From contig NZ_PGFF01000001.1 of assembly GCF_002797715.1 (NCBI RefSeq), forward strand, positions 2,999,304 to 3,063,303: a stretch of 64,000 bases of DNA, read 5' to 3'. Every line of letters begins with the position of its first letter. Within the stretch, counting starts at the first letter, position 1. The DNA comes from Diaminobutyricimonas aerilata. Its GTDB lineage: Bacteria > Actinomycetota > Actinomycetes > Actinomycetales > Microbacteriaceae. The notes below the pieces were generated by a model. It did not search any database. It was not told the DNA's origin and saw nothing but the letters and a program-made list of their open reading frames with translations. The translations under genes and the position numbers were made by a program. Of the stretch, positions 1-64,000 are shown piece after piece.

Positions 1-727
1 GCGCGGGCAGATCGCCGCGAACGCGCAGTTCTCGCGCAACATCGCCGACGGCACCGGATGGCTCAACACGGTCGAGAGCGCCCTCAGCGCGACCACGGAC
101 ATCCTCGTCAAGGTGCGCGACCTGACCGTGCAGGCCTCCAACTCCGGGTCGCTCTCGCCCGTCGCGCGGGAGGCCATCGCGGTCGAGCTCGAAGGGCTGC
201 GCAGCGAGCTCTTCGCCCAGGCGAACACCGAATACCTCGGCCGCAGCGTCTTCGCCGGCAACTCGGATGAGGGCGTCGCCTTCCGGCCCGACCTGTCGTA
301 CACGGGCGTGGCCGGCAGCACGGTCGAACGCCGCGTCGACGCGACGAGCACCGTGCGGGTCGACGCGGACGGCGCAGCCGTGTACGGAACCGGCGCGACG
401 TCGGCGTTCGCGCTCATCGACACGATCGTCGCGGACGTGCGCGGCGGCACCGCCGACGTGAGCGCCCACCTCGACTCGATCGACGCCCGGTTGCAGTCGG
501 TGTGGGGCGAGCACACGGTGGTGGGCGCCCGCTACGCTCAACTCGAGCGCGCGAAGGGACTCACCATGGAGCAATCCGTCTCGCTCGAGGCCCAGCGCCT
601 GAGCGTCGAAGACGTCGACCTGGGCAAGACCATCCTCGACCTCAAGATGCAGGAGGTCGCGTACCAGTCGGCCCTCGCGGTCACCTCCCGGGCCCTGCAG
701 CCGACCCTCCTGTCGTTCCTGTCGTGA
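1..727 (+). CDS. flgL: Flagellar hook-associated protein 3 FlgL (5' end missing)
   Basis: FlgL is the second hook-filament junction protein of the flagellum and is exported by the flagellar type III apparatus. The window opens inside the gene, with the first full codon at base 2. The visible 241 residues include the flagellin-like N-terminal helix ([15 protein letters not shown], then [13 protein letters not shown]) and the C-terminal helix ending [10 protein letters not shown]. This coiled-coil D0/D1 arrangement is typical of FlgL rather than full-length flagellin. The stop codon overlaps the GTG of fliW (GTGA), so the two genes are translationally coupled. The upstream part, presumably preceded by flgK, is outside the window. 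Confidence 0.9.
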
Positions 728-1128
728 CCGCGCCGGTCCGCACACCGCACGCCGCGGTCACCTTCGTCACGCCCCCGCCCGGGTTCGCGCCGCACGTGCG
801 TTTCGCGCTCGACGACGTGCTCGGTGCCGACGGGCTCTTCGCCCTGCGCGCCGAGGACGACCCCGACATCCGCCTCTTCGTCGTCGACTCGACCGTGTAC
901 GTGCCCGACTACGCACCCGAGGTGCACACCGAGGACCTCGACGCGATCGGTGCCGCCGAACCGGACGACGTGCTCGTGCTCGTGGTGGCGACCATCGACG
1001 GCGGCTCCCCGGTGGTCAACCTCATGGCGCCCGTGCTCGTCGGCCGCGAGAGCGGCCTCGCGTCGCAGGTCATCCTCGACGGAGACGACTGGCCGCTGCG
1101 CGCCCGACTCGGCAGCCTCGCCTCCTAG
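724..1128 (+). CDS. fliW: Flagellar assembly factor FliW
   Basis: This is a 134-residue protein of the FliW family. FliW is known to bind flagellin and, in many bacteria, to antagonise the RNA-binding regulator CsrA. The family pattern is visible in the stretch [19 protein letters not shown], the segment [11 protein letters not shown], and [21 protein letters not shown] near the C-terminus. The start is a GTG that overlaps the flgL stop codon by four bases, indicating a single operon. No csrA gene follows. Instead a 28-bp palindrome and an accessory clpP pair come next. The assignment is by sequence pattern and flagellar context. Confidence 0.88.
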
Positions 1129-1143
1129 CCCGCCAGCGCCGCT

Positions 1144-1171
1144 CTGCTGTGGGCAGATCTGCCCACAGCAG
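1144..1171. promoter_or_regulatory. Perfect 28-bp palindrome between fliW and clpP
   Basis: The left half CTGCTGTGGGCAGA is followed directly by its exact reverse complement, with no loop. There is no T-tract on either side, so a simple intrinsic terminator is a poor fit. It ends 41 bases before the clpP ATG. An operator for a regulator of the clpP pair is the better guess. Confidence 0.7.
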
Positions 1172-1200
1172 CATCCGTTCCCTCGCGCCGGCGGCCGACG

Positions 1201-1206
1201 CAGGCT
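1201..1206 (+). promoter_or_regulatory. Possible -10 box for the clpP pair (leaderless)
   Basis: CAGGCT ends six bases before the clpP ATG, the same geometry as several other starts in this window. It does not match TANNNT at the first base, and no clear -35 box is visible. Confidence 0.3.
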
Positions 1207-1212
1207 GGGGCC

Positions 1213-1830
1213 ATGAGCGACGACACCGTACAACTCCACCCCATGGACGCCGACCTGAGTTCGCAGCTGTTCCACCAGCGCGTCATCCTGCTCGGCGCCG
1301 AACTCGACCAGAACCTCGGCAACCGGCTCGCGAGCCAGTTGCTGCTGCTCTCGGCCGACGACCCGAAGAAGGACATCAGCTTCTGGATCAACAGCCCCGG
1401 CGGCTCCGTGCCGGCGATGCTCGCGATCATGGACGTGATGCGCACCATCCCGAACGACGTACGCACCGTGGCGCTCGGCATCGCCGCGAGCGCGGGACAG
1501 TTCCTGCTCTCGGCGGGCACCCGAGGCAAGCGGTACGCGCTGCCGCACGCGCGCATCCTGATGCACCAGGGCTCCTCCGGCATCGGCGGCACCGCGGTCG
1601 ACATCGAGCTGCAGGCCGACGATCTGCGGCACACCCGCGACACCGTGCTCGCGCTGATCGCCGAGAACACCGGCCAGCCGCTCGAGCGCATCCTGCACGA
1701 CTCCGAGCGGGACCGCTGGTACACGGCGCAGCAGGCCCGCGACTACGGGTTCATCGACCACATCGTCGACAGCGTCAACGAGATCTACCCGCGCACGGTC
1801 ACGCGCGTCGGAATCGGGGTGAACGCGTGA
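1213..1830 (+). CDS. clpP: ClpP-family serine protease, catalytically intact subunit
   Basis: This 205-residue ClpP would form the proteolytic chamber fed by ClpX or ClpC unfoldases in the cytoplasm. The triad is complete: Ser93 in GIAASAG, His118 in ILMHQG and Asp167 in DSERDRW. The INSPGGSV substrate-binding loop is at residues 60-66. There is no long N-terminal propeptide. It is not in the usual actinobacterial clpP1-clpP2-clpX setting, so it is probably an accessory set, similar in kind to clpP3/clpP4 of Streptomyces. It overlaps the next gene by four bases (GTGA). The start is ATG 1213, preceded by weak GGGG and a possible leaderless promoter. Confidence 0.93.
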
Positions 1831-2459
1831 GCAGCTACACCATCCCCTACGTCACCGAACGGCGCGGCGGTGTCGAGCGCACGATGGACGTCTACAGCCG
1901 GCTGCTGTCGGAGCGGATCGTCTACCTCGGCACCGAGATCGACGACGGCGTCGCGAACGCGCTCATCGCGCAACTGCTGCACCTCGAATCCGACAGCCCC
2001 GACAGTCCGGTGAACCTGTACATCAACTCGCCCGGCGGCTCCCCCTCGGCGATGCTCGCCGTCTACGACACGATGCGGCACATCCGTCCGGAGGTGGCGA
2101 CGACGTGCGTCGGGCAGGCGGCCGGTCCCGCCGCGGTGCTGCTCGCCGGAGGAGCGTCGGGCCGCCGGGCGGTGCTCGAGCACGCGCGCGTCATCCTGCA
2201 CCAGCCCTCCACGCAAGGGCAGGGCACCATCCCCGACCTCATCATCCACGCGGAAGAGGTCGTGCGCGTGCGGTCGCAACTCGAGGGAGTGCTCGCCCGG
2301 CACACCGGCAAGGACCTCGCGACGCTCCGCCGCGACACCGACCGCGACCTCATCCTGCCCGCCGAGGCGGCCGTGCAGTACGGCCTCGCGGATGCGGTGC
2401 TCGGTGAGCGCGAGCCGATCGGCGGTTCCCTCGCCGCGGGGATGCTGACGGGGCGGTAG
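1827..2459 (+). CDS. clpP: ClpP-like subunit lacking the catalytic serine
   Basis: This 210-residue ClpP homologue is translationally coupled to the preceding intact ClpP. The fold markers are all present: [17 protein letters not shown] with His125, and DTDRD with Asp174. However, the nucleophile motif that normally reads GQAASMG is here GQAAGPA, so Gly100 stands where serine should be. The codon is GGT in clean sequence with no frameshift. By established ClpP chemistry the subunit cannot hydrolyse peptides itself. I infer a structural or regulatory role in a mixed complex with the active subunit, comparable to cyanobacterial ClpR. The GTG start at 1827 overlaps the upstream stop codon. Confidence 0.9.
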
Positions 2460-2490
2460 CGCCGCACCTGCGTCGGCCGATACGACCACG

Positions 2491-2589
2491 ACAGGGTGCA
2501 GCGAGAGCGGACTTCCGTGTTCCCCGACGGCGCGTCGTCGCCCGACGGCGGCGCGCCGCGGCGGACATCCGCTCTCGCTGTAGCCCTGT
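2491..2589. repeat. Imperfect palindromic intergenic element, copy A
   Basis: The arms ACAGGG..CAGCGAGAGCGGA and TCCGCTCTCGCTG...CCCTGT enclose a very GC-rich loop. The core from GCGGACTTCCG to CGGACATCCGC recurs in diverged form about 280 bases further on. It lies downstream of the clpP pair and could end that transcript. Confidence 0.6.
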
Positions 2590-2774
2590 TCCCCTCCTCG
2601 GGCGGCGGTAGAAGCATCCGCCGTCGGCGGCGACGCTACAGATCCACGCTCGCGCGGCAGAAGAAACGGTGGCGGGACCGCGGTTGTGTCGCGCGACGCG
2701 TGGCGGCTGATGCCCGAGTGCGGAACTGTCGCGCGACGCGCCATCCCCCGCGGAGGCTCGGCGGCGGCGCGGGT

Positions 2775-2857
2775 ACAGCGACCGCGGACTTCCGAGTCAC
2801 CCGACGGCGCGTCGCCGCGCGACAACGGCGCGTCGCCCCGGACATCCGCTCTCACTG
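2775..2857. repeat. Imperfect palindromic intergenic element, copy B
   Basis: This is a diverged second copy of the element at 2491-2589. It shares GCGGACTTCCG, CCGACGGCGCGTCG and CGGACATCCGCTCTC in the same order. The rest of the 2460-2948 gap holds no credible gene. It does contain two GTCGCGCGACGCG words near 2690 and 2730. Confidence 0.55.
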
Positions 2858-2948
2858 CCGGCGGCCCGGGGCAAACCGCCGGCGTCCCGGAACCCGGATC
2901 CATCCCGGGTCAAGCCACCGGGCTGCATCCCGACCACGCCAGGAACGA

Positions 2949-2980
2949 CGAAGGCCCCCGCCTGACGGCGGGGGCCTTCG
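2949..2980 (-). terminator. Intrinsic terminator of rpoBC
   Basis: A 14-bp perfect stem (CGAAGGCCCCCGCC with its complement) closes a 4-base loop. It starts 17 bases downstream of the rpoC stop on the minus strand. The T-run is weak, as is usual at this GC content. Confidence 0.85.
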
Positions 2981-2997
2981 TGTGCACTACGTCCGGA

Positions 2998-6879
<3,882 letters not shown>

Positions 6880-6928
6880 TGTTCTTCTCTCTGGAGTGAC
6901 TCGAAAGCGATTTCGTCAGGGCGCCGGA

Positions 6929-10414
<3,486 letters not shown>

Positions 10415-10568
10415 GGAATTTACCTCCGTGGGCCCCGTCGGGCCGTGGCATATAGGAATGGAAGGTACCCGCCAGAATCTCTCTCGAGATCTGCCCCGCC
10501 GCTATACTCGGGGCGCGCCAGCCGTCCACAATATGACGGCGAAGGGGAGTCTGGGAGCGCAAAGGTCA

Positions 10569-10597
10569 ATCATAGGCCTGGATGCCCCGGTTGTCCA
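10569..10597 (-). promoter_or_regulatory. Sigma-A type promoter of rpoBC
   Basis: On the minus strand TGGACA (10597-10592) and TATGAT (10574-10569) are separated by exactly 17 bases, each one mismatch from consensus. This predicts a start near 10562 and a leader of about 150 bases. A second weaker pair (TTGTGG at 10531, TATAGC at 10506, spacer 19) lies within that leader. The short inverted words AGGTCAA and TTGACCT flank the -10 and -35 area. Confidence 0.75.
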
Positions 10598-10792
10598 CCG
10601 GGTTCCTTGACCTGATTCGGTACTTCGGGTATAACCGCTCACCGCATCCGCTCATTCCCGCATATTTCCGCGGATCGGGCGGGATTCCGAAGTGATGCGC
10701 CACTCCTCCACAAGGTTCCGCGACACGCCGTCATCCCCCGAGACACGCCCGGCGCCGCGACGTTCACGGAGCGGTCGCGTCCGCACGCCGGA

Positions 10793-10860
10793 CGTGCCCG
10801 TTCCGGACGCAATCCCCCTCAATCTGAGGCTTCGGCGTCCGCAACGGGCACGTTCGACGG
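10793..10860. repeat. 68-bp palindromic element, copy 1
   Basis: The 18-base arms begin CGTGCCCGTT and end AACGGGCACG, with one mismatch. The element ends TTCGACGG. It starts nine bases beyond the stop of the glucanase gene, so it may act as its terminator. Two more copies of identical length occur at 21926 and 38836. The rest of the 10600-10792 gap shows nothing else. Confidence 0.75.
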
Positions 10861-10869
10861 CTCGGGCGG

Positions 10870-12429
10870 TCAGCGGCGGGCGGTGAACTCCTGCATCTCG
10901 ACGAGCGGACGCACGGCCGCCTCGAAGTCGTCGTCGACGAAGTACTCCTTCAGGCGGTCACCGAGCTCGGCGTTGCCGATCGCCGCCATGATCATCGACT
11001 GGTCGAGGCTCAGGTAGCGGTCGGCGATCGTGCCGCTGCCGGTCGCGACGGCGTCGAAGAAGCCGCCGGGCCCGTAGGCGCCGAGGTCGTGGCGGATGCC
11101 GCGCAGGTTCTCGAGCACTCCCTCGCGGTCGTACGGCAGGGCGAGGAACGCGGCGTGCGGGGTCACGACGCCGTCGCCGAAGTTCGGCGTGGGGTTGGTG
11201 CCTTCGCGGCATCCCTCATAACCGGCATCGACATCCGTCGCCGGTTCGTCGCTCGCATACCCGTTGGAGCTGATGCCGAGCTGCTCGACGCCGTACTCGC
11301 GGTAGCCGCCGAACGGGTTGCTCGCGGGGCTGAAACCCCAGTAGCCGTATCCGGCCTCGTCGAGACCGTGGTGTTTCTGCGCCTCCACGGTTGCGGGGTG
11401 GTTGACACCCCACGAGCGCTCGCCCCACTGCGCCTCCGGCACGAACAGGTCGGGCATGAGCGCCTCGAACATGCTGCCGCCCCACGCCGGCACGATGCGC
11501 ATGCCTGCGTACTCGTAGGTGCCCTCGTAGGTGGGCACGCCGAGGTACTCGCGCGTCACGCCCTCGGGCTTCTGCTCCTGCCAGGCGTAGTCGCAGCCCT
11601 GCTCGGGCATGGTGCGGTAGGTGGCGAAGTACGCCGTCGCGGGGATCTGGCCGTTCGCGATGCCCAGGTAGGTCGCGATGCGCGCTTCGCTCACCGTGGT
11701 GTCGTACCAATGGCACGTGTAGAAGACGTCGGGGCCTTCGCCCCCGTAGTTGCCAGGCACCGTGCAGGTGTCCCCGGGCTGGTCGACCCAGAATCCGCCG
11801 CGGTTGAGTCCCGCTCCGTCACGCGCGGCGGTGTCGTGGAACCACCCGAAGTCCATCGTCTCGTAGAGCCGGTCGGCCCGTTGCTCGAGCCGGTGGTCCG
11901 CGGAGGCGACGACGCGCAGCGCGGCCGCGAGCCATCCGTTGTCGACGGTGGAGAGGAACGGATGCACGACGTCGCCGCTCCCGGGCCACGCGGTGAGTTT
12001 CTCGCCCGTCGTGGGCGAGTACCAGTTGTAGAACATGCCGCTCGGTTCGTGCCGCTCGAGCTTCTCGAGGGTCTTGAGCGTGGTCTTGAGGCGGTGGAAG
12101 GCCTCCTTGCCGTCGATGATGCCGAGATCGCGCGCGACGACCGCCGACCAGAGGTAGCCGCCGATGTTGGTCGGACTCGTGTACTCGCTCGGCGCGGTGA
12201 GCGCGCCGTCGATGTGGTCGGCGACGAGTCCGGTGCGCTCGTCCGCCATCGCGGCCATCGAGGCCCAGGTGTCGCGGGCGTACTCCCGCAGTTCGGCGTC
12301 GCCGGGCGGGGGCGTCGGCCCGTGCCCTCCGGCGAAGGCGGGCGCGACGGGCACGGCGATCGAGAGGCCGGCGACGGCGGCCACGGCGAGGATGCGGCGG
12401 CGGATGCGATGGGTCGGCATGGTCGGCAT
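10870..12429 (-). CDS. Secreted glucoamylase-like / GH144-type glucanase
   Basis: This 519-residue secreted protein has a clear Sec signal (RRRILAVAAVAGLSIAVPVAPAFA, cleavage near residue 33). The body matches the glycoamylase-like domain of the GH144 kind, whose characterised members are endo-beta-1,2-glucanases. Supporting stretches are TSPTNIGGYLWS, FYNWYSPTTGE, STVDNGWLAAAL, the AWGGSMFEALMP region, and WGFSPASNPFGGYREYGV. The ATG at 12429 follows AAGGAG at ideal spacing. A perfect 22-bp palindrome lies 39 bases upstream and suggests control by a LacI-type repressor encoded elsewhere. The activity is inferred from family membership; other alpha/alpha-barrel glucan hydrolases remain possible. 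Confidence 0.85.
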   Translation of the reverse strand: MPTMPTHRIRRRILAVAAVAGLSIAVPVAPAFAGGHGPTPPPGDAELREYARDTWASMAAMADERTGLVADHIDGALTAPSEYTSPTNIGGYLWSAVVARDLGIIDGKEAFHRLKTTLKTLEKLERHEPSGMFYNWYSPTTGEKLTAWPGSGDVVHPFLSTVDNGWLAAALRVVASADHRLEQRADRLYETMDFGWFHDTAARDGAGLNRGGFWVDQPGDTCTVPGNYGGEGPDVFYTCHWYDTTVSEARIATYLGIANGQIPATAYFATYRTMPEQGCDYAWQEQKPEGVTREYLGVPTYEGTYEYAGMRIVPAWGGSMFEALMPDLFVPEAQWGERSWGVNHPATVEAQKHHGLDEAGYGYWGFSPASNPFGGYREYGVEQLGISSNGYASDEPATDVDAGYEGCREGTNPTPNFGDGVVTPHAAFLALPYDREGVLENLRGIRHDLGAYGPGGFFDAVATGSGTIADRYLSLDQSMIMAAIGNAELGDRLKEYFVDDDFEAAVRPLVEMQEFTARR

Positions 12430-12467
12430 GGGAACTCCTTCGTTCGACTGCCCTTCCAGGCTGACAC

Positions 12468-12489
12468 GGGTTGTAACCGGTTACAACCC
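12468..12489. promoter_or_regulatory. LacI-type operator upstream of the glucanase gene
   Basis: This is a perfect 22-bp palindrome whose half-site is GGGTTGTAACC, with a central CCGG. Such GTAACCGGTTAC-type sites are typical of LacI-family carbohydrate repressors. No lacI gene is visible nearby. Confidence 0.8.
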
Positions 12490-12663
12490 TCGAGTGCGGA
12501 TTCTTCCGCTTGGCAGTCCGCCGATGTTGCGAGGCTTGTCGACGAAGCGGCGACGTGAACCTCCGCAACCTCGGCATACCTCCGCAGCGTCGGGCCGCGG
12601 GACGAGGGCGGGTGGGTCGCGGGGCTCGGCGGACGCGAGGGAGGGGCGTGAAAGGATGCGGAG

Positions 12664-13527
12664 GTGGACACCGAGCCGTCGACCGCCCTCAGCGTGAGCG
12701 GGCTGCGCGCCACGATCATCGAGGATCCATTCGTCCCCGGCAGCTACCGGCTCGTGGTCGACGGCACACCGCAGTCGCACGTGAACCCGGACGACCCCAC
12801 CCAGCTGTTCTTCGAGTACATCCAGCGCATCGGGCATGTGATCGATCAGCTGGGCGAGCCGGGGTCGCCGATCACCGCGTTGCATCTCGGAGCGGGCGCG
12901 CTCACGCTCCCCCGGTACATCGCGGCGACCCGCCCGGGCTCCCGGCAGCAGGTGATCGAGCTCGAACGCGACCTCGTCGACTTCGTGCGCGAGCACCTGC
13001 CGCTGCCCAAGAGCGCGAGCATCCGGGTGCGCTACGGCGACGCCCGCGAGGTCGTCGCGAAGCTCCCGCCGGGACTCGACGGCAGCGTCGACCTCATCGT
13101 CGTGGACATCTTCAGCGGCGCCCGCACCCCCGGCCACGTGACGAGCCTCGAGTTCTACGAGTCGCTGCGCCGGCTGCTCGCCCCGGGCGGCGTCATCGCC
13201 GTCAACACGGCCGACGGTCCGGGCCTGCACTTCGCCCGCGGGCAGGCATCCACGCTCGAGACGGCGTTCGGGCACCTCGCGGTGCTCGCGGAGGCGCAGG
13301 TGCTGAAGGGTCGACGCTTCGGCAACTTCGTGCTCGTCGCCTCGCCGACCGAGCTGCCGCTCGAGTGGATGCCGCGCCTGCTGGCCGGCGGACCGCATCC
13401 GGCCCGCGTCGTCACGGGCACGGAGCTGCGGGACTGGATCGCCGGCGCCCCGATCGTCACGGATGCCACGGCGATCCCCTCTCCCCCACCGAACCGCACC
13501 GTCTTCCAGCTGCGCGACCGCGACTGA
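12664..13527 (+). CDS. Spermidine synthase-like SAM-dependent methyltransferase-fold protein
   Basis: This 287-residue protein has the Rossmann fold of polyamine aminopropyltransferases. It shows the nucleotide-binding region LHLGAGALTLPRYIA, an acidic residue after ELERDLVDF, the segment VRYGDAREVV, and VDLIVVDIFSG at the aminopropyltransferase gate position. Similar stand-alone proteins in actinobacteria are annotated as fused or spermidine synthase-like, and many lack proven polyamine activity. The GTG start at 12664 follows GGATGCGGAG. A lone REP-like unit lies downstream, before the next gene. The enzymatic substrate cannot be read from the sequence. Confidence 0.8.
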   Translation: MDTEPSTALSVSGLRATIIEDPFVPGSYRLVVDGTPQSHVNPDDPTQLFFEYIQRIGHVIDQLGEPGSPITALHLGAGALTLPRYIAATRPGSRQQVIELERDLVDFVREHLPLPKSASIRVRYGDAREVVAKLPPGLDGSVDLIVVDIFSGARTPGHVTSLEFYESLRRLLAPGGVIAVNTADGPGLHFARGQASTLETAFGHLAVLAEAQVLKGRRFGNFVLVASPTELPLEWMPRLLAGGPHPARVVTGTELRDWIAGAPIVTDATAIPSPPPNRTVFQLRDRD

Positions 13528-13540
13528 GTTCCGCCGAGGT

Positions 13541-13568
13541 CCCCTTCGACAGGCTCAGGGAACGCACG
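13541..13568. repeat. REP-like unit (single)
   Basis: One unit with the core CTTCGACAGGCTCAGGGAAC lies in the gap between two plus-strand genes. The same core recurs at 19951, 24055, 38691, 38904 and 53078. Confidence 0.8.
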
Positions 13569-13615
13569 CGGCGAACGCTCGGGCGGCGTGGATGCGGGCG
13601 TGCTGCACTGGGCGC

Positions 13616-14725
13616 ATGGACCGCCGACCGTTCCTGCTCGCGTTGAGCACCGCATCCGTTCTCGCCCTCGCCGCGTGCGCCGCCCCGGTGACGGGCGACC
13701 CCGAACCGGTGCCGACCGGCGCCTCGTCGGCCACCGAGCAGCCGTCGGCCGGACCGGTGCAGCCCGTCGGCGAACCGGAGGTCGTGGCGGAGGGGTTCGA
13801 CGTGCCGTGGTCGGTCGTGCCCCTGGGCGACGGCGGGGCGCTCGTGAGTGAACGCGGCACCGCGCTCGTCAAGCAGGTGCTCCCCGACGGCAGCGTGCGC
13901 GAGGTCGCCCAGGTGCCGGGGGTGGAACCCGCCGGCGAGGGCGGGCTGCTGGGCCTCGCCCGCCTCGACGACGGCGACTCCGTGTGGCTGTACGCCTACC
14001 TCACGGCCGCATCCGACAACCGGGTGGTGCGGATGCCGCTCACCGGCGATCCCGCCCGGCTCGCGCTCGGCGAGCCCGAGGTCGTGCTCGAGGGCATCGC
14101 GAAGAACTCGACCCACAACGGCGGGCGCATCGCGTTCGGACCGGACGGGATGCTCTACGTCACCGCCGGTGACGCGCAGCAGCGCGACGCCGCCCAGGAC
14201 CCGGCGAGCCTGTCGGGCAAGATCCTGCGCATCGCGCCCGACGGCACCGTGCCCGCCGACAACCCGTTCCCGGGCTCCGCCGTCTACTCGATCGGGCACC
14301 GCAATCCGCAGGGCATCGCGTGGGACGACGGCGGGCAGTTGTGGGCGGCCGAGTTCGGGCAGAACACGTGGGACGAGTTCAACGTCATCCGCCCCGGCGC
14401 GAACTACGGCTGGCCCGTCGTCGAGGGCATCGGCGACGACCCCGCCTACGTCAACCCCGTGTACCAGTGGTCGACGAGCGAGGCGAGCCCGAGCGGGCTC
14501 GCGTTCGTCGACGGCACGTTCTTCCTCGCCGCCCTGCGCGGCCAGCGGGTGTGGGCGATCTACACCGACACGGGCGAGGCCTCGGCGGTGCCGTGGTTCG
14601 AGGGCGAGTTCGGTCGCATCCGCGACGTGACCCGCGGCCCGGACGGCGCGCTCTGGTTCCTGACGAACGACACCGGGAACGACCGGTTGATGCGCGTCGG
14701 TCTCGGGCCGTTGCAGGAGGGCTGA
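13616..14725 (+). CDS. PQQ-dependent sugar dehydrogenase-type lipoprotein
   Basis: This 369-residue protein is predicted to be lipid-anchored outside the membrane. A signal peptide ends in LALAAC, so Cys21 would be lipidated. The mature part is a six-bladed propeller of the soluble aldose sugar dehydrogenase (YliI) kind. Its blades include VPWSVVPLGDGGALVSERG, a GEGGLLGLA motif, NGGRIAFGPDGMLYVTAGDA, IGHRNPQGIAWD and a GANYGWP motif near the C-terminus. PQQ binding is family knowledge; no PQQ biosynthesis genes are in the window. The ATG at 13616 was chosen because the signal peptide begins there; an upstream reading frame to 13463 only covers repeat sequence. Confidence 0.88.
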   Translation: MDRRPFLLALSTASVLALAACAAPVTGDPEPVPTGASSATEQPSAGPVQPVGEPEVVAEGFDVPWSVVPLGDGGALVSERGTALVKQVLPDGSVREVAQVPGVEPAGEGGLLGLARLDDGDSVWLYAYLTAASDNRVVRMPLTGDPARLALGEPEVVLEGIAKNSTHNGGRIAFGPDGMLYVTAGDAQQRDAAQDPASLSGKILRIAPDGTVPADNPFPGSAVYSIGHRNPQGIAWDDGGQLWAAEFGQNTWDEFNVIRPGANYGWPVVEGIGDDPAYVNPVYQWSTSEASPSGLAFVDGTFFLAALRGQRVWAIYTDTGEASAVPWFEGEFGRIRDVTRGPDGALWFLTNDTGNDRLMRVGLGPLQEG

Positions 14726-14727
14726 CC

Positions 14728-14733
14728 TAGAAT
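14728..14733 (+). promoter_or_regulatory. Possible -10 box for the TPR gene
   Basis: TAGAAT, one mismatch from TATAAT, overlaps the end of the sugar dehydrogenase gene region. It would give a short leader running to the GAGGGG ribosome-binding site at 14768. No good -35 is visible. Confidence 0.35.
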
Positions 14734-14829
14734 CATGGGGAACCCGGCGTCCGTCAGCGAACCACCCGAGGGGCAGCCCTGAGCATCATCCTGGGATACG
14801 ACCAGACCACCCTGCACGAGATCGTCGAC

Positions 14830-15297
14830 GTGGAGGCGGCATCGGCGCGCCTCGAGGAGATCGGGAATCAGCGTTCGACCCCGGCCGTCAACGAGAAGGT
14901 CACGCTGCTGCGACTGCTCGGCCGCATCGACGAGGCGATGGTGCTCGCGAACGAGGCCGTGCGTCAGGCCCGCTTCGGCGGCGACCGCGAGATGCTGCTG
15001 CTCGCCCGCATCCGCCGCGCCGTGCTCCTGCACGCGCAGGGCAAATCGGACCGCGCGCTCGTCGAACTCGCCGATTGCGCCACGGAGGCTGGCGCACACG
15101 ACTGGCCGCAGGTGGAGGCGTTCGCCCTGCAGCACCGCGGGCGGGTGTCGTTCGACCGCGAGGACTACGAGGCCGCGCTGCGCGACTTCCGCGACGCGCT
15201 CACCATCCGCGTGCGCATCCGCGCCGAGGCGGAGCTCATCGACGGGTCGATGCTCGCGATCGCCATCACCGAGTCCAAGCTGGGTCACCCGGTCTGA
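14830..15297 (+). CDS. TPR-like helical repeat protein
   Basis: This small all-helical protein of 155 residues has tetratricopeptide-like pairs: LLRLLGRIDEAMVLANEAVR, RAVLLHAQGKSDRALVELAD, and the clearest one, LQHRGRVSFDREDYEAALRDFRDAL. TPRs mediate protein-protein contacts; no specific partner is evident. The start is uncertain. GTG 14830 is the first standard start codon, but the frame stays protein-like upstream (SIILGYDQTTLHEIVDVEA) to a CTG at 14779 that has GAGGGG at good spacing. The true start may therefore be this rare CTG, giving 172 residues. It stands alone between unrelated genes. Confidence 0.7.
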   Translation: MEAASARLEEIGNQRSTPAVNEKVTLLRLLGRIDEAMVLANEAVRQARFGGDREMLLLARIRRAVLLHAQGKSDRALVELADCATEAGAHDWPQVEAFALQHRGRVSFDREDYEAALRDFRDALTIRVRIRAEAELIDGSMLAIAITESKLGHPV

Positions 15298-15369
15298 ACC
15301 GCCCCTCCTCCCCAGGCGGCGCGCCTCCACGGTTGCCGCGTGGGTGCGGTTGCTGTCGTCGGAACCGCT

Positions 15370-15375
15370 TAACCT
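15370..15375 (+). promoter_or_regulatory. Leaderless -10 box of the SprT-like gene
   Basis: TAACCT ends six bases before the GTG start at 15382, so transcription is expected to begin at or next to the start codon. This supports the chosen start. Confidence 0.5.
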
Positions 15376-15381
15376 CGATGC

Positions 15382-15837
15382 GTGGCTGAACTCGACCGGG
15401 TGCGCAGATGGGCGGATGCGCTGATCCATCTGCATCTGGATCCTGCGGTGTGGTCGTTCGGTTTCGACAACGCGAAGACGCGTGCCGGGCTGTGCAACTA
15501 CACCGAGCACCGCATCACCGTGTCGCGTCATCTGGCCTCGCGCTTCGAAGACGACGAGATCCACCAGGTGCTGCTGCACGAGGTGGCGCACGCGATGGCG
15601 GGTCCGCGCGCCGGTCACGGCCCGCGGTGGAAGGCGATCGCGCGTGAGATCGGCTACACCGGCAAGCGACTGCACGACGGGGAGATCGCGACCGAGCTCG
15701 CCCCCTGGGTCGGTACGTGCCCGGCCGGGCACGTGCACTACCGCTACCGCCGACCGGCACGCCCGCTCGCGTGCGGGCGCTGCTCGCGCCGGTACGACCC
15801 GGCGCACGCGATCGACTGGGTCAAGCGCGCGGCGTGA
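15382..15837 (+). CDS. SprT-like zinc metallopeptidase-fold protein
   Basis: This 151-residue protein carries a SprT-like domain. The zinc motif HEVAH is at residues 66-70, followed by GHGPRWK with a likely third ligand near His79. A C-terminal zinc ribbon is indicated by TCPAGH and CGRCSRRY. SprT/Spartan relatives act on DNA-protein crosslinks or proteins near DNA, but the role of the short bacterial forms is not settled. The catalytic Glu67 is present, so activity is possible. The GTG start is supported by a -10 box six bases upstream and no ribosome-binding site is needed. Confidence 0.85.
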   Translation: MAELDRVRRWADALIHLHLDPAVWSFGFDNAKTRAGLCNYTEHRITVSRHLASRFEDDEIHQVLLHEVAHAMAGPRAGHGPRWKAIAREIGYTGKRLHDGEIATELAPWVGTCPAGHVHYRYRRPARPLACGRCSRRYDPAHAIDWVKRAA

Positions 15838-15867
15838 CGGCCCGCGCGCCGCGCGCCCGTAACTCGC

Positions 15868-15873
15868 TACGGT
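15868..15873 (+). promoter_or_regulatory. Leaderless -10 box of the CGNR gene
   Basis: TACGGT lies six bases before GTG 15880, the same geometry as at 15370 and 19317. Confidence 0.45.
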
Positions 15874-15879
15874 AGTTAC

Positions 15880-16500
15880 GTGACCGCGGGCCAATGGATG
15901 ACCGGCACGGACGGCCCCCGCTGGTGGTTCGAGTCCGGGGCCGTGAGCCTCGACTTCGCGTACACCGGCGAGGTCGACGGGGGCCGCGTGCAGCAGGAAC
16001 AGTTCGGCCGGCCCGACGATCTCGGCGCCTGGCTCGCCGCGCGATTCGACGGCATCGACGCCCACGTCGACGACCGCGCTCTCGCGGATGCCCTGCTGCT
16101 GCGTTCCGCGATCGGTGCCGCGGCGCGCACGGTGAGCCGGAACACCGCCCCCGACGCCGACGCGATCGACACGATCAACCTCTTCGCCGCGACGCCCGAC
16201 ATCCCGCCCTCGCTCGAGGGCGGACGCCGCCGGGCCGGCGCCACGCGCGTGCAGGCGCGGCAGGCACTGTCGACGATCGCGCGCGACGCAGTGCGCATCC
16301 TCGGCGCCCATCCCGACCGCATCCGCGAGTGCTCCGGCGAGGACTGCGACCTCCTCTACTACGACGAGTCGCGCTCGGGCTCCCGCCGCTGGTGCGCGAT
16401 GCAGCGCTGCGGCAACCGCGCGAAGGTGCGCGCGCACCGCGCCCGTGCCCGGACCGCCCGCACGGGACACACGGGACGCGCGCCCGACGGATCCGCCTGA
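15880..16500 (+). CDS. CGNR zinc-finger protein with ABATE-type N-terminal domain
   Basis: This is a 206-residue protein. The N-terminal two thirds resemble the ABATE domain, starting with WWFESGAVSLDFAYT. The C-terminus carries the diagnostic CGNR finger: RECSGEDCDLLYYDESRSG, then RRWCAMQRCGNRAKVRAHR. The family is thought to bind nucleic acid and act as regulators of stress or antibiotic genes, but this is mostly unproven. The basic tail rich in Arg and Ala is compatible with DNA binding. It is transcribed alone and ends at a hairpin shared with the convergent DUF427 gene. Confidence 0.85.
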   Translation: MTAGQWMTGTDGPRWWFESGAVSLDFAYTGEVDGGRVQQEQFGRPDDLGAWLAARFDGIDAHVDDRALADALLLRSAIGAAARTVSRNTAPDADAIDTINLFAATPDIPPSLEGGRRRAGATRVQARQALSTIARDAVRILGAHPDRIRECSGEDCDLLYYDESRSGSRRWCAMQRCGNRAKVRAHRARARTARTGHTGRAPDGSA

Positions 16501-16532
16501 CCGCATCCGCCTGACCACGTCCGGAGCGCGGA

Positions 16533-16564
16533 CGAGGCCGGAACCCGACGGGATCCCGGCCTCG
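16533..16564. terminator. Bidirectional hairpin between convergent genes
   Basis: A 9-bp stem CGAGGCCGG/CCGGCCTCG lies between the CGNR gene and the DUF427 gene, which converge here. Confidence 0.65.
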
Positions 16565-16578
16565 CCTTCTCGCGCGGG

Positions 16579-16881
16579 TCAGTCGACGACGCGCACGTCC
16601 TTCCAGAACGCGACGTAGTTGCTGAAGTCCTTGCCGACCCGGTCGAACGCCGTCGGGTACGGGGTCGGGTAGCTCCACGCGCGATCCTGCAGCAGGGTGT
16701 CACCGTTCTTCACGCTGAAGTACTGGCACTCGCCCTTCCACGGACACGTGTACGGGGTCGGGCTCTTCTCGAGCAGGCTGTCGTTCACGCTCGACGGCGG
16801 GAAGTACCAGTTGCCCTCGATCTGGATGAGGTCCTCCTTCGGAGCCTCCGCCACCACCGTGTCGCCCAGCATCGCCTTCAT
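16579..16881 (-). CDS. DUF427 domain protein
   Basis: This 100-residue protein covers one complete DUF427 domain. It has the conserved features NWYFPPSSV, TPYTCPWKGECQYFSV (the TxCPWKG signature), and a C-terminal AFWKDVRVV. The biochemical role of DUF427 is unknown; the Cys residues and compact fold have suggested small-molecule or nucleotide chemistry without proof. The start at 16881 follows AAGGAGCGAC. It stands between convergent and co-directional genes without obvious operon partners. Confidence 0.9.
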   Translation of the reverse strand: MKAMLGDTVVAEAPKEDLIQIEGNWYFPPSSVNDSLLEKSPTPYTCPWKGECQYFSVKNGDTLLQDRAWSYPTPYPTAFDRVGKDFSNYVAFWKDVRVVD

Positions 16882-16947
16882 GTCGCTCCTTCGTCCGAGG
16901 TCCGTCGAGGTCGGCCGGAATCCTCCGACGCCTCTCGAGGGGGAACG

Positions 16948-17688
16948 TTAAGCGGTGAAGCTGGATTCCCGCAGCACGGGCACGAGCGTCGACACGTCGA
17001 GCTGCGCCGCGAGGCGCACGTCGTCGGCGAAGCCGGCGTCCACGAGTTCGCGTGCCGATGCGGATGCGGAGACGAGGTGCTTGACCGCGTTACGCAGGCC
17101 GGCGAACGAGGCTCCGGCCGCGGCGGCCTCCGGCGACGTGTGATCGATGCCGAGATCGGCGAGCGCGTCGATGATCGCGCCGGCGCCGAAGAGGTCCTCG
17201 ACGGCGACTCGCGTGGACCCGTCCGGCCAGCGCTCCCCGGCGGCCACGACCGCGACGCGGAACCGGTCGGCCTTCGCCTCCTGACGGGCGAGCACCCATT
17301 CGGCGACCGCGCGGCGGTTGCGCAGGCTCGCCGCGACGACCTCGACCGCCCCGCCGCCGAGCGCCGCCGAGATCGCGGAGCCGTTCGGCGAGGCGACCAC
17401 GACGCGGGCGCCGGCGTGCTCGGGGCCGTACGAGGACGGGGCGAGGCTCAACTCCTCGCCGCGTCCCCCTGCCAGTCGCGCGCCGTGCGCCGCGGCGAGC
17501 GCCGCCGCGTCCTCGGGCGCCGCGGGAAGCACCGTGACGCCGTGCGAGAGGGCCACGTCGACGGTCGTCGAGAACGACAGCACGTCGACGACCACCACCA
17601 CATCGACGTCGTCGAGCACCGAGCGGGCGCCGGCGAGGCCCCACTCGAAGCGCACCTGATACTTGCCCTGGTCGTACGGGTTCGTCAC
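16948..17688 (-). CDS. comB: 2-phosphosulfolactate phosphatase family protein (ComB)
   Basis: This 246-residue protein belongs to the ComB family, whose archaeal member removes phosphate from 2-phosphosulfolactate in coenzyme M synthesis. In bacteria that do not make coenzyme M its role is open. Family features are VVVVVDVLSFSTTVDVAL near the N-terminus, VVASPNGSAIS, a string reading VVAAGERWPDG, and VEDLFGAGAII. The frame runs further upstream to 17721, but the GTG at 17688 (giving MTNPYDQGKYQVRF) has a TAGGGT -10 box seven bases before it. It was chosen for that reason. Confidence 0.85.
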   Translation of the reverse strand: MTNPYDQGKYQVRFEWGLAGARSVLDDVDVVVVVDVLSFSTTVDVALSHGVTVLPAAPEDAAALAAAHGARLAGGRGEELSLAPSSYGPEHAGARVVVASPNGSAISAALGGGAVEVVAASLRNRRAVAEWVLARQEAKADRFRVAVVAAGERWPDGSTRVAVEDLFGAGAIIDALADLGIDHTSPEAAAAGASFAGLRNAVKHLVSASASARELVDAGFADDVRLAAQLDVSTLVPVLRESSFTA

Positions 17689-17695
17689 GCCTTCG

Positions 17696-17701
17696 ACCCT
17701 A
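17696..17701 (-). promoter_or_regulatory. Leaderless -10 box of the comB-like gene
   Basis: On the minus strand TAGGGT ends seven bases before GTG 17688, implying a leaderless message and fixing the start codon. Confidence 0.5.
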
Positions 17702-17773
17702 CCGACGGGCGCCCACCGCATCCGGAGCCCGCGTCATCGGGCGACATCCGGGTTGCCGGAGCACACTGGGCAC

Positions 17774-18244
17774 ATGCGCGTGACCCTGCGACTGGTGCTC
17801 GACTGCTCGGCGGATGCGGCCTGGGAGGCGCTGCGCTCGCCCGCGGGCCTGCAGCACACGGCCGGCCCATTCATGCACGTGCGATCGCTCGAACCGGGCG
17901 GGCTGCCCGACCGGTGGGCGCTCGATGAGGATCACCGTGTCGCGACCTCGCTCTTCGGCGTGCTGCCGGCCGGCGAACAACGCATCCACCTGCACGAGGA
18001 GCGTCGCGGAACAGCACGCATCCTCGTCGACTCGGGAGCGCCCGTCACCGGACTGCTCGCGATGTTCTCGAGTTGGAAGCACCGGATGGCGGTCGCGCCG
18101 ACCGCCGACGGGCGCACCCTGTACCGCGACCGCCTCGACGTCGGCGGGCCGGGCGCGCTGCTCGCCTGGCCGGTGCTGTGGGCGTTCTGGCAGTGGCGCG
18201 CGCATCGCTTGCGTCAGATGGCGCGGATGCTGCCGCTCGTCTGA
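17774..18244 (+). CDS. SRPBCC-family polyketide cyclase/START-like protein
   Basis: This 156-residue protein is of the START/Bet v1-like kind, a fold that binds hydrophobic ligands in a deep pocket. The N-terminus MRVTLRLVLDCSADAAWEAL is the standard opening strand and helix. The C-terminus has a long amphipathic or membrane-like helix (LLAWPVLWAFWQWRAHRLRQMARML). The ATG at 17774 was chosen because the fold begins there. A CACACT hexamer six bases before it resembles the leaderless promoters nearby. The ligand is unknown. It converges on the DUF2000 gene. Confidence 0.75.
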   Translation: MRVTLRLVLDCSADAAWEALRSPAGLQHTAGPFMHVRSLEPGGLPDRWALDEDHRVATSLFGVLPAGEQRIHLHEERRGTARILVDSGAPVTGLLAMFSSWKHRMAVAPTADGRTLYRDRLDVGGPGALLAWPVLWAFWQWRAHRLRQMARMLPLV

Positions 18245-18264
18245 GGGCCTCGACCCCGGCCGGG

Positions 18265-18729
18265 CTAGAGCAGCGGCAACCGGCGCACGAGTCGGTCCAC
18301 GCGGTTGCGCGGACCGACGATGCTGACGGCGTAGTACTCGATGTCGTCACCGGGGATCTCGGCGAGCTGCGCGCGGTATTCGTCGTACACGCGCGTCGAT
18401 TGCGCCGCGGCGGGCATGTCGGCGACGAAGGCCCCCTCGCTCGTCGCCGCCGCGGAACGCAACGAGCGCAGCTGATCGGCGGACGCCCGCAGCACCGTGC
18501 AGCCCGCCCACGGGAGTCCCGGATGCGCCGCCCCGTCGGCATCGACGGCGTCGGCGCCGAGCAGCCCCTCCACCCCGGTCGCCGTCGCGGCGGCGACGCA
18601 CACGACGGCGTTGGCCGCGACGCCGGTCGGCAGTTCCTCGTTCACGACGACGACCCACTTCAGTCGCGCTGCACGCGTCGGCGCGGCGGTGTCGATCTCC
18701 TCGGTCGCGAATCCCACGGTCGATGCCAC
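18265..18729 (-). CDS. DUF2000 family protein
   Basis: This 154-residue protein matches the DUF2000 family, which has a peptidyl-tRNA hydrolase II-like fold but unproven activity. Supporting segments are LKWVVVVNEELPTGVAANAVVCVA at the N-terminus, the middle LPWAGCTVLRAS, and the C-terminal VYDEYRAQL followed by YYAVSIVGPRNRVDRLV. GGAGAGAAC lies before the ATG at 18729. It is divergent from an Lrp/AsnC regulator gene across 105 bases, a layout that often means the regulator controls this gene. Confidence 0.85.
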   Translation of the reverse strand: MASTVGFATEEIDTAAPTRAARLKWVVVVNEELPTGVAANAVVCVAAATATGVEGLLGADAVDADGAAHPGLPWAGCTVLRASADQLRSLRSAAATSEGAFVADMPAAAQSTRVYDEYRAQLAEIPGDDIEYYAVSIVGPRNRVDRLVRRLPLL

Positions 18730-18821
18730 GTTCTCTCCTCATTCGTTCGGTGCTGGGGCGTCACGGTACACACATCTCCGCTGATCCCGCGCGGATGCCG
18801 AACTTCGTGCGGTGAGAGCCG

Positions 18822-18827
18822 TATCCT
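18822..18827 (+). promoter_or_regulatory. Leaderless -10 box of the Lrp/AsnC gene
   Basis: TATCCT ends seven bases before GTG 18835. The 18730-18834 divergent gap also contains the start region of the DUF2000 gene. Confidence 0.45.
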
Positions 18828-18834
18828 GGGCGCC

Positions 18835-19287
18835 GTGGACGAACTTGATCGCGCGATCCTGCGGGAATTGCAGTCGGATGCGCGGCGCAGCAATCGCGAC
18901 GTCGCCGCGGCTGTCGGGGTCGCTCCGAGCACCGCCCTCGAGCGCACCCGCTCCTTGCGCGAGCGCGGCATCATCCGGGGCGCCGTGCTCGATGTCGACC
19001 TCGCCGGCATCGGCCGACCGGTGCAGGCGCTCATCGCCGTACGCATCCGGCCGCCCTCGCGCCCGGTGATCGAGGGCTTCCGCGACTGGGCCGCTTCGCT
19101 GCCGGAGACGCTCGGCGTGTTCGTCACCGCCGGCAACGAGGACTTCATCATCCACGTCGCCGTGCCCGACAACGACAGCCTCTACGGGTTCGTGATCGAC
19201 CGGCTCACCGAGCGCCGCGAGGTCGCCGACGTGCGCACCTCCGTCGTCTACGAACACCTGCGGAACCCGGGCATCGCGCCCGCCTGA
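18835..19287 (+). CDS. Lrp/AsnC-family transcriptional regulator
   Basis: This is a 150-residue feast/famine regulator. The N-terminal winged helix opens LDRAILRELQSDARRSNRDVAAAVG and continues APSTALERTRSLRERGIIRG. The C-terminal RAM ligand-binding domain contains ETLGVFVTAGNEDFIIHVAVPD. Members form octamers and respond to amino acids. The divergent DUF2000 gene is a likely target, together with autoregulation. The GTG at 18835 is the start, preceded by TATCCT at leaderless spacing. The effector is unknown. Confidence 0.93.
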   Translation: MDELDRAILRELQSDARRSNRDVAAAVGVAPSTALERTRSLRERGIIRGAVLDVDLAGIGRPVQALIAVRIRPPSRPVIEGFRDWAASLPETLGVFVTAGNEDFIIHVAVPDNDSLYGFVIDRLTERREVADVRTSVVYEHLRNPGIAPA

Positions 19288-19316
19288 ACCACGAGCACGC
19301 GTTCAGAGCACGGGAG

Positions 19317-19322
19317 TAGCGT
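19317..19322 (+). promoter_or_regulatory. Leaderless -10 box of the DUF1684 gene
   Basis: TAGCGT ends six bases before ATG 19329. Confidence 0.45.
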
Positions 19323-19328
19323 CGAAGC

Positions 19329-19943
19329 ATGAGCGCTCTCGAGGTCGCCGACTGGCGACGACGCGTGTTCGCGATGTACGCCGATGTGCGGGCGGATCCG
19401 GATCCCGCGTCCGCGCACGCCCGCTGGGTGGCAGCCCGCGACGAGCTGTTCGCGACGCATCCGTCCACACCGCTGCTGCCGCAGGACCGGGACGGGTTCA
19501 CCGGACTGCCGGTCACCACGTACGACCCGGCCTGGCGGTTCGAGGCCGAGGTCGAGCCGGCGGACGGGCAGCGCATCGAGGTCGAGACCGGCACCGACGG
19601 CTCGGTGCCGTTCGAGCGCATCGGCGTGGTGCGACTTCCCGGCGTCGGGTCCCTCGACGTGTGGCGGCTCGCCTCCTACGCGGGCGGGCTGTTCGTGCCG
19701 GTGAAGGACGCCCTCGCCGGTCGACCGGGCGGCACCTACGGCGGCGGCCGGTACCTGCTCGACACGGTCAAGGGCGCCGACCTCGGCCCCGGATCGACCC
19801 CGGACTCCCTCGTGCTCGACTTCAACTTCGCGTACAACCCATCGTGCGCGTACGACCCGATGTGGGCCTGCCCGCTGGCCCAGCCGGGCAACGTCGTGCC
19901 CGTCGAGATCCCCGTCGGCGAGCGGTACGACGGCGAGTACTGA
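19329..19943 (+). CDS. DUF1684 domain protein
   Basis: This 204-residue protein is of the DUF1684 family, for which no biochemical activity is established. The family traits are a helical N-terminus (VADWRRRVFAMYADVRA), the segment RDELFATHPSTPLLPQDRDGF, a central GGTYGGGRYLLDTVKGADL, and the highly conserved C-terminal LDFNFAYNPSCAYDPMWACPLAQPGN. The conserved CAYDPMWACPLA stretch suggests a structural or active-site motif. There is no signal peptide. REP-like units follow the stop codon. Confidence 0.88.
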   Translation: MSALEVADWRRRVFAMYADVRADPDPASAHARWVAARDELFATHPSTPLLPQDRDGFTGLPVTTYDPAWRFEAEVEPADGQRIEVETGTDGSVPFERIGVVRLPGVGSLDVWRLASYAGGLFVPVKDALAGRPGGTYGGGRYLLDTVKGADLGPGSTPDSLVLDFNFAYNPSCAYDPMWACPLAQPGNVVPVEIPVGERYDGEY

Positions 19944-19950
19944 CCCCGGT

Positions 19951-20037
19951 CCCCTTCGACGGGCTCATCGAACGAACGCTCGCTGAGCCTGTCGAAGCGG
20001 GTCGTACGACGTTCCCCTTCGACGGGCTCAGGGAGCG
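19951..20037. repeat. REP-like cluster (two units and one inverted unit)
   Basis: Two CCCCTTCGACGGGCTCA units flank one inverted GCTGAGCCTGTCGAAGCGGG unit, so the array can fold into alternative hairpins. It lies between the DUF1684 and helicase genes. Confidence 0.8.
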
Positions 20038-20087
20038 GCGCGCACTCATCCCTGGGCGAACACCGGGCCCCGGATGGGCGCATCCGC

Positions 20088-20093
20088 TAGACT
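20088..20093 (+). promoter_or_regulatory. -10 box of the DEAD-box helicase gene
   Basis: TAGACT lies about 185 bases before the TTG start, which predicts an unusually long 5' leader. Long leaders are common for cold-inducible DEAD-box RNA helicase genes, so post-transcriptional control is possible. No other feature is seen in 20100-20270. Confidence 0.45.
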
Positions 20094-20277
20094 GGAACCA
20101 CTTGCAGCGCGTCGCCGCGCTTCTTGCGTCGCAGAACGCATCCCTCGCCCGGCCTCAGAGCCGCTGGTTGACATCTTCTTCGGCGAATCCGATGTGCCGC
20201 TCGGCACGATCGCCACTCCGTCCCACCGACGCGCAGAAGCATTCTGCTCCGGGACGAAATGCCCGAAAGGCACCACC

Positions 20278-21828
20278 TTGTCTGAAACGACATTCGGCAC
20301 GCTCGGCGTGCCCGCCCCCCTCGTCTCCGTGCTCGCCGCGGACGGCAAGACCAGCCCGTTCCCCATCCAGGTCGACACGCTGCCCGACACGCTCGCCGGG
20401 CGCGACGTGCTCGGCCGCGGCAAGACCGGATCCGGCAAGACCCTCGCCTTCTCCATCCCGATGGTCTCGCGCCTCGGCGGCAAGCTCGCCGGCGGCAAGC
20501 GCCGCTCGGGCCGTCCGCTCGGCCTCGTGCTCGCGCCGACCCGTGAACTCGCGACGCAGATCGCCGCGGTCATGCAGCCCCTCGCCGAGGCGTACGGCCT
20601 CAAGACCACCACGATCTTCGGCGGCGTCTCGCAGAACCGTCAGGTCGCGGCGCTGCAGGCCGGCGTCGACATCGTCGTCGCCTGCCCCGGCCGGCTCGAA
20701 GACCTCATGAAGCAGGGCTTCGTGAGCCTCGACGCGGTCGAGATCACCGTGCTCGACGAGGCCGACCACATGGCCGACCTCGGGTTCCTGCCCGTCGTCA
20801 CCCGCATCATGGACAAGACCCCGTCCGGCGGACAGCGCCTGCTCTTCAGCGCCACGCTCGACAACGGCGTGGACAAGCTCGTCAAGCGCTTCCTACGCAA
20901 CGAGGTGCTGCACTCGGTCGACGAGGCGAACTCGCCGGTCGCCGCGATGACGCATCACGTGTTCGAGGTCGCCGATGCCGACGCCAAGAAGGAGCTCGTG
21001 CGCACCCTCGCCTCGGGCACCGGCCGCCGCATCCTGTTCATGCGCACCAAGCACACCGCCAAGAAGCTCGCGAAGCTGCTCACCGAGCAGGGCATCCCCG
21101 CGGTCGACCTGCACGGCAACCTGTCGCAGCCGCAGCGTGACCGCAACCTCGCCGCCTTCGGGTCCGGTGAGGTGCGCGTGCTCGTCGCGACCGACGTCGC
21201 CGCCCGCGGCGTGCACGTCGACGACGTCGAGCTCGTCATCCACGTCGACCCGCCGGCCGAGCACAAGGCGTACCTGCACCGTTCGGGTCGCACGGCGCGC
21301 GCCGGTTCCGACGGCGACGTGGTGACCATCATGACTCCGGCCCAGCGTTCGGATGTCGGGGTGCTGCTGCGCAAGGCCGGTATCAAGGTCGCGGTGCAGC
21401 AGGTCACGCCCGCCTCCCCCGCCGTCACGGAACTCGTCGGCGCGGTCGCCGAGTACGTCAAGCCCGCTCCTCGCGCGGTGCAGCAGCAGGGCGGCGGGCG
21501 CTCGCAGGGCGCGAACGCCCAGCGCAAGCGCGCCGCCCGTGAGGGTGGCGCGGAGCAGCCCCGTCGCGACCGTTCCGGTCGTCCGGCCCGCACGCGTTCG
21601 CGCGGCGGATCGGGATCGGCCGCGGCCGCCCCGGTGCGCACCGACCGCTCGAGCGCCCCGCGACTGGACCGTTCTTCCGCTGAGCCGGCCCGTGCCGTGC
21701 AGAGCGAGGCCGCTCCGGCCCGTGCGCGTGGCCCGCGTCGCGCCTCGGCCGGCGCCGGTCGCCCCATCCGCGTCGGTGACGTGGTGCGCGGCAACGGCGG
21801 CGGCGGTGCCCGTCGCTCGGGTCGCTGA
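20278..21828 (+). CDS. DEAD-box ATP-dependent RNA helicase
   Basis: This 516-residue cytoplasmic RNA helicase unwinds structured RNA in ribosome assembly or decay. All core motifs are present: the Q motif region (SPFPIQVDTLP), Walker A GKTGSGKT at residues 48-55, APTRELA, the DEAD box in VLDEADHM, SAT, and the motif VI sequence HRSGRTARAG. A long Arg- and Gly-rich basic tail after about residue 420 probably binds RNA. The start is TTG 20278 behind GAAAGG; the frame runs upstream to 20074 but that part is not helicase-like. A strong hairpin follows the stop. Confidence 0.95.
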   Translation: MSETTFGTLGVPAPLVSVLAADGKTSPFPIQVDTLPDTLAGRDVLGRGKTGSGKTLAFSIPMVSRLGGKLAGGKRRSGRPLGLVLAPTRELATQIAAVMQPLAEAYGLKTTTIFGGVSQNRQVAALQAGVDIVVACPGRLEDLMKQGFVSLDAVEITVLDEADHMADLGFLPVVTRIMDKTPSGGQRLLFSATLDNGVDKLVKRFLRNEVLHSVDEANSPVAAMTHHVFEVADADAKKELVRTLASGTGRRILFMRTKHTAKKLAKLLTEQGIPAVDLHGNLSQPQRDRNLAAFGSGEVRVLVATDVAARGVHVDDVELVIHVDPPAEHKAYLHRSGRTARAGSDGDVVTIMTPAQRSDVGVLLRKAGIKVAVQQVTPASPAVTELVGAVAEYVKPAPRAVQQQGGGRSQGANAQRKRAAREGGAEQPRRDRSGRPARTRSRGGSGSAAAAPVRTDRSSAPRLDRSSAEPARAVQSEAAPARARGPRRASAGAGRPIRVGDVVRGNGGGGARRSGR

Positions 21829-21843
21829 CCCGCAGCTGAACTC

Positions 21844-21882
21844 CGAAGGCCCGGCTCCCGCTTCGGCGGGGTCGGGCCTTCG
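21844..21882 (+). terminator. Intrinsic terminator of the helicase gene
   Basis: A 10-bp perfect stem CGAAGGCCCG/CGGGCCTTCG starts 16 bases after the stop codon. Confidence 0.75.
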
Positions 21883-21925
21883 TCATTCGCGGACTGGGAT
21901 CCTCCGGCACCTCCTCTTCGTCGAA

Positions 21926-21993
21926 CGTGCCCCCATCCGACGTTGCACCGCCTCCCGACGCCACGATCCGTCGGATGAAGGCACGCTCGGCGG
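21926..21993. repeat. 68-bp palindromic element, copy 2
   Basis: The 17-base arms (CGTGCCCCCATCCGACG and its complement) match except at two positions. The element ends CTCGGCGG and lies 15 bases beyond the stop of the glycosyltransferase gene. Length and ends match copies 1 and 3 although the inner arm sequence differs. Confidence 0.7.
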
Positions 21994-22008
21994 ATACGGC
22001 GGCCGCGC

Positions 22009-23298
22009 CTACTCGACGCGCGAGCCCGCGTACCGCTCGATGAGCGGCAGGATGCCCGCCACACCCGGAGCCGCGGCGATGTCGTCGCCGATCCGCCGGC
22101 TCGCGGCACGGTACGAGGGTTCCCCCAGCACTCGACGCACGGCCTGGCGGATCGCCTCCTCGCTCGGGCGGTTGCTGCGCAGGTCGATCCCCACCCCCGA
22201 CCAGGCGACGCGCGCCGACACCTCCGCCTTGTCCTCGGTCTGACCCGCGATGACGATGGGCACGCCGTGCCGCATGGCGAAGTGCACGCCGCCGTACCCG
22301 CCGTTCGTGACGAGCACCGACGTCTTGGGCAACAGGACGTCGTAGGGCAGGAAGGGGGCGGCCCAGGCGTTCGCCGGCAGCTCGCCGAGGGCCGCCACGT
22401 CGCGACCGCCGGTGGACACGACGACGACCACGTCGACCGCGGCGAGGGCCCGGACCGTGGGCAGCAGCAGATCCTCGACGTCGGCGTTCGCGATCGTGCC
22501 CTGTGTCACGTGCACGACGGGACGCGATCCGTCGAGCTCGCTCCACCACGCCGGCAACGGCACGTCGCGGCCGCTGCGCGAGACGGGTCCGACGAAGTGG
22601 ACCTCGGTCGGCAGATCCGGCCGGGGGTACTCGAAGGACGGCACCGTGAACTGCACGATCCCGTCCGCGAGCGAGGGCCAGTTCAGCACGAACGTGGGCA
22701 GTCCGTGTCCCGTGATCCCGCGCAGTCGAGCGGTCGCGTCGCGCTGCACGGAGGCGAAGACGACGCGCTGGGCCACGAAACGCAGCGCGGCGTTCCGCAC
22801 CCGGCCCACGGCGCCCGGCAGCGGAGGGATGCCGAGGCCGAACGGGGCCGTGTCCCGGCTGTCGAGGCCGAGCGGCACGATGCCCATCGCGAGCACGGCT
22901 GGGCGCCGGCTCCGCGGCCGCGTGAGCAGCGGGAGGATGCCCGTGAACAACGCTTCGGTGAGCACCACGTCCGTGGGGACCGCCTCGAGCGCCGCGTCGA
23001 CGGCGGCCGCCTGAGCCTCCATCGGGCGCACGAAGATCTCGCGGAAGTCGTGCGTGATGAGAGTCGGTCCCTTGAGCCCGACGCGGCCGGGGAACAGCTC
23101 GTCGATGCGCGTGTCGTCGTAGTCGGCGGCCTCGGGCAGCGGGAGCCACTCCGCGCCCGCGCTCTCGACGGCCTCCCGGTAGCGGGCGCCGGTGAGCATC
23201 CGCACCCGGTGTCCGGCGTCGGCGAGGGCCGACGCGACGGGCAGCAGCGGGGCGATGTGCCCGATGACGGGGGTCGAGCAGAACAGGATGGAGGACAT
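22009..23298 (-). CDS. UGT/MGT-family glycosyltransferase
   Basis: This 429-residue GT-B glycosyltransferase is of the GT1 macrolide/UDP-glucuronosyl kind. The N-terminus FCSTPVIGHIAPLLPVASAL is the typical acceptor-domain opening, with the His that acts as general base. The donor domain carries VVHVTQGTIAN, APFLPYDVLLPKTSVLVTNGG and GVPIVIAG, a PSPG-like nucleotide-sugar site. Such enzymes glycosylate small lipophilic compounds, often inactivating antibiotics. The ATG at 23298 was chosen because the domain starts there. It is divergent from a TetR gene 41 bases away, which probably represses it in the absence of a compound. Confidence 0.9.
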   Translation of the reverse strand: MSSILFCSTPVIGHIAPLLPVASALADAGHRVRMLTGARYREAVESAGAEWLPLPEAADYDDTRIDELFPGRVGLKGPTLITHDFREIFVRPMEAQAAAVDAALEAVPTDVVLTEALFTGILPLLTRPRSRRPAVLAMGIVPLGLDSRDTAPFGLGIPPLPGAVGRVRNAALRFVAQRVVFASVQRDATARLRGITGHGLPTFVLNWPSLADGIVQFTVPSFEYPRPDLPTEVHFVGPVSRSGRDVPLPAWWSELDGSRPVVHVTQGTIANADVEDLLLPTVRALAAVDVVVVVSTGGRDVAALGELPANAWAAPFLPYDVLLPKTSVLVTNGGYGGVHFAMRHGVPIVIAGQTEDKAEVSARVAWSGVGIDLRSNRPSEEAIRQAVRRVLGEPSYRAASRRIGDDIAAAPGVAGILPLIERYAGSRVE

Positions 23299-23323
23299 GG
23301 CCAGGCTTTCGGGTTGTATGGCG

Positions 23324-23355
23324 TAGTATTGAATGCATCGTGACTGTACTGAATG
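23324..23355. promoter_or_regulatory. Divergent control region of the glycosyltransferase/TetR pair
   Basis: TAGTAT at 23324 is a possible -10 for the TetR gene. The direct repeats GTATTGAATG (23326) and GTACTGAATG (23346) are exactly 20 bases apart and overlap the TetR start, suiting two operator half-sites on one face of the helix. Confidence 0.5.
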
Positions 23356-24029
23356 AAGACCTACCACGCAAGACCCGCGTCTACCGCTCCGCGGTACGGG
23401 CCGCCGCCGCATCCGAGACCCGACGACGCATCGTCGACGCGGCGCTCGCGAGCTTCACCGCGGACGGTTACGCGGCCACCACCTTGCGCGCCATCGCGCA
23501 ACGAGCTCGCGTGAGCGTCGAGACGGTGAACGGCCACGGCCCCAAGCGCGATCTGCTCTTCGCGGCGTTCGAGCTCGCCTTCGCCGAGCGGGAGGGCCGT
23601 GAGCCGATGGGCGAGCGTGCGGACTTCGCGGCCACGGCCGAGGTGGTCGACGCCCGTGCGTTCCTCGCCGCCCTCGTGAACGTGACGACGGACGCGTTCG
23701 CCCGCTCAGCCGGGATCTGGCGAGCGGTCAACGCGGCCGCCGACGTCGATCCGGCCGTCGCTGAGACGCTCGCGGACCTCGTCGCGCGCCGCCGGCGGGA
23801 GTTCGCCGGTCTAGTCCGCGCCTACGGCGAACGGGGCGGCACGGTGCCGAGCGACATCGATGCCGCGGTCGACGTGTTGAGTCTGGTGGTGTCGCACGAG
23901 AGCTTCACGCACCTCGTGGAGACGAGCGGATGGGCGCGCGCGCGCTTCGAACGCTGGGCGGCCGCCACGGCGGTGGCGCAGCTCGAGGCACTCGCGGCCG
24001 AGGAACGCGGGGGCGAGCCCTCGAGCTGA
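23340..24029 (+). CDS. TetR-family transcriptional regulator
   Basis: This 229-residue protein has a TetR-type N-terminal helix-turn-helix: SETRRRIVDAALASFTADGYA, then TTLRAIAQRARVSVETVNGHG and KRDLLFAAFE. The C-terminal helical domain binds the inducer. The gene is divergent from the glycosyltransferase gene and only 41 bases away, so the regulator most likely represses both genes. The GTG at 23340 has no clear ribosome-binding site and may be translated leaderlessly from a TAGTAT box. The inducer is probably the compound modified by the glycosyltransferase, which is an inference from layout. Confidence 0.9.
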   Translation: MTVLNEDLPRKTRVYRSAVRAAAASETRRRIVDAALASFTADGYAATTLRAIAQRARVSVETVNGHGPKRDLLFAAFELAFAEREGREPMGERADFAATAEVVDARAFLAALVNVTTDAFARSAGIWRAVNAAADVDPAVAETLADLVARRRREFAGLVRAYGERGGTVPSDIDAAVDVLSLVVSHESFTHLVETSGWARARFERWAAATAVAQLEALAAEERGGEPSS

Positions 24030-24054
24030 GCGCTCGGCGCGGGTCGTGCAGCGG

Positions 24055-24209
24055 TTCCCTTCGACAGGCTCAGGGAACGCACGCTCGCTGAGCCTGTCGA
24101 AGCGGGTTGTACGACGTGTTCCCTTCGACAGGCTCAGGGAACGCACGCTCGCTGAGCCTGTCGAAGCGGGTTGTACGACGTGTTCCCTTCGACAGGCTCA
24201 GGGAACGGT
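24055..24209. repeat. Tandem REP-like array, 64-bp period
   Basis: There are two complete and one partial 64-bp units. Each contains TTCCCTTCGACAGGCTCAGG and, inverted, CTGAGCCTGTCGAAGCGGG. The units are virtually identical, which points to recent duplication. The array lies between the convergent TetR and Nudix genes. Confidence 0.9.
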
Positions 24210-24214
24210 GCGGG

Positions 24215-24757
24215 TCAGCCGAGCACGCCGACGGAGGCGAGCGCCTGACGCAGGAGGGTGCCGCGGCCGCCCTCCATCTCGGCGTGGATCGACGGGCTCG
24301 ACGCCTCGGCCGGAGTCATCCAGGTGAGCTCGAGCGCATCCTGGCGCGGCTCGCACGTGCCGGTCACCGGCACGACGTAGGCGAGCGCGACGGCGTGCTG
24401 CCGCTCGTCGACGTACGCACTGAGTCCCGGGATGGGGAAATACTCGGCCACCGAGAACGGCACGGGGCTGAGCGGCAGCTGCGGGAACGCCATCGGGCCG
24501 AGGTCCTTCTCGAGGTGGCGGTACAGCGCGTTGCGCAGCGTCTCACCGAACATGACGCGTCCGCTCACGAGGGTGCGCGTGATCGACCCGGCCGCATTGG
24601 CGCGCAACAGCACGCCGACCTCGGTGACCGTGCCCATCCCATCCGTGCGCACCGGTACGGCCTCGACGTAGAGCAGGGGCAGTCGCCGTCGGGTCTCCGC
24701 GAGTTCCTCGTCGGAGAGCCAGCCGGAATTCGGGTCAGGGGTGCCGACGGAACTCAT
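24215..24757 (-). CDS. Nudix-fold protein with degenerate Nudix box (DUF4916 type)
   Basis: This 180-residue protein is of the DUF4916/Nudix-like family common in actinobacteria. The segment that aligns with the Nudix box reads GRVMFGETLRNALYRHLEKD and then LG. The consensus REUxEExG is replaced by RHLEKDLG, so two of the metal-binding glutamates are missing. Hydrolysis of a nucleoside diphosphate is therefore doubtful. The N-terminus GWLSDEELAETRRRLPLLYVEAVPVR is conserved in the family. TAAGAA six bases before the ATG at 24757 suggests leaderless expression. Confidence 0.82.
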   Translation of the reverse strand: MSSVGTPDPNSGWLSDEELAETRRRLPLLYVEAVPVRTDGMGTVTEVGVLLRANAAGSITRTLVSGRVMFGETLRNALYRHLEKDLGPMAFPQLPLSPVPFSVAEYFPIPGLSAYVDERQHAVALAYVVPVTGTCEPRQDALELTWMTPAEASSPSIHAEMEGGRGTLLRQALASVGVLG

Positions 24758-24780
24758 GCTCCATTCTTACCCGCCGCGGC

Positions 24781-24786
24781 TAGCGT
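24781..24786 (+). promoter_or_regulatory. -10 box of the alpha/beta hydrolase gene
   Basis: TAGCGT gives a leader of about 20 bases containing GAGGAGG before ATG 24813. Confidence 0.4.
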
Positions 24787-24812
24787 GGAGCACAGCGGCG
24801 CGAGGAGGATCC

Positions 24813-25454
24813 ATGACCGCATACCGCGCACTCGATGCGAGGGCCGTGCTGTGGTCGGCCGGCGAGCACCACTGGGGCGACAAACCGCTCATCGTGCTGC
24901 TGCACGGCAGGGGCGCCCACGAGGGCGACCTTTTCGCGCTCTCGCCCGCGCTGCCGCTGAACGCGGTCGTCGCGTCAGTGCGTGCGACCGTGCCCGAGGG
25001 CGGCGGATGGTCGTGGTTCGAGCCCGCGCCGGGCACCCGGGGCGGCACCTCGCGGGAGGCGCAAGCGGATGCGTCGGCGACGGCCGTGCTCGACTGGCTG
25101 GACACCCTGCCGTTCACGCGCATCCTCACCCTCGGCTTCAGCGAGGGTGCCGCGATCGCGACCCAGCTGCTGCGCCTCGCGCCGGAACGGGTCGCCGCGA
25201 CGGCGGCGATCAGCGGATACGTCGTGCGCGGCGTGCACGCGGGCGACGAACGACTCGCCGAGGTGCGTCCGCCGCTGTTCTGGGGGCGCGGCACCCTCGA
25301 CGAGGTCATCCCAGCTGCCGCGATCGAGCACTCCGCCGAGTGGCTGCCGCGCCACACCCGACTCACCGAGCGCATCTACGAAGACGTCGCGCACGGCATC
25401 TCGGCGGCGGAGACGCGCGACATCGCGGCGTTCCTGCGCGAGCACCTGCGCTGA
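24813..25454 (+). CDS. Phospholipase/carboxylesterase-type alpha/beta hydrolase
   Basis: This 213-residue cytoplasmic alpha/beta hydrolase is of the carboxylesterase/phospholipase group. It shows the oxyanion region VLLHGRGAHEGD, the nucleophile elbow GFSEGA, an acidic residue in GTLDEVIP, and the catalytic His in VAHGIS near the C-terminus. The ATG start has an excellent GAGGAGG. Members hydrolyse short acyl esters; the physiological substrate is unknown. It lies 54 bases before lhr on the same strand but each seems to have its own promoter. Confidence 0.88.
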   Translation: MTAYRALDARAVLWSAGEHHWGDKPLIVLLHGRGAHEGDLFALSPALPLNAVVASVRATVPEGGGWSWFEPAPGTRGGTSREAQADASATAVLDWLDTLPFTRILTLGFSEGAAIATQLLRLAPERVAATAAISGYVVRGVHAGDERLAEVRPPLFWGRGTLDEVIPAAAIEHSAEWLPRHTRLTERIYEDVAHGISAAETRDIAAFLREHLR

Positions 25455-25508
25455 GCGCCGGCTGCGGGCTCGCAGCCGACTGTCGGTGGCTGGCGGCAGG
25501 ATGAGGCG

Positions 25509-28500
25509 GTGAGCTCCGTCGTCGACCGTTTCTCCCGCGCCACGCGGGAGTGGTTCGACGGCGCGTTCCCGGCCCCGACCTCGGCCCAGCTCGGCGCGTG
25601 GGACGCGATCTCGACCGGGTCGCACGCCCTCGTCATCGCCCCGACCGGCTCGGGCAAGACGCTCGCCTCGTTCCTATGGGCGATCGACCGACTCGCGACC
25701 GGCGAGCTGCCCGAGGACCCGCAGCACCGCACCCGCGTGCTCTACATCTCGCCGCTCAAGGCGCTCGGCGTCGACGTGGAACGCAACCTGCGCAGTCCGC
25801 TCGTCGGGGTGACGCAGACCGCCCGGCGGCTCGGCCTCGCCGCCCCGGAGATCCGCGTCGGCGTCCGCTCGGGCGACACCCCCTCGACGGAACGTCGCGC
25901 GCTGCAGCGCACCCCGCCCGACATCCTCATCACGACGCCGGAGAGCCTGTTCCTGATGCTCACCTCGTCGGCGCGCGAGTCGCTCGTGGGGGTCGAGACC
26001 GTCATCGTCGACGAGGTGCACGCGGTCGCGGCGACCAAGCGCGGCGCCCACCTCGCCCTCTCGCTCGAGCGCCTCGACGAGCTGCTCGAGCGCCCCGCTC
26101 AACGCATCGGCCTCTCGGCGACGGTGCGGCCGCAGGAGGAGGTCGCCCGCTTCCTCGGCGGCTCCGCCCCCGTCACGATCGTCGCCCCCGCATCCGAGAA
26201 GCGGTTCGACCTGCGCGTCGTTGTTCCCGTCGACGACATGACCGAGCTCGGCACGACGACCGACCGCAACTCCGACGGCGACCTGCAGGGCTCGATCTGG
26301 CCGCACGTCGAAGAGAGCATCGTCGACCAGGTGCTTCAGTACCGCTCGACCATCGTCTTCGCCAACTCCCGGCGCCTGTCGGAGCGGCTCACCGCGCGGC
26401 TCAACGAGATCTACGCCGAACGGCTCGCGCTCGAGAACGGCGGGGCGGATGCGGCGGCCGTCGCCGAGTCGGAGCAGCGCACGTCGTACCCGGCGCAAGC
26501 GCCGGGGCAGTCCGGACTCACCTCCGGCGCCGAGCCGCTGCTCGCCCGCGCCCACCACGGCTCCGTCAGCAAGGAACAGCGCGCCACGATCGAGGACGAC
26601 CTCAAGAGCGGCCGACTGCGCTGCGTCGTCGCGACCTCCTCGCTCGAACTCGGCATCGACATGGGCGCCGTCGACCAGGTGATCCAGGTGGAGTCGCCGC
26701 CGTCGGTCGCGAGCGGACTGCAGCGCGTCGGCCGCGCCGGCCACCAGGTCGGTGAGGTCTCGCGCGGCGTGCTGTATCCGAAGCACCGCGCCGACCTCAT
26801 CCACTCGACCGTCGCGAGCGAACGGATGATCGCCGGGCAGATCGAGGCGCTGTCCATCCCGACCAACCCGCTCGACGTGCTCGCCCAGCAGACCGTGGCG
26901 CACGTCGCCCTCGGGTCTGCGGATGTGGAGGAGTGGTTCGACACGGTGCGCCGGAGCGCGCCGTTCGCGACGCTCCCGCGGTCGGCGTACGACGCGACCC
27001 TCGACCTGCTGAGCGGACGGTATCCGAGCGACGAGTTCGCCGAACTGCGGCCACGACTGGTGTGGGACCGCGTCGCCGGCACCATCACCGGGCGTCCCGG
27101 TGCGCAGCGTCTCGCCGTCACGAGTGGCGGCACGATCCCCGACCGCGGGCTCTTCGGCGTGTTCATCGCCGGAAGCGAGACGACCGCGAACACCGGCGGG
27201 CGCCGCGTGGGCGAGCTCGACGAGGAGATGGTCTACGAGTCCCGCGTCGGCGACGTGATCGCGCTCGGCGCGACGAGCTGGCGCATCGAGGACATCACGC
27301 ACGACCGGGTCATCGTGACGCCCGCGTTCGGGCAGCCCGGGCGGGTGCCGTTCTGGAAGGGCGACGGCATCGGCCGGCCCGCGGAACTCGGTCGCGCGAT
27401 CGGCGCGTTCACCCGTGAGGTGGCGACCGCATCCGCCGCGGATGCGCGTCAGCGGGTCGTGCGCGGCGGTCTCGACGAGCGTGCCGCGAACAACCTCGTC
27501 GCGTTCGTCGAGGAGCAGAAGGCGGCCACCGGCCACGTGCCGACCGACCGCACGCTCGTGGTCGAGCGCTTCCACGACGAGCTCGGCGACTGGCGCGTCG
27601 TGCTGCATTCCCCGTACGGCATGAAGGTGCACGCGCCGTGGGCGCTCGCCGTCTCCGCGCGCGTTCGCGACCGGTACGGCTACGACGGGGCAGCCGTCGC
27701 GGGCGACGACGGCATCATCGTGCGGCTGCCCGACACCGACGGCGAACCGCCGAGCGCGGAGCTGTTCGTGTTCGAGCACGACGAGCTCGAACGCACGGTG
27801 ACGGATGAGGTGGGCGGGTCGGCGCTGTTCGCGGCCCGGTTCCGGGAGTGCGCGGCGCGTGCCCTTCTCCTGCCCCGCCGCGACCCCGGCCGGCGTTCCC
27901 CGCTCTGGCAGCAACGGCAGCGCGCCTCGCAACTGCTCGATGTCGCCCGCAAGTTCCCGAGCTTCCCGATCGTGCTCGAGGCCATCCGCGAGGTGCTGCA
28001 GGACGTGTACGACCTGCCCGCCCTCGCCGCGCTGACCGCCGAGATCGCGAGCCGCCGCATCCGCATCGTCGAGACGCAGACCGACCAGGCGTCGCCGTTC
28101 GCGCGGTCTCTGCTGTTCGGATATGTCGCGGCGTTCATGTACGAGGGCGACTCCCCGCTCGCGGAGCGCCGGGCAGCCGCCCTCTCGCTCGACTCGACGC
28201 TGCTCGCCGAGCTGCTGGGACGCGCGGAGCTGCGCGAGCTGCTCGACGCCAGCGTGCTCGAGCAGACCGAGCGGGAGCTGCAGCGCCTCACGCCCGACCG
28301 CAAGGCGAAGGGCATCGAGGGCGTCGTCGACCTGCTGCGGCTGCTCGGGCCGCTCAGCGTGCCGGAGATCGTCGACCGCGTCGCGGTGCTCGACGACGCT
28401 CCCCCGGTGGACGCCACCGTCATCGGCGAATGGCTCGACGGCCTCGCCCGCGCGAACCGCGTGCTGCGCGCATCCATCGCCGGCGACGACCGCTGGGCGA

Positions 28501-30086
28501 TCATCGAAGACGCGAGCCGCTTGCGGGACGCGCTCGGGGTGCCGCTGCCGATCGGGGTGCCGACCGCGTTCGTCGAGCCGGTTCCCGATCCGCTCGGCGA
28601 CCTCGTCAGCCGGTACGCCCGCACCCACGGGCCCTTCACGGTCACGGCCGTCGCCGAGCGCTTCGGTCTCGGACCGGCGGTGGCCCTGGATGCGCTGCGG
28701 CGGCTCGCCGCGGACCGCCGGGTGGTCGAGGGCGAGTTCCGGCCGGGCGCGACCGGCAGCGAGTGGGTCGACGCGGAAGTGCTGCGCCGGCTGCGATCGC
28801 GGTCGCTCGCAGCGCTGCGTCACGAGGTCGAGCCGGTGTCGCACGACACGCTCGGCCGCTTCCTCCCCGCCTGGCAGCACGTCACCTCCCCGCTGCGCGG
28901 GATCGACGGGGTCGTGCACGCCATCGAGCAGCTCAGCGGCGTCGCCCTGCCCGCGAGCGCGTGGGAGTCGCTCGTGCTGCCCGGGCGCGTGTCCGACTAC
29001 TCCCCCGCCTGGCTCGACGAGCTCACCGCGACCGGTGAGGTGCTGTGGTCGGGCGCCGGCTCTCTGCCCGGAAACGACGGATGGGTGAGCCTGCACCTCG
29101 CCGAGACGGCCCACCTGACCCTGCCGGAACCGCTCGGCGAGGAGGACACCACCGACCTGCAGCGCCGCGTGCTCGACGCGCTCGCCGGCGGCGGTGCGTT
29201 CTTCTTCCGGCAGCTCTCCAATGCGGTCGGCAGCACCGACGACGCCGAACTCACGACGGCGCTGTGGGACCTCGTGTGGTCCACCCGCGTCACCAACGAC
29301 ACGTTCGCGCCGCTGCGCGCCCAGCTCGGCGGGCGGGGCACGACCCGCGCCGCCCGGCCCCCGCGCACCCGCGCCTACCGCGGACGCGCGCGCCCCACGA
29401 TGCCGACCCAGTCCGGTCCGCCGACCGTCGGCGGCCGCTGGTCGCTGCTGCCCGGCCGCGAGCCCGACGCCACCGTGCGCGCCGCGGCGACCGCCGAGCA
29501 ACTGCTCGAACGCTACGGCGTCGTCACCCGCGGCGCGGTGATGGCCGAGGGCGTGCTGGGCGGCTTCGCGACCGTGTACAAGGTGCTGAGCGGGTTCGAG
29601 GAGACCGGCCGCGCCCGCCGCGGGTACTTCGTCGAGGGGCTCGGCGCGGCGCAGTTCGCGACCGGCCCGACGGTCGACCGGCTGCGCACGTTCGCCCGGG
29701 ACGAGGCGGACGACTCCCCGCCCACCGCCGTGACGCTCGCGGCGACCGATCCCGCGAACCCCTACGGCGCATCCCTGCCCTGGCCGCCCCCGGACGACCC
29801 CGAGGAGCGGGGTCACCGTCCCGGGCGCAAGGCCGGTGCCCTCGTCGTGCTCGTCGACGGGGTGCTCGCCCTCTACGTCGAGCGCGGCGGACGCACGGTG
29901 CTCACCTTCGGCGACGACGGTCTGCTCGAGGTCGCGGCGCGCTCGCTCGCCTCCACGATCCGGGCGAGCGGCGGACGAGTGCGCGTCGAGCGCGTCGACG
30001 GTGACTTCGTGGTGGGCACCCCGCTCGGAAAGGCCCTCCGCGAGGCCGGGTTCGCCGAGACCCCGCAGGGTCTGCGCCTGCGATGA
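25509..30086 (+). CDS. lhr: Large ATP-dependent DNA helicase Lhr
   Basis: This 1525-residue protein is a full-length Lhr, a superfamily 2 3'-to-5' DNA/RNA helicase linked to DNA damage repair in actinobacteria. The N-terminal helicase part shows VIAPTGSGKTLASF with Lys50, ILITTPESLFLM, DEVHAVAATKRGAHLALSLE, LSATVRP, and the motif VI region SGLQRVGRAGHQVG. The Lhr-specific winged-helix and beta-barrel domains follow, and a large C-terminal region continues to residue 1525. The start is GTG 25509. It is followed after nine bases by an Nei/Fpg glycosylase gene, a pairing that supports a repair role. Confidence 0.97.
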   Translation: MSSVVDRFSRATREWFDGAFPAPTSAQLGAWDAISTGSHALVIAPTGSGKTLASFLWAIDRLATGELPEDPQHRTRVLYISPLKALGVDVERNLRSPLVGVTQTARRLGLAAPEIRVGVRSGDTPSTERRALQRTPPDILITTPESLFLMLTSSARESLVGVETVIVDEVHAVAATKRGAHLALSLERLDELLERPAQRIGLSATVRPQEEVARFLGGSAPVTIVAPASEKRFDLRVVVPVDDMTELGTTTDRNSDGDLQGSIWPHVEESIVDQVLQYRSTIVFANSRRLSERLTARLNEIYAERLALENGGADAAAVAESEQRTSYPAQAPGQSGLTSGAEPLLARAHHGSVSKEQRATIEDDLKSGRLRCVVATSSLELGIDMGAVDQVIQVESPPSVASGLQRVGRAGHQVGEVSRGVLYPKHRADLIHSTVASERMIAGQIEALSIPTNPLDVLAQQTVAHVALGSADVEEWFDTVRRSAPFATLPRSAYDATLDLLSGRYPSDEFAELRPRLVWDRVAGTITGRPGAQRLAVTSGGTIPDRGLFGVFIAGSETTANTGGRRVGELDEEMVYESRVGDVIALGATSWRIEDITHDRVIVTPAFGQPGRVPFWKGDGIGRPAELGRAIGAFTREVATASAADARQRVVRGGLDERAANNLVAFVEEQKAATGHVPTDRTLVVERFHDELGDWRVVLHSPYGMKVHAPWALAVSARVRDRYGYDGAAVAGDDGIIVRLPDTDGEPPSAELFVFEHDELERTVTDEVGGSALFAARFRECAARALLLPRRDPGRRSPLWQQRQRASQLLDVARKFPSFPIVLEAIREVLQDVYDLPALAALTAEIASRRIRIVETQTDQASPFARSLLFGYVAAFMYEGDSPLAERRAAALSLDSTLLAELLGRAELRELLDASVLEQTERELQRLTPDRKAKGIEGVVDLLRLLGPLSVPEIVDRVAVLDDAPPVDATVIGEWLDGLARANRVLRASIAGDDRWAIIEDASRLRDALGVPLPIGVPTAFVEPVPDPLGDLVSRYARTHGPFTVTAVAERFGLGPAVALDALRRLAADRRVVEGEFRPGATGSEWVDAEVLRRLRSRSLAALRHEVEPVSHDTLGRFLPAWQHVTSPLRGIDGVVHAIEQLSGVALPASAWESLVLPGRVSDYSPAWLDELTATGEVLWSGAGSLPGNDGWVSLHLAETAHLTLPEPLGEEDTTDLQRRVLDALAGGGAFFFRQLSNAVGSTDDAELTTALWDLVWSTRVTNDTFAPLRAQLGGRGTTRAARPPRTRAYRGRARPTMPTQSGPPTVGGRWSLLPGREPDATVRAAATAEQLLERYGVVTRGAVMAEGVLGGFATVYKVLSGFEETGRARRGYFVEGLGAAQFATGPTVDRLRTFARDEADDSPPTAVTLAATDPANPYGASLPWPPPDDPEERGHRPGRKAGALVVLVDGVLALYVERGGRTVLTFGDDGLLEVAARSLASTIRASGGRVRVERVDGDFVVGTPLGKALREAGFAETPQGLRLR

Positions 30087-30095
30087 GGACCACCG

Positions 30096-30875
30096 ATGCC
30101 CGAGGGTGACACCGTCTACCAGGCGGCGAAGCGGCAGCACGCGGCCCTCGCCGGCAAGGTGCTCACCGGCTTCGACCTGCGCGTGCCTCGCTTCGCGACC
30201 TCCGACCTCACCGGCGAGACGGTGCTCGAGGTGGTCAGCCGCGGCAAGCACCTGCTGCACCGCATCGGCGACTACACGCTGCACACCCACCTCAAGATGG
30301 AGGGCGTCTGGCACGTGTACAAGCCGGGCGAACGCTGGCGGCGCCCCGCGCACCAGGCGCGAGCCGTGCTGCAGACCGAACCGGTGCAGGCCGTCGGCTT
30401 CGCGCTCGGGATCACCGAACTCATCCGCCGCTCCGAGGAGGACGACGTCGTCGGGCACCTCGGACCGGATCTGCTCGGCGCAGACTGGGATGCGGCGGAG
30501 GCGACGCGGCGGCTGACCGCCGACCCGGCCATTCCGGTGTTCGTGGCGGTGCTCGACCAGCGCAACCTCGCCGGCGTCGGCAACGTGTACGCGAACGAAC
30601 TCTGCTTTCTGCGCGGCGTGCTGCCGACCCGCCCGATCGGCGAGGTCGCGGACGTGGCGGCGCTCGTGGACCTCTCGTACCGGCTGCTGCAGGCGAACCG
30701 CGACCGGATGAACCGGGTCACCACGGGGGACAGCCGCGCGGGCCAGCGCAGCTGGGTCTACGGTCGTGCGGGCCAGCCGTGCCGCCGCTGTGGCACCCGC
30801 CTGCTCGGCGGTCAGCTCGGCCGCGACGAACTGCAGGAGCGCAACACCTTCTGGTGCCCCCGCTGCCAGAGCTGA
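30096..30875 (+). CDS. nei: Fpg/Nei-family DNA glycosylase (endonuclease VIII type)
   Basis: This 259-residue base-excision repair enzyme removes oxidised bases and cleaves the abasic site. The catalytic N-terminus MPEGDTVYQAA gives Pro2 as nucleophile and Glu3. The H2TH part (DQRNLAGVGNVYANELCFLRG) and the C-terminal zinc finger (CRRCGTRL...TFWCPRCQS) are complete. A C-terminal zinc finger and the MPEGDT start point to the Nei rather than the Fpg side. It lies nine bases after lhr, which suggests co-transcription as a repair unit. Confidence 0.95.
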   Translation: MPEGDTVYQAAKRQHAALAGKVLTGFDLRVPRFATSDLTGETVLEVVSRGKHLLHRIGDYTLHTHLKMEGVWHVYKPGERWRRPAHQARAVLQTEPVQAVGFALGITELIRRSEEDDVVGHLGPDLLGADWDAAEATRRLTADPAIPVFVAVLDQRNLAGVGNVYANELCFLRGVLPTRPIGEVADVAALVDLSYRLLQANRDRMNRVTTGDSRAGQRSWVYGRAGQPCRRCGTRLLGGQLGRDELQERNTFWCPRCQS

Positions 30876-30950
30876 GCACCCCGCCGCCAGTCCCGCCGAC
30901 ACCCCCACGACAGGAGCACTCCGGATGTCGGTGGTGCGAGCGATCCTCGG

Positions 30951-30962
30951 ACACACACACAC
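30951..30962. repeat. (AC)6 dinucleotide run in a leader
   Basis: Six AC units are followed by three GA units just upstream of the ribosome-binding site of the next gene. Slippage here could alter the leader but would not shift a reading frame. Confidence 0.6.
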
Positions 30963-30977
30963 GAGAGAGGAGCAACC

Positions 30978-31859
30978 ATGACCATCGCCGTCACCACCCC
31001 CACCGGGAACGTCGGCTCGCGGCTCGTGCCGCTGCTCGTGCAGGCCGGGGAACGTCCGCGCGTCCTCGCGCGCGATGCGGCGAAGTTGAGCGACGCCGTG
31101 CGCGCCGCCGCGGATGTCGTCGAGGTCGACCAGGGCGACGCGGACGCCGTCGTGGCGGCCACCGAGGGCGTCGATGCGCTCTACTGGGTCGACCCGCCGA
31201 CCGAGGACGACGATCCGGCGGCCGGCTACGCCCGCATGGGCGCCGTCGCGGCTCGCGCGGTGCGCGAGAACGGGATCCCGCGGGTCGTGTTCCAGAGCAG
31301 CAGCGGGGCGGATGCGCGCAGCGGCTTCGGCGAGATCGACGGACTCGGACGCACGGAGGAGCTGCTCGACGAGACGGGCGCCTCGGTCACGCACCTGCGC
31401 TGCGGGTACTTCTTCAGCAACCTGCTGATGGACGTCGACGGCCTGCGCTCGGGCATCATCACCACCACGATGCCGACCGACCTCGCCCTGCCGTGGGTCG
31501 CCCCCGGCGACATCGCCGCGGTCGCAGCCGCTCGACTGTTGTCGACGGCATGGACCGGGCGCCACACGCAAGGCGTGTACGGCCCCGCCGACCTGAGCTT
31601 CGGGGATGTGGCGCGGATCGTCGGGAGGGTGCTCGGCCGCGAGATCCGCGCCGAACAGGTGAGCGACGAGCAGACAGCCGAACAGCTGCGGTCGTTCGGC
31701 ATGACCGAGAAGCAGATCGACGGCATCATCGGCATGTCGCGCGGCTTCCGGAACCCGGACTACCGGCCCGAGGATGCCCGGGACCTGCGCAGCACGACGC
31801 CGACCACGCTCGCCGCGTGGGCGCAGGAGCATCTCGCGGGAGTCATGGCCGACGGGTGA
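30978..31859 (+). CDS. NmrA-like NAD(P)-binding reductase-fold protein
   Basis: This 293-residue protein is of the atypical short-chain dehydrogenase group (NmrA/SDR-a5 like). The N-terminus TIAVTTPTGNVGSRLVPLL is the dinucleotide-binding motif. SSSGADARSGFGEIDGL and the following helix occupy the usual substrate region, and the normal active-site Tyr-x3-Lys is not evident. Relatives act as redox sensors or quinone reductases. GAGAGGAG precedes the ATG at good distance. No operon partner is evident. Confidence 0.85.
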   Translation: MTIAVTTPTGNVGSRLVPLLVQAGERPRVLARDAAKLSDAVRAAADVVEVDQGDADAVVAATEGVDALYWVDPPTEDDDPAAGYARMGAVAARAVRENGIPRVVFQSSSGADARSGFGEIDGLGRTEELLDETGASVTHLRCGYFFSNLLMDVDGLRSGIITTTMPTDLALPWVAPGDIAAVAAARLLSTAWTGRHTQGVYGPADLSFGDVARIVGRVLGREIRAEQVSDEQTAEQLRSFGMTEKQIDGIIGMSRGFRNPDYRPEDARDLRSTTPTTLAAWAQEHLAGVMADG

Positions 31860-31967
31860 GGCGCTGGCCCTCCTGCCCGCCGCGGGTGGACCGCCTCCGA
31901 CGCACGGTTGACGGCCGCCCACGCGACTGACAATGTGGACCCCGTTCACTTACTACGGAAGGGTCCC

Positions 31968-32609
31968 ATGGCGGTCCGCATCGACCTCAACATCTCTCTC
32001 GACGGCGTCGCGATGCCCGCCGGCCAGTCCCCCGAGCATCCGATGGGCGAGGAGTGGGGCAAGATCGTCGCCCATTACGCCGCCACGCGCACCTTCCGGC
32101 GGCGGGTGCTGCACGACCCGTCGGGGGAAGGAACGACCGGGGTCGACGACCGCTACGCGGCCGCCTACTTCCACGGGGTCGGCGCGGAGATCATGGGCGC
32201 CGGGATGTTCGGACTCCACGCCTATCCGGACGACGCCGACTGGCGTGGCTGGTGGGGCGACGAGCCGCCGTTCGAAGTGCCGGTGCTCGTGCTCACCCAC
32301 CGGGAGCGCCCGCCGATCGAGTTCGCCAACGGCACCCGCTTCGAGTTCCTCGCCACGAGCCCGCAGTCGGCTCTCACCCGGGCGCAGGAGCTGGCCGGCG
32401 CGGGCGACGTGCGGGTGGGCGGCGGAGCGGGCGTCGCCCGCGACTTCCTCGCCGCCGGTCTGGTCGACCGGCTGCACGTCGCCATCACGCCCGTCGTGCT
32501 CGGCCGGGGCGTGCGGCTCTGGGACGACCTCCACGAACTCGAGCGGGACTACGCCGTGACGTCAGAGGTCGCCGAGAGCGGCGTCATCCACGTCACCTTC
32601 GCGCGCTGA
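31968..32609 (+). CDS. Dihydrofolate reductase-family protein (RibD C-terminal type)
   Basis: This 213-residue protein has the RibD C-terminal/DHFR-like fold. The N-terminus VRIDLNISLDGVAMP is typical, as are VLVLTHRERPPIEF in the middle, VRVGGGAGVARDFLAAGLVDRLHVAITPVVLG, and a C-terminal beta strand SGVIHVTFAR. These stand-alone proteins are probably NADPH-dependent reductases of unknown substrate, not the folate enzyme. ATG 31968 follows GGAAGGG; the frame upstream to 31908 lacks a ribosome-binding site. Confidence 0.88.
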   Translation: MAVRIDLNISLDGVAMPAGQSPEHPMGEEWGKIVAHYAATRTFRRRVLHDPSGEGTTGVDDRYAAAYFHGVGAEIMGAGMFGLHAYPDDADWRGWWGDEPPFEVPVLVLTHRERPPIEFANGTRFEFLATSPQSALTRAQELAGAGDVRVGGGAGVARDFLAAGLVDRLHVAITPVVLGRGVRLWDDLHELERDYAVTSEVAESGVIHVTFAR

Positions 32610-32615
32610 CGAGGC

Positions 32616-32966
32616 TCACGCAGGCGGGTTCGCCGCGAGGTTCGCGAACAGCAGACCGCATCCGAGCAGGGCGAACACGCTCAACAGCAGGGCTCCGAGC
32701 GAGCGCCGGAACCCGGGCAGCCGGCGCACGAGGCAGATGATCGCCAGCACGAGCGCGGCGAGCGCCGCGACGGGGATGAGCACCCACCCGAAGTAGACGA
32801 TGAAGAGGAACGCGCCGCCGAACGGTCCCGCCGCGCCGGGGATGGCGAGCACCGCGAGGGCGAACCACAACGGCAGCACCGCGATCACCGCGAGGATGAG
32901 GGCGAGGGTGCTCAGCAGCAGCGGGCGCTTGGCGCGATCGGGCCGCCCCGCTCGGGCGGTGTTCAC
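32616..32966 (-). CDS. Small integral membrane protein, function unknown
   Basis: This 116-residue protein is almost entirely membrane-embedded. Hydrophobic segments are LLLSTLALILAVIAVLPLWFALAVLAI, GGAFLFIVYFGWVLIPVAALAALVLAIICLV and LGALLLSVFALLGCGLLFANLAA, giving about four helices. I do not recognise a named family. The GTG at 32966 overlaps the stop codon of the upstream gene (GTGA), so the two membrane proteins are made together and may interact. The frame upstream of this GTG is basic and not hydrophobic. Confidence 0.7.
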   Translation of the reverse strand: MNTARAGRPDRAKRPLLLSTLALILAVIAVLPLWFALAVLAIPGAAGPFGGAFLFIVYFGWVLIPVAALAALVLAIICLVRRLPGFRRSLGALLLSVFALLGCGLLFANLAANPPA

Positions 32967-33478
32967 TCGTGCGGTGTCGGCTGGTCGCCGCGACGCCACG
33001 CTGCGGCGTGCAGCACGACGACAGCCACGGCGGTGAGCACTCCGCACGCGACGAGCCACGGCGCGATGTCGGTGAGAAAGCCGCTGAGGACGTAGGTCGC
33101 CGGCTCGACCTCCGTGATCGAGGTGAAGATCGACTGGCCGTACCAGTAGGCGCCGAGGCCGCCCGCGATGAGCACCGCGGCGATGATCCAGAGCGCGATC
33201 ACGAACGGGTTGCCGCGGATCGCCAGCGGCGACGACACGACCGGTGCGGGGACCGCCTCCGCCTGCGGTTCGGCCTCGGCCGCGGACTCCACCGGCGCGG
33301 CGGGTCGCTCCGCCTCGCGCGGCTGGGGCGGGAAGAGCTCGATGTAGTCGGCGGCGTGCGGCGTGCTCTCGGTCTCGGCACGGCGTCGCGCCGGGCGAGC
33401 GCCGGTCGCCGGGGCGCCGCTGTAACCACGCTGGAAGGCGGGGTCGTATCGCGGGTCGAAGCCCTCGGTGTCAGCCAT
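32963..33478 (-). CDS. Membrane protein with long acidic/proline-rich N-terminal region
   Basis: This 171-residue protein has a hydrophilic N-terminal half rich in Pro, Ala and Glu (about residues 1-90) and two membrane helices: NPFVIALWIIAAVLIAGGLGAYWYG and IAPWLVACGVLTAVAVVVLHAAAW. Disordered cytoplasmic tails of this kind are frequent in actinobacterial membrane proteins; no family is recognised. It is the first gene of a two-gene unit with the overlapping membrane gene downstream. It is divergent from a histidine kinase operon. Confidence 0.72.
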   Translation of the reverse strand: MADTEGFDPRYDPAFQRGYSGAPATGARPARRRAETESTPHAADYIELFPPQPREAERPAAPVESAAEAEPQAEAVPAPVVSSPLAIRGNPFVIALWIIAAVLIAGGLGAYWYGQSIFTSITEVEPATYVLSGFLTDIAPWLVACGVLTAVAVVVLHAAAWRRGDQPTPHE

Positions 33479-33607
33479 GCGAGTCAGCCATGCGTGTCAG
33501 CCTTCGTGTGCGCCATCGGTGCGAGCGATCCCTCGCTCTCGGCGTCGAGCCTACCGGCGGCATCCCGGACGTCGCCGGGACTGCGTGCGGCTCCGCCATA
33601 CCCCCGC

Positions 33608-33652
33608 GCGAGGGATGCGCGGGCGGTGGCGAGCGGGCACGCTGGGAGCATG
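33608..33652 (+). promoter_or_regulatory. Shared 45-bp leader block upstream of the histidine kinase
   Basis: GCGAGGGATGCGC lies 42 bases before the ATG and ACGCTGGGAGCATG spans the start. The same two blocks at identical spacing precede the membrane-protein gene at 35630. CACGCT (33638) is a possible leaderless -10. Confidence 0.55.
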
Positions 33653-34876
33653 CGTGGGTGGCCGAACGGGAGGGCGGGCGTCGGCGTCATCGTGCGTCGC
33701 GCGCTGTTCCTGCTGCTCGGCGGGCTCGCTGCCGTGCCGTACGCCGTGCTCGTGCTGTGGGCCGTGTCCGTCTGGGTCTCCCCGGCCGCACGCACGGGCA
33801 GGGATGCGGTCGTGGTCATCACGGTGGTGGCCCTCGCCCTGTTATGCCTGCCCGCCTTCCTGCAGGTCACCCGCGACCTCGAGCGCACCGCCGCGCGGGC
33901 ACTCCTCGACGTCACCCTCCCCGATCTGCGCGGAGCCGCCGACGTGCTGCGCGGTGCCGTGTTCTTCGCCGGCCACGTGCTCACCGGAGGGCTCACCGTC
34001 GCGACGGTCGCCTTCGTTCTGCCGGTGCTCGTGACCGCGATCGTGGACGCGGTGAGCGGCGGCGGTGCGGTCGCCGCATTCGCCTCCGCACTCTTCCCCG
34101 GCTTCGACACCGCGGCCGCAACCGGCGCCGTCGTGATCGTGAGCGGACTCGTCGTCGCCGGGAGCATCGCGGGCGGGCTGCTCGCGCCGTGGTGTGCGGA
34201 CGTGCTCCTCGGCCCGACGCCGGAGGAACGCGCTCGCCAGGCCGCGGAACGCGAGGCGGTCCTCGCCCGCCGCACCGACCTCGCACGGGAGCTCCACGAC
34301 ACCATCGGGCACGCGCTGACCGTCACCTCGCTGCAGGCCACGGCGGCCGCCCGCATACTCGACACCGATCCGGAGGCCGCTCGAGCGGCACTCGGCGAGA
34401 TCGAGCGGATCGGCCGCCGTGCCGCGGGTGACCTCGACTACGCCCTCGGAGTGCTCCGTTCGGGTGAGCAGGCGGCCGCACGTGCTCCCGCGCCGACGCT
34501 CGCGGCGCTCGGCGACCTCACCGGCGACGCGCGCGCCGCCGGTCTCGACCTCGACCTCGTCGTCTCGGGAGACCTCGCCGAGCTGCCCGACAGCCTCTCG
34601 CGCGAGCTGTACCGCGTCGCCCAGGAGGGACTCACCAACGCTCTGCGCCACGGGTCGGGGCGCACCGCGCGCCTCGAGGTGCGCGTCGACGCGCACGCGC
34701 GGCTGGAGCTGTCCAACCCCGTCGCCCCGGAGGCACCGCCGCCGCGCGCGGGCCGCGGACTCACGGGCATCCGGGAACGCCTCGCGGTGCTGCAGGGCGA
34801 GGTGCGCATCGAATCGGGCGACGGCCTATGGCGGCTGGTCGCGACCGCTCCCCTGCGCACGGGGAGCCGCCGATGA
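33650..34876 (+). CDS. NarL/LytS-type sensor histidine kinase
   Basis: This 408-residue membrane kinase has an N-terminal half with about four to five helices, for example VRRALFLLLGGLAAVPYAVLVLWAV, VVVITVVALALLCLPAFL and VATVAFVLPVLVTAIV. The HisKA_3 box DLARELHDTIGHALTVTSLQ places the phosphorylated His at residue 216. The ATP-binding domain has QEGLTNALRHGSG and GRGLTGIRERLAVL. It overlaps the response-regulator gene by four bases (ATGA). It probably senses a membrane or envelope signal, as no extracellular domain of any size is present. The ATG at 33650 fits the leaderless promoter. Confidence 0.92.
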   Translation: MRGWPNGRAGVGVIVRRALFLLLGGLAAVPYAVLVLWAVSVWVSPAARTGRDAVVVITVVALALLCLPAFLQVTRDLERTAARALLDVTLPDLRGAADVLRGAVFFAGHVLTGGLTVATVAFVLPVLVTAIVDAVSGGGAVAAFASALFPGFDTAAATGAVVIVSGLVVAGSIAGGLLAPWCADVLLGPTPEERARQAAEREAVLARRTDLARELHDTIGHALTVTSLQATAAARILDTDPEAARAALGEIERIGRRAAGDLDYALGVLRSGEQAAARAPAPTLAALGDLTGDARAAGLDLDLVVSGDLAELPDSLSRELYRVAQEGLTNALRHGSGRTARLEVRVDAHARLELSNPVAPEAPPPRAGRGLTGIRERLAVLQGEVRIESGDGLWRLVATAPLRTGSRR

Positions 34877-35535
34877 GCGGCGCCGTCATCCGCCTCGCGA
34901 TCGTCGACGACGAGGCGCTCGTGCGCGGCGGCCTGCGCGCGATCCTCGCCGTTGAGCCCGACCTCGAGATCGTCGGGGAGGCGGCGGACGGCGACGAGGT
35001 GCCCGCCCTCGTCGCTTCGACGCGTCCCGACGTGGTGCTGATGGACGTGCGGATGCCCCGCATCGACGGCCTTCGGGCGACCGAGACGCTGCTCCGCGCC
35101 GGAGCGGACGCTCCCCGCGTGCTCGTGCTCACCACGTTCGAGAGCGACGACTACGTGTACGAGGCCCTCCGGATCGGCGCCTCGGGTTTCGTGCTCAAAC
35201 GCGCGCAGCCCGAGGAGCTCGCTCGCGCCATCCGCGTGGTGGCGCACGACGACGTGCTGCTGTATCCCGTCGCGGTGCGCCGTCTCGCGGCGCTGCGCGG
35301 ACCCGCTCCCGCCGCGGAGCGGCTCTCCGCCCGGCTGAGCGGCCGGGAGCAGGAGGTGCTGCGGCTCGTCGCTCAGGGGTTGAGCAATGCCGAGATCGCG
35401 GCCCGGTTGTTCCTGGCCCTCGAGACGGTGAAGTCGCACGTCGCGGCGATCCTCGTGAAGCTCGGCGTGCGCGACCGCACCCAGGCCGTCGTCGCCGCCT
35501 ACGAGAGCGGCTTCATCCGTCCGGGCGCCGAGTAG
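34873..35535 (+). CDS. LuxR/NarL-type response regulator
   Basis: This 220-residue response regulator has a receiver domain containing acidic pocket IVDDE, phosphoacceptor Asp58 in VVLMDVRMPRIDG, and the Lys in FVLKRAQ. The C-terminal LuxR helix-turn-helix reads LSGREQEVLRLVAQGLSNAE and continues IAARLFLALETVKSHVAAIL. It is coupled to the kinase gene, so the two are a cognate pair. The neighbouring membrane-protein gene downstream carries the same leader block as the kinase and is a plausible target. Confidence 0.95.
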   Translation: MSGAVIRLAIVDDEALVRGGLRAILAVEPDLEIVGEAADGDEVPALVASTRPDVVLMDVRMPRIDGLRATETLLRAGADAPRVLVLTTFESDDYVYEALRIGASGFVLKRAQPEELARAIRVVAHDDVLLYPVAVRRLAALRGPAPAAERLSARLSGREQEVLRLVAQGLSNAEIAARLFLALETVKSHVAAILVKLGVRDRTQAVVAAYESGFIRPGAE

Positions 35536-35587
35536 CACCCGACGGAGGGGTCGGCGTTTCCCCCGGGGGAGGTGTCCTCCGGCTCGT

Positions 35588-35632
35588 GCGAGGGATCCGC
35601 CGCTTCAGCCCGCCGCGGACGCTGGGAGCATG
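35588..35632 (+). promoter_or_regulatory. Shared 45-bp leader block upstream of a membrane-protein gene
   Basis: This matches the block at 33608-33652 in 32 of 45 positions. Identity is concentrated in GCGAGGGAT at the left and ACGCTGGGAGCATG at the right. Confidence 0.55.
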
Positions 35633-36655
35633 ACCAGTTCACCTCCCGTTCCCACCGCATCCGTCGCCACATCCCGACGTGCGACCGGCACGTCGCGATC
35701 CTCCATTCCCGCGGCCGCCGCCCTGCTCGCGTCGCTCCTCGGCCTCGCGGCGGCGGCGCTCTGGCTGCTCGAGCTGTTGCCCTACCCCTTCGCGTCCGAG
35801 CCGGGCACGCTCAAGCTCGCCGTCGCCGAGTTCCTTCCGCGCGGCGTCATGATCGCCGGCGTCGCGCTGCTCGGAGCGGTCGGCGCCGCCATCGCACTGC
35901 GGATGCTGCGGGCGTCGCACCGCACGGGTGTCGCACCGACGGTGATGGCGGGAGCCGTGCTCGCGGTGACCGTGCTCGTCGTCGCCGACGCCCGGCTCAT
36001 GGCGTTCCTCGGCTACGCGTTGAGCCTGCGCATGCCCCCGCTCGACGACCAGATCGCCACCCAGGCGGCGTTCGTCGTCGGTGGACTGTTGTGGCTCGGG
36101 GCGGCCGTCTCCGGGGCGCGACGCGGTCGCCGGCGGGTGCACACCGACGGCCGACCCGCGTCCCGCACGGCACGCGCGGCTGCGATCGTGGCGCTGCTCG
36201 TGCCCCTGGTCTACGCGAGCACCCGCTTCGCGTGGGCCGCGGGCATCCCCCTCGGCATCAGCGACGACATGATGCGGCAGGGGCAGCAGTCGGGCCTGTG
36301 GTTGATCGGCCTCGGGCTCGCGCTCGTCGCGACCGTGGGCGGATTGCTCGCGTTGGGTCTCGTGCAGCGCTGGGGCGAACGCTTCCCCCGATGGGTCCCC
36401 GTGCTCGGTGAGCGTCGAGTCCCCGTGCTGCTGGCGGTCATCCCCGCCTCTGTCGCCGCGGCATCGATCACCGCATCCGGCATCGGGTTCGTGCGCGTCA
36501 TCGTCTCCGGCGAGATGCCCCTCACGGGCAACTGGACGACGATCGGCCCCGAGCTGCTCTGGCCGCTGTGGGGCGTCGCGCTCGCCGTCGCGACCGTCGC
36601 CTACGCCCGACGCCGCGTCGCGTGGGCTCCTCGGGCGGAGCTCACGGCGTGGTGA
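35630..36655 (+). CDS. Polytopic membrane protein linked to a two-component system
   Basis: This 341-residue protein has about eight hydrophobic segments, among them AAALLASLLGLAAAALWLLELL, GVMIAGVALLGAVGAAIAL, VMAGAVLAVTVLVVADA, AAAIVALLVPLVYASTRFA and LLWPLWGVALAVATVAYA. A basic hydrophilic loop sits at the middle. No transporter or enzyme motif is recognised, so it is left unnamed. It lies downstream of a kinase/regulator pair and shares a leader block with it, suggesting it is a target of that system. Confidence 0.8.
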   Translation: MTSSPPVPTASVATSRRATGTSRSSIPAAAALLASLLGLAAAALWLLELLPYPFASEPGTLKLAVAEFLPRGVMIAGVALLGAVGAAIALRMLRASHRTGVAPTVMAGAVLAVTVLVVADARLMAFLGYALSLRMPPLDDQIATQAAFVVGGLLWLGAAVSGARRGRRRVHTDGRPASRTARAAAIVALLVPLVYASTRFAWAAGIPLGISDDMMRQGQQSGLWLIGLGLALVATVGGLLALGLVQRWGERFPRWVPVLGERRVPVLLAVIPASVAAASITASGIGFVRVIVSGEMPLTGNWTTIGPELLWPLWGVALAVATVAYARRRVAWAPRAELTAW

Positions 36656-36656
36656 C

Positions 36657-36974
36657 TCAGTCGGGTTGCTCGGAGAGCCGCCACACCCGCGGCATGACGA
36701 GCGACCCGTCGAACTCCTCGAAGTGATCGACGAACCGGCCGATGTGCGCCTGCCAGCGCTCGTTGGCCGGGTCGTCGTCGAGGGCCGTCATGGCGGCGGC
36801 GAAGTCGTCGCATTCGACGAGGTGGAAGAGGTCGCGGCCGCTGCGCCAGATCGTCCAGTCGCGGATGCCGAGCCGGGCGAAGCTCGCGGCGAGGTCGGCG
36901 GGGATGCGCTCGTGCTCGACCTCGTACTCCGCTTCAAGCCCCTCCCGCAGAACGGAATGCAGTGCGACGCGCAT
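36657..36974 (-). CDS. L-rhamnose/L-fucose mutarotase (RhaM family)
   Basis: This 105-residue protein is of the RhaM/COG3254 family that interconverts anomers of 6-deoxy sugars. The conserved shape is visible: MRVALHSVLREGLEAEYEVEH at the N-terminus, the segment GIRDWTIWRSGRDLFHLVEC, and ERWQAHIGRF near the end. Family members occur in both L-rhamnose and L-fucose pathways. Here all neighbours are L-fucose genes, so an L-fucose mutarotase is the likely role. It is divergent from the diketo-acid hydrolase gene, with a regulator site between them. GGGAGAGG precedes the ATG. Confidence 0.88.
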   Translation of the reverse strand: MRVALHSVLREGLEAEYEVEHERIPADLAASFARLGIRDWTIWRSGRDLFHLVECDDFAAAMTALDDDPANERWQAHIGRFVDHFEEFDGSLVMPRVWRLSEQPD

Positions 36975-36991
36975 CGGCCTCTCCCTCGTAT

Positions 36992-37001
36992 GCCTATAGG
37001 A
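36992..37001. promoter_or_regulatory. Fucose operator, site 1
   Basis: GCCTATAGGA matches the TCCTATAGGA palindrome in nine of ten positions. It lies in the divergent gap between the mutarotase gene and the hydrolase gene, just upstream of a -10 box. Confidence 0.7.
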
Positions 37002-37009
37002 AATAGTAA

Positions 37010-37015
37010 TAGGCT
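37010..37015 (+). promoter_or_regulatory. -10 box of the hydrolase/SDR operon
   Basis: TAGGCT would start transcription near 37022 and leave a short leader with GAAAGGA before ATG 37043. The operator lies in the -35/-10 spacer. Confidence 0.5.
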
Positions 37016-37042
37016 GGCAGAGACGAGCGAAAGGACCCTCGG

Positions 37043-37915
37043 ATGCGACTGCAGCGTCTCGGCGACCCCGGCCACGAGATCCCCGTGGCGGTCGACGACC
37101 ACGGAACCTGGGACCTGCGCGGCCTCACCGACGACATCGACGGTGCGTTCCTGGCCGACGACGGCATCCGGCGGGTGCGCGAAGCACTCCAGGCGGAGAG
37201 CCTGCCCGCGCTCGAGGACCCGGCCGACGGCAGTGCGCTCCGCGTAGGAGCGCCCATCGCCCGCCCGTCCGCCGTCATCTGCATCGGCATGAACTACGCC
37301 GCCCACGCCCGTGAATCCGGGGCGGAGCCGCCGACCGACATCGTGGTCTTCCACAAGCACCCGAACACCGTCGTCGGACCGTTCGACGACATCCTGCTGC
37401 CGCCCGGATCGACTACGACGGATTGGGAGGTCGAGCTCGGCGTCGTCATCGGACGGCGCGCCCGCTACCTGCCGTCGCGCGAGGCCGCGCTCGAGTGCAT
37501 CGCCGGCTTCGTGCTCACCGACGACGTGTCCGAGCGGGAGCACCAGATCCAGCGATCCGGCGGGCAGTGGAGCAAGGGCAAGAGCTTCGAGACCTTCAAC
37601 CCGGTCGGCCCGTGGTTCGTGCCGCGAGATGAGCTCGGTGACGGCTCGGGGCTGCGCCTCACCTCGCGCGTCAACGGCGAGACCCGGCAGAACTCGAACA
37701 CCGACGACCTCATCTTCGACGTCGCCGAGATCGTGCACCGGTTGAGCCGGTTCACGGTGCTCGAGCCGGGCGACCTCATCAACACGGGCACGCCGGAAGG
37801 CGTGGGCCTGTCCGGCCGCTTCCCGTACCTGGCGGCCGGGGACGTGGTCGAGGTCGAGATCGCCGGGCTCGGCAGCCAGCGCTCCACGGTGCGCGCGGCG
37901 GAGGTGGCGTCGTGA
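37043..37915 (+). CDS. FAH-family 2,4-diketo-3-deoxy-L-fuconate hydrolase
   Basis: This 290-residue protein is of the fumarylacetoacetate hydrolase family. The metal site is visible in DWEVELGVVIG, and the family core GFVLTDDVSEREHQ and SKGKSFETFNPVGPW are present. In characterised L-fucose oxidative pathways this family splits 2,4-diketo-3-deoxy-L-fuconate into pyruvate and L-lactate. It is coupled by GTGA overlap with a short-chain dehydrogenase that would supply that substrate. Control is by the operator and -10 box just upstream. The substrate assignment rests on pathway context. Confidence 0.9.
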   Translation: MRLQRLGDPGHEIPVAVDDHGTWDLRGLTDDIDGAFLADDGIRRVREALQAESLPALEDPADGSALRVGAPIARPSAVICIGMNYAAHARESGAEPPTDIVVFHKHPNTVVGPFDDILLPPGSTTTDWEVELGVVIGRRARYLPSREAALECIAGFVLTDDVSEREHQIQRSGGQWSKGKSFETFNPVGPWFVPRDELGDGSGLRLTSRVNGETRQNSNTDDLIFDVAEIVHRLSRFTVLEPGDLINTGTPEGVGLSGRFPYLAAGDVVEVEIAGLGSQRSTVRAAEVAS

Positions 37916-38658
37916 GCGACTTCGAGGGACTCGTCGCGGCCGTGACGGGCGGGGCGTCCGGGCTCGGCAAGGCGGTGGCCGAGGAACTGCAGCGCCGCGG
38001 CGCCCGCGTGTACTGTCTCGACCTCGCGCCTGACGGCGTGGACGCGCCACTCACGGGCATCCGCTGCGACATCTCGGACGATGCGAGCGTGCGCGACGCG
38101 ATCGGCGCGGTCGTCGCGGATGCGGGCCGCCTCGACGTCGTCGTCGCGAACGCCGGCATCGGCGCGCAGGGCGACATCGAGTCGAACGACGACGACGAGT
38201 GGCTACGCGTGCTCAACGTCAACGTCGTCGGGTCGGCGCGCACGGTGCGGCACGCCATGCCGCATCTGCGCGAGTCCCCGTCCGCCGCGGTCGTGTTCAC
38301 GAGCTCGGTCGCCGCGTCGATCGGACTGCCGCAGCGCGTGCTGTACTCGGCGTCGAAGGGCGCGATCTCGGCGATGACGCTCGCGATCGCGACGGACTGC
38401 CTGCCGCTCGGCATCCGCGTGAACGCCGTCGCGCCCGGCACCGCCGACACCCCGTGGGTGGGCCGGTTGCTCGACAGCGCGGCGGATCCGGATGCCGAAC
38501 GTGCCGCCCTCGAGGCGCGTCAGCCGAGCGGACGCCTCGTCGCCCCGGCGGAGGTCGCCGACGCGGTCGCGTACCTCGCCTCGCCGCGCTCCGGCAGCAC
38601 CAACGGCGTCATCCTGGCCGTGGACGGCGGCATGGAGTCGCTGCGCCCACGACGCTGA
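37912..38658 (+). CDS. Short-chain dehydrogenase, probable 2-keto-3-deoxy-L-fuconate dehydrogenase
   Basis: This 248-residue classical SDR has TGGASGLG at residues 12-19 for cofactor binding, NAG at 80-82, and the catalytic set Ser132, Tyr145 and Lys149 (YSASK). The C-terminus VILAVDGGM is typical. It overlaps the diketo-acid hydrolase gene by four bases. In the oxidative L-fucose route an SDR oxidises 2-keto-3-deoxy-L-fuconate to the 2,4-diketo acid, which fits this pairing. A role as L-fucose dehydrogenase is the alternative, but an aldo-keto reductase suited to that step is present. Confidence 0.9.
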   Translation: MSDFEGLVAAVTGGASGLGKAVAEELQRRGARVYCLDLAPDGVDAPLTGIRCDISDDASVRDAIGAVVADAGRLDVVVANAGIGAQGDIESNDDDEWLRVLNVNVVGSARTVRHAMPHLRESPSAAVVFTSSVAASIGLPQRVLYSASKGAISAMTLAIATDCLPLGIRVNAVAPGTADTPWVGRLLDSAADPDAERAALEARQPSGRLVAPAEVADAVAYLASPRSGSTNGVILAVDGGMESLRPRR

Positions 38659-38690
38659 ATCCGCTGCCGGACGGTGCTCGCTGAGCGGCG

Positions 38691-38823
38691 GCGCTCGCTG
38701 AGCCCGTCGAAGCGGGCCGCACGGCGATTCCCTTCGACAAGCTCAGGGAACGGCACGCGAGGTCGTTCGCTGAGCCTGTCGAAGCGGGTCGTACGACGGT
38801 TCCCTTCGACAGGCTCAGGGAAC
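38691..38823. repeat. REP-like cluster
   Basis: Alternating inverted units (CTGAGCCCGTCGAAGCGGG, CCTTCGACAAGCTCAGGGAA, then another inverted and another direct unit) lie between the convergent SDR and fuconate dehydratase genes. Confidence 0.85.
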
Positions 38824-38835
38824 GCGCGCCTCGAG

Positions 38836-38903
38836 CGTGCCCGTTGGCGACACCATTCGCCCCGTGAAGGGCGTCTTCCGTCGCGAACGGGCACGTTCGG
38901 CGG
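38836..38903. repeat. 68-bp palindromic element, copy 3
   Basis: The 16-base arms CGTGCCCGTTGGCGAC and GTCGCGAACGGGCACG differ at one position. The element ends TTCGGCGG and abuts a REP-like unit without a gap. Confidence 0.75.
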
Positions 38904-38929
38904 TTCCCTTCGACAGGCTCAGGGAACGG
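38904..38929. repeat. REP-like unit (single)
   Basis: A single TTCCCTTCGACAGGCTCAGG unit abuts the 68-bp element and precedes the fuconate dehydratase 3' end. Confidence 0.8.
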
Positions 38930-38947
38930 CGGGCGCACGAGCGCGCG

Positions 38948-40231
38948 TCAGGCGGGGGCGAAGAGGTGCGCGGCGATGCTCGCGGGCAGCATCTCCATCC
39001 CGGCGCCGGGCGTGAGCGGAGCGCGGTAGGCGCCGCCCGTCACCTCGACGGGCGCGGTGAAGTGCTCGTGCAGGTGCTTCGTGTACTCGATCACCCGGCC
39101 CTCACGCGTGCCCGAGACGGCGACGAAGTCGAACATCGACAAGTGCTGCACCGCCTCGCAGAGGCCCACGCCTCCCGCGTGCGGACACACCGGCACCCCG
39201 AACTTGGCGGCGAGCAGCAGGATGGCGACGTTCTCGTTCACGCCGGCGACACGGGTCGCGTCGATCTGCACGATGTCCGTCGCCTCCGCCTGCAGCAGCT
39301 GCTTGAACAGCACCCGGTTCATGCCGTGCTCGCCCGTGGCGACGCGGATCGGATGCACACCGCGGGCGATCGCCGCATGGGCGAGCACGTCGTCGGGGCT
39401 GGTCGGCTCCTCGATCCAGGCCAGATCGAACTCGGCGAGCGCGTTCACCCACTCGATAGCCTGATCGCGATCCCACCGCTGGTTCGCATCGATGGCGATG
39501 CGGATGTCCGGACCGACCACATCGCGCGCGATACGCAAGCGGCGGATGTCGTCGTCGAGGTCGTCGCCCACCTTCAGCTTGATCTGCCGGAAGCCGTCGT
39601 CGACCGCTTCCCGCGCGAGCCGGGCGAGCTTCTCGTCCGAGTAGCCGAGCCAGCCCGGGGTCGTCGTGTAGCCGGGGTAGCCCTCGGCGAGCAGCGCGGT
39701 CTCGCGGTCCGCGCGACCCGGCTCGGCACGGCGCAGGATGTCGAGCGCCTCCTCCGGCGTCAACGCATCCGTCAAGTAGCGGAAGTCGACGAGGTCGACG
39801 AGCTGCTCGGGCGTCATCCGCGCGAGCAGCTGCCAGAGCGGCAGGCCGGCGCGCTTCGCCGCGAGATCCCAGAACGCGTTGACGACCGCACCGATCGCCA
39901 TGTGCATCGCACCCTTCTCGGGCCCGAGCCACCGCAGCTGCGAGTCGTGCACGAGACGGCGCCAGAAGCCGCCGAGGTCAGCGAGGATCGCGTCGACGTC
40001 GGCACCGACCACGATGTGGCCGAGGGCGTCGATCGCGGCGACCTGCACGTCGTTGCCGCGCCCGATGGTGAAGACGAACGCATGTCCTTCGAGCCCGTCG
40101 AGGGCGTCGGTGGTCACCTTCAGGTACGCCGCCGAGTAGTCGGGGTCGGGATTCATGGCGTCAGACCCGTCGAGCATGAGCGAGGTGGGGAATCGCACGT
40201 CGAAGGTCTCGAATCCGGTGACGATACTCAC
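38948..40231 (-). CDS. L-fuconate dehydratase (enolase superfamily)
   Basis: This 427-residue enzyme converts L-fuconate to 2-keto-3-deoxy-L-fuconate. Counting from GTG 40231, the acid/base and metal residues fall at Lys218, Lys220 (KLKVG), Asp248 (IDANQRW), Glu274 (WIEEP), Glu301 (TGEH) and His351 (CPHAGG). As far as I recall, these numbers coincide with those reported for the Xanthomonas enzyme, which supports this start. The longer frame to ATG 40264 would begin at or upstream of the predicted transcription start. GAGGAG precedes the GTG. It is divergent from the GH29 gene with an operator between. Confidence 0.93.
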
Positions 40232-40268
40232 GGCGCGCTCCTCTGCGGTCGGTGGCTTGTTCATCGTA

Positions 40269-40296
40269 ACCCTATGTCCTATAGGATTTGATGCAA
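40269..40296 (-). promoter_or_regulatory. Promoter of the fuconate dehydratase gene
   Basis: On the minus strand TTGCAT (40296-40291) and TAGGGT (40274-40269) are 16 bases apart. The TCCTATAGGA operator fills the spacer, so a bound regulator would block RNA polymerase. Confidence 0.55.
40277..40286. promoter_or_regulatory. Fucose operator, site 2
   Basis: This is the perfect palindrome TCCTATAGGA in the divergent gap between the fuconate dehydratase and GH29 fucosidase genes. Confidence 0.75.
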
Positions 40297-40310
40297 CGAG
40301 AGGATGTCCC

Positions 40311-41657
40311 GTGGCCATGTTCAAAGACGATCCGGTCCGCCCCGCCAACTACGAGCGCTTCGCCCGCGACGTGCCGCAGTGGTACACCGACGCCAAACTC
40401 GGCATCTTCGTGCACTGGGGGCCGTACTCCGTTCCGGCATGGGGCGAGCCGATTGGGGAGCTCGGCACGATCGACCCCGAGTACTGGTTCGCGCACAACC
40501 CGTACGCCGAGTGGTACTACAACACGATCCGCATCGCCGGCAGCCCGGCGGCCGAGCATCACGAGGCGACCTACGGCGGCGCGCCCTACGACACGTTCAT
40601 CGACCAGTGGACCGCGGCGGAGTTCGACGCGGACGAATTCATCGCGCTCGTGAAGCGCACCGGAGCGCGCTACTTCGTGCCGACGACGAAGCACCACGAC
40701 GGCGTGACCCTGTGGGACGCTCCGGCCACCGGCGACCGCAACACCGTCGCCCGCGGCCCGCGGCGCGACCTCGTCGGCGAGTTCGCCGAGGCCACCCGTC
40801 GCGCCGGACTCCGCTTCGGCGTCTACTACTCCGGCGGTCTCGACTGGCACTTCGGCGACCTGCCGCCCATCACCGACGAGGGGCAGGCGTTCCGCCGTCC
40901 CGTCGACGACGAGTACGCGCGCTACGCGCACGACCACGTTTCCGACCTCATCCGCCGATACTCCCCCGACATCCTGTGGGGCGACATCGAGTGGCCCGAC
41001 GCCGGCAAGCCGTCCGGTCCACACAGCATGGAGCACCTGTTCGAGGAGTTCTACGCGGCGGCGCCCGACGGGGTCGCCAACGACCGCTGGGGCGAGACGC
41101 ACTGGGACTTCCGCACGAGCGAATACCAGAACGGCACGAGCGTCGAGGGCAGCGGGGCGTGGGAGAACTGCCGCGGCATCGGCTACTCGTTCGGGTACAA
41201 CCGGCTCGAGGGCCCGGAGCACATCCTGAGCGGCCCCGAGGCCGTGAAGACCTTCGTCGACATCGTTTCGCGCGGCGGCAACCTGCTGCTCAACGTCGGG
41301 CTCACGGCCGAGGGCCGCGTGCCCGATCTGCAGCGCGAGACCCTCGAGTTCCTCGCGACCTGGAACGCCGAGAACGGGCACGCCGTGTTCGGCTCCCGCC
41401 CCTTCGACGCGGCGGCGTCGGCCGAGCCGTGGACGCGCTGGACGCAGTCGGACGGCCGCGCGCACGCGTTCGTCGTCGGTTCGGGCGCGGTGACGCTCGC
41501 GGGGGTTTCGGATGCGGTGGACGCGACGACCGCGCGGGCGGCCGACGGCAGCTCCGTCGCGGCGACGCGCGCGGGGGACCGCGTCGAGGTGCAGCTCCCT
41601 CGCGGCGGCGACGCTCCCGTGCTCGTGAGTTTCGACCTCGCGGGGCCGATTGCATGA
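40311..41657 (+). CDS. Alpha-L-fucosidase, GH29 (first copy)
   Basis: This 448-residue GH29 retaining fucosidase releases L-fucose from oligosaccharides. It has the family opening [20 protein letters not shown], the segment [16 protein letters not shown], and the nucleophile Asp225 in ILWGDIEWP, equivalent to Asp224 of the Thermotoga enzyme. A beta-sandwich follows from about residue 360. There is no signal peptide, so it works in the cytoplasm on imported glycans. The GTG at 40311 follows GAGAGGA. It overlaps the lactonase gene by four bases. Confidence 0.95.
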
Positions 41658-42475
41658 GGGTCGACGCCCACGTCCATCTGTGGGACCTCGAGCACGGCGA
41701 GTACTCGTGGCTGACCGCCGACCTGGCCCCGATCGACCGCACGTTCCGCCTCGACGAGCTCGAACCGCAGCTCGATGCGGTCGGCGTCGACCGGGTGGTG
41801 CTCGTGCAGGCGGCCGACACGACGGCCGACACCGACGCGATGCTCGCGGTGGCCGCGCGCAACCCCCGAGTGGCAGGCGTCGTCGGCTGGGTGGACCTGC
41901 TCGACCCGGAAGACGTCGACTCCGCCCTCGACGAGCGCACCGCGCATCCGGCGTTCGTCGGCGTGCGCCACCTCATCCACGACGAGCCCGACGCCGACTG
42001 GCTCGCGCGCCCTGAGGTGCGACGCAGCCTCGAACGACTCGCCGCGCACGGGCTGAGCTTCGACGTCGTCGGCGTGCTTCCGCGGCACCTCGAACACGCG
42101 CTCGCCATCGCCCGCGACCTGCCCGAGCTGCACGTGGTGATCGACCACCTCGGCACCCCCCCGGCCGCCCGCGACGACGACGGCGCCTGGTCGCGTGTCA
42201 TGGGCGAGCTCGCCGGCGAACCGAACGTCGCCGTCAAACTGTCGGGGCTCACGACCATCGGCGCTGCCCCGGCGCTGCGCCCCTTCGTCGACTTCGCGCT
42301 CGAGCGGTTCGGGGCCCACCGGATGCTGTACGGCGGCGACTGGCCGGTCTCGACCCTCGCCACCGACTACGCCGACACCTTCGCGACGCTGATCTCGCTC
42401 ATCGACGGCCTGTCGGACGACGAACGCGACGCCGCACTGGGCGGCACCGCCCGACGCGTCTACCGCCTGAGCTGA
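41654..42475 (+). CDS. Amidohydrolase-family L-fuconolactonase
   Basis: This 273-residue protein is of the amidohydrolase-2 group. The opening [11 protein letters not shown] carries the metal-binding HxH-like motif, VIDHLGTPP holds a further His, and MLYGGDWPVS carries the catalytic Asp. In oxidative L-fucose pathways this family opens L-fucono-lactone to L-fuconate. It is coupled to the fucosidase gene (ATGA) and sits beside fuconate dehydratase, so the assignment is strong by context. A related sugar lactonase activity cannot be excluded from sequence alone. Confidence 0.92.
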   Translation: MRVDAHVHLWDLEHGEYSWLTADLAPIDRTFRLDELEPQLDAVGVDRVVLVQAADTTADTDAMLAVAARNPRVAGVVGWVDLLDPEDVDSALDERTAHPAFVGVRHLIHDEPDADWLARPEVRRSLERLAAHGLSFDVVGVLPRHLEHALAIARDLPELHVVIDHLGTPPAARDDDGAWSRVMGELAGEPNVAVKLSGLTTIGAAPALRPFVDFALERFGAHRMLYGGDWPVSTLATDYADTFATLISLIDGLSDDERDAALGGTARRVYRLS

Positions 42476-42512
42476 GGCCCCGACGCGGCGCGAGCGCGCG
42501 ACCGGCGACCGC

Positions 42513-43223
42513 TCAGGAGGCGTCGGGTGCGGGCTCGGAGATGCTCGCCGCCATCCGCGCGTAGGAGCGCTCGATGTGGGCGAGCATCGCGGTCGCGGCC
42601 GCGTCGCCGTCGCCGTTCTGGATGGCGACGAGCACCGCCTCGTGCTCGTCGGAGGTCTCCTTGGTGAGACCGTGGGTGAAGTACAACCGGTAGATGTGCA
42701 TGTGCGAACGCAGGCGCAGGATGGCGTCGCTCAGCAGGTCGTTGCCCGCGTGGCGGGCGATGAGCGCATGGAACTGCGCGTCCCGCTCGGCGAAGTCGCG
42801 GTAGTCCTGGTAACGCTCGTCGGCCGAGCGCTCCGATTCGCCGCGCGCGTGCATCGCGTCGAAGATGCGCTGCAGTTCCTCGAGCGCGTCCTGCGGCAGT
42901 CGCGGTGTCGCGAGGCGGGCCGCGGCCGGCTCGAGCAGTCCGCGCATCTCGAAGAGCTGCCGCAGTCCCTCCGCGTCGAGCAGCGGCGCCGCGGTGTACC
43001 CCTTGAGCGCCTTCTTGATGACCAGACCCTCGGACTCGAGTCGGGCGAGCGCCTCGCGCACGGGCGTGGGCGACACGTCGAGCTGACGGGCGATGCCGTC
43101 GATGCTCGCCCGGGACCCGGGCTCGATCACCTGGTCCATGAGCAGTCCGAGCACGGCGTCGTACACCTCGTCGGCGAGCGCGCGGCGCGCCGGGAGGTAT
43201 CGAGAACGATCCTCGGTGCTCAT
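42513..43223 (-). CDS. GntR/FCD-family regulator of the fucose regulon
   Basis: This 236-residue regulator has an N-terminal winged helix (ADEVYDAVLGLLMDQVIEPG, then DGIARQLDVSPTPVREALARLESEGLV) and a C-terminal FCD effector domain with the metal-site pattern FAERDAQFHALIARHAGND. FCD domains often bind sugar acids. It is the last gene of the operon beginning with the second GH29 gene, giving autoregulation. The TCCTATAGGA sites in front of all fucose units are the likely targets. The ATG at 43223 has only a weak ribosome-binding site. Confidence 0.92.
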   Translation of the reverse strand: MSTEDRSRYLPARRALADEVYDAVLGLLMDQVIEPGSRASIDGIARQLDVSPTPVREALARLESEGLVIKKALKGYTAAPLLDAEGLRQLFEMRGLLEPAAARLATPRLPQDALEELQRIFDAMHARGESERSADERYQDYRDFAERDAQFHALIARHAGNDLLSDAILRLRSHMHIYRLYFTHGLTKETSDEHEAVLVAIQNGDGDAAATAMLAHIERSYARMAASISEPAPDAS

Positions 43224-43260
43224 CTGCTCATCGTATTCGGGCGCGACGCGATCCGATTTC

Positions 43261-44223
43261 CTACAGCGCGCGCGCCACGAGACCGGCGCTCTCGAGCTCG
43301 TCCCACACGGCCATCGGGATCTGCGCGTCGACGAGAGCGGCGTTCGCCCGCACCTGCTCCGCGGATTTCGCGCCGAGCACCACGGTGGAGACGACGGATG
43401 CACGCAGCGGGTACTGCGCGGCGAGCTGCGGCACCGTGCATCCGTGCCGTTCCGCGATGTCGGCGATCGCGTCGACCCGCCGCCGCAGTTCCTCGGGTAC
43501 GGCTCCGTAGTTGTACCGGGCGTCCGACGCGATACGCGGCGTCGCGAGCACGCCCGAGTTGAACACCGCCGCCGCGAGCACGTCCACCCCGCGGGCCGCG
43601 GCCGCGGGCAGCAGGTCGTGGGCGGCGCCATCCTCGAGCAGCGTGTAGCGGCCGGCCATCATGACGACGTCGAGGTCGGTGCGCTCGACGAACCGGGTGA
43701 GCATCGCGCTCTGGTTCATGCCCGCCCCGTAGGCGCGGATGACGCCTTGCGACCGCAACTCGTCGAGGGCGGGGAAGGCGCCGTCGAGCGCCTCGCGTTC
43801 GTGGTCGTCGGGGTCGTGCACGAGCACGATGTCGAGCCGGTCGAGCCCCATCCGTTCGAGGCTCTGCTCGATGGAACGCAGCACGCCGTCGCGGGAGTAG
43901 TCGTACACGCGCCGGCGCGTGGCCGGCACGTCGAAGAGGCTGTCGATGTCGGTCTGGCCCGGCTCGTAGTCGGGGTTCGGTTCGAGCACGCGGCCGACCT
44001 TCGTCGAGACGACGTACTCGTCGCGCGGATACGCCGCGAGCGACGCCCCGAGGCGCTCCTCGGCGAGGCCGAGCCCGTAGTGCGGGGCGACGTCGAAGTA
44101 ACGGATGCCGGCGTCCCACGCTGCGGGCACGCAGCGCGGCCACTCCTCCTCGGGCATCGCCGAGTAGAGGTTGCCGAGTCCGGCGACGCCGTAGCCGACG
44201 GCGGGCAGTCCGAGCCGGCTCAT
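43261..44223 (-). CDS. Aldo/keto reductase, probable L-fucose dehydrogenase
   Basis: This 320-residue aldo/keto reductase resembles D-threo-aldose (L-fucose) 1-dehydrogenases. The catalytic tetrad is complete: Asp44 and Tyr49 in YFDVAPHYG, Lys75 in STKVG, and His136 in LVHDPDD. It would oxidise L-fucose to the lactone, the first committed step of the route encoded here. It overlaps the upstream enolase-superfamily gene by four bases and is followed after 37 bases by the GntR gene. The same enzyme class also accepts D-arabinose and L-galactose, so the range may be wider. Confidence 0.92.
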   Translation of the reverse strand: MSRLGLPAVGYGVAGLGNLYSAMPEEEWPRCVPAAWDAGIRYFDVAPHYGLGLAEERLGASLAAYPRDEYVVSTKVGRVLEPNPDYEPGQTDIDSLFDVPATRRRVYDYSRDGVLRSIEQSLERMGLDRLDIVLVHDPDDHEREALDGAFPALDELRSQGVIRAYGAGMNQSAMLTRFVERTDLDVVMMAGRYTLLEDGAAHDLLPAAAARGVDVLAAAVFNSGVLATPRIASDARYNYGAVPEELRRRVDAIADIAERHGCTVPQLAAQYPLRASVVSTVVLGAKSAEQVRANAALVDAQIPMAVWDELESAGLVARAL

Positions 44224-45362
44224 GCGACGCGCAGATCGTCGAGGGCGTCGAAGTCCCAGTCGATGCCGAGGCCGGGCTCCGACGAGGGGACCGCCTCCCC
44301 GTCGACGACCGTCATCTCCGACCGGGTGACCGCGCGCAACTGTGGGATGTGCTCGAGGTAGAGGCTGTTCGGCACCGCGCACGTGAGCGATACGTGCAGT
44401 TCCATGAGGAAGTGCGGCGCGACCTGCACGTTGAACGCCTCGGCGAGATGGGCGACCTTCAGCCACGGGGTGATGCCGCCGATCCGCGCCACATCGACCT
44501 GCACGATCGAGGCCGCCTGCGCCTGCAGATACTCCCGGAAGTGACCGATCGAGTACATGCTCTCGCCGACGGCGACCGGGATGCTCGTGGAGCGGGCGAG
44601 GGCACGATGACCGGAGACGTCCTCGGCGGGCAACGGCTCCTCGAACCAGAAGATGTCGTACGGCTCGAACGCGGCGGCGCGGCGCACCGCCTCGGCACCC
44701 GTCATCGACTGGTTCGCGTCGATCATGATGTCCATGTCGGGGCCGACGGCCTCGCGCAGGGCCGCGAGACGATCCGCGTCCTCCTGCACCCGGGGCTTGC
44801 CGACCTTCACCTTCACGCCCCGCATCCCGCGCTCCTTCGACGCGGTGGCCTGCCGCACGAGTTCCTCGGGCGAGAGGTGCAGCCAACCGCCCTCCGTATC
44901 GTAGAGCGGGATGCTCGGCCGGGCTCCGCCGGCGGCGGCCCAGAGCGGCAGACCCGCAGCCTTGCTGCGCGCATCCCACACCGCCGTGTCGACGGCGGCG
45001 AGCGCGAGCGCCGTGAGCACCCCCACCGTCGTCGCCCGCGTCGTGGAGAACATCGCCCGCCACACCGCCTCGGGCCGCATCGCGTCGAGCCCGACCAGGG
45101 CCGGCAGCAGCGTCTCGCGCAGCAGGCTCAGCACCGCGGGTCCCCCCGTGCCGATCGTGTAGCTGTAGCCGACCCCCTCGACGCCGGATGCGGTGCGGAG
45201 GCGCACGAAGAGGGTCTCCTGCTTCAGGAACGCCTGCACCGCATCCGTGCGCACCGTCTCGACGGGGACGTCGCTCAACCACGCCTCGGCGCTGACGATC
45301 AGACCGTCGGCCGCGGCGGCGTGCCGCAGCTCGTGCTCCCCCGCCCGGGTGTGGGTACTCAT
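44220..45362 (-). CDS. Mandelate racemase/muconate lactonizing-family sugar-acid dehydratase, substrate unknown
   Basis: This 380-residue enolase-superfamily enzyme has Lys184 and Lys186 (VKVKVGK) as the base pair, metal ligands Asp215 (MIDANQS), Glu241 (FEEPLP) and Glu267 (VGES), and His317 (APHF). This places it with the mandelate-racemase-type acid-sugar dehydratases. It is a second, dissimilar enzyme of this superfamily in the same locus as L-fuconate dehydratase. It is coupled to the AKR gene downstream and touches the permease stop codon upstream. A sugar acid related to L-fuconate, such as L-galactonate or D-arabinonate, is a plausible but untested substrate. Confidence 0.9.
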   Translation of the reverse strand: MSTHTRAGEHELRHAAAADGLIVSAEAWLSDVPVETVRTDAVQAFLKQETLFVRLRTASGVEGVGYSYTIGTGGPAVLSLLRETLLPALVGLDAMRPEAVWRAMFSTTRATTVGVLTALALAAVDTAVWDARSKAAGLPLWAAAGGARPSIPLYDTEGGWLHLSPEELVRQATASKERGMRGVKVKVGKPRVQEDADRLAALREAVGPDMDIMIDANQSMTGAEAVRRAAAFEPYDIFWFEEPLPAEDVSGHRALARSTSIPVAVGESMYSIGHFREYLQAQAASIVQVDVARIGGITPWLKVAHLAEAFNVQVAPHFLMELHVSLTCAVPNSLYLEHIPQLRAVTRSEMTVVDGEAVPSSEPGLGIDWDFDALDDLRVA

Positions 45363-46297
45363 CAGCGACCTCCGAATCCGCCGAGCGCGACGCCCTTGAT
45401 GAGCTGACGTTGCAGCAGGGCCACGATGACCAGGGAGGGCAGCACCGAGATGGTGGAGGCCGCCATGAGCAGGCTCCACTGGGTGCCGTGCTCCCCGGTG
45501 AACATCGACAGACCCAGCGGCACGGTCGCCAGGTCCGGACTGTTGATGACGATGAGCGGCCACAGGTACGAGTTGTAGTAGCCGATGAACGAGAACACGG
45601 CGAGCACCGACAGCGGCGCGGTGAGCTGCGGCAGCAGCACCGAACGCAGCGTGCGGAAGCGGGACGCGCCGTCGATGAGCGCCGCCTCCTCGTACTCGAT
45701 CGGGATCGTCAGGAAGAACTGCCGCATGAGGAACGTGCCGAACGCGGTGAACGCGAACGGCACGATGAGCGCGACGTAACTGTCGACGAGCCCGAGCTTG
45801 TTCATCATGATGAACAGCGGCACGACGAGCACCTCCTGCGGCAGCACGAGGGTGAACACGTACAACAGGAAGATGCGGTCACGGAAGCGGAACCGCAGTC
45901 GGGAGAACGCGTAGGCGGAGAGCACGGCGACGACGACCGAGAGCAGTGCGCCGAGCAGCGACACGAGGAATCCGTTGAGGATGAACCGGCCGAACGGCAC
46001 GAGCGTCCACGCATCGGTGAAGTTCTGCCAGCGCACCTCGGAGCCGAACAGCGACGGGGTGCCGAACACCTCGTCCTCGGGCTTGAGCGCCGAGAAGAAC
46101 ATCCAGATGAACGGGAACGTGAACACGAGCGCGACGAGCCCGATCGCCGCCGTGTTCGCCCACGTCACGAGCACCGCCCGGCGCTGCGCGGGACGCAGCC
46201 GTCCGCGGCTCGGCCGCGACGGGGCACTCGCGGCGGGCATCCGCACCTCGGTGGAGGCGGGCCCGGCGGATGCGGTTCCGATCAGGTCACTTGTCAT
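45362..46297 (-). CDS. ABC sugar transporter permease (MalG type)
   Basis: This 311-residue inner-membrane subunit has six predicted helices, for example WANTAAIGLVALVFTFPFIWMFF near residue 50, and the EAA loop EEAALIDGASRFRTLRSVLLP that docks the ATPase. It pairs with the MalF-type permease gene just upstream, whose stop overlaps its start by eleven bases. The binding protein is encoded further upstream. No ATPase gene is in the locus. The substrate is probably fucosylated oligosaccharide or L-fucose by context. Confidence 0.93.
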   Translation of the reverse strand: MTSDLIGTASAGPASTEVRMPAASAPSRPSRGRLRPAQRRAVLVTWANTAAIGLVALVFTFPFIWMFFSALKPEDEVFGTPSLFGSEVRWQNFTDAWTLVPFGRFILNGFLVSLLGALLSVVVAVLSAYAFSRLRFRFRDRIFLLYVFTLVLPQEVLVVPLFIMMNKLGLVDSYVALIVPFAFTAFGTFLMRQFFLTIPIEYEEAALIDGASRFRTLRSVLLPQLTAPLSVLAVFSFIGYYNSYLWPLIVINSPDLATVPLGLSMFTGEHGTQWSLLMAASTISVLPSLVIVALLQRQLIKGVALGGFGGR

Positions 46298-47213
46298 AGT
46301 TCACCCACCTCCGCTGGCCCGCGAACTGCAGTGCGGTGATGAGCATCACCACGAGGAAGAGCATCCACGCGAGCGCCGACGCGTAGCCGAGCCGGTCGAA
46401 GACGAACCCGTTGCGGTAGAGGTACAGCACGAAGGTGTTCGTCGCCTCGCCCGGACCGCCCTGGGTGAGGATCTGCGGCTGCACGAACACCTGGAACGCA
46501 CCGATCATCGTCATCGTCATCGTGAAGAACAGCGCCGGGGAGAGCATCGGCAGGATGATGTGGCGCAGTCGCGTCCACGCCGTCGTGCCGTCCATGCGCG
46601 ACGCCTCGAGGATCTCCTTCGGGATCGCGCCGAGGCCGGCCGAGAGCACGATCACGTTGTAGCCGAAGGACTGCCAGACCGACATCGCGATCACCGACGC
46701 GAGCGCGAACTGGGAGTCGGAGAGCCACGACGGTCCCTCGACGCCCGCGCCGCCGAGCAGGGAGTTGACGAGCCCGTCCTGGGACAGCAGCAGGCGCCAG
46801 ATGAGCGCGTTCGCCACCATCGGCGTGATGGCGGGGAGGAAGAAGATCACCCGCCAGAACCCGGCGAACCGGAGCCGGGTGTTGAGCCACAACGCGATCC
46901 CGAGGGCGAGGGCGAGGTTGAGTGCGGTGTACACGAACGCGAAGACGACCGTGTTGAACAGCACCGTGTAGAAGGTGGGATCGCCGAAGAGCTTCTCGTA
47001 GTTCGCGACGCCGATGAAGGTCGGCGAGCCGAACAGCGGCCACTCGAAGAGGCTGATGACGAGGGATCCGACCAGCGGCACGACGATGAACACGACGAAG
47101 CCGGTGAGGCCGGGCCAGAGGTAGGCGAGGGCGACCCACCCCTGGCCCTTCTTCCCCCCGCCCGTGGGGGCCGCCACCCGACGGGCGGCCCCCACGTTCG
47201 TGATCGAGGCCAT
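46287..47213 (-). CDS. ABC sugar transporter permease (MalF type)
   Basis: This 308-residue inner-membrane permease has six hydrophobic helices, starting with YLWPGLTGFVVFIVVPLVGSLVI. Its EAA motif reads LEASRMDGTTAWTRLRHIILP, and the DPTFYTVLFNTVVFAFVYT region is typical. The ATG at 47213 begins where homology begins, six bases after the end of the binding protein gene. It forms a heterodimer with the MalG-type partner. There is no cognate ATPase gene nearby, so a shared MsiK-like ATPase is likely. Confidence 0.93.
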   Translation of the reverse strand: MASITNVGAARRVAAPTGGGKKGQGWVALAYLWPGLTGFVVFIVVPLVGSLVISLFEWPLFGSPTFIGVANYEKLFGDPTFYTVLFNTVVFAFVYTALNLALALGIALWLNTRLRFAGFWRVIFFLPAITPMVANALIWRLLLSQDGLVNSLLGGAGVEGPSWLSDSQFALASVIAMSVWQSFGYNVIVLSAGLGAIPKEILEASRMDGTTAWTRLRHIILPMLSPALFFTMTMTMIGAFQVFVQPQILTQGGPGEATNTFVLYLYRNGFVFDRLGYASALAWMLFLVVMLITALQFAGQRRWVNYDK

Positions 47214-47218
47214 CGCGG

Positions 47219-48460
47219 CTACTCGCCCACCGAGTTCGCGATGGTCTGCAGGATCTCCTCCGCGGTCTTGTCGCCGCGGAAACCCTCGACGGCGTACTGG
47301 GTGAAGAGCGTCTCGACCTGGTTCCAGGTCGGCGTGGTGATCTGCGCGGTCGCATTGCCGAGCAGCGCGTCGACGACTTCGGCCGCCTCCGGCGACTTTC
47401 CGTTCGACCACGCGGGCACCGCCTCGGCACGCGAGGGCACGATGCCGCGCGTCTCGGCCTGCCCCTCGAGCACCGGAGTCGCGGTGAGGTGCGTGATGGC
47501 CTCGAAGGCCGCGTCCGGGTCGTCGCAGTTCTGCGCGATACCGAATCCCGAGCCGGCGGTCATCGCGGCGGCCTCACCGGAGGTGCTGGGCACGATGGAG
47601 ATTCCCATCGTGAAGTCGGCGGCCTCGTCGAAGGTGCCGTACATCCACGGTCCCTCGATGAGCATGGCGGCCTTGCCGCTCGTGAACGCGGCCTGCGACA
47701 CGTCGGAGCCGTCCGCGGCCTCCGGCGCCTCGGCGACGCCGTGCGCCCCGACGAGGTCGAAGAACTGCTGCACCTGGTCGACGAAGTCCGGTTCGGTGAG
47801 GGCGAGTCCGCCGTCGTCGTCGACGGCCGCGACGCCGTCGGCGAGGGTCCACGCGTTGGGGATGAAGATGCCCGTCGAGATGGCGAGCCCCTTCTGCTCG
47901 CCGGTCGTGAGTGCCTTCGCGTCGGCGATGAACTGCTCACGGGTGTACTCGACCCCGGGAGGGGTGAGGCCTGCGGCGGCGAAGAGGTCGGCGTTGTAGT
48001 ACAGGACGACGGGTTCCGCGTCGTACGGGATCGCCCGGATGGTGCCGTCGACCGTCATGCCCTGGAGCATCGACTCGTCGAACTCCGAGGTGTCGAAGTC
48101 GTGCTTCTCGATCAGATCGTCGAGCGGCATGAGCAGTCCGCTGAGCTCTTGGGCGCGCGCCGCCTGCGTCGTGAGCAGGCACGGCGGGTTGTTGCCGGAG
48201 AGGCGGGTCTTCACCTTCGTCCAGTAGTCGGCGAAGCTCGGCCCGTCGATCGAGATCTTCAGATTGGGGTCCTCCTTCTGCGCGAGGGAGACGAACGACT
48301 CCCACTGCGCGCGGTCGCTCTCGCTGCTGACCCATGTGTACATGTCGAGCGAGCCGTCGGATGCCGGTGCGCTGCTCGCACATCCGGCGAGCGCCGTCAT
48401 CACTCCGACGACGGCGAGGGCTGCTCCGGCCCTGGCGGCGGTTCTGCGGTTGGTGTTCAT
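47219..48460 (-). CDS. ABC sugar-binding lipoprotein
   Basis: This 413-residue extracellular solute-binding protein (family 1) has a signal peptide with lipobox ALAGC, Cys27 being the anchor. The mature part shows DMYTWVSSESDRAQWE, the hinge region AAFTSGKAAMLIEGPWMYG, and a C-terminal helix EEILQTIANSVGE. GAAGGAGG lies before ATG 48460. It delivers sugar to the two permeases encoded immediately downstream. The upstream neighbour is the second GH29 gene, 71 bases away in the same operon. L-fucose-containing oligosaccharides are the likely ligand by context. Confidence 0.94.
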   Translation of the reverse strand: MNTNRRTAARAGAALAVVGVMTALAGCASSAPASDGSLDMYTWVSSESDRAQWESFVSLAQKEDPNLKISIDGPSFADYWTKVKTRLSGNNPPCLLTTQAARAQELSGLLMPLDDLIEKHDFDTSEFDESMLQGMTVDGTIRAIPYDAEPVVLYYNADLFAAAGLTPPGVEYTREQFIADAKALTTGEQKGLAISTGIFIPNAWTLADGVAAVDDDGGLALTEPDFVDQVQQFFDLVGAHGVAEAPEAADGSDVSQAAFTSGKAAMLIEGPWMYGTFDEAADFTMGISIVPSTSGEAAAMTAGSGFGIAQNCDDPDAAFEAITHLTATPVLEGQAETRGIVPSRAEAVPAWSNGKSPEAAEVVDALLGNATAQITTPTWNQVETLFTQYAVEGFRGDKTAEEILQTIANSVGE

Positions 48461-48531
48461 CGTTGCTGTGCCTCCTTCGTTGGATCCACGGGTTCTCTTG
48501 CTGTCCGCCTCGGCGGCTCGCGGGCGAGCGG

Positions 48532-49884
48532 TCAGGCGAAGTCGATGGCCACGACGTCGATGGCGGCGCCGGTCGGGGCGGGTGCGGGGATGCGCAGCTC
48601 GCCGAGGGGCTCTGCGCTGCGCGAGGCGAGCTCGTGCACTTCGAAACCGACCCGGAACGGCAGCTCCTCGCCGGTCTGCAGCAGACGCACCCGCTGCACG
48701 CGGCGGACGGGGAGTCCACGCACGACGAGCTCCTCCACCGGGGTGAGCAGGAGGTGCAGGTAGACGGTGCCGGCACGTGCGGTGGTGGGTCCGTAGAAGT
48801 CGACCCCCTGGGTGGGCGAGACGCCGATGACGCTCTCCTCGTGCCGCTGCATCCACTCCCCGATGTGTTCGAGCGTCTCGACCTGTACCGGGTTGAGACT
48901 GCCGTCGCCCTTCGGGCCGATGTTCAGCAGCAGGTTGCCGCCGCGGCTCGCGACCTCGATGAGCGTGCTGACGAGGGAGCGGACGCTCTTGGTGTTCGTG
49001 TCCGACGGGCGCCAGGCCCACATGTCGCCGATCGTGAGGCACAGCTCCCACGGGCCGTCGGGCGCGGTGATCGGGAACGCCTGTTCCGGCGTCTTGTAGT
49101 CGCCCTGTCCGAGCAGGCGCTCGTTGATCACGACATCGGGCTGCAGGCTCTTGATGTGGGCGCGCAGCCCTGCGGAGTCCCACTCCTCCTCGCTGCGCTC
49201 CCATTCGCCGTCGAACCAGAGCAGGTCGATCGTGCCGTAGCCGGTGAGCAGCTCCGTGAGCTGACCGCGGAGGAACTGCTGGTACCGCGCCCACTGTTCC
49301 GGTGTCGGCCGGCGGTGCCGGTCCTCGCGGATGGGCTGCCCGATGTTCTCCTCGAGTCCCGCGCCGGGCCAGTGCTCTTCGGGGTACGGGCGGTCGTCGT
49401 CGGTGAAAGCCGGATAGTCGGGGTGATTCCAGTCGGAGAGGCTGTAGTAGATGCCCACGCGGATCCCCTCCGCTCGGATGGCCTCGACGAACTCGCGGGT
49501 GATGTCGCGACCGAACGGGCTGTGGCGGATGCCGAACTCGGAGTGCTCGGTGTGGAACATCGCGTACCCGGCGTGGTGGCGGGCGGTGAACACGACGTAC
49601 CGGGCGCCGGCGCGCTTCGCCGCGCGAGCGAGCTCGCCCGCATCCCAGGCGATCGGATCGAAGGTCGACGCGCTCGACTGGTATTGCGCAACGGTGACCA
49701 TGTCTTCGACCTCGTCGACTCCCGGGATGATCGAGCGCCCGACGAGCGGCCACGAGATCTCGATGCCCTGCTGGCTCGCGTGGTCCCAGTGAACGAAGAG
49801 CCCGAACCCGGCCCCGACGAACCATTCGCCTCCGGGGAGCCGGAAGTCGGTGGGGCGGATGAATCCGTCGATCTCGGTGGTCAC
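48532..49884 (-). CDS. Alpha-L-fucosidase, GH29 (second copy)
   Basis: This is a 450-residue GH29 enzyme, clearly different from the copy at 40311. It has GAGFGLFVHWDHASQQG, YVVFTARHHAGYAMF, and the nucleophile Asp225 in LLWFDGEW. There is no signal peptide, so it acts inside the cell. The two copies probably differ in linkage preference. The start is GTG 49884 behind AAGGAGAG. It is the first gene of the operon that encodes the importer, the two oxidoreductive enzymes and the GntR regulator. The operator lies 33 bases upstream. Confidence 0.94.
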   Translation of the reverse strand: MTTEIDGFIRPTDFRLPGGEWFVGAGFGLFVHWDHASQQGIEISWPLVGRSIIPGVDEVEDMVTVAQYQSSASTFDPIAWDAGELARAAKRAGARYVVFTARHHAGYAMFHTEHSEFGIRHSPFGRDITREFVEAIRAEGIRVGIYYSLSDWNHPDYPAFTDDDRPYPEEHWPGAGLEENIGQPIREDRHRRPTPEQWARYQQFLRGQLTELLTGYGTIDLLWFDGEWERSEEEWDSAGLRAHIKSLQPDVVINERLLGQGDYKTPEQAFPITAPDGPWELCLTIGDMWAWRPSDTNTKSVRSLVSTLIEVASRGGNLLLNIGPKGDGSLNPVQVETLEHIGEWMQRHEESVIGVSPTQGVDFYGPTTARAGTVYLHLLLTPVEELVVRGLPVRRVQRVRLLQTGEELPFRVGFEVHELASRSAEPLGELRIPAPAPTGAAIDVVAIDFA

Positions 49885-49916
49885 CGGGGCTCTCTCCTTC
49901 GAGGCATCCTGCTATT

Positions 49917-49926
49917 TCCTATAGGA
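49917..49926. promoter_or_regulatory. Fucose operator, site 3
   Basis: This is the perfect palindrome TCCTATAGGA, 33 bases before the start of the second fucosidase gene and the seven-gene operon behind it. Confidence 0.75.
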
Positions 49927-49993
49927 TAGATACGACCGAGATGGCGCGCAAGAGGCGCTCACCGCAAGGTGCGGACCGCCCGCTGCATCCGGG

Positions 49994-50010
49994 TTGCAAG
50001 CGCATTGCAA
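49994..50010 (+). promoter_or_regulatory. Direct repeat TTGCAA-N5-TTGCAA upstream of a lipoprotein gene
   Basis: Two TTGCAA words with an 11-bp period lie 66 bases before ATG 50076. The same arrangement precedes the protease gene at 50708. Confidence 0.6.
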
Positions 50011-50075
50011 GGCGCGACGAGCGGGCTGCCGGGCGCGGACGCGTGGAGAGGCTGGAGCCGACAGAAAGGCTCCTC

Positions 50076-50624
50076 ATGCACACCTCACCCCTCCGGACCG
50101 CGGCCGTCGCCGCGGCATTCCTATCCCTCGGCCTGCTGAGCGGTTGCGCGGCACCCGCCCCCACCCCCGAACCGGCGCCCGCCGGCGACACCGGGGCCGA
50201 TGACACCGCCACCGACGACACCACAGACGACGCGGGCGACGGCAGCCCCTACGGCACGTGGTCGCAGGCCCTCGAGACCCAGCTCATGCAGCTCGACACC
50301 TGGTACGACGCCTGGACGGGAGGCGGATGCGACGTGGCCGCCGCGATCGACGCCCCCGGCGAGTGTCGGCAGCTCATCACGACCGCGCAGCTCACGAGCG
50401 CCTCGATGGCGGAGGTGTTCTCCTCGCGGGGCGACGCTCCGGACGAGGTGGCCGACCAGCTCGACGCCATCGAGGCGGCCGTCGACGAGACCGTCGACGC
50501 CGCCACGCCGTGGGCCGAGCAGGAATGCATGTGGGAGTTGACGGACGAGTGCGCCGCACCCGCGGAGGCCATCATCGACGGCGTCCTCTCCATCCACGAC
50601 GCCGCCGAGGGGTGGTCCGCATGA
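50076..50624 (+). CDS. Small secreted lipoprotein, function unknown
   Basis: This 182-residue protein is predicted to be lipid-anchored, with a signal peptide ending LLSGC (Cys24). A low-complexity linker rich in Pro, Ala, Asp and Thr covers about residues 25-58. The folded part after that contains five Cys residues (GGGCDV, GECRQL, EQECMWEL and TDECAAP), suggesting disulfides. No family is recognised. GAAAGG precedes the ATG. It lies just before an HtrA-like protease gene with which it shares a direct-repeat regulatory site, so the two are probably expressed together outside the membrane. Confidence 0.75.
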   Translation: MHTSPLRTAAVAAAFLSLGLLSGCAAPAPTPEPAPAGDTGADDTATDDTTDDAGDGSPYGTWSQALETQLMQLDTWYDAWTGGGCDVAAAIDAPGECRQLITTAQLTSASMAEVFSSRGDAPDEVADQLDAIEAAVDETVDAATPWAEQECMWELTDECAAPAEAIIDGVLSIHDAAEGWSA

Positions 50625-50640
50625 TCGCCCGCACGCGGAA

Positions 50641-50657
50641 TTGCAGCGCCGTTGCAA
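50641..50657 (+). promoter_or_regulatory. Direct repeat TTGCAG-N5-TTGCAA upstream of the protease gene
   Basis: This repeats the site at 49994 with the same 11-bp period and one base changed. Confidence 0.6.
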
Positions 50658-50694
50658 CGGCGGATCGCCCCGCCGCCGGCCATCCTGCGGCTCA

Positions 50695-50700
50695 TAGCGT
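50695..50700 (+). promoter_or_regulatory. Leaderless -10 box of the protease gene
   Basis: TAGCGT ends seven bases before ATG 50708, placing the transcription start next to the start codon. Confidence 0.45.
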
Positions 50701-50707
50701 TCCCGGA

Positions 50708-52297
50708 ATGAACACTTCAGACATCCGCGACCGCCGCCGGCGGAACGCGAAGCGGGGAGCGTCGCTCGGCGCGCTCACCGTCGCCCTTCCCCTCGCCCTC
50801 ACGGCGTGCTTCCCCCTTCCCGGTGCGGGCGGCGGTTCCGCCGCCTCCGGCGTCGGTTTCGACGACGTGCAGAAGGCCGTCATCCAGATCGAGTCGGTCG
50901 GCACCTTCGTCTCGCCCGAGGAGGGCGGCTACGAAGCGGCCGGTCGCGGCAGCGGCTTCATCATCGATGACAGCGGCATCGCCGTCACCAACAACCACGT
51001 CGTGGTCGGCGCCGGCACCCTCAAGGTGTGGCGTGGCGGCGACACCTCGGACACGCTCAACGCCAAGGTGCTCGGCTCGTCCGAGTGCCTCGACCTCGCG
51101 GTCATCGACCTGCAGGGCGACGGCTACCCGGCGCTCGGCTGGCACGAGGGCAAGATTCCGACCGCCATGGACGTCTACGCGGCGGGCTTCCCGCTCGGCG
51201 ACCCCGAGTTCACCATGACGCGGGGCATCGTCTCGAAGGCGGATACGCCGACCGACACCCCGTGGGCGAGCCTCGACCACGTGATCGAGCACGACGCGAA
51301 GATCCGCTCCGGCAACTCGGGCGGCCCCCTGGTCGACGAGCAGGGCCGGATCGTCGGCGTGAACTACGCGGGCAACGACCAGTACGACACCAACCTCGCG
51401 ATCCACCGCGACGAGGTCGAGGAGGCCATCGAGTCGCTCAAGAAGGGCGAGGATGTGCTGAGCCTCGGCATCAACGGCACCGGGCTCACCGACGAGGAGG
51501 GCACCGGGCTCGGCATCTGGGTCAACTCGGTCGCCTCCGGATCGACCGCCGACAAGGCGGGCGTCAAGCCCGGTGACCTGCTCACCCGCATGGAGGGCGT
51601 CACCCTCGGCACCGACGGCACGATGGCGGACTACTGCGACGTGCTGCGCACCCACGGTCAGGACGCGACCCTCTCGGTCGAGCTCTACCGCCCGAGCGAG
51701 GACGTCTACTACGACGGCCAGTTCAACGGCGACGCCGTGGAGGCGGTCAGCGTGCTGAGCCAGACCGACCAGAACGCCGGCACCCAGAGCGGCGGCGGCG
51801 ACTCGAGCGCCGCCTCCGATGTGGAGTACACGGAGATCACCGACGACTCGGGCGGACTGCTCGTCGAGGCGCCGGCCGCGTGGAACCAGGTCGACGGCTC
51901 CGCCATGACCGACGGCAAGGGCAACGTCTACAAGCGGATCGACGCGAGCCCCGACCTCGCCGGCTTCAACGCCGGCTGGGATGTGCCGGGCGTCTCGGTG
52001 ATCGCCTCCGACACCGCCGCGACGAACACGACGCCGCAGGAGTGGCTCGACCTCGTCGCCGGTGCCGCGCAGCAGGGCGGATGCCAGCTCGCCACGCACG
52101 ACGTGTTCGAGGACGGCTACCACACGGGCGTCTTCGACTACTACACCGGGTGCGGCGACAACGACGCCGACTACCTGATGGTCGCGGCGCTCGCGAACGA
52201 CGGCAGCTACCTCACGGCGCTCGCCGTGCAGGCACTCACCGAGCAGGACCTCGACGCGATCGACCACGCGGTGGGCAGCTTCATCGCGCAGTTCTGA
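50708..52297 (+). CDS. HtrA-like trypsin/PDZ serine protease lipoprotein
   Basis: This 529-residue secreted protease has a signal peptide ending LALTAC, so Cys34 is a likely lipid anchor. The trypsin domain has the full triad His97 (NNHVV), Asp129 (LDLAVID) and Ser204 (GNSGGP). A PDZ domain spans about residues 255-330 (GLGIWVNSVASGSTADKAGV, then KPGDLLTRMEGV). A Ser/Gly-rich linker and a C-terminal domain of about 170 residues, of no recognised family, complete it. HtrA relatives degrade misfolded envelope proteins. A strong terminator follows. Confidence 0.93.
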   Translation: MNTSDIRDRRRRNAKRGASLGALTVALPLALTACFPLPGAGGGSAASGVGFDDVQKAVIQIESVGTFVSPEEGGYEAAGRGSGFIIDDSGIAVTNNHVVVGAGTLKVWRGGDTSDTLNAKVLGSSECLDLAVIDLQGDGYPALGWHEGKIPTAMDVYAAGFPLGDPEFTMTRGIVSKADTPTDTPWASLDHVIEHDAKIRSGNSGGPLVDEQGRIVGVNYAGNDQYDTNLAIHRDEVEEAIESLKKGEDVLSLGINGTGLTDEEGTGLGIWVNSVASGSTADKAGVKPGDLLTRMEGVTLGTDGTMADYCDVLRTHGQDATLSVELYRPSEDVYYDGQFNGDAVEAVSVLSQTDQNAGTQSGGGDSSAASDVEYTEITDDSGGLLVEAPAAWNQVDGSAMTDGKGNVYKRIDASPDLAGFNAGWDVPGVSVIASDTAATNTTPQEWLDLVAGAAQQGGCQLATHDVFEDGYHTGVFDYYTGCGDNDADYLMVAALANDGSYLTALAVQALTEQDLDAIDHAVGSFIAQF

Positions 52298-52307
52298 GCG
52301 GAGCACA

Positions 52308-52340
52308 CGAAGGGGCGGACCGGATCGGTCCGCCCCTTCG
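52308..52340 (+). terminator. Intrinsic terminator of the protease gene
   Basis: A 14-bp perfect stem (CGAAGGGGCGGACC) with a 5-base loop lies 11 bases after the stop codon. Another GGGGCC-containing inverted pair follows but is weak. Confidence 0.85.
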
Positions 52341-52449
52341 TCGTCACCTCCACCGGCGGCAAAGGCCCCGAATAGCGGCGTGATGCGGGGCCTTTCGCGC
52401 CGCTCGCGTTGTCACACCGCGGTCGGATGCCCGGTTCGCCCGTGGTCCC

Positions 52450-52455
52450 TAGACT
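52450..52455 (+). promoter_or_regulatory. Leaderless -10 box of the LURP-one-like gene
   Basis: TAGACT ends seven bases before GTG 52463. Confidence 0.5.
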
Positions 52456-52462
52456 CGGCGAC

Positions 52463-53068
52463 GTGACCGACGCATCCTCACCCCAGCCCTCCGTACCCGC
52501 CGGCGGGGTCGACCACCGGCCCCGCTTCTACGTCAAGCAGCGCATCACGATGATGGTGAACCGCTACGAGATCCGCGACGCGAACCCCGACGGCAGCGAA
52601 GGCGCGGTGCTCGCCGTGGCCCAGCAGAAGCGGATGGCGTTCAAGGAGCAGGTGACCTTCTACTCCGACGAGGCGCGCACGACCCCGGTGTTCTCGTTCC
52701 GTGCCCGGCAGGCGATGGACCTCGCGGCGGTCTACGACGTGTTCGACGCCGCAGGCACCCCGATCGGGTACTTCCAGAAGGACTTCGCCCAGAGCCTCCT
52801 GCGTTCGAGCTTCCACCTCGGCGGCCCCGGCATCGACGCCTACGGGCAGGAGCGCAGCCAGTTGATCGCCATCCTGCGCCGCTTCATCGACTTCCCGTTC
52901 TCGTTCCATTTCGACTTCACCGACAAGAACACCGGGCAGACCGTGATGTCGAGCGACCGGCAGTTCTCGCTGCGCGACCGCTACACGGTCGACGTGCCGG
53001 ATGCCCGACTCGACTTCCGCCTGGCCGCCGCGATGGCCGTCGGACTGGACGCCCTGCTGCAGCGCTAG
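52463..53068 (+). CDS. LURP-one/scramblase-like domain protein
   Basis: This 201-residue cytoplasmic protein resembles the LURP-one-related family, which shares a twelve-strand tubby/scramblase-like barrel. The start FYVKQRITMMVNRYEIRD is characteristic. Repeating strand motifs follow, such as VLAVAQQKRMAFKEQVTFYSD, the segment FRARQAMDLAAVYDVFDAAG, and IGYFQKDFAQSLLRSSFHL. The C-terminus has a short hydrophobic helix (FRLAAAMAVGLDALL). Membrane association is possible. The GTG start is supported by a -10 box at leaderless spacing; an upstream frame from 52409 overlaps this promoter. Confidence 0.8.
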   Translation: MTDASSPQPSVPAGGVDHRPRFYVKQRITMMVNRYEIRDANPDGSEGAVLAVAQQKRMAFKEQVTFYSDEARTTPVFSFRARQAMDLAAVYDVFDAAGTPIGYFQKDFAQSLLRSSFHLGGPGIDAYGQERSQLIAILRRFIDFPFSFHFDFTDKNTGQTVMSSDRQFSLRDRYTVDVPDARLDFRLAAAMAVGLDALLQR

Positions 53069-53077
53069 CGCGCGGCG

Positions 53078-53148
53078 GTTCCCCCACGCCCGCTGAGCCC
53101 GTCGAAGCGCGTCGCACCGCGGTTCCCTTCGACAGGCTCAGGGAACGG
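53078..53148. repeat. REP-like cluster
   Basis: One inverted unit (GCTGAGCCCGTCGAAGCG) and one direct unit (TTCCCTTCGACAGGCTCAGG) lie between convergent genes. Confidence 0.8.
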
Positions 53149-53161
53149 GCCGGGGAACGAA

Positions 53162-53192
53162 ACAGGGCGGACCCCATCGGGGTCCGCCCTGT
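53162..53192. terminator. Bidirectional terminator between convergent genes
   Basis: A 14-bp perfect stem (ACAGGGCGGACCCC) with a 3-base loop lies 15 bases beyond the alpha-galactosidase stop codon. Confidence 0.85.
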
Positions 53193-53206
53193 CGTGCATC
53201 CGGGAG

Positions 53207-55660
53207 TTACTTCACCTTCTTGACCGTGTACTCGATGGTGTCGTGGCGCAGGATGTCGCCCGACACCTGCACCGCCTTGAAGGTGTGGTCGCCGTTCTTG
53301 AGCCCCTCCGTCGTGAACAGCGAGCGCTGGGTCAGGCGGCTGTCGGCGTGCGTGTCGACGGTGTCGACCAGCTTGCCGTCGAGGTAGATCTCCACCTCGC
53401 CCTGGTCGGGACCCATCGGGGCGATCCACTCGACGGCGGTTCCGCGGAACGCGACCTCGAACGAGGCGCCATCATCGGTGCTCGAGTGCACGTCGTCGCG
53501 GTGGTCGCCGCGGAACCGGAAGTCGAGCACGAGATCTCCCGAGGGCTGCGCCGCAAGGTACTCGGCCGACAGGGCGACGGTGCGCCCCTCGACGGTGTAC
53601 TGCTCACCCGCGGTGAGCACGTCGTCGCCGTGCGCGATCGCCGTCAATTCCGCACCGTCGCGCAGCAGTCCGACCTCGACCGGAGTGGGCGCGGACTTGT
53701 CGAACAACGCCGTGTCGGCGACGAGCAGGCTGTCGAGCCGCACGTCGAGCCGGTCGAGCAGCATGAACGAACCGGACTTCTTCACGAGCCGCAGCGTGTG
53801 CGTGCCGTTCGGCAGGCCGTCGACGCTGTACAGCACCTGCTGCGCTCCACGGCCCTCTGCCCGGTAGGCGTTCACGGTCTGCTGGAACTCCCCGTCGAGG
53901 TACACGTCCACCTCGCCCTGGGACTCGTGCGTCTCCGTCACGTAGTCGATCCCCGTTCCGACGAAGGTGTGCTCGACGGCGTCGCCGTTCTTCTCCGCGT
54001 AGTGGACGTCGTCCTGGTGGTCGCCGAGTCCTCGATTCGTGCTGTGGTTCCAGGAACCCTGGTACGAGATCGCCGGGTCGTCGTCGTTGAGGGCGACGGT
54101 GCGAACGGATGCCGCCGGTGGCTGCTCGCCACCCGCGTCGGTGACCTTCACGGTGAGGGGCTGCGACTGGGCGGCGACCTCCTGGTTGCCGTTGCGGGTC
54201 CAGGTGCCGTCGTACGACACGCGCAGGTCATCGTCGGTGACGGTGAGTCGCGCACCCTTCGCCGGGGTGATCGTGAACAGCCGCGAGCCGTGGATGGGCA
54301 CATCCTGAGCGACGTAGCCGCCGTCGATCTTGCCGAGCTCCTCGCCCGACCACACGTCCGTCACCGTCGCGGAGCCCTCGATGCCGATGTCGGAGAGCCG
54401 CACCTCGATGTCCGACTCGGTGCGGTCGAGGTTGAACACCGCCGCGGTGACCGTGCCGTCGGCGTTCGGGGCGTACCAGACCTGCTTGTCGGTCTCGGTG
54501 GAGACCGGGCGCGCCGGCACCCCGTTCTGGTTGACCGCGATCACGTCGTCGTTGGTGAGCAGTTCCAGCCCGTACTCGTCCAGGTTGGTCAGGTCGTTGC
54601 CGGTGTAGATCGGCACGGCGGACACCGCCCAGAAGGTCATCGCCGTGCGTCGTTCGTCACGGGTGAGGCCGTCCATCGCGCCGTTGCCGACGTTGAGCGA
54701 GTCGAAGTCGTTCCAGCCTCCGGGGCCGGCATGCCGCCACCACTGGGCGGCCTTCGAAAACAGTCGCGCGATGTTGTCCCATGTCGTCATGGCGTCATGG
54801 GCGCAGTAGCACTCCACGTCCCAGTCCACGCGCCATCCGTCGGCGTACTGCTTCCAGTAGTCGGCATAGCGGATGTCGAGAGCCCACGACAGCTCGAGCC
54901 AGATGTCGTGACGGTCGAGCGCTTGCGACCACGCCTTGACGTCGTCGCGGGCGTCCAGCGAGAGATCGCCGATGCCCGACCCGGGGGTCACGCTGTCGAA
55001 CTTCACGAAGTCGACTCCCCATCCGGCGATCAGGTCGACGATCGAGTCGATGTACTTCTGCGAGCAGGGGTTCGAGAAGTCGATCTTGTAGCCGATGTCC
55101 CAGTAGTCCGCCTGCTGCAGCGGCTGGGCCGCGATGTCGCCCGTCGAGCAGCCCTCGGCGCCGTAGATCGGCAGGTCCGCCTCGTAGACCTCCGGCCCGA
55201 TGCCGGGGATGAAGTAGAGCCCGAACTTCTGGCCGTTTTCGTGCACGTGATCGATGACCGCCTGCAGTCCGTTCGGGTAGAGCGTCTCGCTCGGCGTCGG
55301 CCGGCCGTATTCGTCGACGCCGCCGTTCCACCCGGCGTCGACGTTGATGTACTCGTAGCCGTGCGCCTGCAGCTTCTCGTGCATCGCGTCGGATTGGGCG
55401 ATGAGCTGGTCGGCGGTGATCCACTGGCCGTTGCCGGAGTAGACCTGCATGCTGAAGCTGCTCCAGCCCATGTACGGCTTCGCGGCGGGGTCGCTCTCCG
55501 CAGCCGCGGGTGTCGCCGCGCCGGCGTCCGGCGCCGGCACAGGGGTGGCCGCGGCCCAAGACGGAGCAGTGAGGCAGAGGGCGCCGAGAGCGGTCGCGGT
55601 GAGTGCGGCGGCCATCCGGCCGCCCCTTCTCCGGGCAGGCGCGTGAGGGTGATCGACCAT
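53207..55660 (-). CDS. Secreted multidomain GH27 alpha-galactosidase
   Basis: This 817-residue protein has a signal peptide (MAAALTATALGALCLTAPSWAAA). The GH27 barrel opens KPYMGWSSFSMQVYSG, has INVDAGW, and the nucleophile is probably Asp222 in VDFVKFDSV; the acid/base is near Asp279-Asp281 (GWRVDWDVE). GH27 enzymes remove terminal alpha-galactose. After the beta-sandwich come two related modules carrying DDVH and GEV-YLDG motifs, separated by an X2-type Ig-like domain (VADTALFDKSAPTPVEVGLL onward). A truncated stretch VTDDDLRVSYDGTWTRNG resembles the start of a third module. GGAAGAGAA precedes ATG 55660. Confidence 0.92.
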   Translation of the reverse strand: MVDHPHAPARRRGGRMAAALTATALGALCLTAPSWAAATPVPAPDAGAATPAAAESDPAAKPYMGWSSFSMQVYSGNGQWITADQLIAQSDAMHEKLQAHGYEYINVDAGWNGGVDEYGRPTPSETLYPNGLQAVIDHVHENGQKFGLYFIPGIGPEVYEADLPIYGAEGCSTGDIAAQPLQQADYWDIGYKIDFSNPCSQKYIDSIVDLIAGWGVDFVKFDSVTPGSGIGDLSLDARDDVKAWSQALDRHDIWLELSWALDIRYADYWKQYADGWRVDWDVECYCAHDAMTTWDNIARLFSKAAQWWRHAGPGGWNDFDSLNVGNGAMDGLTRDERRTAMTFWAVSAVPIYTGNDLTNLDEYGLELLTNDDVIAVNQNGVPARPVSTETDKQVWYAPNADGTVTAAVFNLDRTESDIEVRLSDIGIEGSATVTDVWSGEELGKIDGGYVAQDVPIHGSRLFTITPAKGARLTVTDDDLRVSYDGTWTRNGNQEVAAQSQPLTVKVTDAGGEQPPAASVRTVALNDDDPAISYQGSWNHSTNRGLGDHQDDVHYAEKNGDAVEHTFVGTGIDYVTETHESQGEVDVYLDGEFQQTVNAYRAEGRGAQQVLYSVDGLPNGTHTLRLVKKSGSFMLLDRLDVRLDSLLVADTALFDKSAPTPVEVGLLRDGAELTAIAHGDDVLTAGEQYTVEGRTVALSAEYLAAQPSGDLVLDFRFRGDHRDDVHSSTDDGASFEVAFRGTAVEWIAPMGPDQGEVEIYLDGKLVDTVDTHADSRLTQRSLFTTEGLKNGDHTFKAVQVSGDILRHDTIEYTVKKVK

Positions 55661-55749
55661 GTCGTTGTTCTCTTCCGTCGTCGTTGACCAGGGGTGCGGC
55701 CCCCAGAAGAGGGGTAGTCCACCGCGACCCGATGCGAGCGTGACAGAAT

Positions 55750-55770
55750 TAATTACCGTCGTCAAGTAAT
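55750..55770. promoter_or_regulatory. ROK operator, site 1
   Basis: TAATT-N6-GTCAAGTAAT lies 90 bases upstream of the alpha-galactosidase start. It is matched by TAATT-N6-GTCAAATAAT at 63861. The rest of the 55661-55850 gap shows nothing else. Confidence 0.7.
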
Positions 55771-55850
55771 CCGCGGAAAGGAACAGCCGTGTGGGCGCGT
55801 CGAAGTCGCCCCCGCCGAAGCAGCGGCTGAGAGCCTCCGGGGAAGCGCGT

Positions 55851-57041
55851 TCAGGTGGGGAAGGTCTGACGCACGGTCGCGCGGATGACCGACGCGGCGG
55901 CGCCGCGGGCCCAGTCGTCGAACGTGTGCTCCCGGGTGATGATCGTGCAGTCCACCGCGGCACCGAAAGCGTGGGCGGTGAACACGTCACGGATCCGCGA
56001 TTCGTAGAGCTCGAAGTCGCGCATGCCCTCCCCCGCGACCAGCACCGTGTCGGGACCGGTGAGGTTCGCGACCACGGCGAGCGCCGCGCCGATGGCCGTA
56101 CCGGCCCGATCGAAGGCGGCGACGGCAGCCCGGTCGCCCGCCCGGGCGAGTTCAGCGGCATCGGCGAACTCGAGGGCGTCGTTGCCGGAAGCAGCACGCA
56201 CAGCCCGGAGGATCGCGCTCGACGACGCCACCGCCTCGACGCAACCGTGCCGGCCGCACACGCAGACCGCATCCATCGAGGCGAGCGGCAGGTGGCCGAT
56301 CTCGCCGGCGACTCCGTGGGATCCGGCCACGACGTCGCCGTTGAGGAACAGGCCACAGCCGATGCCCCGACCGATGGTGACGATGGCGAACGAGCGGGAG
56401 TCGACGCCGACACCGAACCAGTGCTCCGCGATCGTGAGCGCACGCACGTCGTTGTCGATCATCACGGGACGCCCGAGCCGTTCGGTCAGCAGGCGCGCGA
56501 GGGGCACGCCGCTCCATCCCAGCAGCGGAGAGTCCCGCACGACACCGCCGTCGGTGTCCACGTCGCCGGACACGCTGACCCCGATCCCGACGAGGCGGTC
56601 GACGTCGTCGCCGAGTGCCGCGGTGAGCCTCCCCGCAACCTCCTCGACCGCATCGAGCACGGACTCGAGCGCCGTGTCTGCCAGCGGCAGGTGGACGGTA
56701 TGCCGGATGTCCGCGGTCATGCCGGTGGCGACGCCGATGACCTCGTCGACGTTCACCTTGATTCCCAGCACGAGCAGGGCGTCGGGGACGACGGTGAGTG
56801 GGTACACCGGACGGCCCGGGGAGAGACCCGCCGGCAATTCGCCCGCGACCTGGATGAAGCCCTCAGCCACGAGCGGCGCGACCGCCTTCGTCACGGCCGC
56901 CTGCGACAGGCCGGTCTGGCGACCGACATCGATGCGGCCGATCGGGCCGTGCGTCAGGATGCGCGTGAAGATGTCGATCGACGCGGGCGTCTTCAGCCTG
57001 AGCCGGGAGCCCGGTCGTCCCTGCGCGGCCGTCGTCGTCAT
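55851..57041 (-). CDS. ROK-family transcriptional repressor
   Basis: This 396-residue ROK protein has an N-terminal winged helix (ILTHGPIGRIDVGRQTGLSQ, then AAVTKAVAPLVAEGFI) and a sugar-kinase-like C-terminal part. The zinc-binding motif CVCGRHGCVEAV and the ROK signature GRGIGCGLFLNGDVVAGSHG with GEIGHL are intact. Members repress sugar genes until a sugar or sugar phosphate binds. Matching operators upstream of the GH27 gene and at the GH36/permease divergent promoter make these the likely targets. GGAGAGG precedes the ATG very closely. Confidence 0.94.
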   Translation of the reverse strand: MTTTAAQGRPGSRLRLKTPASIDIFTRILTHGPIGRIDVGRQTGLSQAAVTKAVAPLVAEGFIQVAGELPAGLSPGRPVYPLTVVPDALLVLGIKVNVDEVIGVATGMTADIRHTVHLPLADTALESVLDAVEEVAGRLTAALGDDVDRLVGIGVSVSGDVDTDGGVVRDSPLLGWSGVPLARLLTERLGRPVMIDNDVRALTIAEHWFGVGVDSRSFAIVTIGRGIGCGLFLNGDVVAGSHGVAGEIGHLPLASMDAVCVCGRHGCVEAVASSSAILRAVRAASGNDALEFADAAELARAGDRAAVAAFDRAGTAIGAALAVVANLTGPDTVLVAGEGMRDFELYESRIRDVFTAHAFGAAVDCTIITREHTFDDWARGAAASVIRATVRQTFPT

Positions 57042-57081
57042 AACCTCTCCATCCTGTCAGCGCGCACCCGCGCGCACGAGA

Positions 57082-57112
57082 GGCACCGCATCGCCGGTGG
57101 CGATGCGGTGCC
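57082..57112 (-). terminator. Terminator of the second importer operon
   Basis: A 14-bp perfect stem (GGCACCGCATCGCC) with a 3-base loop starts 16 bases downstream of the binding-protein stop codon, between it and the ROK gene. Confidence 0.8.
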
Positions 57113-57127
57113 CCGATCCGTGCGGAC

Positions 57128-58483
57128 TCAGCCCGCGAGGATCTCCTTGCTCTGCTCCGCCATCTCGGCGAACACGTCGGCGTCACGCTCGTGCGAGAAG
57201 TACGCCTCGAACAGCGGCTGCATCGTCGAGCCCATCTCCGACCCGTTGGCGTACGCCGGGGCCGGGTAGACCCACTCGTTCTTCGCGGCTTCGACGAAGA
57301 CGCTCAGGTCGACGCCTTGTCCGAGCTGGTCGGCCGCGAGCGCGTCCATGGCGCCCGGGATGGAGGGGAAGAAGGATCCGCTCTGCAACGCCGCCTTCGT
57401 CTGGCACTCCTCGGTGCCCATGTACGACATCCACTTCCAGGCGTTCTCCTTGTTCTTGCTGCCCGCCCAGAGCTGGTTGCCGTTCGAGTTGCTCATCATC
57501 GACCGCGTCTCGCCATCGGGTCCCAACACCGTCGGCGCGATGCCGACCTTGGATCCGGGGAGCTTCGCGAACGTGGTGGCCGACCACGAGCCGCCCGAAG
57601 CCATGGCGATCGCGCCGGAGCCGAGCTGCTCGGTGTCTCCCACGGTGAACTGGCCGAACCCGGGCGCGATGCCCCGGTCGGTGAGACCGCGCAGGTACTC
57701 CATCGTCTTGACGAACTCGGGGTCGTCGTAGTTGAACTTGGTCGGCCACTTCTCGGGGTCGCCGATGCGCCAGCCGGTGGTCGACAGCATCGGGTTCCAG
57801 GTGGTCTGCCCGATGAAGTCGCCGGAACCGAGCGCGCCCACCCCGTATGTGGCGACCTTCGTCTTGTCGAAGCCGGGCTCGTCGGCGCGCACCCCGTTCT
57901 CGTCGACCGTCAGTCGCGCGGCGACCTTGTCGAAGGTGCCGCCGTCATCGGGGTTCCAGGTCATCGTCGCGATGTCCTCGGGGGTGAGGCCCGCCTCAGC
58001 CACCTTGTCGACGTTGTAGTAGAACGCGGTCGCCGCCCAGTCCAGCGGCAGTGCGTACTGCTCGCCGTCGGTGTACTGCCACGCCGACACACCGACGTTG
58101 TAGACGTCGAGGTCGAAGCCGGACTTCTCGATGTAGTCGGTGAGCGGCTCCAACTGGCCCTGCTTCGCGTACGCGTCGAAGAACTGCACGCTGTTCTGGA
58201 ACGCGTCCGGCGCGTTGCCGGCGACGAAGCCGGCGGTGAGCTTCGTGAAGTAGTCGTCGACGGCGTACTGGGAGATCTCGACCTTGACGCCGGGGTTCTC
58301 CTTCTCGAAGCCGGGCAGGCACTCCTTGTACGAGACGGCCTGCTTCTCGTCCCAGGTCCACCAGTGCACGGTGCCGCCCGAAGAGCCTCCGCCGTCACCG
58401 CTCGCGCACGCGGCGAGCGGCAACGCGAGGGCGGTGGCGGCCAGCATCGGGATCAATGTCCTTTTCAGTGTTCTCTTCGTCAT
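57128..58483 (-). CDS. ABC sugar-binding lipoprotein (second system)
   Basis: This 451-residue family 1 solute-binding protein has a signal peptide with lipobox LPLAAC (Cys26). Binding-protein features are VHWWTWDEKQAVSYKECLPG, a FEKENPGVKVEISQYAVDDY segment, DAFQNSVQFFDAYAK and ALPLDWAATAFYYNVD. It is last in the operon, behind the esterase gene by 37 bases, rather than first as is usual for this class. GAAGAGGAACC precedes ATG 58483. It should work with the two permeases encoded at 61846-63796. The ligand is unknown; a galactosylated or fucosylated oligosaccharide fits the neighbours. Confidence 0.94.
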   Translation of the reverse strand: MTKRTLKRTLIPMLAATALALPLAACASGDGGGSSGGTVHWWTWDEKQAVSYKECLPGFEKENPGVKVEISQYAVDDYFTKLTAGFVAGNAPDAFQNSVQFFDAYAKQGQLEPLTDYIEKSGFDLDVYNVGVSAWQYTDGEQYALPLDWAATAFYYNVDKVAEAGLTPEDIATMTWNPDDGGTFDKVAARLTVDENGVRADEPGFDKTKVATYGVGALGSGDFIGQTTWNPMLSTTGWRIGDPEKWPTKFNYDDPEFVKTMEYLRGLTDRGIAPGFGQFTVGDTEQLGSGAIAMASGGSWSATTFAKLPGSKVGIAPTVLGPDGETRSMMSNSNGNQLWAGSKNKENAWKWMSYMGTEECQTKAALQSGSFFPSIPGAMDALAADQLGQGVDLSVFVEAAKNEWVYPAPAYANGSEMGSTMQPLFEAYFSHERDADVFAEMAEQSKEILAG

Positions 58484-58520
58484 GGTTCCTCTTCGATCAT
58501 GAATGTGATGGGGATGTGGC

Positions 58521-59429
58521 TCAGGGCCGGTCGAACACCCGGCGGAGCACGCGGAGCGCTCCGGCGAGGTCTTCGGATCCGCCTGCGTCGTGGCCGTTGT
58601 GCGGCCAGGTGACGATGTGGCGCTCCGCCGCCCACGCGTCGTGCACGGCGCGGACGGTCGAGGCGGGAGTGATGTCGTCGAGCTCGCCGATCGAGAACCA
58701 GGCGGGCGCGGTCGCGCGCCGGGCGAGGTTGACGGTGTCGAAATACGACAGGGTGCGTAGCACGGCGGTCTCGAGGTGCCGCGCGCGGGAGAGCAGGTCG
58801 GGGATCTCCCGGTACGGGTATCGGTCGGTGGCGGCGAGGGCGCGCGGGAAGTCGCTCAGCAACGGCGCCTGGGCGAGCACGGCCCGGATGTCCGTGCCGA
58901 GCACACCCGCAGCGATCGCGATCCCCGCGCCCTGGCTGTTCCCGACCGCAGCCACCCGCAGCGGGTCGACCGGGTCGAGGGAGCGCACGGCGTCGATGGC
59001 GCGCACCGCGTCGGTGAAGACCCGCCGGTAGTAGTACTCGTGCGGATCGAGCACCCCTCGCGCGAGGTATCCCGAGGGCGCGAATCCGTGCCCCGGGTCC
59101 TCCGTGCCGCCGTCACCTTGGCCGCGCGTGTCCATCACGAGGTGGGCGTACCCGGCGCTCGCGAAGAGCAGGTCGTCGATCGGCGCCCCGCGGCCTGCTC
59201 CGTAACCGGTGAAGTGCACGACGGCCGGACGCGGCTCGCGACGACCGCGCGGCACGCGCAGCCAGGCACGGATGGGGTGACCGCCGTACCCGGGGTAGGT
59301 CACGTCGAACACATCGACGGTCTCGAGGCCGCAGTCGACGGGCGCGAGCGTGACCGCCATGGGGACGGCTCGGGCCTCGGCGATCGTCGACTGCCAGAAT
59401 TCATCGAAGTCGTGCGGCTCGGCGGTCAT
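58521..59429 (-). CDS. AXE1-type acetyl xylan esterase/cephalosporin-C deacetylase family esterase
   Basis: This 302-residue cytoplasmic carbohydrate esterase is of the AXE1/CE7 family, which removes acetyl groups from imported sugars. The family shape is clear: VTYPGYGGHPIRAWLRVPRG, the RGQG motif in VMDTRGQGDGG, and the nucleophile in GNSQGAG. Asp in GELDDITP and His in PHNGHDAG complete the triad. CE7 esterases act on acetylated oligosaccharides inside the cell, which fits the absence of a signal peptide. It overlaps the GH95 gene by four bases, so deacetylation and defucosylation are co-produced. Confidence 0.92.
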   Translation of the reverse strand: MTAEPHDFDEFWQSTIAEARAVPMAVTLAPVDCGLETVDVFDVTYPGYGGHPIRAWLRVPRGRREPRPAVVHFTGYGAGRGAPIDDLLFASAGYAHLVMDTRGQGDGGTEDPGHGFAPSGYLARGVLDPHEYYYRRVFTDAVRAIDAVRSLDPVDPLRVAAVGNSQGAGIAIAAGVLGTDIRAVLAQAPLLSDFPRALAATDRYPYREIPDLLSRARHLETAVLRTLSYFDTVNLARRATAPAWFSIGELDDITPASTVRAVHDAWAAERHIVTWPHNGHDAGGSEDLAGALRVLRRVFDRP

Positions 59430-61849
59430 GCGGCCGCACCGGTCACGAGGGGCATGAGGTCGACGACGGTCTCGCCGGCCACGAGTGCCACCGTGATTTG
59501 CCGCCCCGCCCATGTGACGCCGGTCCGGTCGGGCGCGTCGTCGTGGAGTCGCCGCACGACGAGCCTGATCGGCACGCCTTCGGCCCAGGCGAGATCCACC
59601 TCGAGCGCGCCGGGCACGCGCGCGCCGCGCAGTTCGCCCTCCGGCCAGGTCGCGGGCAGGGCGGGCAGCAATCGCACGTCACCCTCGCGTGTGCCCAGGA
59701 GCATCTCGCGGATGCCCGCCGTGAACCCGTAGTTGCCGTCGAGCTGGAACGGTGGATGCGTCGAGAAGAGGTTGGGCAGCAGCCCACCCCACTCGGAGCC
59801 GTCGACGGGGGCGAGTCGGCGATGGTCCTTCTCGAAGGGTTCGGAGGCCTCCTCGAGCAGCGACCGCGCGACCTCGGCGTCCCCCAGCCGGGCGCGCAGC
59901 GCGATCTTCCACGCCCAGGACCAGCCCATCGCGCCCGGGCCACGTTGCTCGAGAGTGCCGCGGGCCGCCTGGGCGAGCTCCGGCGTCGACTCCGGGTCGA
60001 TGAGCCCGAGCGGGTACACCGCGACCATGTGCGACATGTGCCGGTGGCCGGGATCGACCTCGACCACATCCGTGCCCCACTCCCGCAACCGCCCGTCGGC
60101 GGTGATGGCGAACCCGGGCATCCGGGGCAGGGCCGCGTCGATCTCGTCGAGCACGGGGTGGTGAACCTCGAGCACGGCGGCGGCGGTGCGGACGCGCTCG
60201 AACAGGGCCCTGATCACCGCGACGTCGAGGGTCGCGGATTCTGCGAGCGACTCCGGATGCCCGTCCGGCCCGCGGAAGAGGTTCTCCGGCGAGGTGGCGG
60301 GCACCGTGCGCAGTCCGCCGCGGCCGTCGTCGATCATCCAGTCGAGCGCGAATTCCGCCGCACCGAGCAGCACCGGCCAGGCGCGCTCGCGAAGGAATCC
60401 GCGATCGAGCGTGTAGGCGTAGTGCTGCCAGACGTGGTCGGTGAGCCAGAGCCCACCCATCATCCAGATCGCCCAGGAGGCGGGGCTGTGCCCGTTGCCG
60501 ACCGGCAGCGACCAGCCCCACATGTCGGTGTTGTGATGGGCGACCCAGCCTCGGGTACCGTACAGCCGCCGCGCGGCAGGTGCACCGGTCGACGAGATCC
60601 GCTCGACGAGGTCCAGCAGGGGGCCGTGGCACTCGGCGAGGCCGGTGGACTCGGCCGCCCAGTAGTTCATCTCGGTGTTGATGTTGATCGTGTAGTTCGA
60701 CGACCACGGCGGGCGTACGTCGTCGTTCCAGATGCCCTGCAGGTTGGCGGGCGGCGATCCGGGGCGCGAGGACGAAGCGAGTACGTAGCGGCCGAACTGG
60801 AACAGCACGGTCGCTACGAGGGCGTCATCGTCGCCGCGCAGCACTTCGGTGGCCACGTCGAACGAACCGCTGCGCCGACGCCCGATGCGTGCGCTGGATG
60901 CCCCGAGCAAGGCGCCGAGATCGGCGACGTGGTCGTCGAACAACCGCTGTGCGGAGCGGCCGACCGCGGCCTTTGCGAGCGCGGCGGTGCGGTGGATCAG
61001 TTCCTCGCGCGAGGGCTGCGCGACTCCGTTCCACCAGGCGCGCGCTGCGGTGTCCGTGCTGACCGTCAACACGATGCGGCGGGCTCCGCGGATGCGCAAC
61101 GCCTCGTCGACCGCTTCGACCGTGCCGTCGGTGCGGACGGCGACCGAAGTGGCGCCGTACGCGTCGTACCCGTCCGACCCGTCCGCGTACCGGTGGGGCA
61201 CGTCGACCGCCTCCTCGTGGATGGGCGCCCCGTCGACGGGCAGCTGCACGCCGAGCGTGAGCGTGCCATCCGTCGCGACGACCCGGTCCGGGCGCAGGGG
61301 CGTGGAGAGCGACAGCTCGAGCTCGATCGGGTGCTCCGCGTCGAGATGCACGACCACGGCGGCGTCAGGCGCAGAGGCCCAGCTCGTGCGGCGGATCTCT
61401 CCGCTCGGGGTCGAGAACAATTCGGTGAGCACGCCACGGTCGAGGTCGAGTTCGCGCGCTCCACCGGTCACCCCGGCCGCGAGGCAGGTCATTCGCAGGT
61501 CGGCGAGCGGCAGGAACTCCTGACTCCAGGGGCCCTCGAAGGTGTAGAGCAGCCGCTCGGCGGCGCGGTAGTCGCCCGCGTCGATCGCCGCCCGCACCTC
61601 GGCGAGGAGCTCCGGGCCCGCACCGCCCGCGACGAGGGCGTCGAGCGCCTCGTCGGTACGGTTCGGCGTTCCGGACCACCCGGTGGAGTCGTTGAGCTGC
61701 AGGCGGGCGTCGTCGAGGCCACCGACGAGCATCGCGCCGGTGCGGCCGTTGCCGAGCGGCGCCGCCTCCACCCACTCGCGAGCGGGCTCGGGCCAGCGCA
61801 AGCGCAGCGAGTGCTGCGCGTCGCCGAGGTCCAGGTCGAGATCGCTCAC
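59426..61849 (-). CDS. Alpha-L-fucosidase, GH95
   Basis: This 807-residue protein is a GH95 inverting fucosidase, a family that favours alpha-1,2-linked fucose on galactose. The N-terminal sandwich opens WPEPAREWVEAAPLGNGRTG and AML follows. The catalytic region shows SSNYTININTEMNYWAAE (Asn-x-Asn type) and TSPENLF with the likely catalytic Glu. There is no signal peptide, so it acts on imported glycans. GTG 61849 overlaps the stop codon of the permease gene (GTGA). The longer frame to 62065 runs into the permease gene and is not part of the protein. Confidence 0.94.
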   Translation of the reverse strand: MSDLDLDLGDAQHSLRLRWPEPAREWVEAAPLGNGRTGAMLVGGLDDARLQLNDSTGWSGTPNRTDEALDALVAGGAGPELLAEVRAAIDAGDYRAAERLLYTFEGPWSQEFLPLADLRMTCLAAGVTGGARELDLDRGVLTELFSTPSGEIRRTSWASAPDAAVVVHLDAEHPIELELSLSTPLRPDRVVATDGTLTLGVQLPVDGAPIHEEAVDVPHRYADGSDGYDAYGATSVAVRTDGTVEAVDEALRIRGARRIVLTVSTDTAARAWWNGVAQPSREELIHRTAALAKAAVGRSAQRLFDDHVADLGALLGASSARIGRRRSGSFDVATEVLRGDDDALVATVLFQFGRYVLASSSRPGSPPANLQGIWNDDVRPPWSSNYTININTEMNYWAAESTGLAECHGPLLDLVERISSTGAPAARRLYGTRGWVAHHNTDMWGWSLPVGNGHSPASWAIWMMGGLWLTDHVWQHYAYTLDRGFLRERAWPVLLGAAEFALDWMIDDGRGGLRTVPATSPENLFRGPDGHPESLAESATLDVAVIRALFERVRTAAAVLEVHHPVLDEIDAALPRMPGFAITADGRLREWGTDVVEVDPGHRHMSHMVAVYPLGLIDPESTPELAQAARGTLEQRGPGAMGWSWAWKIALRARLGDAEVARSLLEEASEPFEKDHRRLAPVDGSEWGGLLPNLFSTHPPFQLDGNYGFTAGIREMLLGTREGDVRLLPALPATWPEGELRGARVPGALEVDLAWAEGVPIRLVVRRLHDDAPDRTGVTWAGRQITVALVAGETVVDLMPLVTGAAA

Positions 61850-62787
61850 TTGAGACCCGTGAATCCGATCGAGTTGACGATCCGCTTGCCGAAGAACATG
61901 AACAGGATGAGCATCGGCAGCGCCGCCACAAGGGTCGCCGCCATGAGCCCCGCCCAGTCCGGCGCCGACTGCGGGGAGGACTGCTTGAACACGGCGAGCG
62001 CGAGGGTGAGCGGGCGCACCGAGTCGTCGCTCGTGACGAGCAGCGGCCAGAAGTAGTCGTTCCATGCCGTGATGAATCCGAGGATCGACAGGGTGATGAT
62101 CGGCCCGGAGGTCATCGGCATGGTGATCTGGAACAGCACACGCAGCCGGCCGGCGCCGTCGATGAGCGCCGCCTCTTCGATCTCCTCGCTCAATCCGAGC
62201 ATGAACTGGCGCAGGAAGAAGATGTTGAACGCCGAGAACAGCGCTCCGGGCAGGATCATGCCGGCGAAGGAGTTGAGCAGCCCGAGTTCCTTGATGAGCA
62301 CGAAGTTGGGTAGCAGCGTGAGGATGCCGGGCACCATGAGGGCTGCGAGGAAGAGCGAGAACATGAGCTCGCGGCCGCGCCAGCGCAGCCGGGCGAACGC
62401 GTAGGCGGCGATGAGCGAGAAGAACACGATGAGCGCCGTCGAGACGGTCGCGTAGATGATCGAGTTGAGCAGGAAGTGCCCCAGTTCGATGGACGCGCCG
62501 GAGCCGCCCTCGGCGAGGGACTGCTCGGGCGTGGCGAGACCGAGCACTCGCGCGAAGGCGCCCCAGGTGAAGTCGACCGGCACGAGCGACGCGGGGTCCC
62601 GCACCAGCGCGTAGTTGTTCGACAGCGCCGTGCGCAGCATCCAGTAGAACGGGAACACGGTCACCAGCAGCACGAGGCCGATGTAGAGCCAGGCGATGCC
62701 GCGGCCGACGCTGAATCGGCGCAGGCTGCGTCCGCGCGGGCGTCGCGGTGCCGGGGCGGCCGGGCGGCCGAGGGCGGTCGCGGTCAT
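61846..62787 (-). CDS. ABC sugar transporter permease (MalG type, second system)
   Basis: This 313-residue permease has an Arg-rich N-terminus, then six helices beginning IAWLYIGLVLLVTVFPFYWML. The EAA loop is EEAALIDGAGRLRVLFQITMP. It pairs with the MalF-type permease gene just upstream. It is coupled to the GH95 gene by a GTGA overlap, directly linking import with intracellular defucosylation. No ATPase gene is present in the locus. Confidence 0.94.
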   Translation of the reverse strand: MTATALGRPAAPAPRRPRGRSLRRFSVGRGIAWLYIGLVLLVTVFPFYWMLRTALSNNYALVRDPASLVPVDFTWGAFARVLGLATPEQSLAEGGSGASIELGHFLLNSIIYATVSTALIVFFSLIAAYAFARLRWRGRELMFSLFLAALMVPGILTLLPNFVLIKELGLLNSFAGMILPGALFSAFNIFFLRQFMLGLSEEIEEAALIDGAGRLRVLFQITMPMTSGPIITLSILGFITAWNDYFWPLLVTSDDSVRPLTLALAVFKQSSPQSAPDWAGLMAATLVAALPMLILFMFFGKRIVNSIGFTGLK

Positions 62788-62842
62788 GGTCGGCTCCTCT
62801 CGAGTCCGGATGCGGTCGGGTGGTCGGCCCGGTGCGGGGCGC

Positions 62843-63796
62843 TCAATTGGTGTCCGATTCGCTCGCGCGCATGAGGCGCATCTGCATGAAGGTGATGACG
62901 ATGAGCATCGCGAACAGGGCGAGCGACATCGTGGCGCCGTATCCGAAGTCGAACTGTCCGAACGCCTTCTCGTAGATGTACATCTGCAGCACGTTCGATG
63001 CGTTCGCGGGGCCGCCCTTGGTGGTCACGGCGACGATGTCGAACACCTGGAACGATCCGATGACGGTGAGGATGAGCACCATCGCGAGGATGGGGCGCAG
63101 CAGCGGCAAGGTCAGGCGGCGGAACATCTGGATCTCGCTCGCCCCGTCGATGCGCCCCGCCTCGTAGATCGACGGCGGGATGGTCTGGAGGCCGGCGAAG
63201 ATGATGATGGCGTTGTAGCCCATCGACTTCCACACGCTGATGAGCGCGATCGAGGGGATGGCCCAGGCCCGCGAACCGAGGAAGAGGATCGGTTCCCCGG
63301 TGATCGCCTCGATGAGCTGATTGACGATGCCGAGCTGCGCGTCGAGCATCCACGACCAGGTCGTCGCGGCGACGACGCCGGAGATGAGGAACGGCAGGAT
63401 GATGATGCCGCGCACGATCGTCGACGAGGTGAGGCGGTGCAGCACCACGGCGGTCATGAGCGAGATCGCCATGCCGATGACGACCGACAGCACCACGAAG
63501 TAGACGGTGACCGCGAGCGACGACCAGAACACCGAGTCGCCGAAGAGCCGCACGACGTTGTCGAGGCCGGTCCAGGTCGGCGGCGTGAGCACCCGGAAGT
63601 CGGTGAAGCTGAGGTAGATGCCGCGTACGGTCGGATAGGCGGCGAAGACGAGGAATCCGACGAGGGCGGGAGTGATGAGGATCCAGGCGAGCCGTGCGTC
63701 GCCGCGGTGCGCCGGCGCGTGGGCGTTGATCGCGCCCGAGCGGCGTCGCCTCCCCTCGAGCGTGCGGGGTGCCCGTCGTGTCGCTGTCATCGCCAT
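62843..63796 (-). CDS. ABC sugar transporter permease (MalF type, second system)
   Basis: This 317-residue permease is the first gene of the second importer operon. Hydrophobic helices begin with LAWILITPALVGFLVFAAYPTV, and the EAA motif is YEAGRIDGASEIQMFRRLTLP. The frame runs upstream to 63913, but ATG 63796 (with a second ATG at 63790) is the first start downstream of the predicted promoter. A partial ribosome-binding site (AGGA) lies about fourteen bases before it. It is divergent from the GH36 gene with the ROK operator between. Confidence 0.9.
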   Translation of the reverse strand: MAMTATRRAPRTLEGRRRRSGAINAHAPAHRGDARLAWILITPALVGFLVFAAYPTVRGIYLSFTDFRVLTPPTWTGLDNVVRLFGDSVFWSSLAVTVYFVVLSVVIGMAISLMTAVVLHRLTSSTIVRGIIILPFLISGVVAATTWSWMLDAQLGIVNQLIEAITGEPILFLGSRAWAIPSIALISVWKSMGYNAIIIFAGLQTIPPSIYEAGRIDGASEIQMFRRLTLPLLRPILAMVLILTVIGSFQVFDIVAVTTKGGPANASNVLQMYIYEKAFGQFDFGYGATMSLALFAMLIVITFMQMRLMRASESDTN

Positions 63797-63846
63797 CGAT
63801 TTCGCCGTTCCTGCCGTCGGAGGTGCTTCCCCCGAGTTGCGTGGCG

Positions 63847-63876
63847 AGCATATGCAGGGATAATTGATGCTGTCAA
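63847..63876 (-). promoter_or_regulatory. Promoter of the second importer operon
   Basis: On the minus strand consensus TTGACA (63876-63871) and TATGCT (63852-63847) are 18 bases apart. The ROK operator overlaps the -35 box, the classic arrangement for repression. Confidence 0.65.
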
Positions 63877-63881
63877 ATAAT
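63861..63881. promoter_or_regulatory. ROK operator, site 2
   Basis: TAATT-N6-GTCAAATAAT has the same spacing as the site at 55750 and differs at one of fifteen fixed positions. It lies 18 bases before the GH36 ATG and overlaps the divergent permease promoter. Confidence 0.7.
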
Positions 63882-63899
63882 TCGATGACGAAGGACTCC

Positions 63900-64000
63900 A
63901 TGCCGCACGACACTCCGCCCGCCGTTCACCTCCGTGCCGCGGGCGTGTCCCTCGTCCTCGACCTCGGCCGCGACGTGCCGACGGTGCTGCACTGGGGCCC
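63900..64000 (+). CDS. Alpha-galactosidase, GH36-like (3' end missing)
   Basis: Only the first 33 residues are in the window: the protein opens MPHDTPPAVHLRAAGVSLVL and continues DLGRDVPTVLHWG. The pattern of a beta-strand GVSLVLDL followed by LPxVLHWG is the standard N-terminus of bacterial GH36 alpha-galactosidases. ATG 63900 follows GAAGGA at good spacing. There is no signal peptide, suggesting a cytoplasmic enzyme that would complement the secreted GH27 enzyme. It is divergent from the permease operon and shares its ROK operator. Confidence 0.75.
   Translation, partial: MPHDTPPAVHLRAAGVSLVLDLGRDVPTVLHWG

Follow-up and report, generated by a model that had tools for sequence, protein, structure and literature searches.

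Dead ClpP subunits are already known: the ClpR proteins of cyanobacteria, plastids, and apicoplasts are dead ClpP paralogues in mixed Clp cores (PMC7966870), and ClpP1 of Listeria (Asp172Asn) is a subunit with an altered triad that works in a heteromer (PMC9765437). Also known is the clpP3–clpP4 operon of Streptomyces, whose product ClpP3P4 has been described as a backup protease that is made upon failure of ClpP1P2, when PopR is no longer degraded (PMC9765437, PMC12607617). Within the housekeeping ClpP1P2 of Streptomyces, the serine of ClpP2 is dispensable and that of ClpP1 essential, and the ATPases dock on ClpP2 only (PMC9765437), as do the chaperones in M. tuberculosis (PMC4416901).

The window, which is the whole 64-kb stretch of the Diaminobutyricimonas aerilata genome analyzed here, encodes on its forward strand a tandem pair of ClpP proteins. 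P1 (1213..1830; 205 aa) is a putative catalytic subunit of the ClpP1-type, with the full triad S93/H118/D167 and without an axial loop; P2 (1827..2459; 210 aa, GTG start) is a putative pseudoprotease of the ClpP2-type that reads G100/H125/D174. The stop of P1 and the start of P2 share the four bases GTGA (1827..1830, + strand), which suggests that the two genes are translationally coupled, and the same spacing of -4 is found in 109 of 156 non-redundant pairs. PF00574 is the sole Pfam match for each protein and covers its full length (208 bits for P1 and 214 bits for P2, at a cut-off of 20.2). The genome, a single contig of 3.49 Mb, carries four clpP genes, namely a core pair and the P1–P2 pair; no dedicated unfoldase was seen in it, the Clp ATPases found being ClpX, ClpC, and ClpB only. 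Between P2 and rpoC (2495-2860), a GC-rich dyad-symmetric element in two imperfect copies (gcggacttccg ... cggacatccgctc) was noticed by eye, and fliW (724-1128) has no adjoining csrA, the csrA of the genome lying ~27 kb off. The sequence-only reading had linked the pair to flagellar genes; this link has to be given up, as fliW, flgL, and rpoC are neighbors only in this genome among the accessory loci read, and the flagellar neighbors appear to be incidental.

Triad residues were assigned by aligning 352 ClpP sequences, with E. coli S97/H122/D171 as the anchor. P2 presents G-H-D instead of Ser-His-Asp: its nucleophile motif is GQAAGPAA, with Gly100 (GGT, 2124-2126, + strand) replacing the nucleophile Ser, and with His125 (2199-2201, + strand) and Asp174 (2346-2348, + strand) retained. 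The next residue, Pro101 (CCC, within GGT CCC at 2124..2129, + strand), replaces the equivalent of the oxyanion-hole residue Met98, and Pro73 (2043..2045, + strand) is equivalent to E. coli Ile70. In ClpP, the backbone NH of Met98 forms the oxyanion hole and Ile70 hydrogen-bonds the substrate backbone (PMC12383707); Pro at the Met98 position is thus predicted to remove one oxyanion-hole NH of the window P2. The exchange of Ser for Gly with His125 and Asp174 kept, already proposed from the letters of the window, is borne out by the reading frame and the anchored alignment, as is a partner with a full triad overlapping by 4 bp.

Homologues with 53-81% identity to P2 were found in 83 of the 247 genomes sampled from the class and are common in actinobacteria; 80 of the accessory loci carry names. 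Among 158 distinct accessory P2s, the triad is broken in 118 and intact in 40. The broken forms differ in the residue lost: Ser is replaced by Gly in 40, by Ala in 35, by Trp in 17 (13 of these also with Asp to Thr), and by Glu in six, all of which also have Asn or His for Asp; with Ser kept, His is replaced by Gly in 13, including three named Streptomyces, and by Asp in one; and with both Ser and His kept, Asp is replaced by Asn, His, or Ser in six. Pro at position 70 (E. coli numbering) occurs in 53/118 broken versus 1/40 intact accessory P2s. The Gly-Pro form is common to 23 sequences (Agromyces, Gordonia, Williamsia, Cellulomonas, and Actinotalea), and Gly is fixed in nearly the whole clade of the window P2. 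A read error or lone mutation at Gly100 was rejected on the grounds that Gly is common to several genera; its conservation in this clade, together with the recurrence of dead triads across the family, marks it as more than chance.

Aligning homologues, as the sequence-only reading had suggested, thus showed Gly to be conserved in the clade of the window, and the coupling of a dead P2 to an intact ClpP that it had described proved to be conserved across homologues. Homologues with Ser, which it had named as evidence against itself, do occur (the 40 intact sequences), mostly in other lineages; they probably represent the ancestral state, rather than pointing to an error in the window. Because 40 of 158 accessory P2s keep the triad, its loss would seem not to be needed for the accessory system. 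Ser-His-Asp was present in all 175 aligned subunits of the P1-type, core and accessory, in 19/19 aligned rows of core ClpP2, and in 11 further core P2s taken from genomes with an accessory pair. It should be noted that in one draft assembly (genome G050), a single case, the housekeeping ClpP1 (locus L209, ~2051-2605, - strand) reads ARVLMLQPLGG, with the catalytic His replaced by Leu; the accessory P2 of this genome is likewise dead (A-T-E).

A careful tree of 82 rows, from which the triad columns had been removed, requires six changes between intact and broken states. The broken sequences fall into separate clades with good support (100/100 for His to Gly, 100/97 for Asp to Asn/His/Ser, 100/99 for Ser to Trp/Ala, 100/98 for Ser to Ala/Gly, and 97/92 for the Ser-to-Gly clade of the window); the grouping of all broken rows into one clade was rejected (p-AU 2.4e-46), as was that of all Gly rows (p-AU 1.5e-6). 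Independent of any tree, the broken triads point to at least three origins, since Ser, His, or Asp was each lost with the other two kept. Two accessory P2s with intact Ser are nested in broken clades (Cellulomonas sp. B6, L048 6001-6591, and Nocardia jejuensis, L084 6001-6588), and these may represent reversion of a pseudoenzyme. In close pairs of dead P2s, to which the analysis was confined with distant pairs set aside for saturation, group medians of dN/dS lie at 0.09-0.18, similar to those of their P1 partners. The dead P2s are under purifying selection, and dN/dS rejects P2 as a pseudogene.

The closest described system appears to be the clpP3–clpP4 operon of Streptomyces, of which the P1–P2 pair is, by sequence, the likely counterpart. 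Both have tandem ClpP1-type and ClpP2-type genes and a PopR operator, the -AA tail of PopR recurs in a PopR-like candidate encoded elsewhere in the present genome, and the P2s of Streptomyces branch within the clade of accessory P2s (100/100 against core). They differ in that the Streptomyces P2 is dead by His to Gly and the window P2 by Ser to Gly, and in that popR is adjacent in Streptomyces and the popR-like gene unlinked here. The housekeeping ClpP1P2 of M. tuberculosis and Streptomyces shares with the predicted roles of the window pair the combination of a catalytic ClpP1-type and an ATPase-docking ClpP2-type subunit, whereas core ClpP2 has Ser-His-Asp in every case read and the accessory P2 is dead. 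A likeness to cyanobacterial ClpP3/R had been put forward earlier; clpP3–clpP4/PopR of Streptomyces, with the division of labor in actinobacterial ClpP1P2, is the better match. ClpR is also a dead paralogue in a mixed core, such as we infer for the window, but probably belongs to another lineage, and the actinobacterial losses are repeated within one orthologous family. Membership of P2 in ClpR found no support, P2 grouping with actinobacterial ClpP2-type proteins in a tree without ClpR rows. In the altered-triad ClpP1 of Listeria, the triad aligns to an active one in the complex, whereas the window P2 has no nucleophile.

A predicted PopR-type operator at 1143..1172 consists of abutting palindromes (TCTGCT-GTG-GGCAGA / TCTGCC-CAC-AGCAGC) and ends 40 bp before the ATG of P1. 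It matches the family consensus at 24/24 positions and the S. lividans box at 19/24, and is the sole consensus match of at least 22/24 in the window. Nowhere else in the genome does an exact site occur; a backward control pattern matched once as well, so that chance could yield about one site per genome, and it is the position and family-wide conservation that carry weight. Across the family, an operator of at least 22/24 lies within 250 bp 5' of P1 in 123 of 156 non-redundant accessory loci, with three matches in the rest of the loci sequence; a degenerate tandem palindrome is most often found ~67-71 bp 5' of P1, and an exact copy of the S. lividans PopR box (PMC9775585) lies 5' of Streptomyces pairs. 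A strict search of 14 relatives for the exact pattern at zero mismatch mostly came back empty or with matches elsewhere, among which chance sites appear. A convergent PopR-like gene lies at most 2.5 kb downstream of the pair in 137 of 158 loci, and 126 of these 137 end in -AA. In the genome of the window, the PopR-like protein ends in ALAA, and its gene, which is unlinked to the pair, belongs to another subgroup than the pair-adjacent ones. A PopR-type box (23/24) just 5' of this gene (L255, 3066-3095) suggests autoregulation or control by ClgR. A further genome (G023) has a lone ClpP1-type gene (L252, 1919-2674, - strand) that lies beside a PopR-like gene, is accompanied by a PopR-like box (21/24), and lacks a P2 partner; its product may pair with core ClpP2.

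Conservation of the two subunits is reciprocal. Mean column entropy of the active-site region is 0.49 bits in P1, 0.68 in intact P2, and 1.04 in broken P2, in which this region has diverged to the level of an average site; for the axial loop it is 2.64 bits in P1 and 1.25 in broken P2, and for the docking pocket 1.46 and 0.91, respectively. This pattern shows, at the level of sequence, a specialization in which the active site is kept in P1 and the loop and pocket in P2. Tyr62 of the docking pocket is present in all accessory P2s and is mostly Trp in accessory P1. The window P2 has an axial loop with the conserved Pro (IPYV loop plus hairpin); the second aromatic position of the pocket, F82, is His, and docking may be altered in this protein. 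In the AlphaFold models, P2 (pLDDT 90.8) has an N-terminal hairpin, and P1 (pLDDT 89.6) starts directly with a helix and lacks it; by fold, the P2 model best matches chains from structures of M. tuberculosis ClpP1P2.

A dead P2 beside an intact P1 would fit a hetero-oligomeric Clp core in which one ring is dead. We consider it probable (about 0.72) that P1P2 is a backup Clp protease with a catalytic P1 ring and a non-cutting P2 ring that recruits ClpX/ClpC1. P1 and P2 would assemble into an accessory heteromeric peptidase of the ClpP3P4-type, in which P1 would form the sole cutting ring. The P2 ring, whose fold, axial loop, and pocket for ATPase docking are kept, would gate entry and recruit the shared ClpX and ClpC1, presumably by docking through P2 itself. 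By analogy with the ClpP2 of Streptomyces and M. tuberculosis, accessory P2 looks like a subunit that has the ClpP2 docking role and has lost an unneeded active site. Housekeeping ClpP1P2 is expected to degrade the PopR-like activator, which carries an LAA tail at its C-terminus; upon failure of the core protease, the activator would become stable and the pair would be produced. His at pocket position F82, the 40 accessory P2s with a kept triad, and the unlinked popR-like gene of another subgroup speak against this reading. Repeated loss of the active site might even be an adaptation, by which the backup resists compounds, natural beta-lactones among them, that inhibit ClpP covalently by acylating the serine of ClpP2, the recurrence then being driven by chemical warfare among actinobacteria. 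A hint in this direction is that beta-lactones are, according to a review, lethal to S. coelicolor without clpP3 and clpP4 (PMC9775585); we regard this joint reading as rather doubtful.

Other explanations of the dead P2 were weighed. That P2 is mainly a regulator, inserting into other ClpP cores (for instance with core ClpP1) and restraining or retuning them, would agree with the many losses of its catalysis and with the accessory ClpP-ADEP, which remodels ClpP1P2, disrupting ClpP1 and pairing with ClpP2 (PMC12607617). However, P1 lies directly 5' of P2 in 181 of 183 loci, with the 4-bp overlap in most non-redundant pairs (109/156), and is likewise conserved, its triad being intact, which argues for a P1P2 unit; we judge a regulator unlikely. 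Mixing of P1 and P2 inside each heptameric ring, like the plastid R-ring, has its precedent in the mixed rings of plastids (PMC7966870), but that P1 has lost loop and pocket, and P2 the active site, is in line with the separate-ring logic of ClpP1P2, and the nearest solved structures are those of M. tuberculosis ClpP1P2; this arrangement is quite unlikely.

A P2 gene decaying en route to loss would account for an active-site region that has diverged as far as an average site; against the low dN/dS medians (0.09-0.18), the intact frames, the near-fixed Gly in the clade, and the retained operon and operator, such decay is very improbable. Hardly credible is a P2 that still cuts through another nucleophile or a displaced Ser: His125 and Asp174 are kept in the window P2, but its Gly-Pro site lacks an oxyanion NH, and in other clades the Ser is replaced by Trp, Ala, or Glu, or else His or Asp is lost.

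In openly readable literature, we found no published statement on triad loss in ClpP4 and no published record of recurrent P2 triad loss. As far as this literature shows, what is new is that one orthologous subunit has lost its triad repeatedly, through different residues. The backup reading suggests that a half-dead Clp protease, as represented by the ClpR of cyanobacteria and plastids, evolved several further times within one actinobacterial family, always with the loss in the ClpP2-type subunit. The recurrent loss would be a natural repeat of the engineered Ser-to-Ala experiment in ClpP2, and the many natural variants would make the purpose of a non-cutting ring testable. For the ClpP3P4 of Streptomyces, which has been studied both as a backup and for ADEP resistance, a single working ring is predicted.
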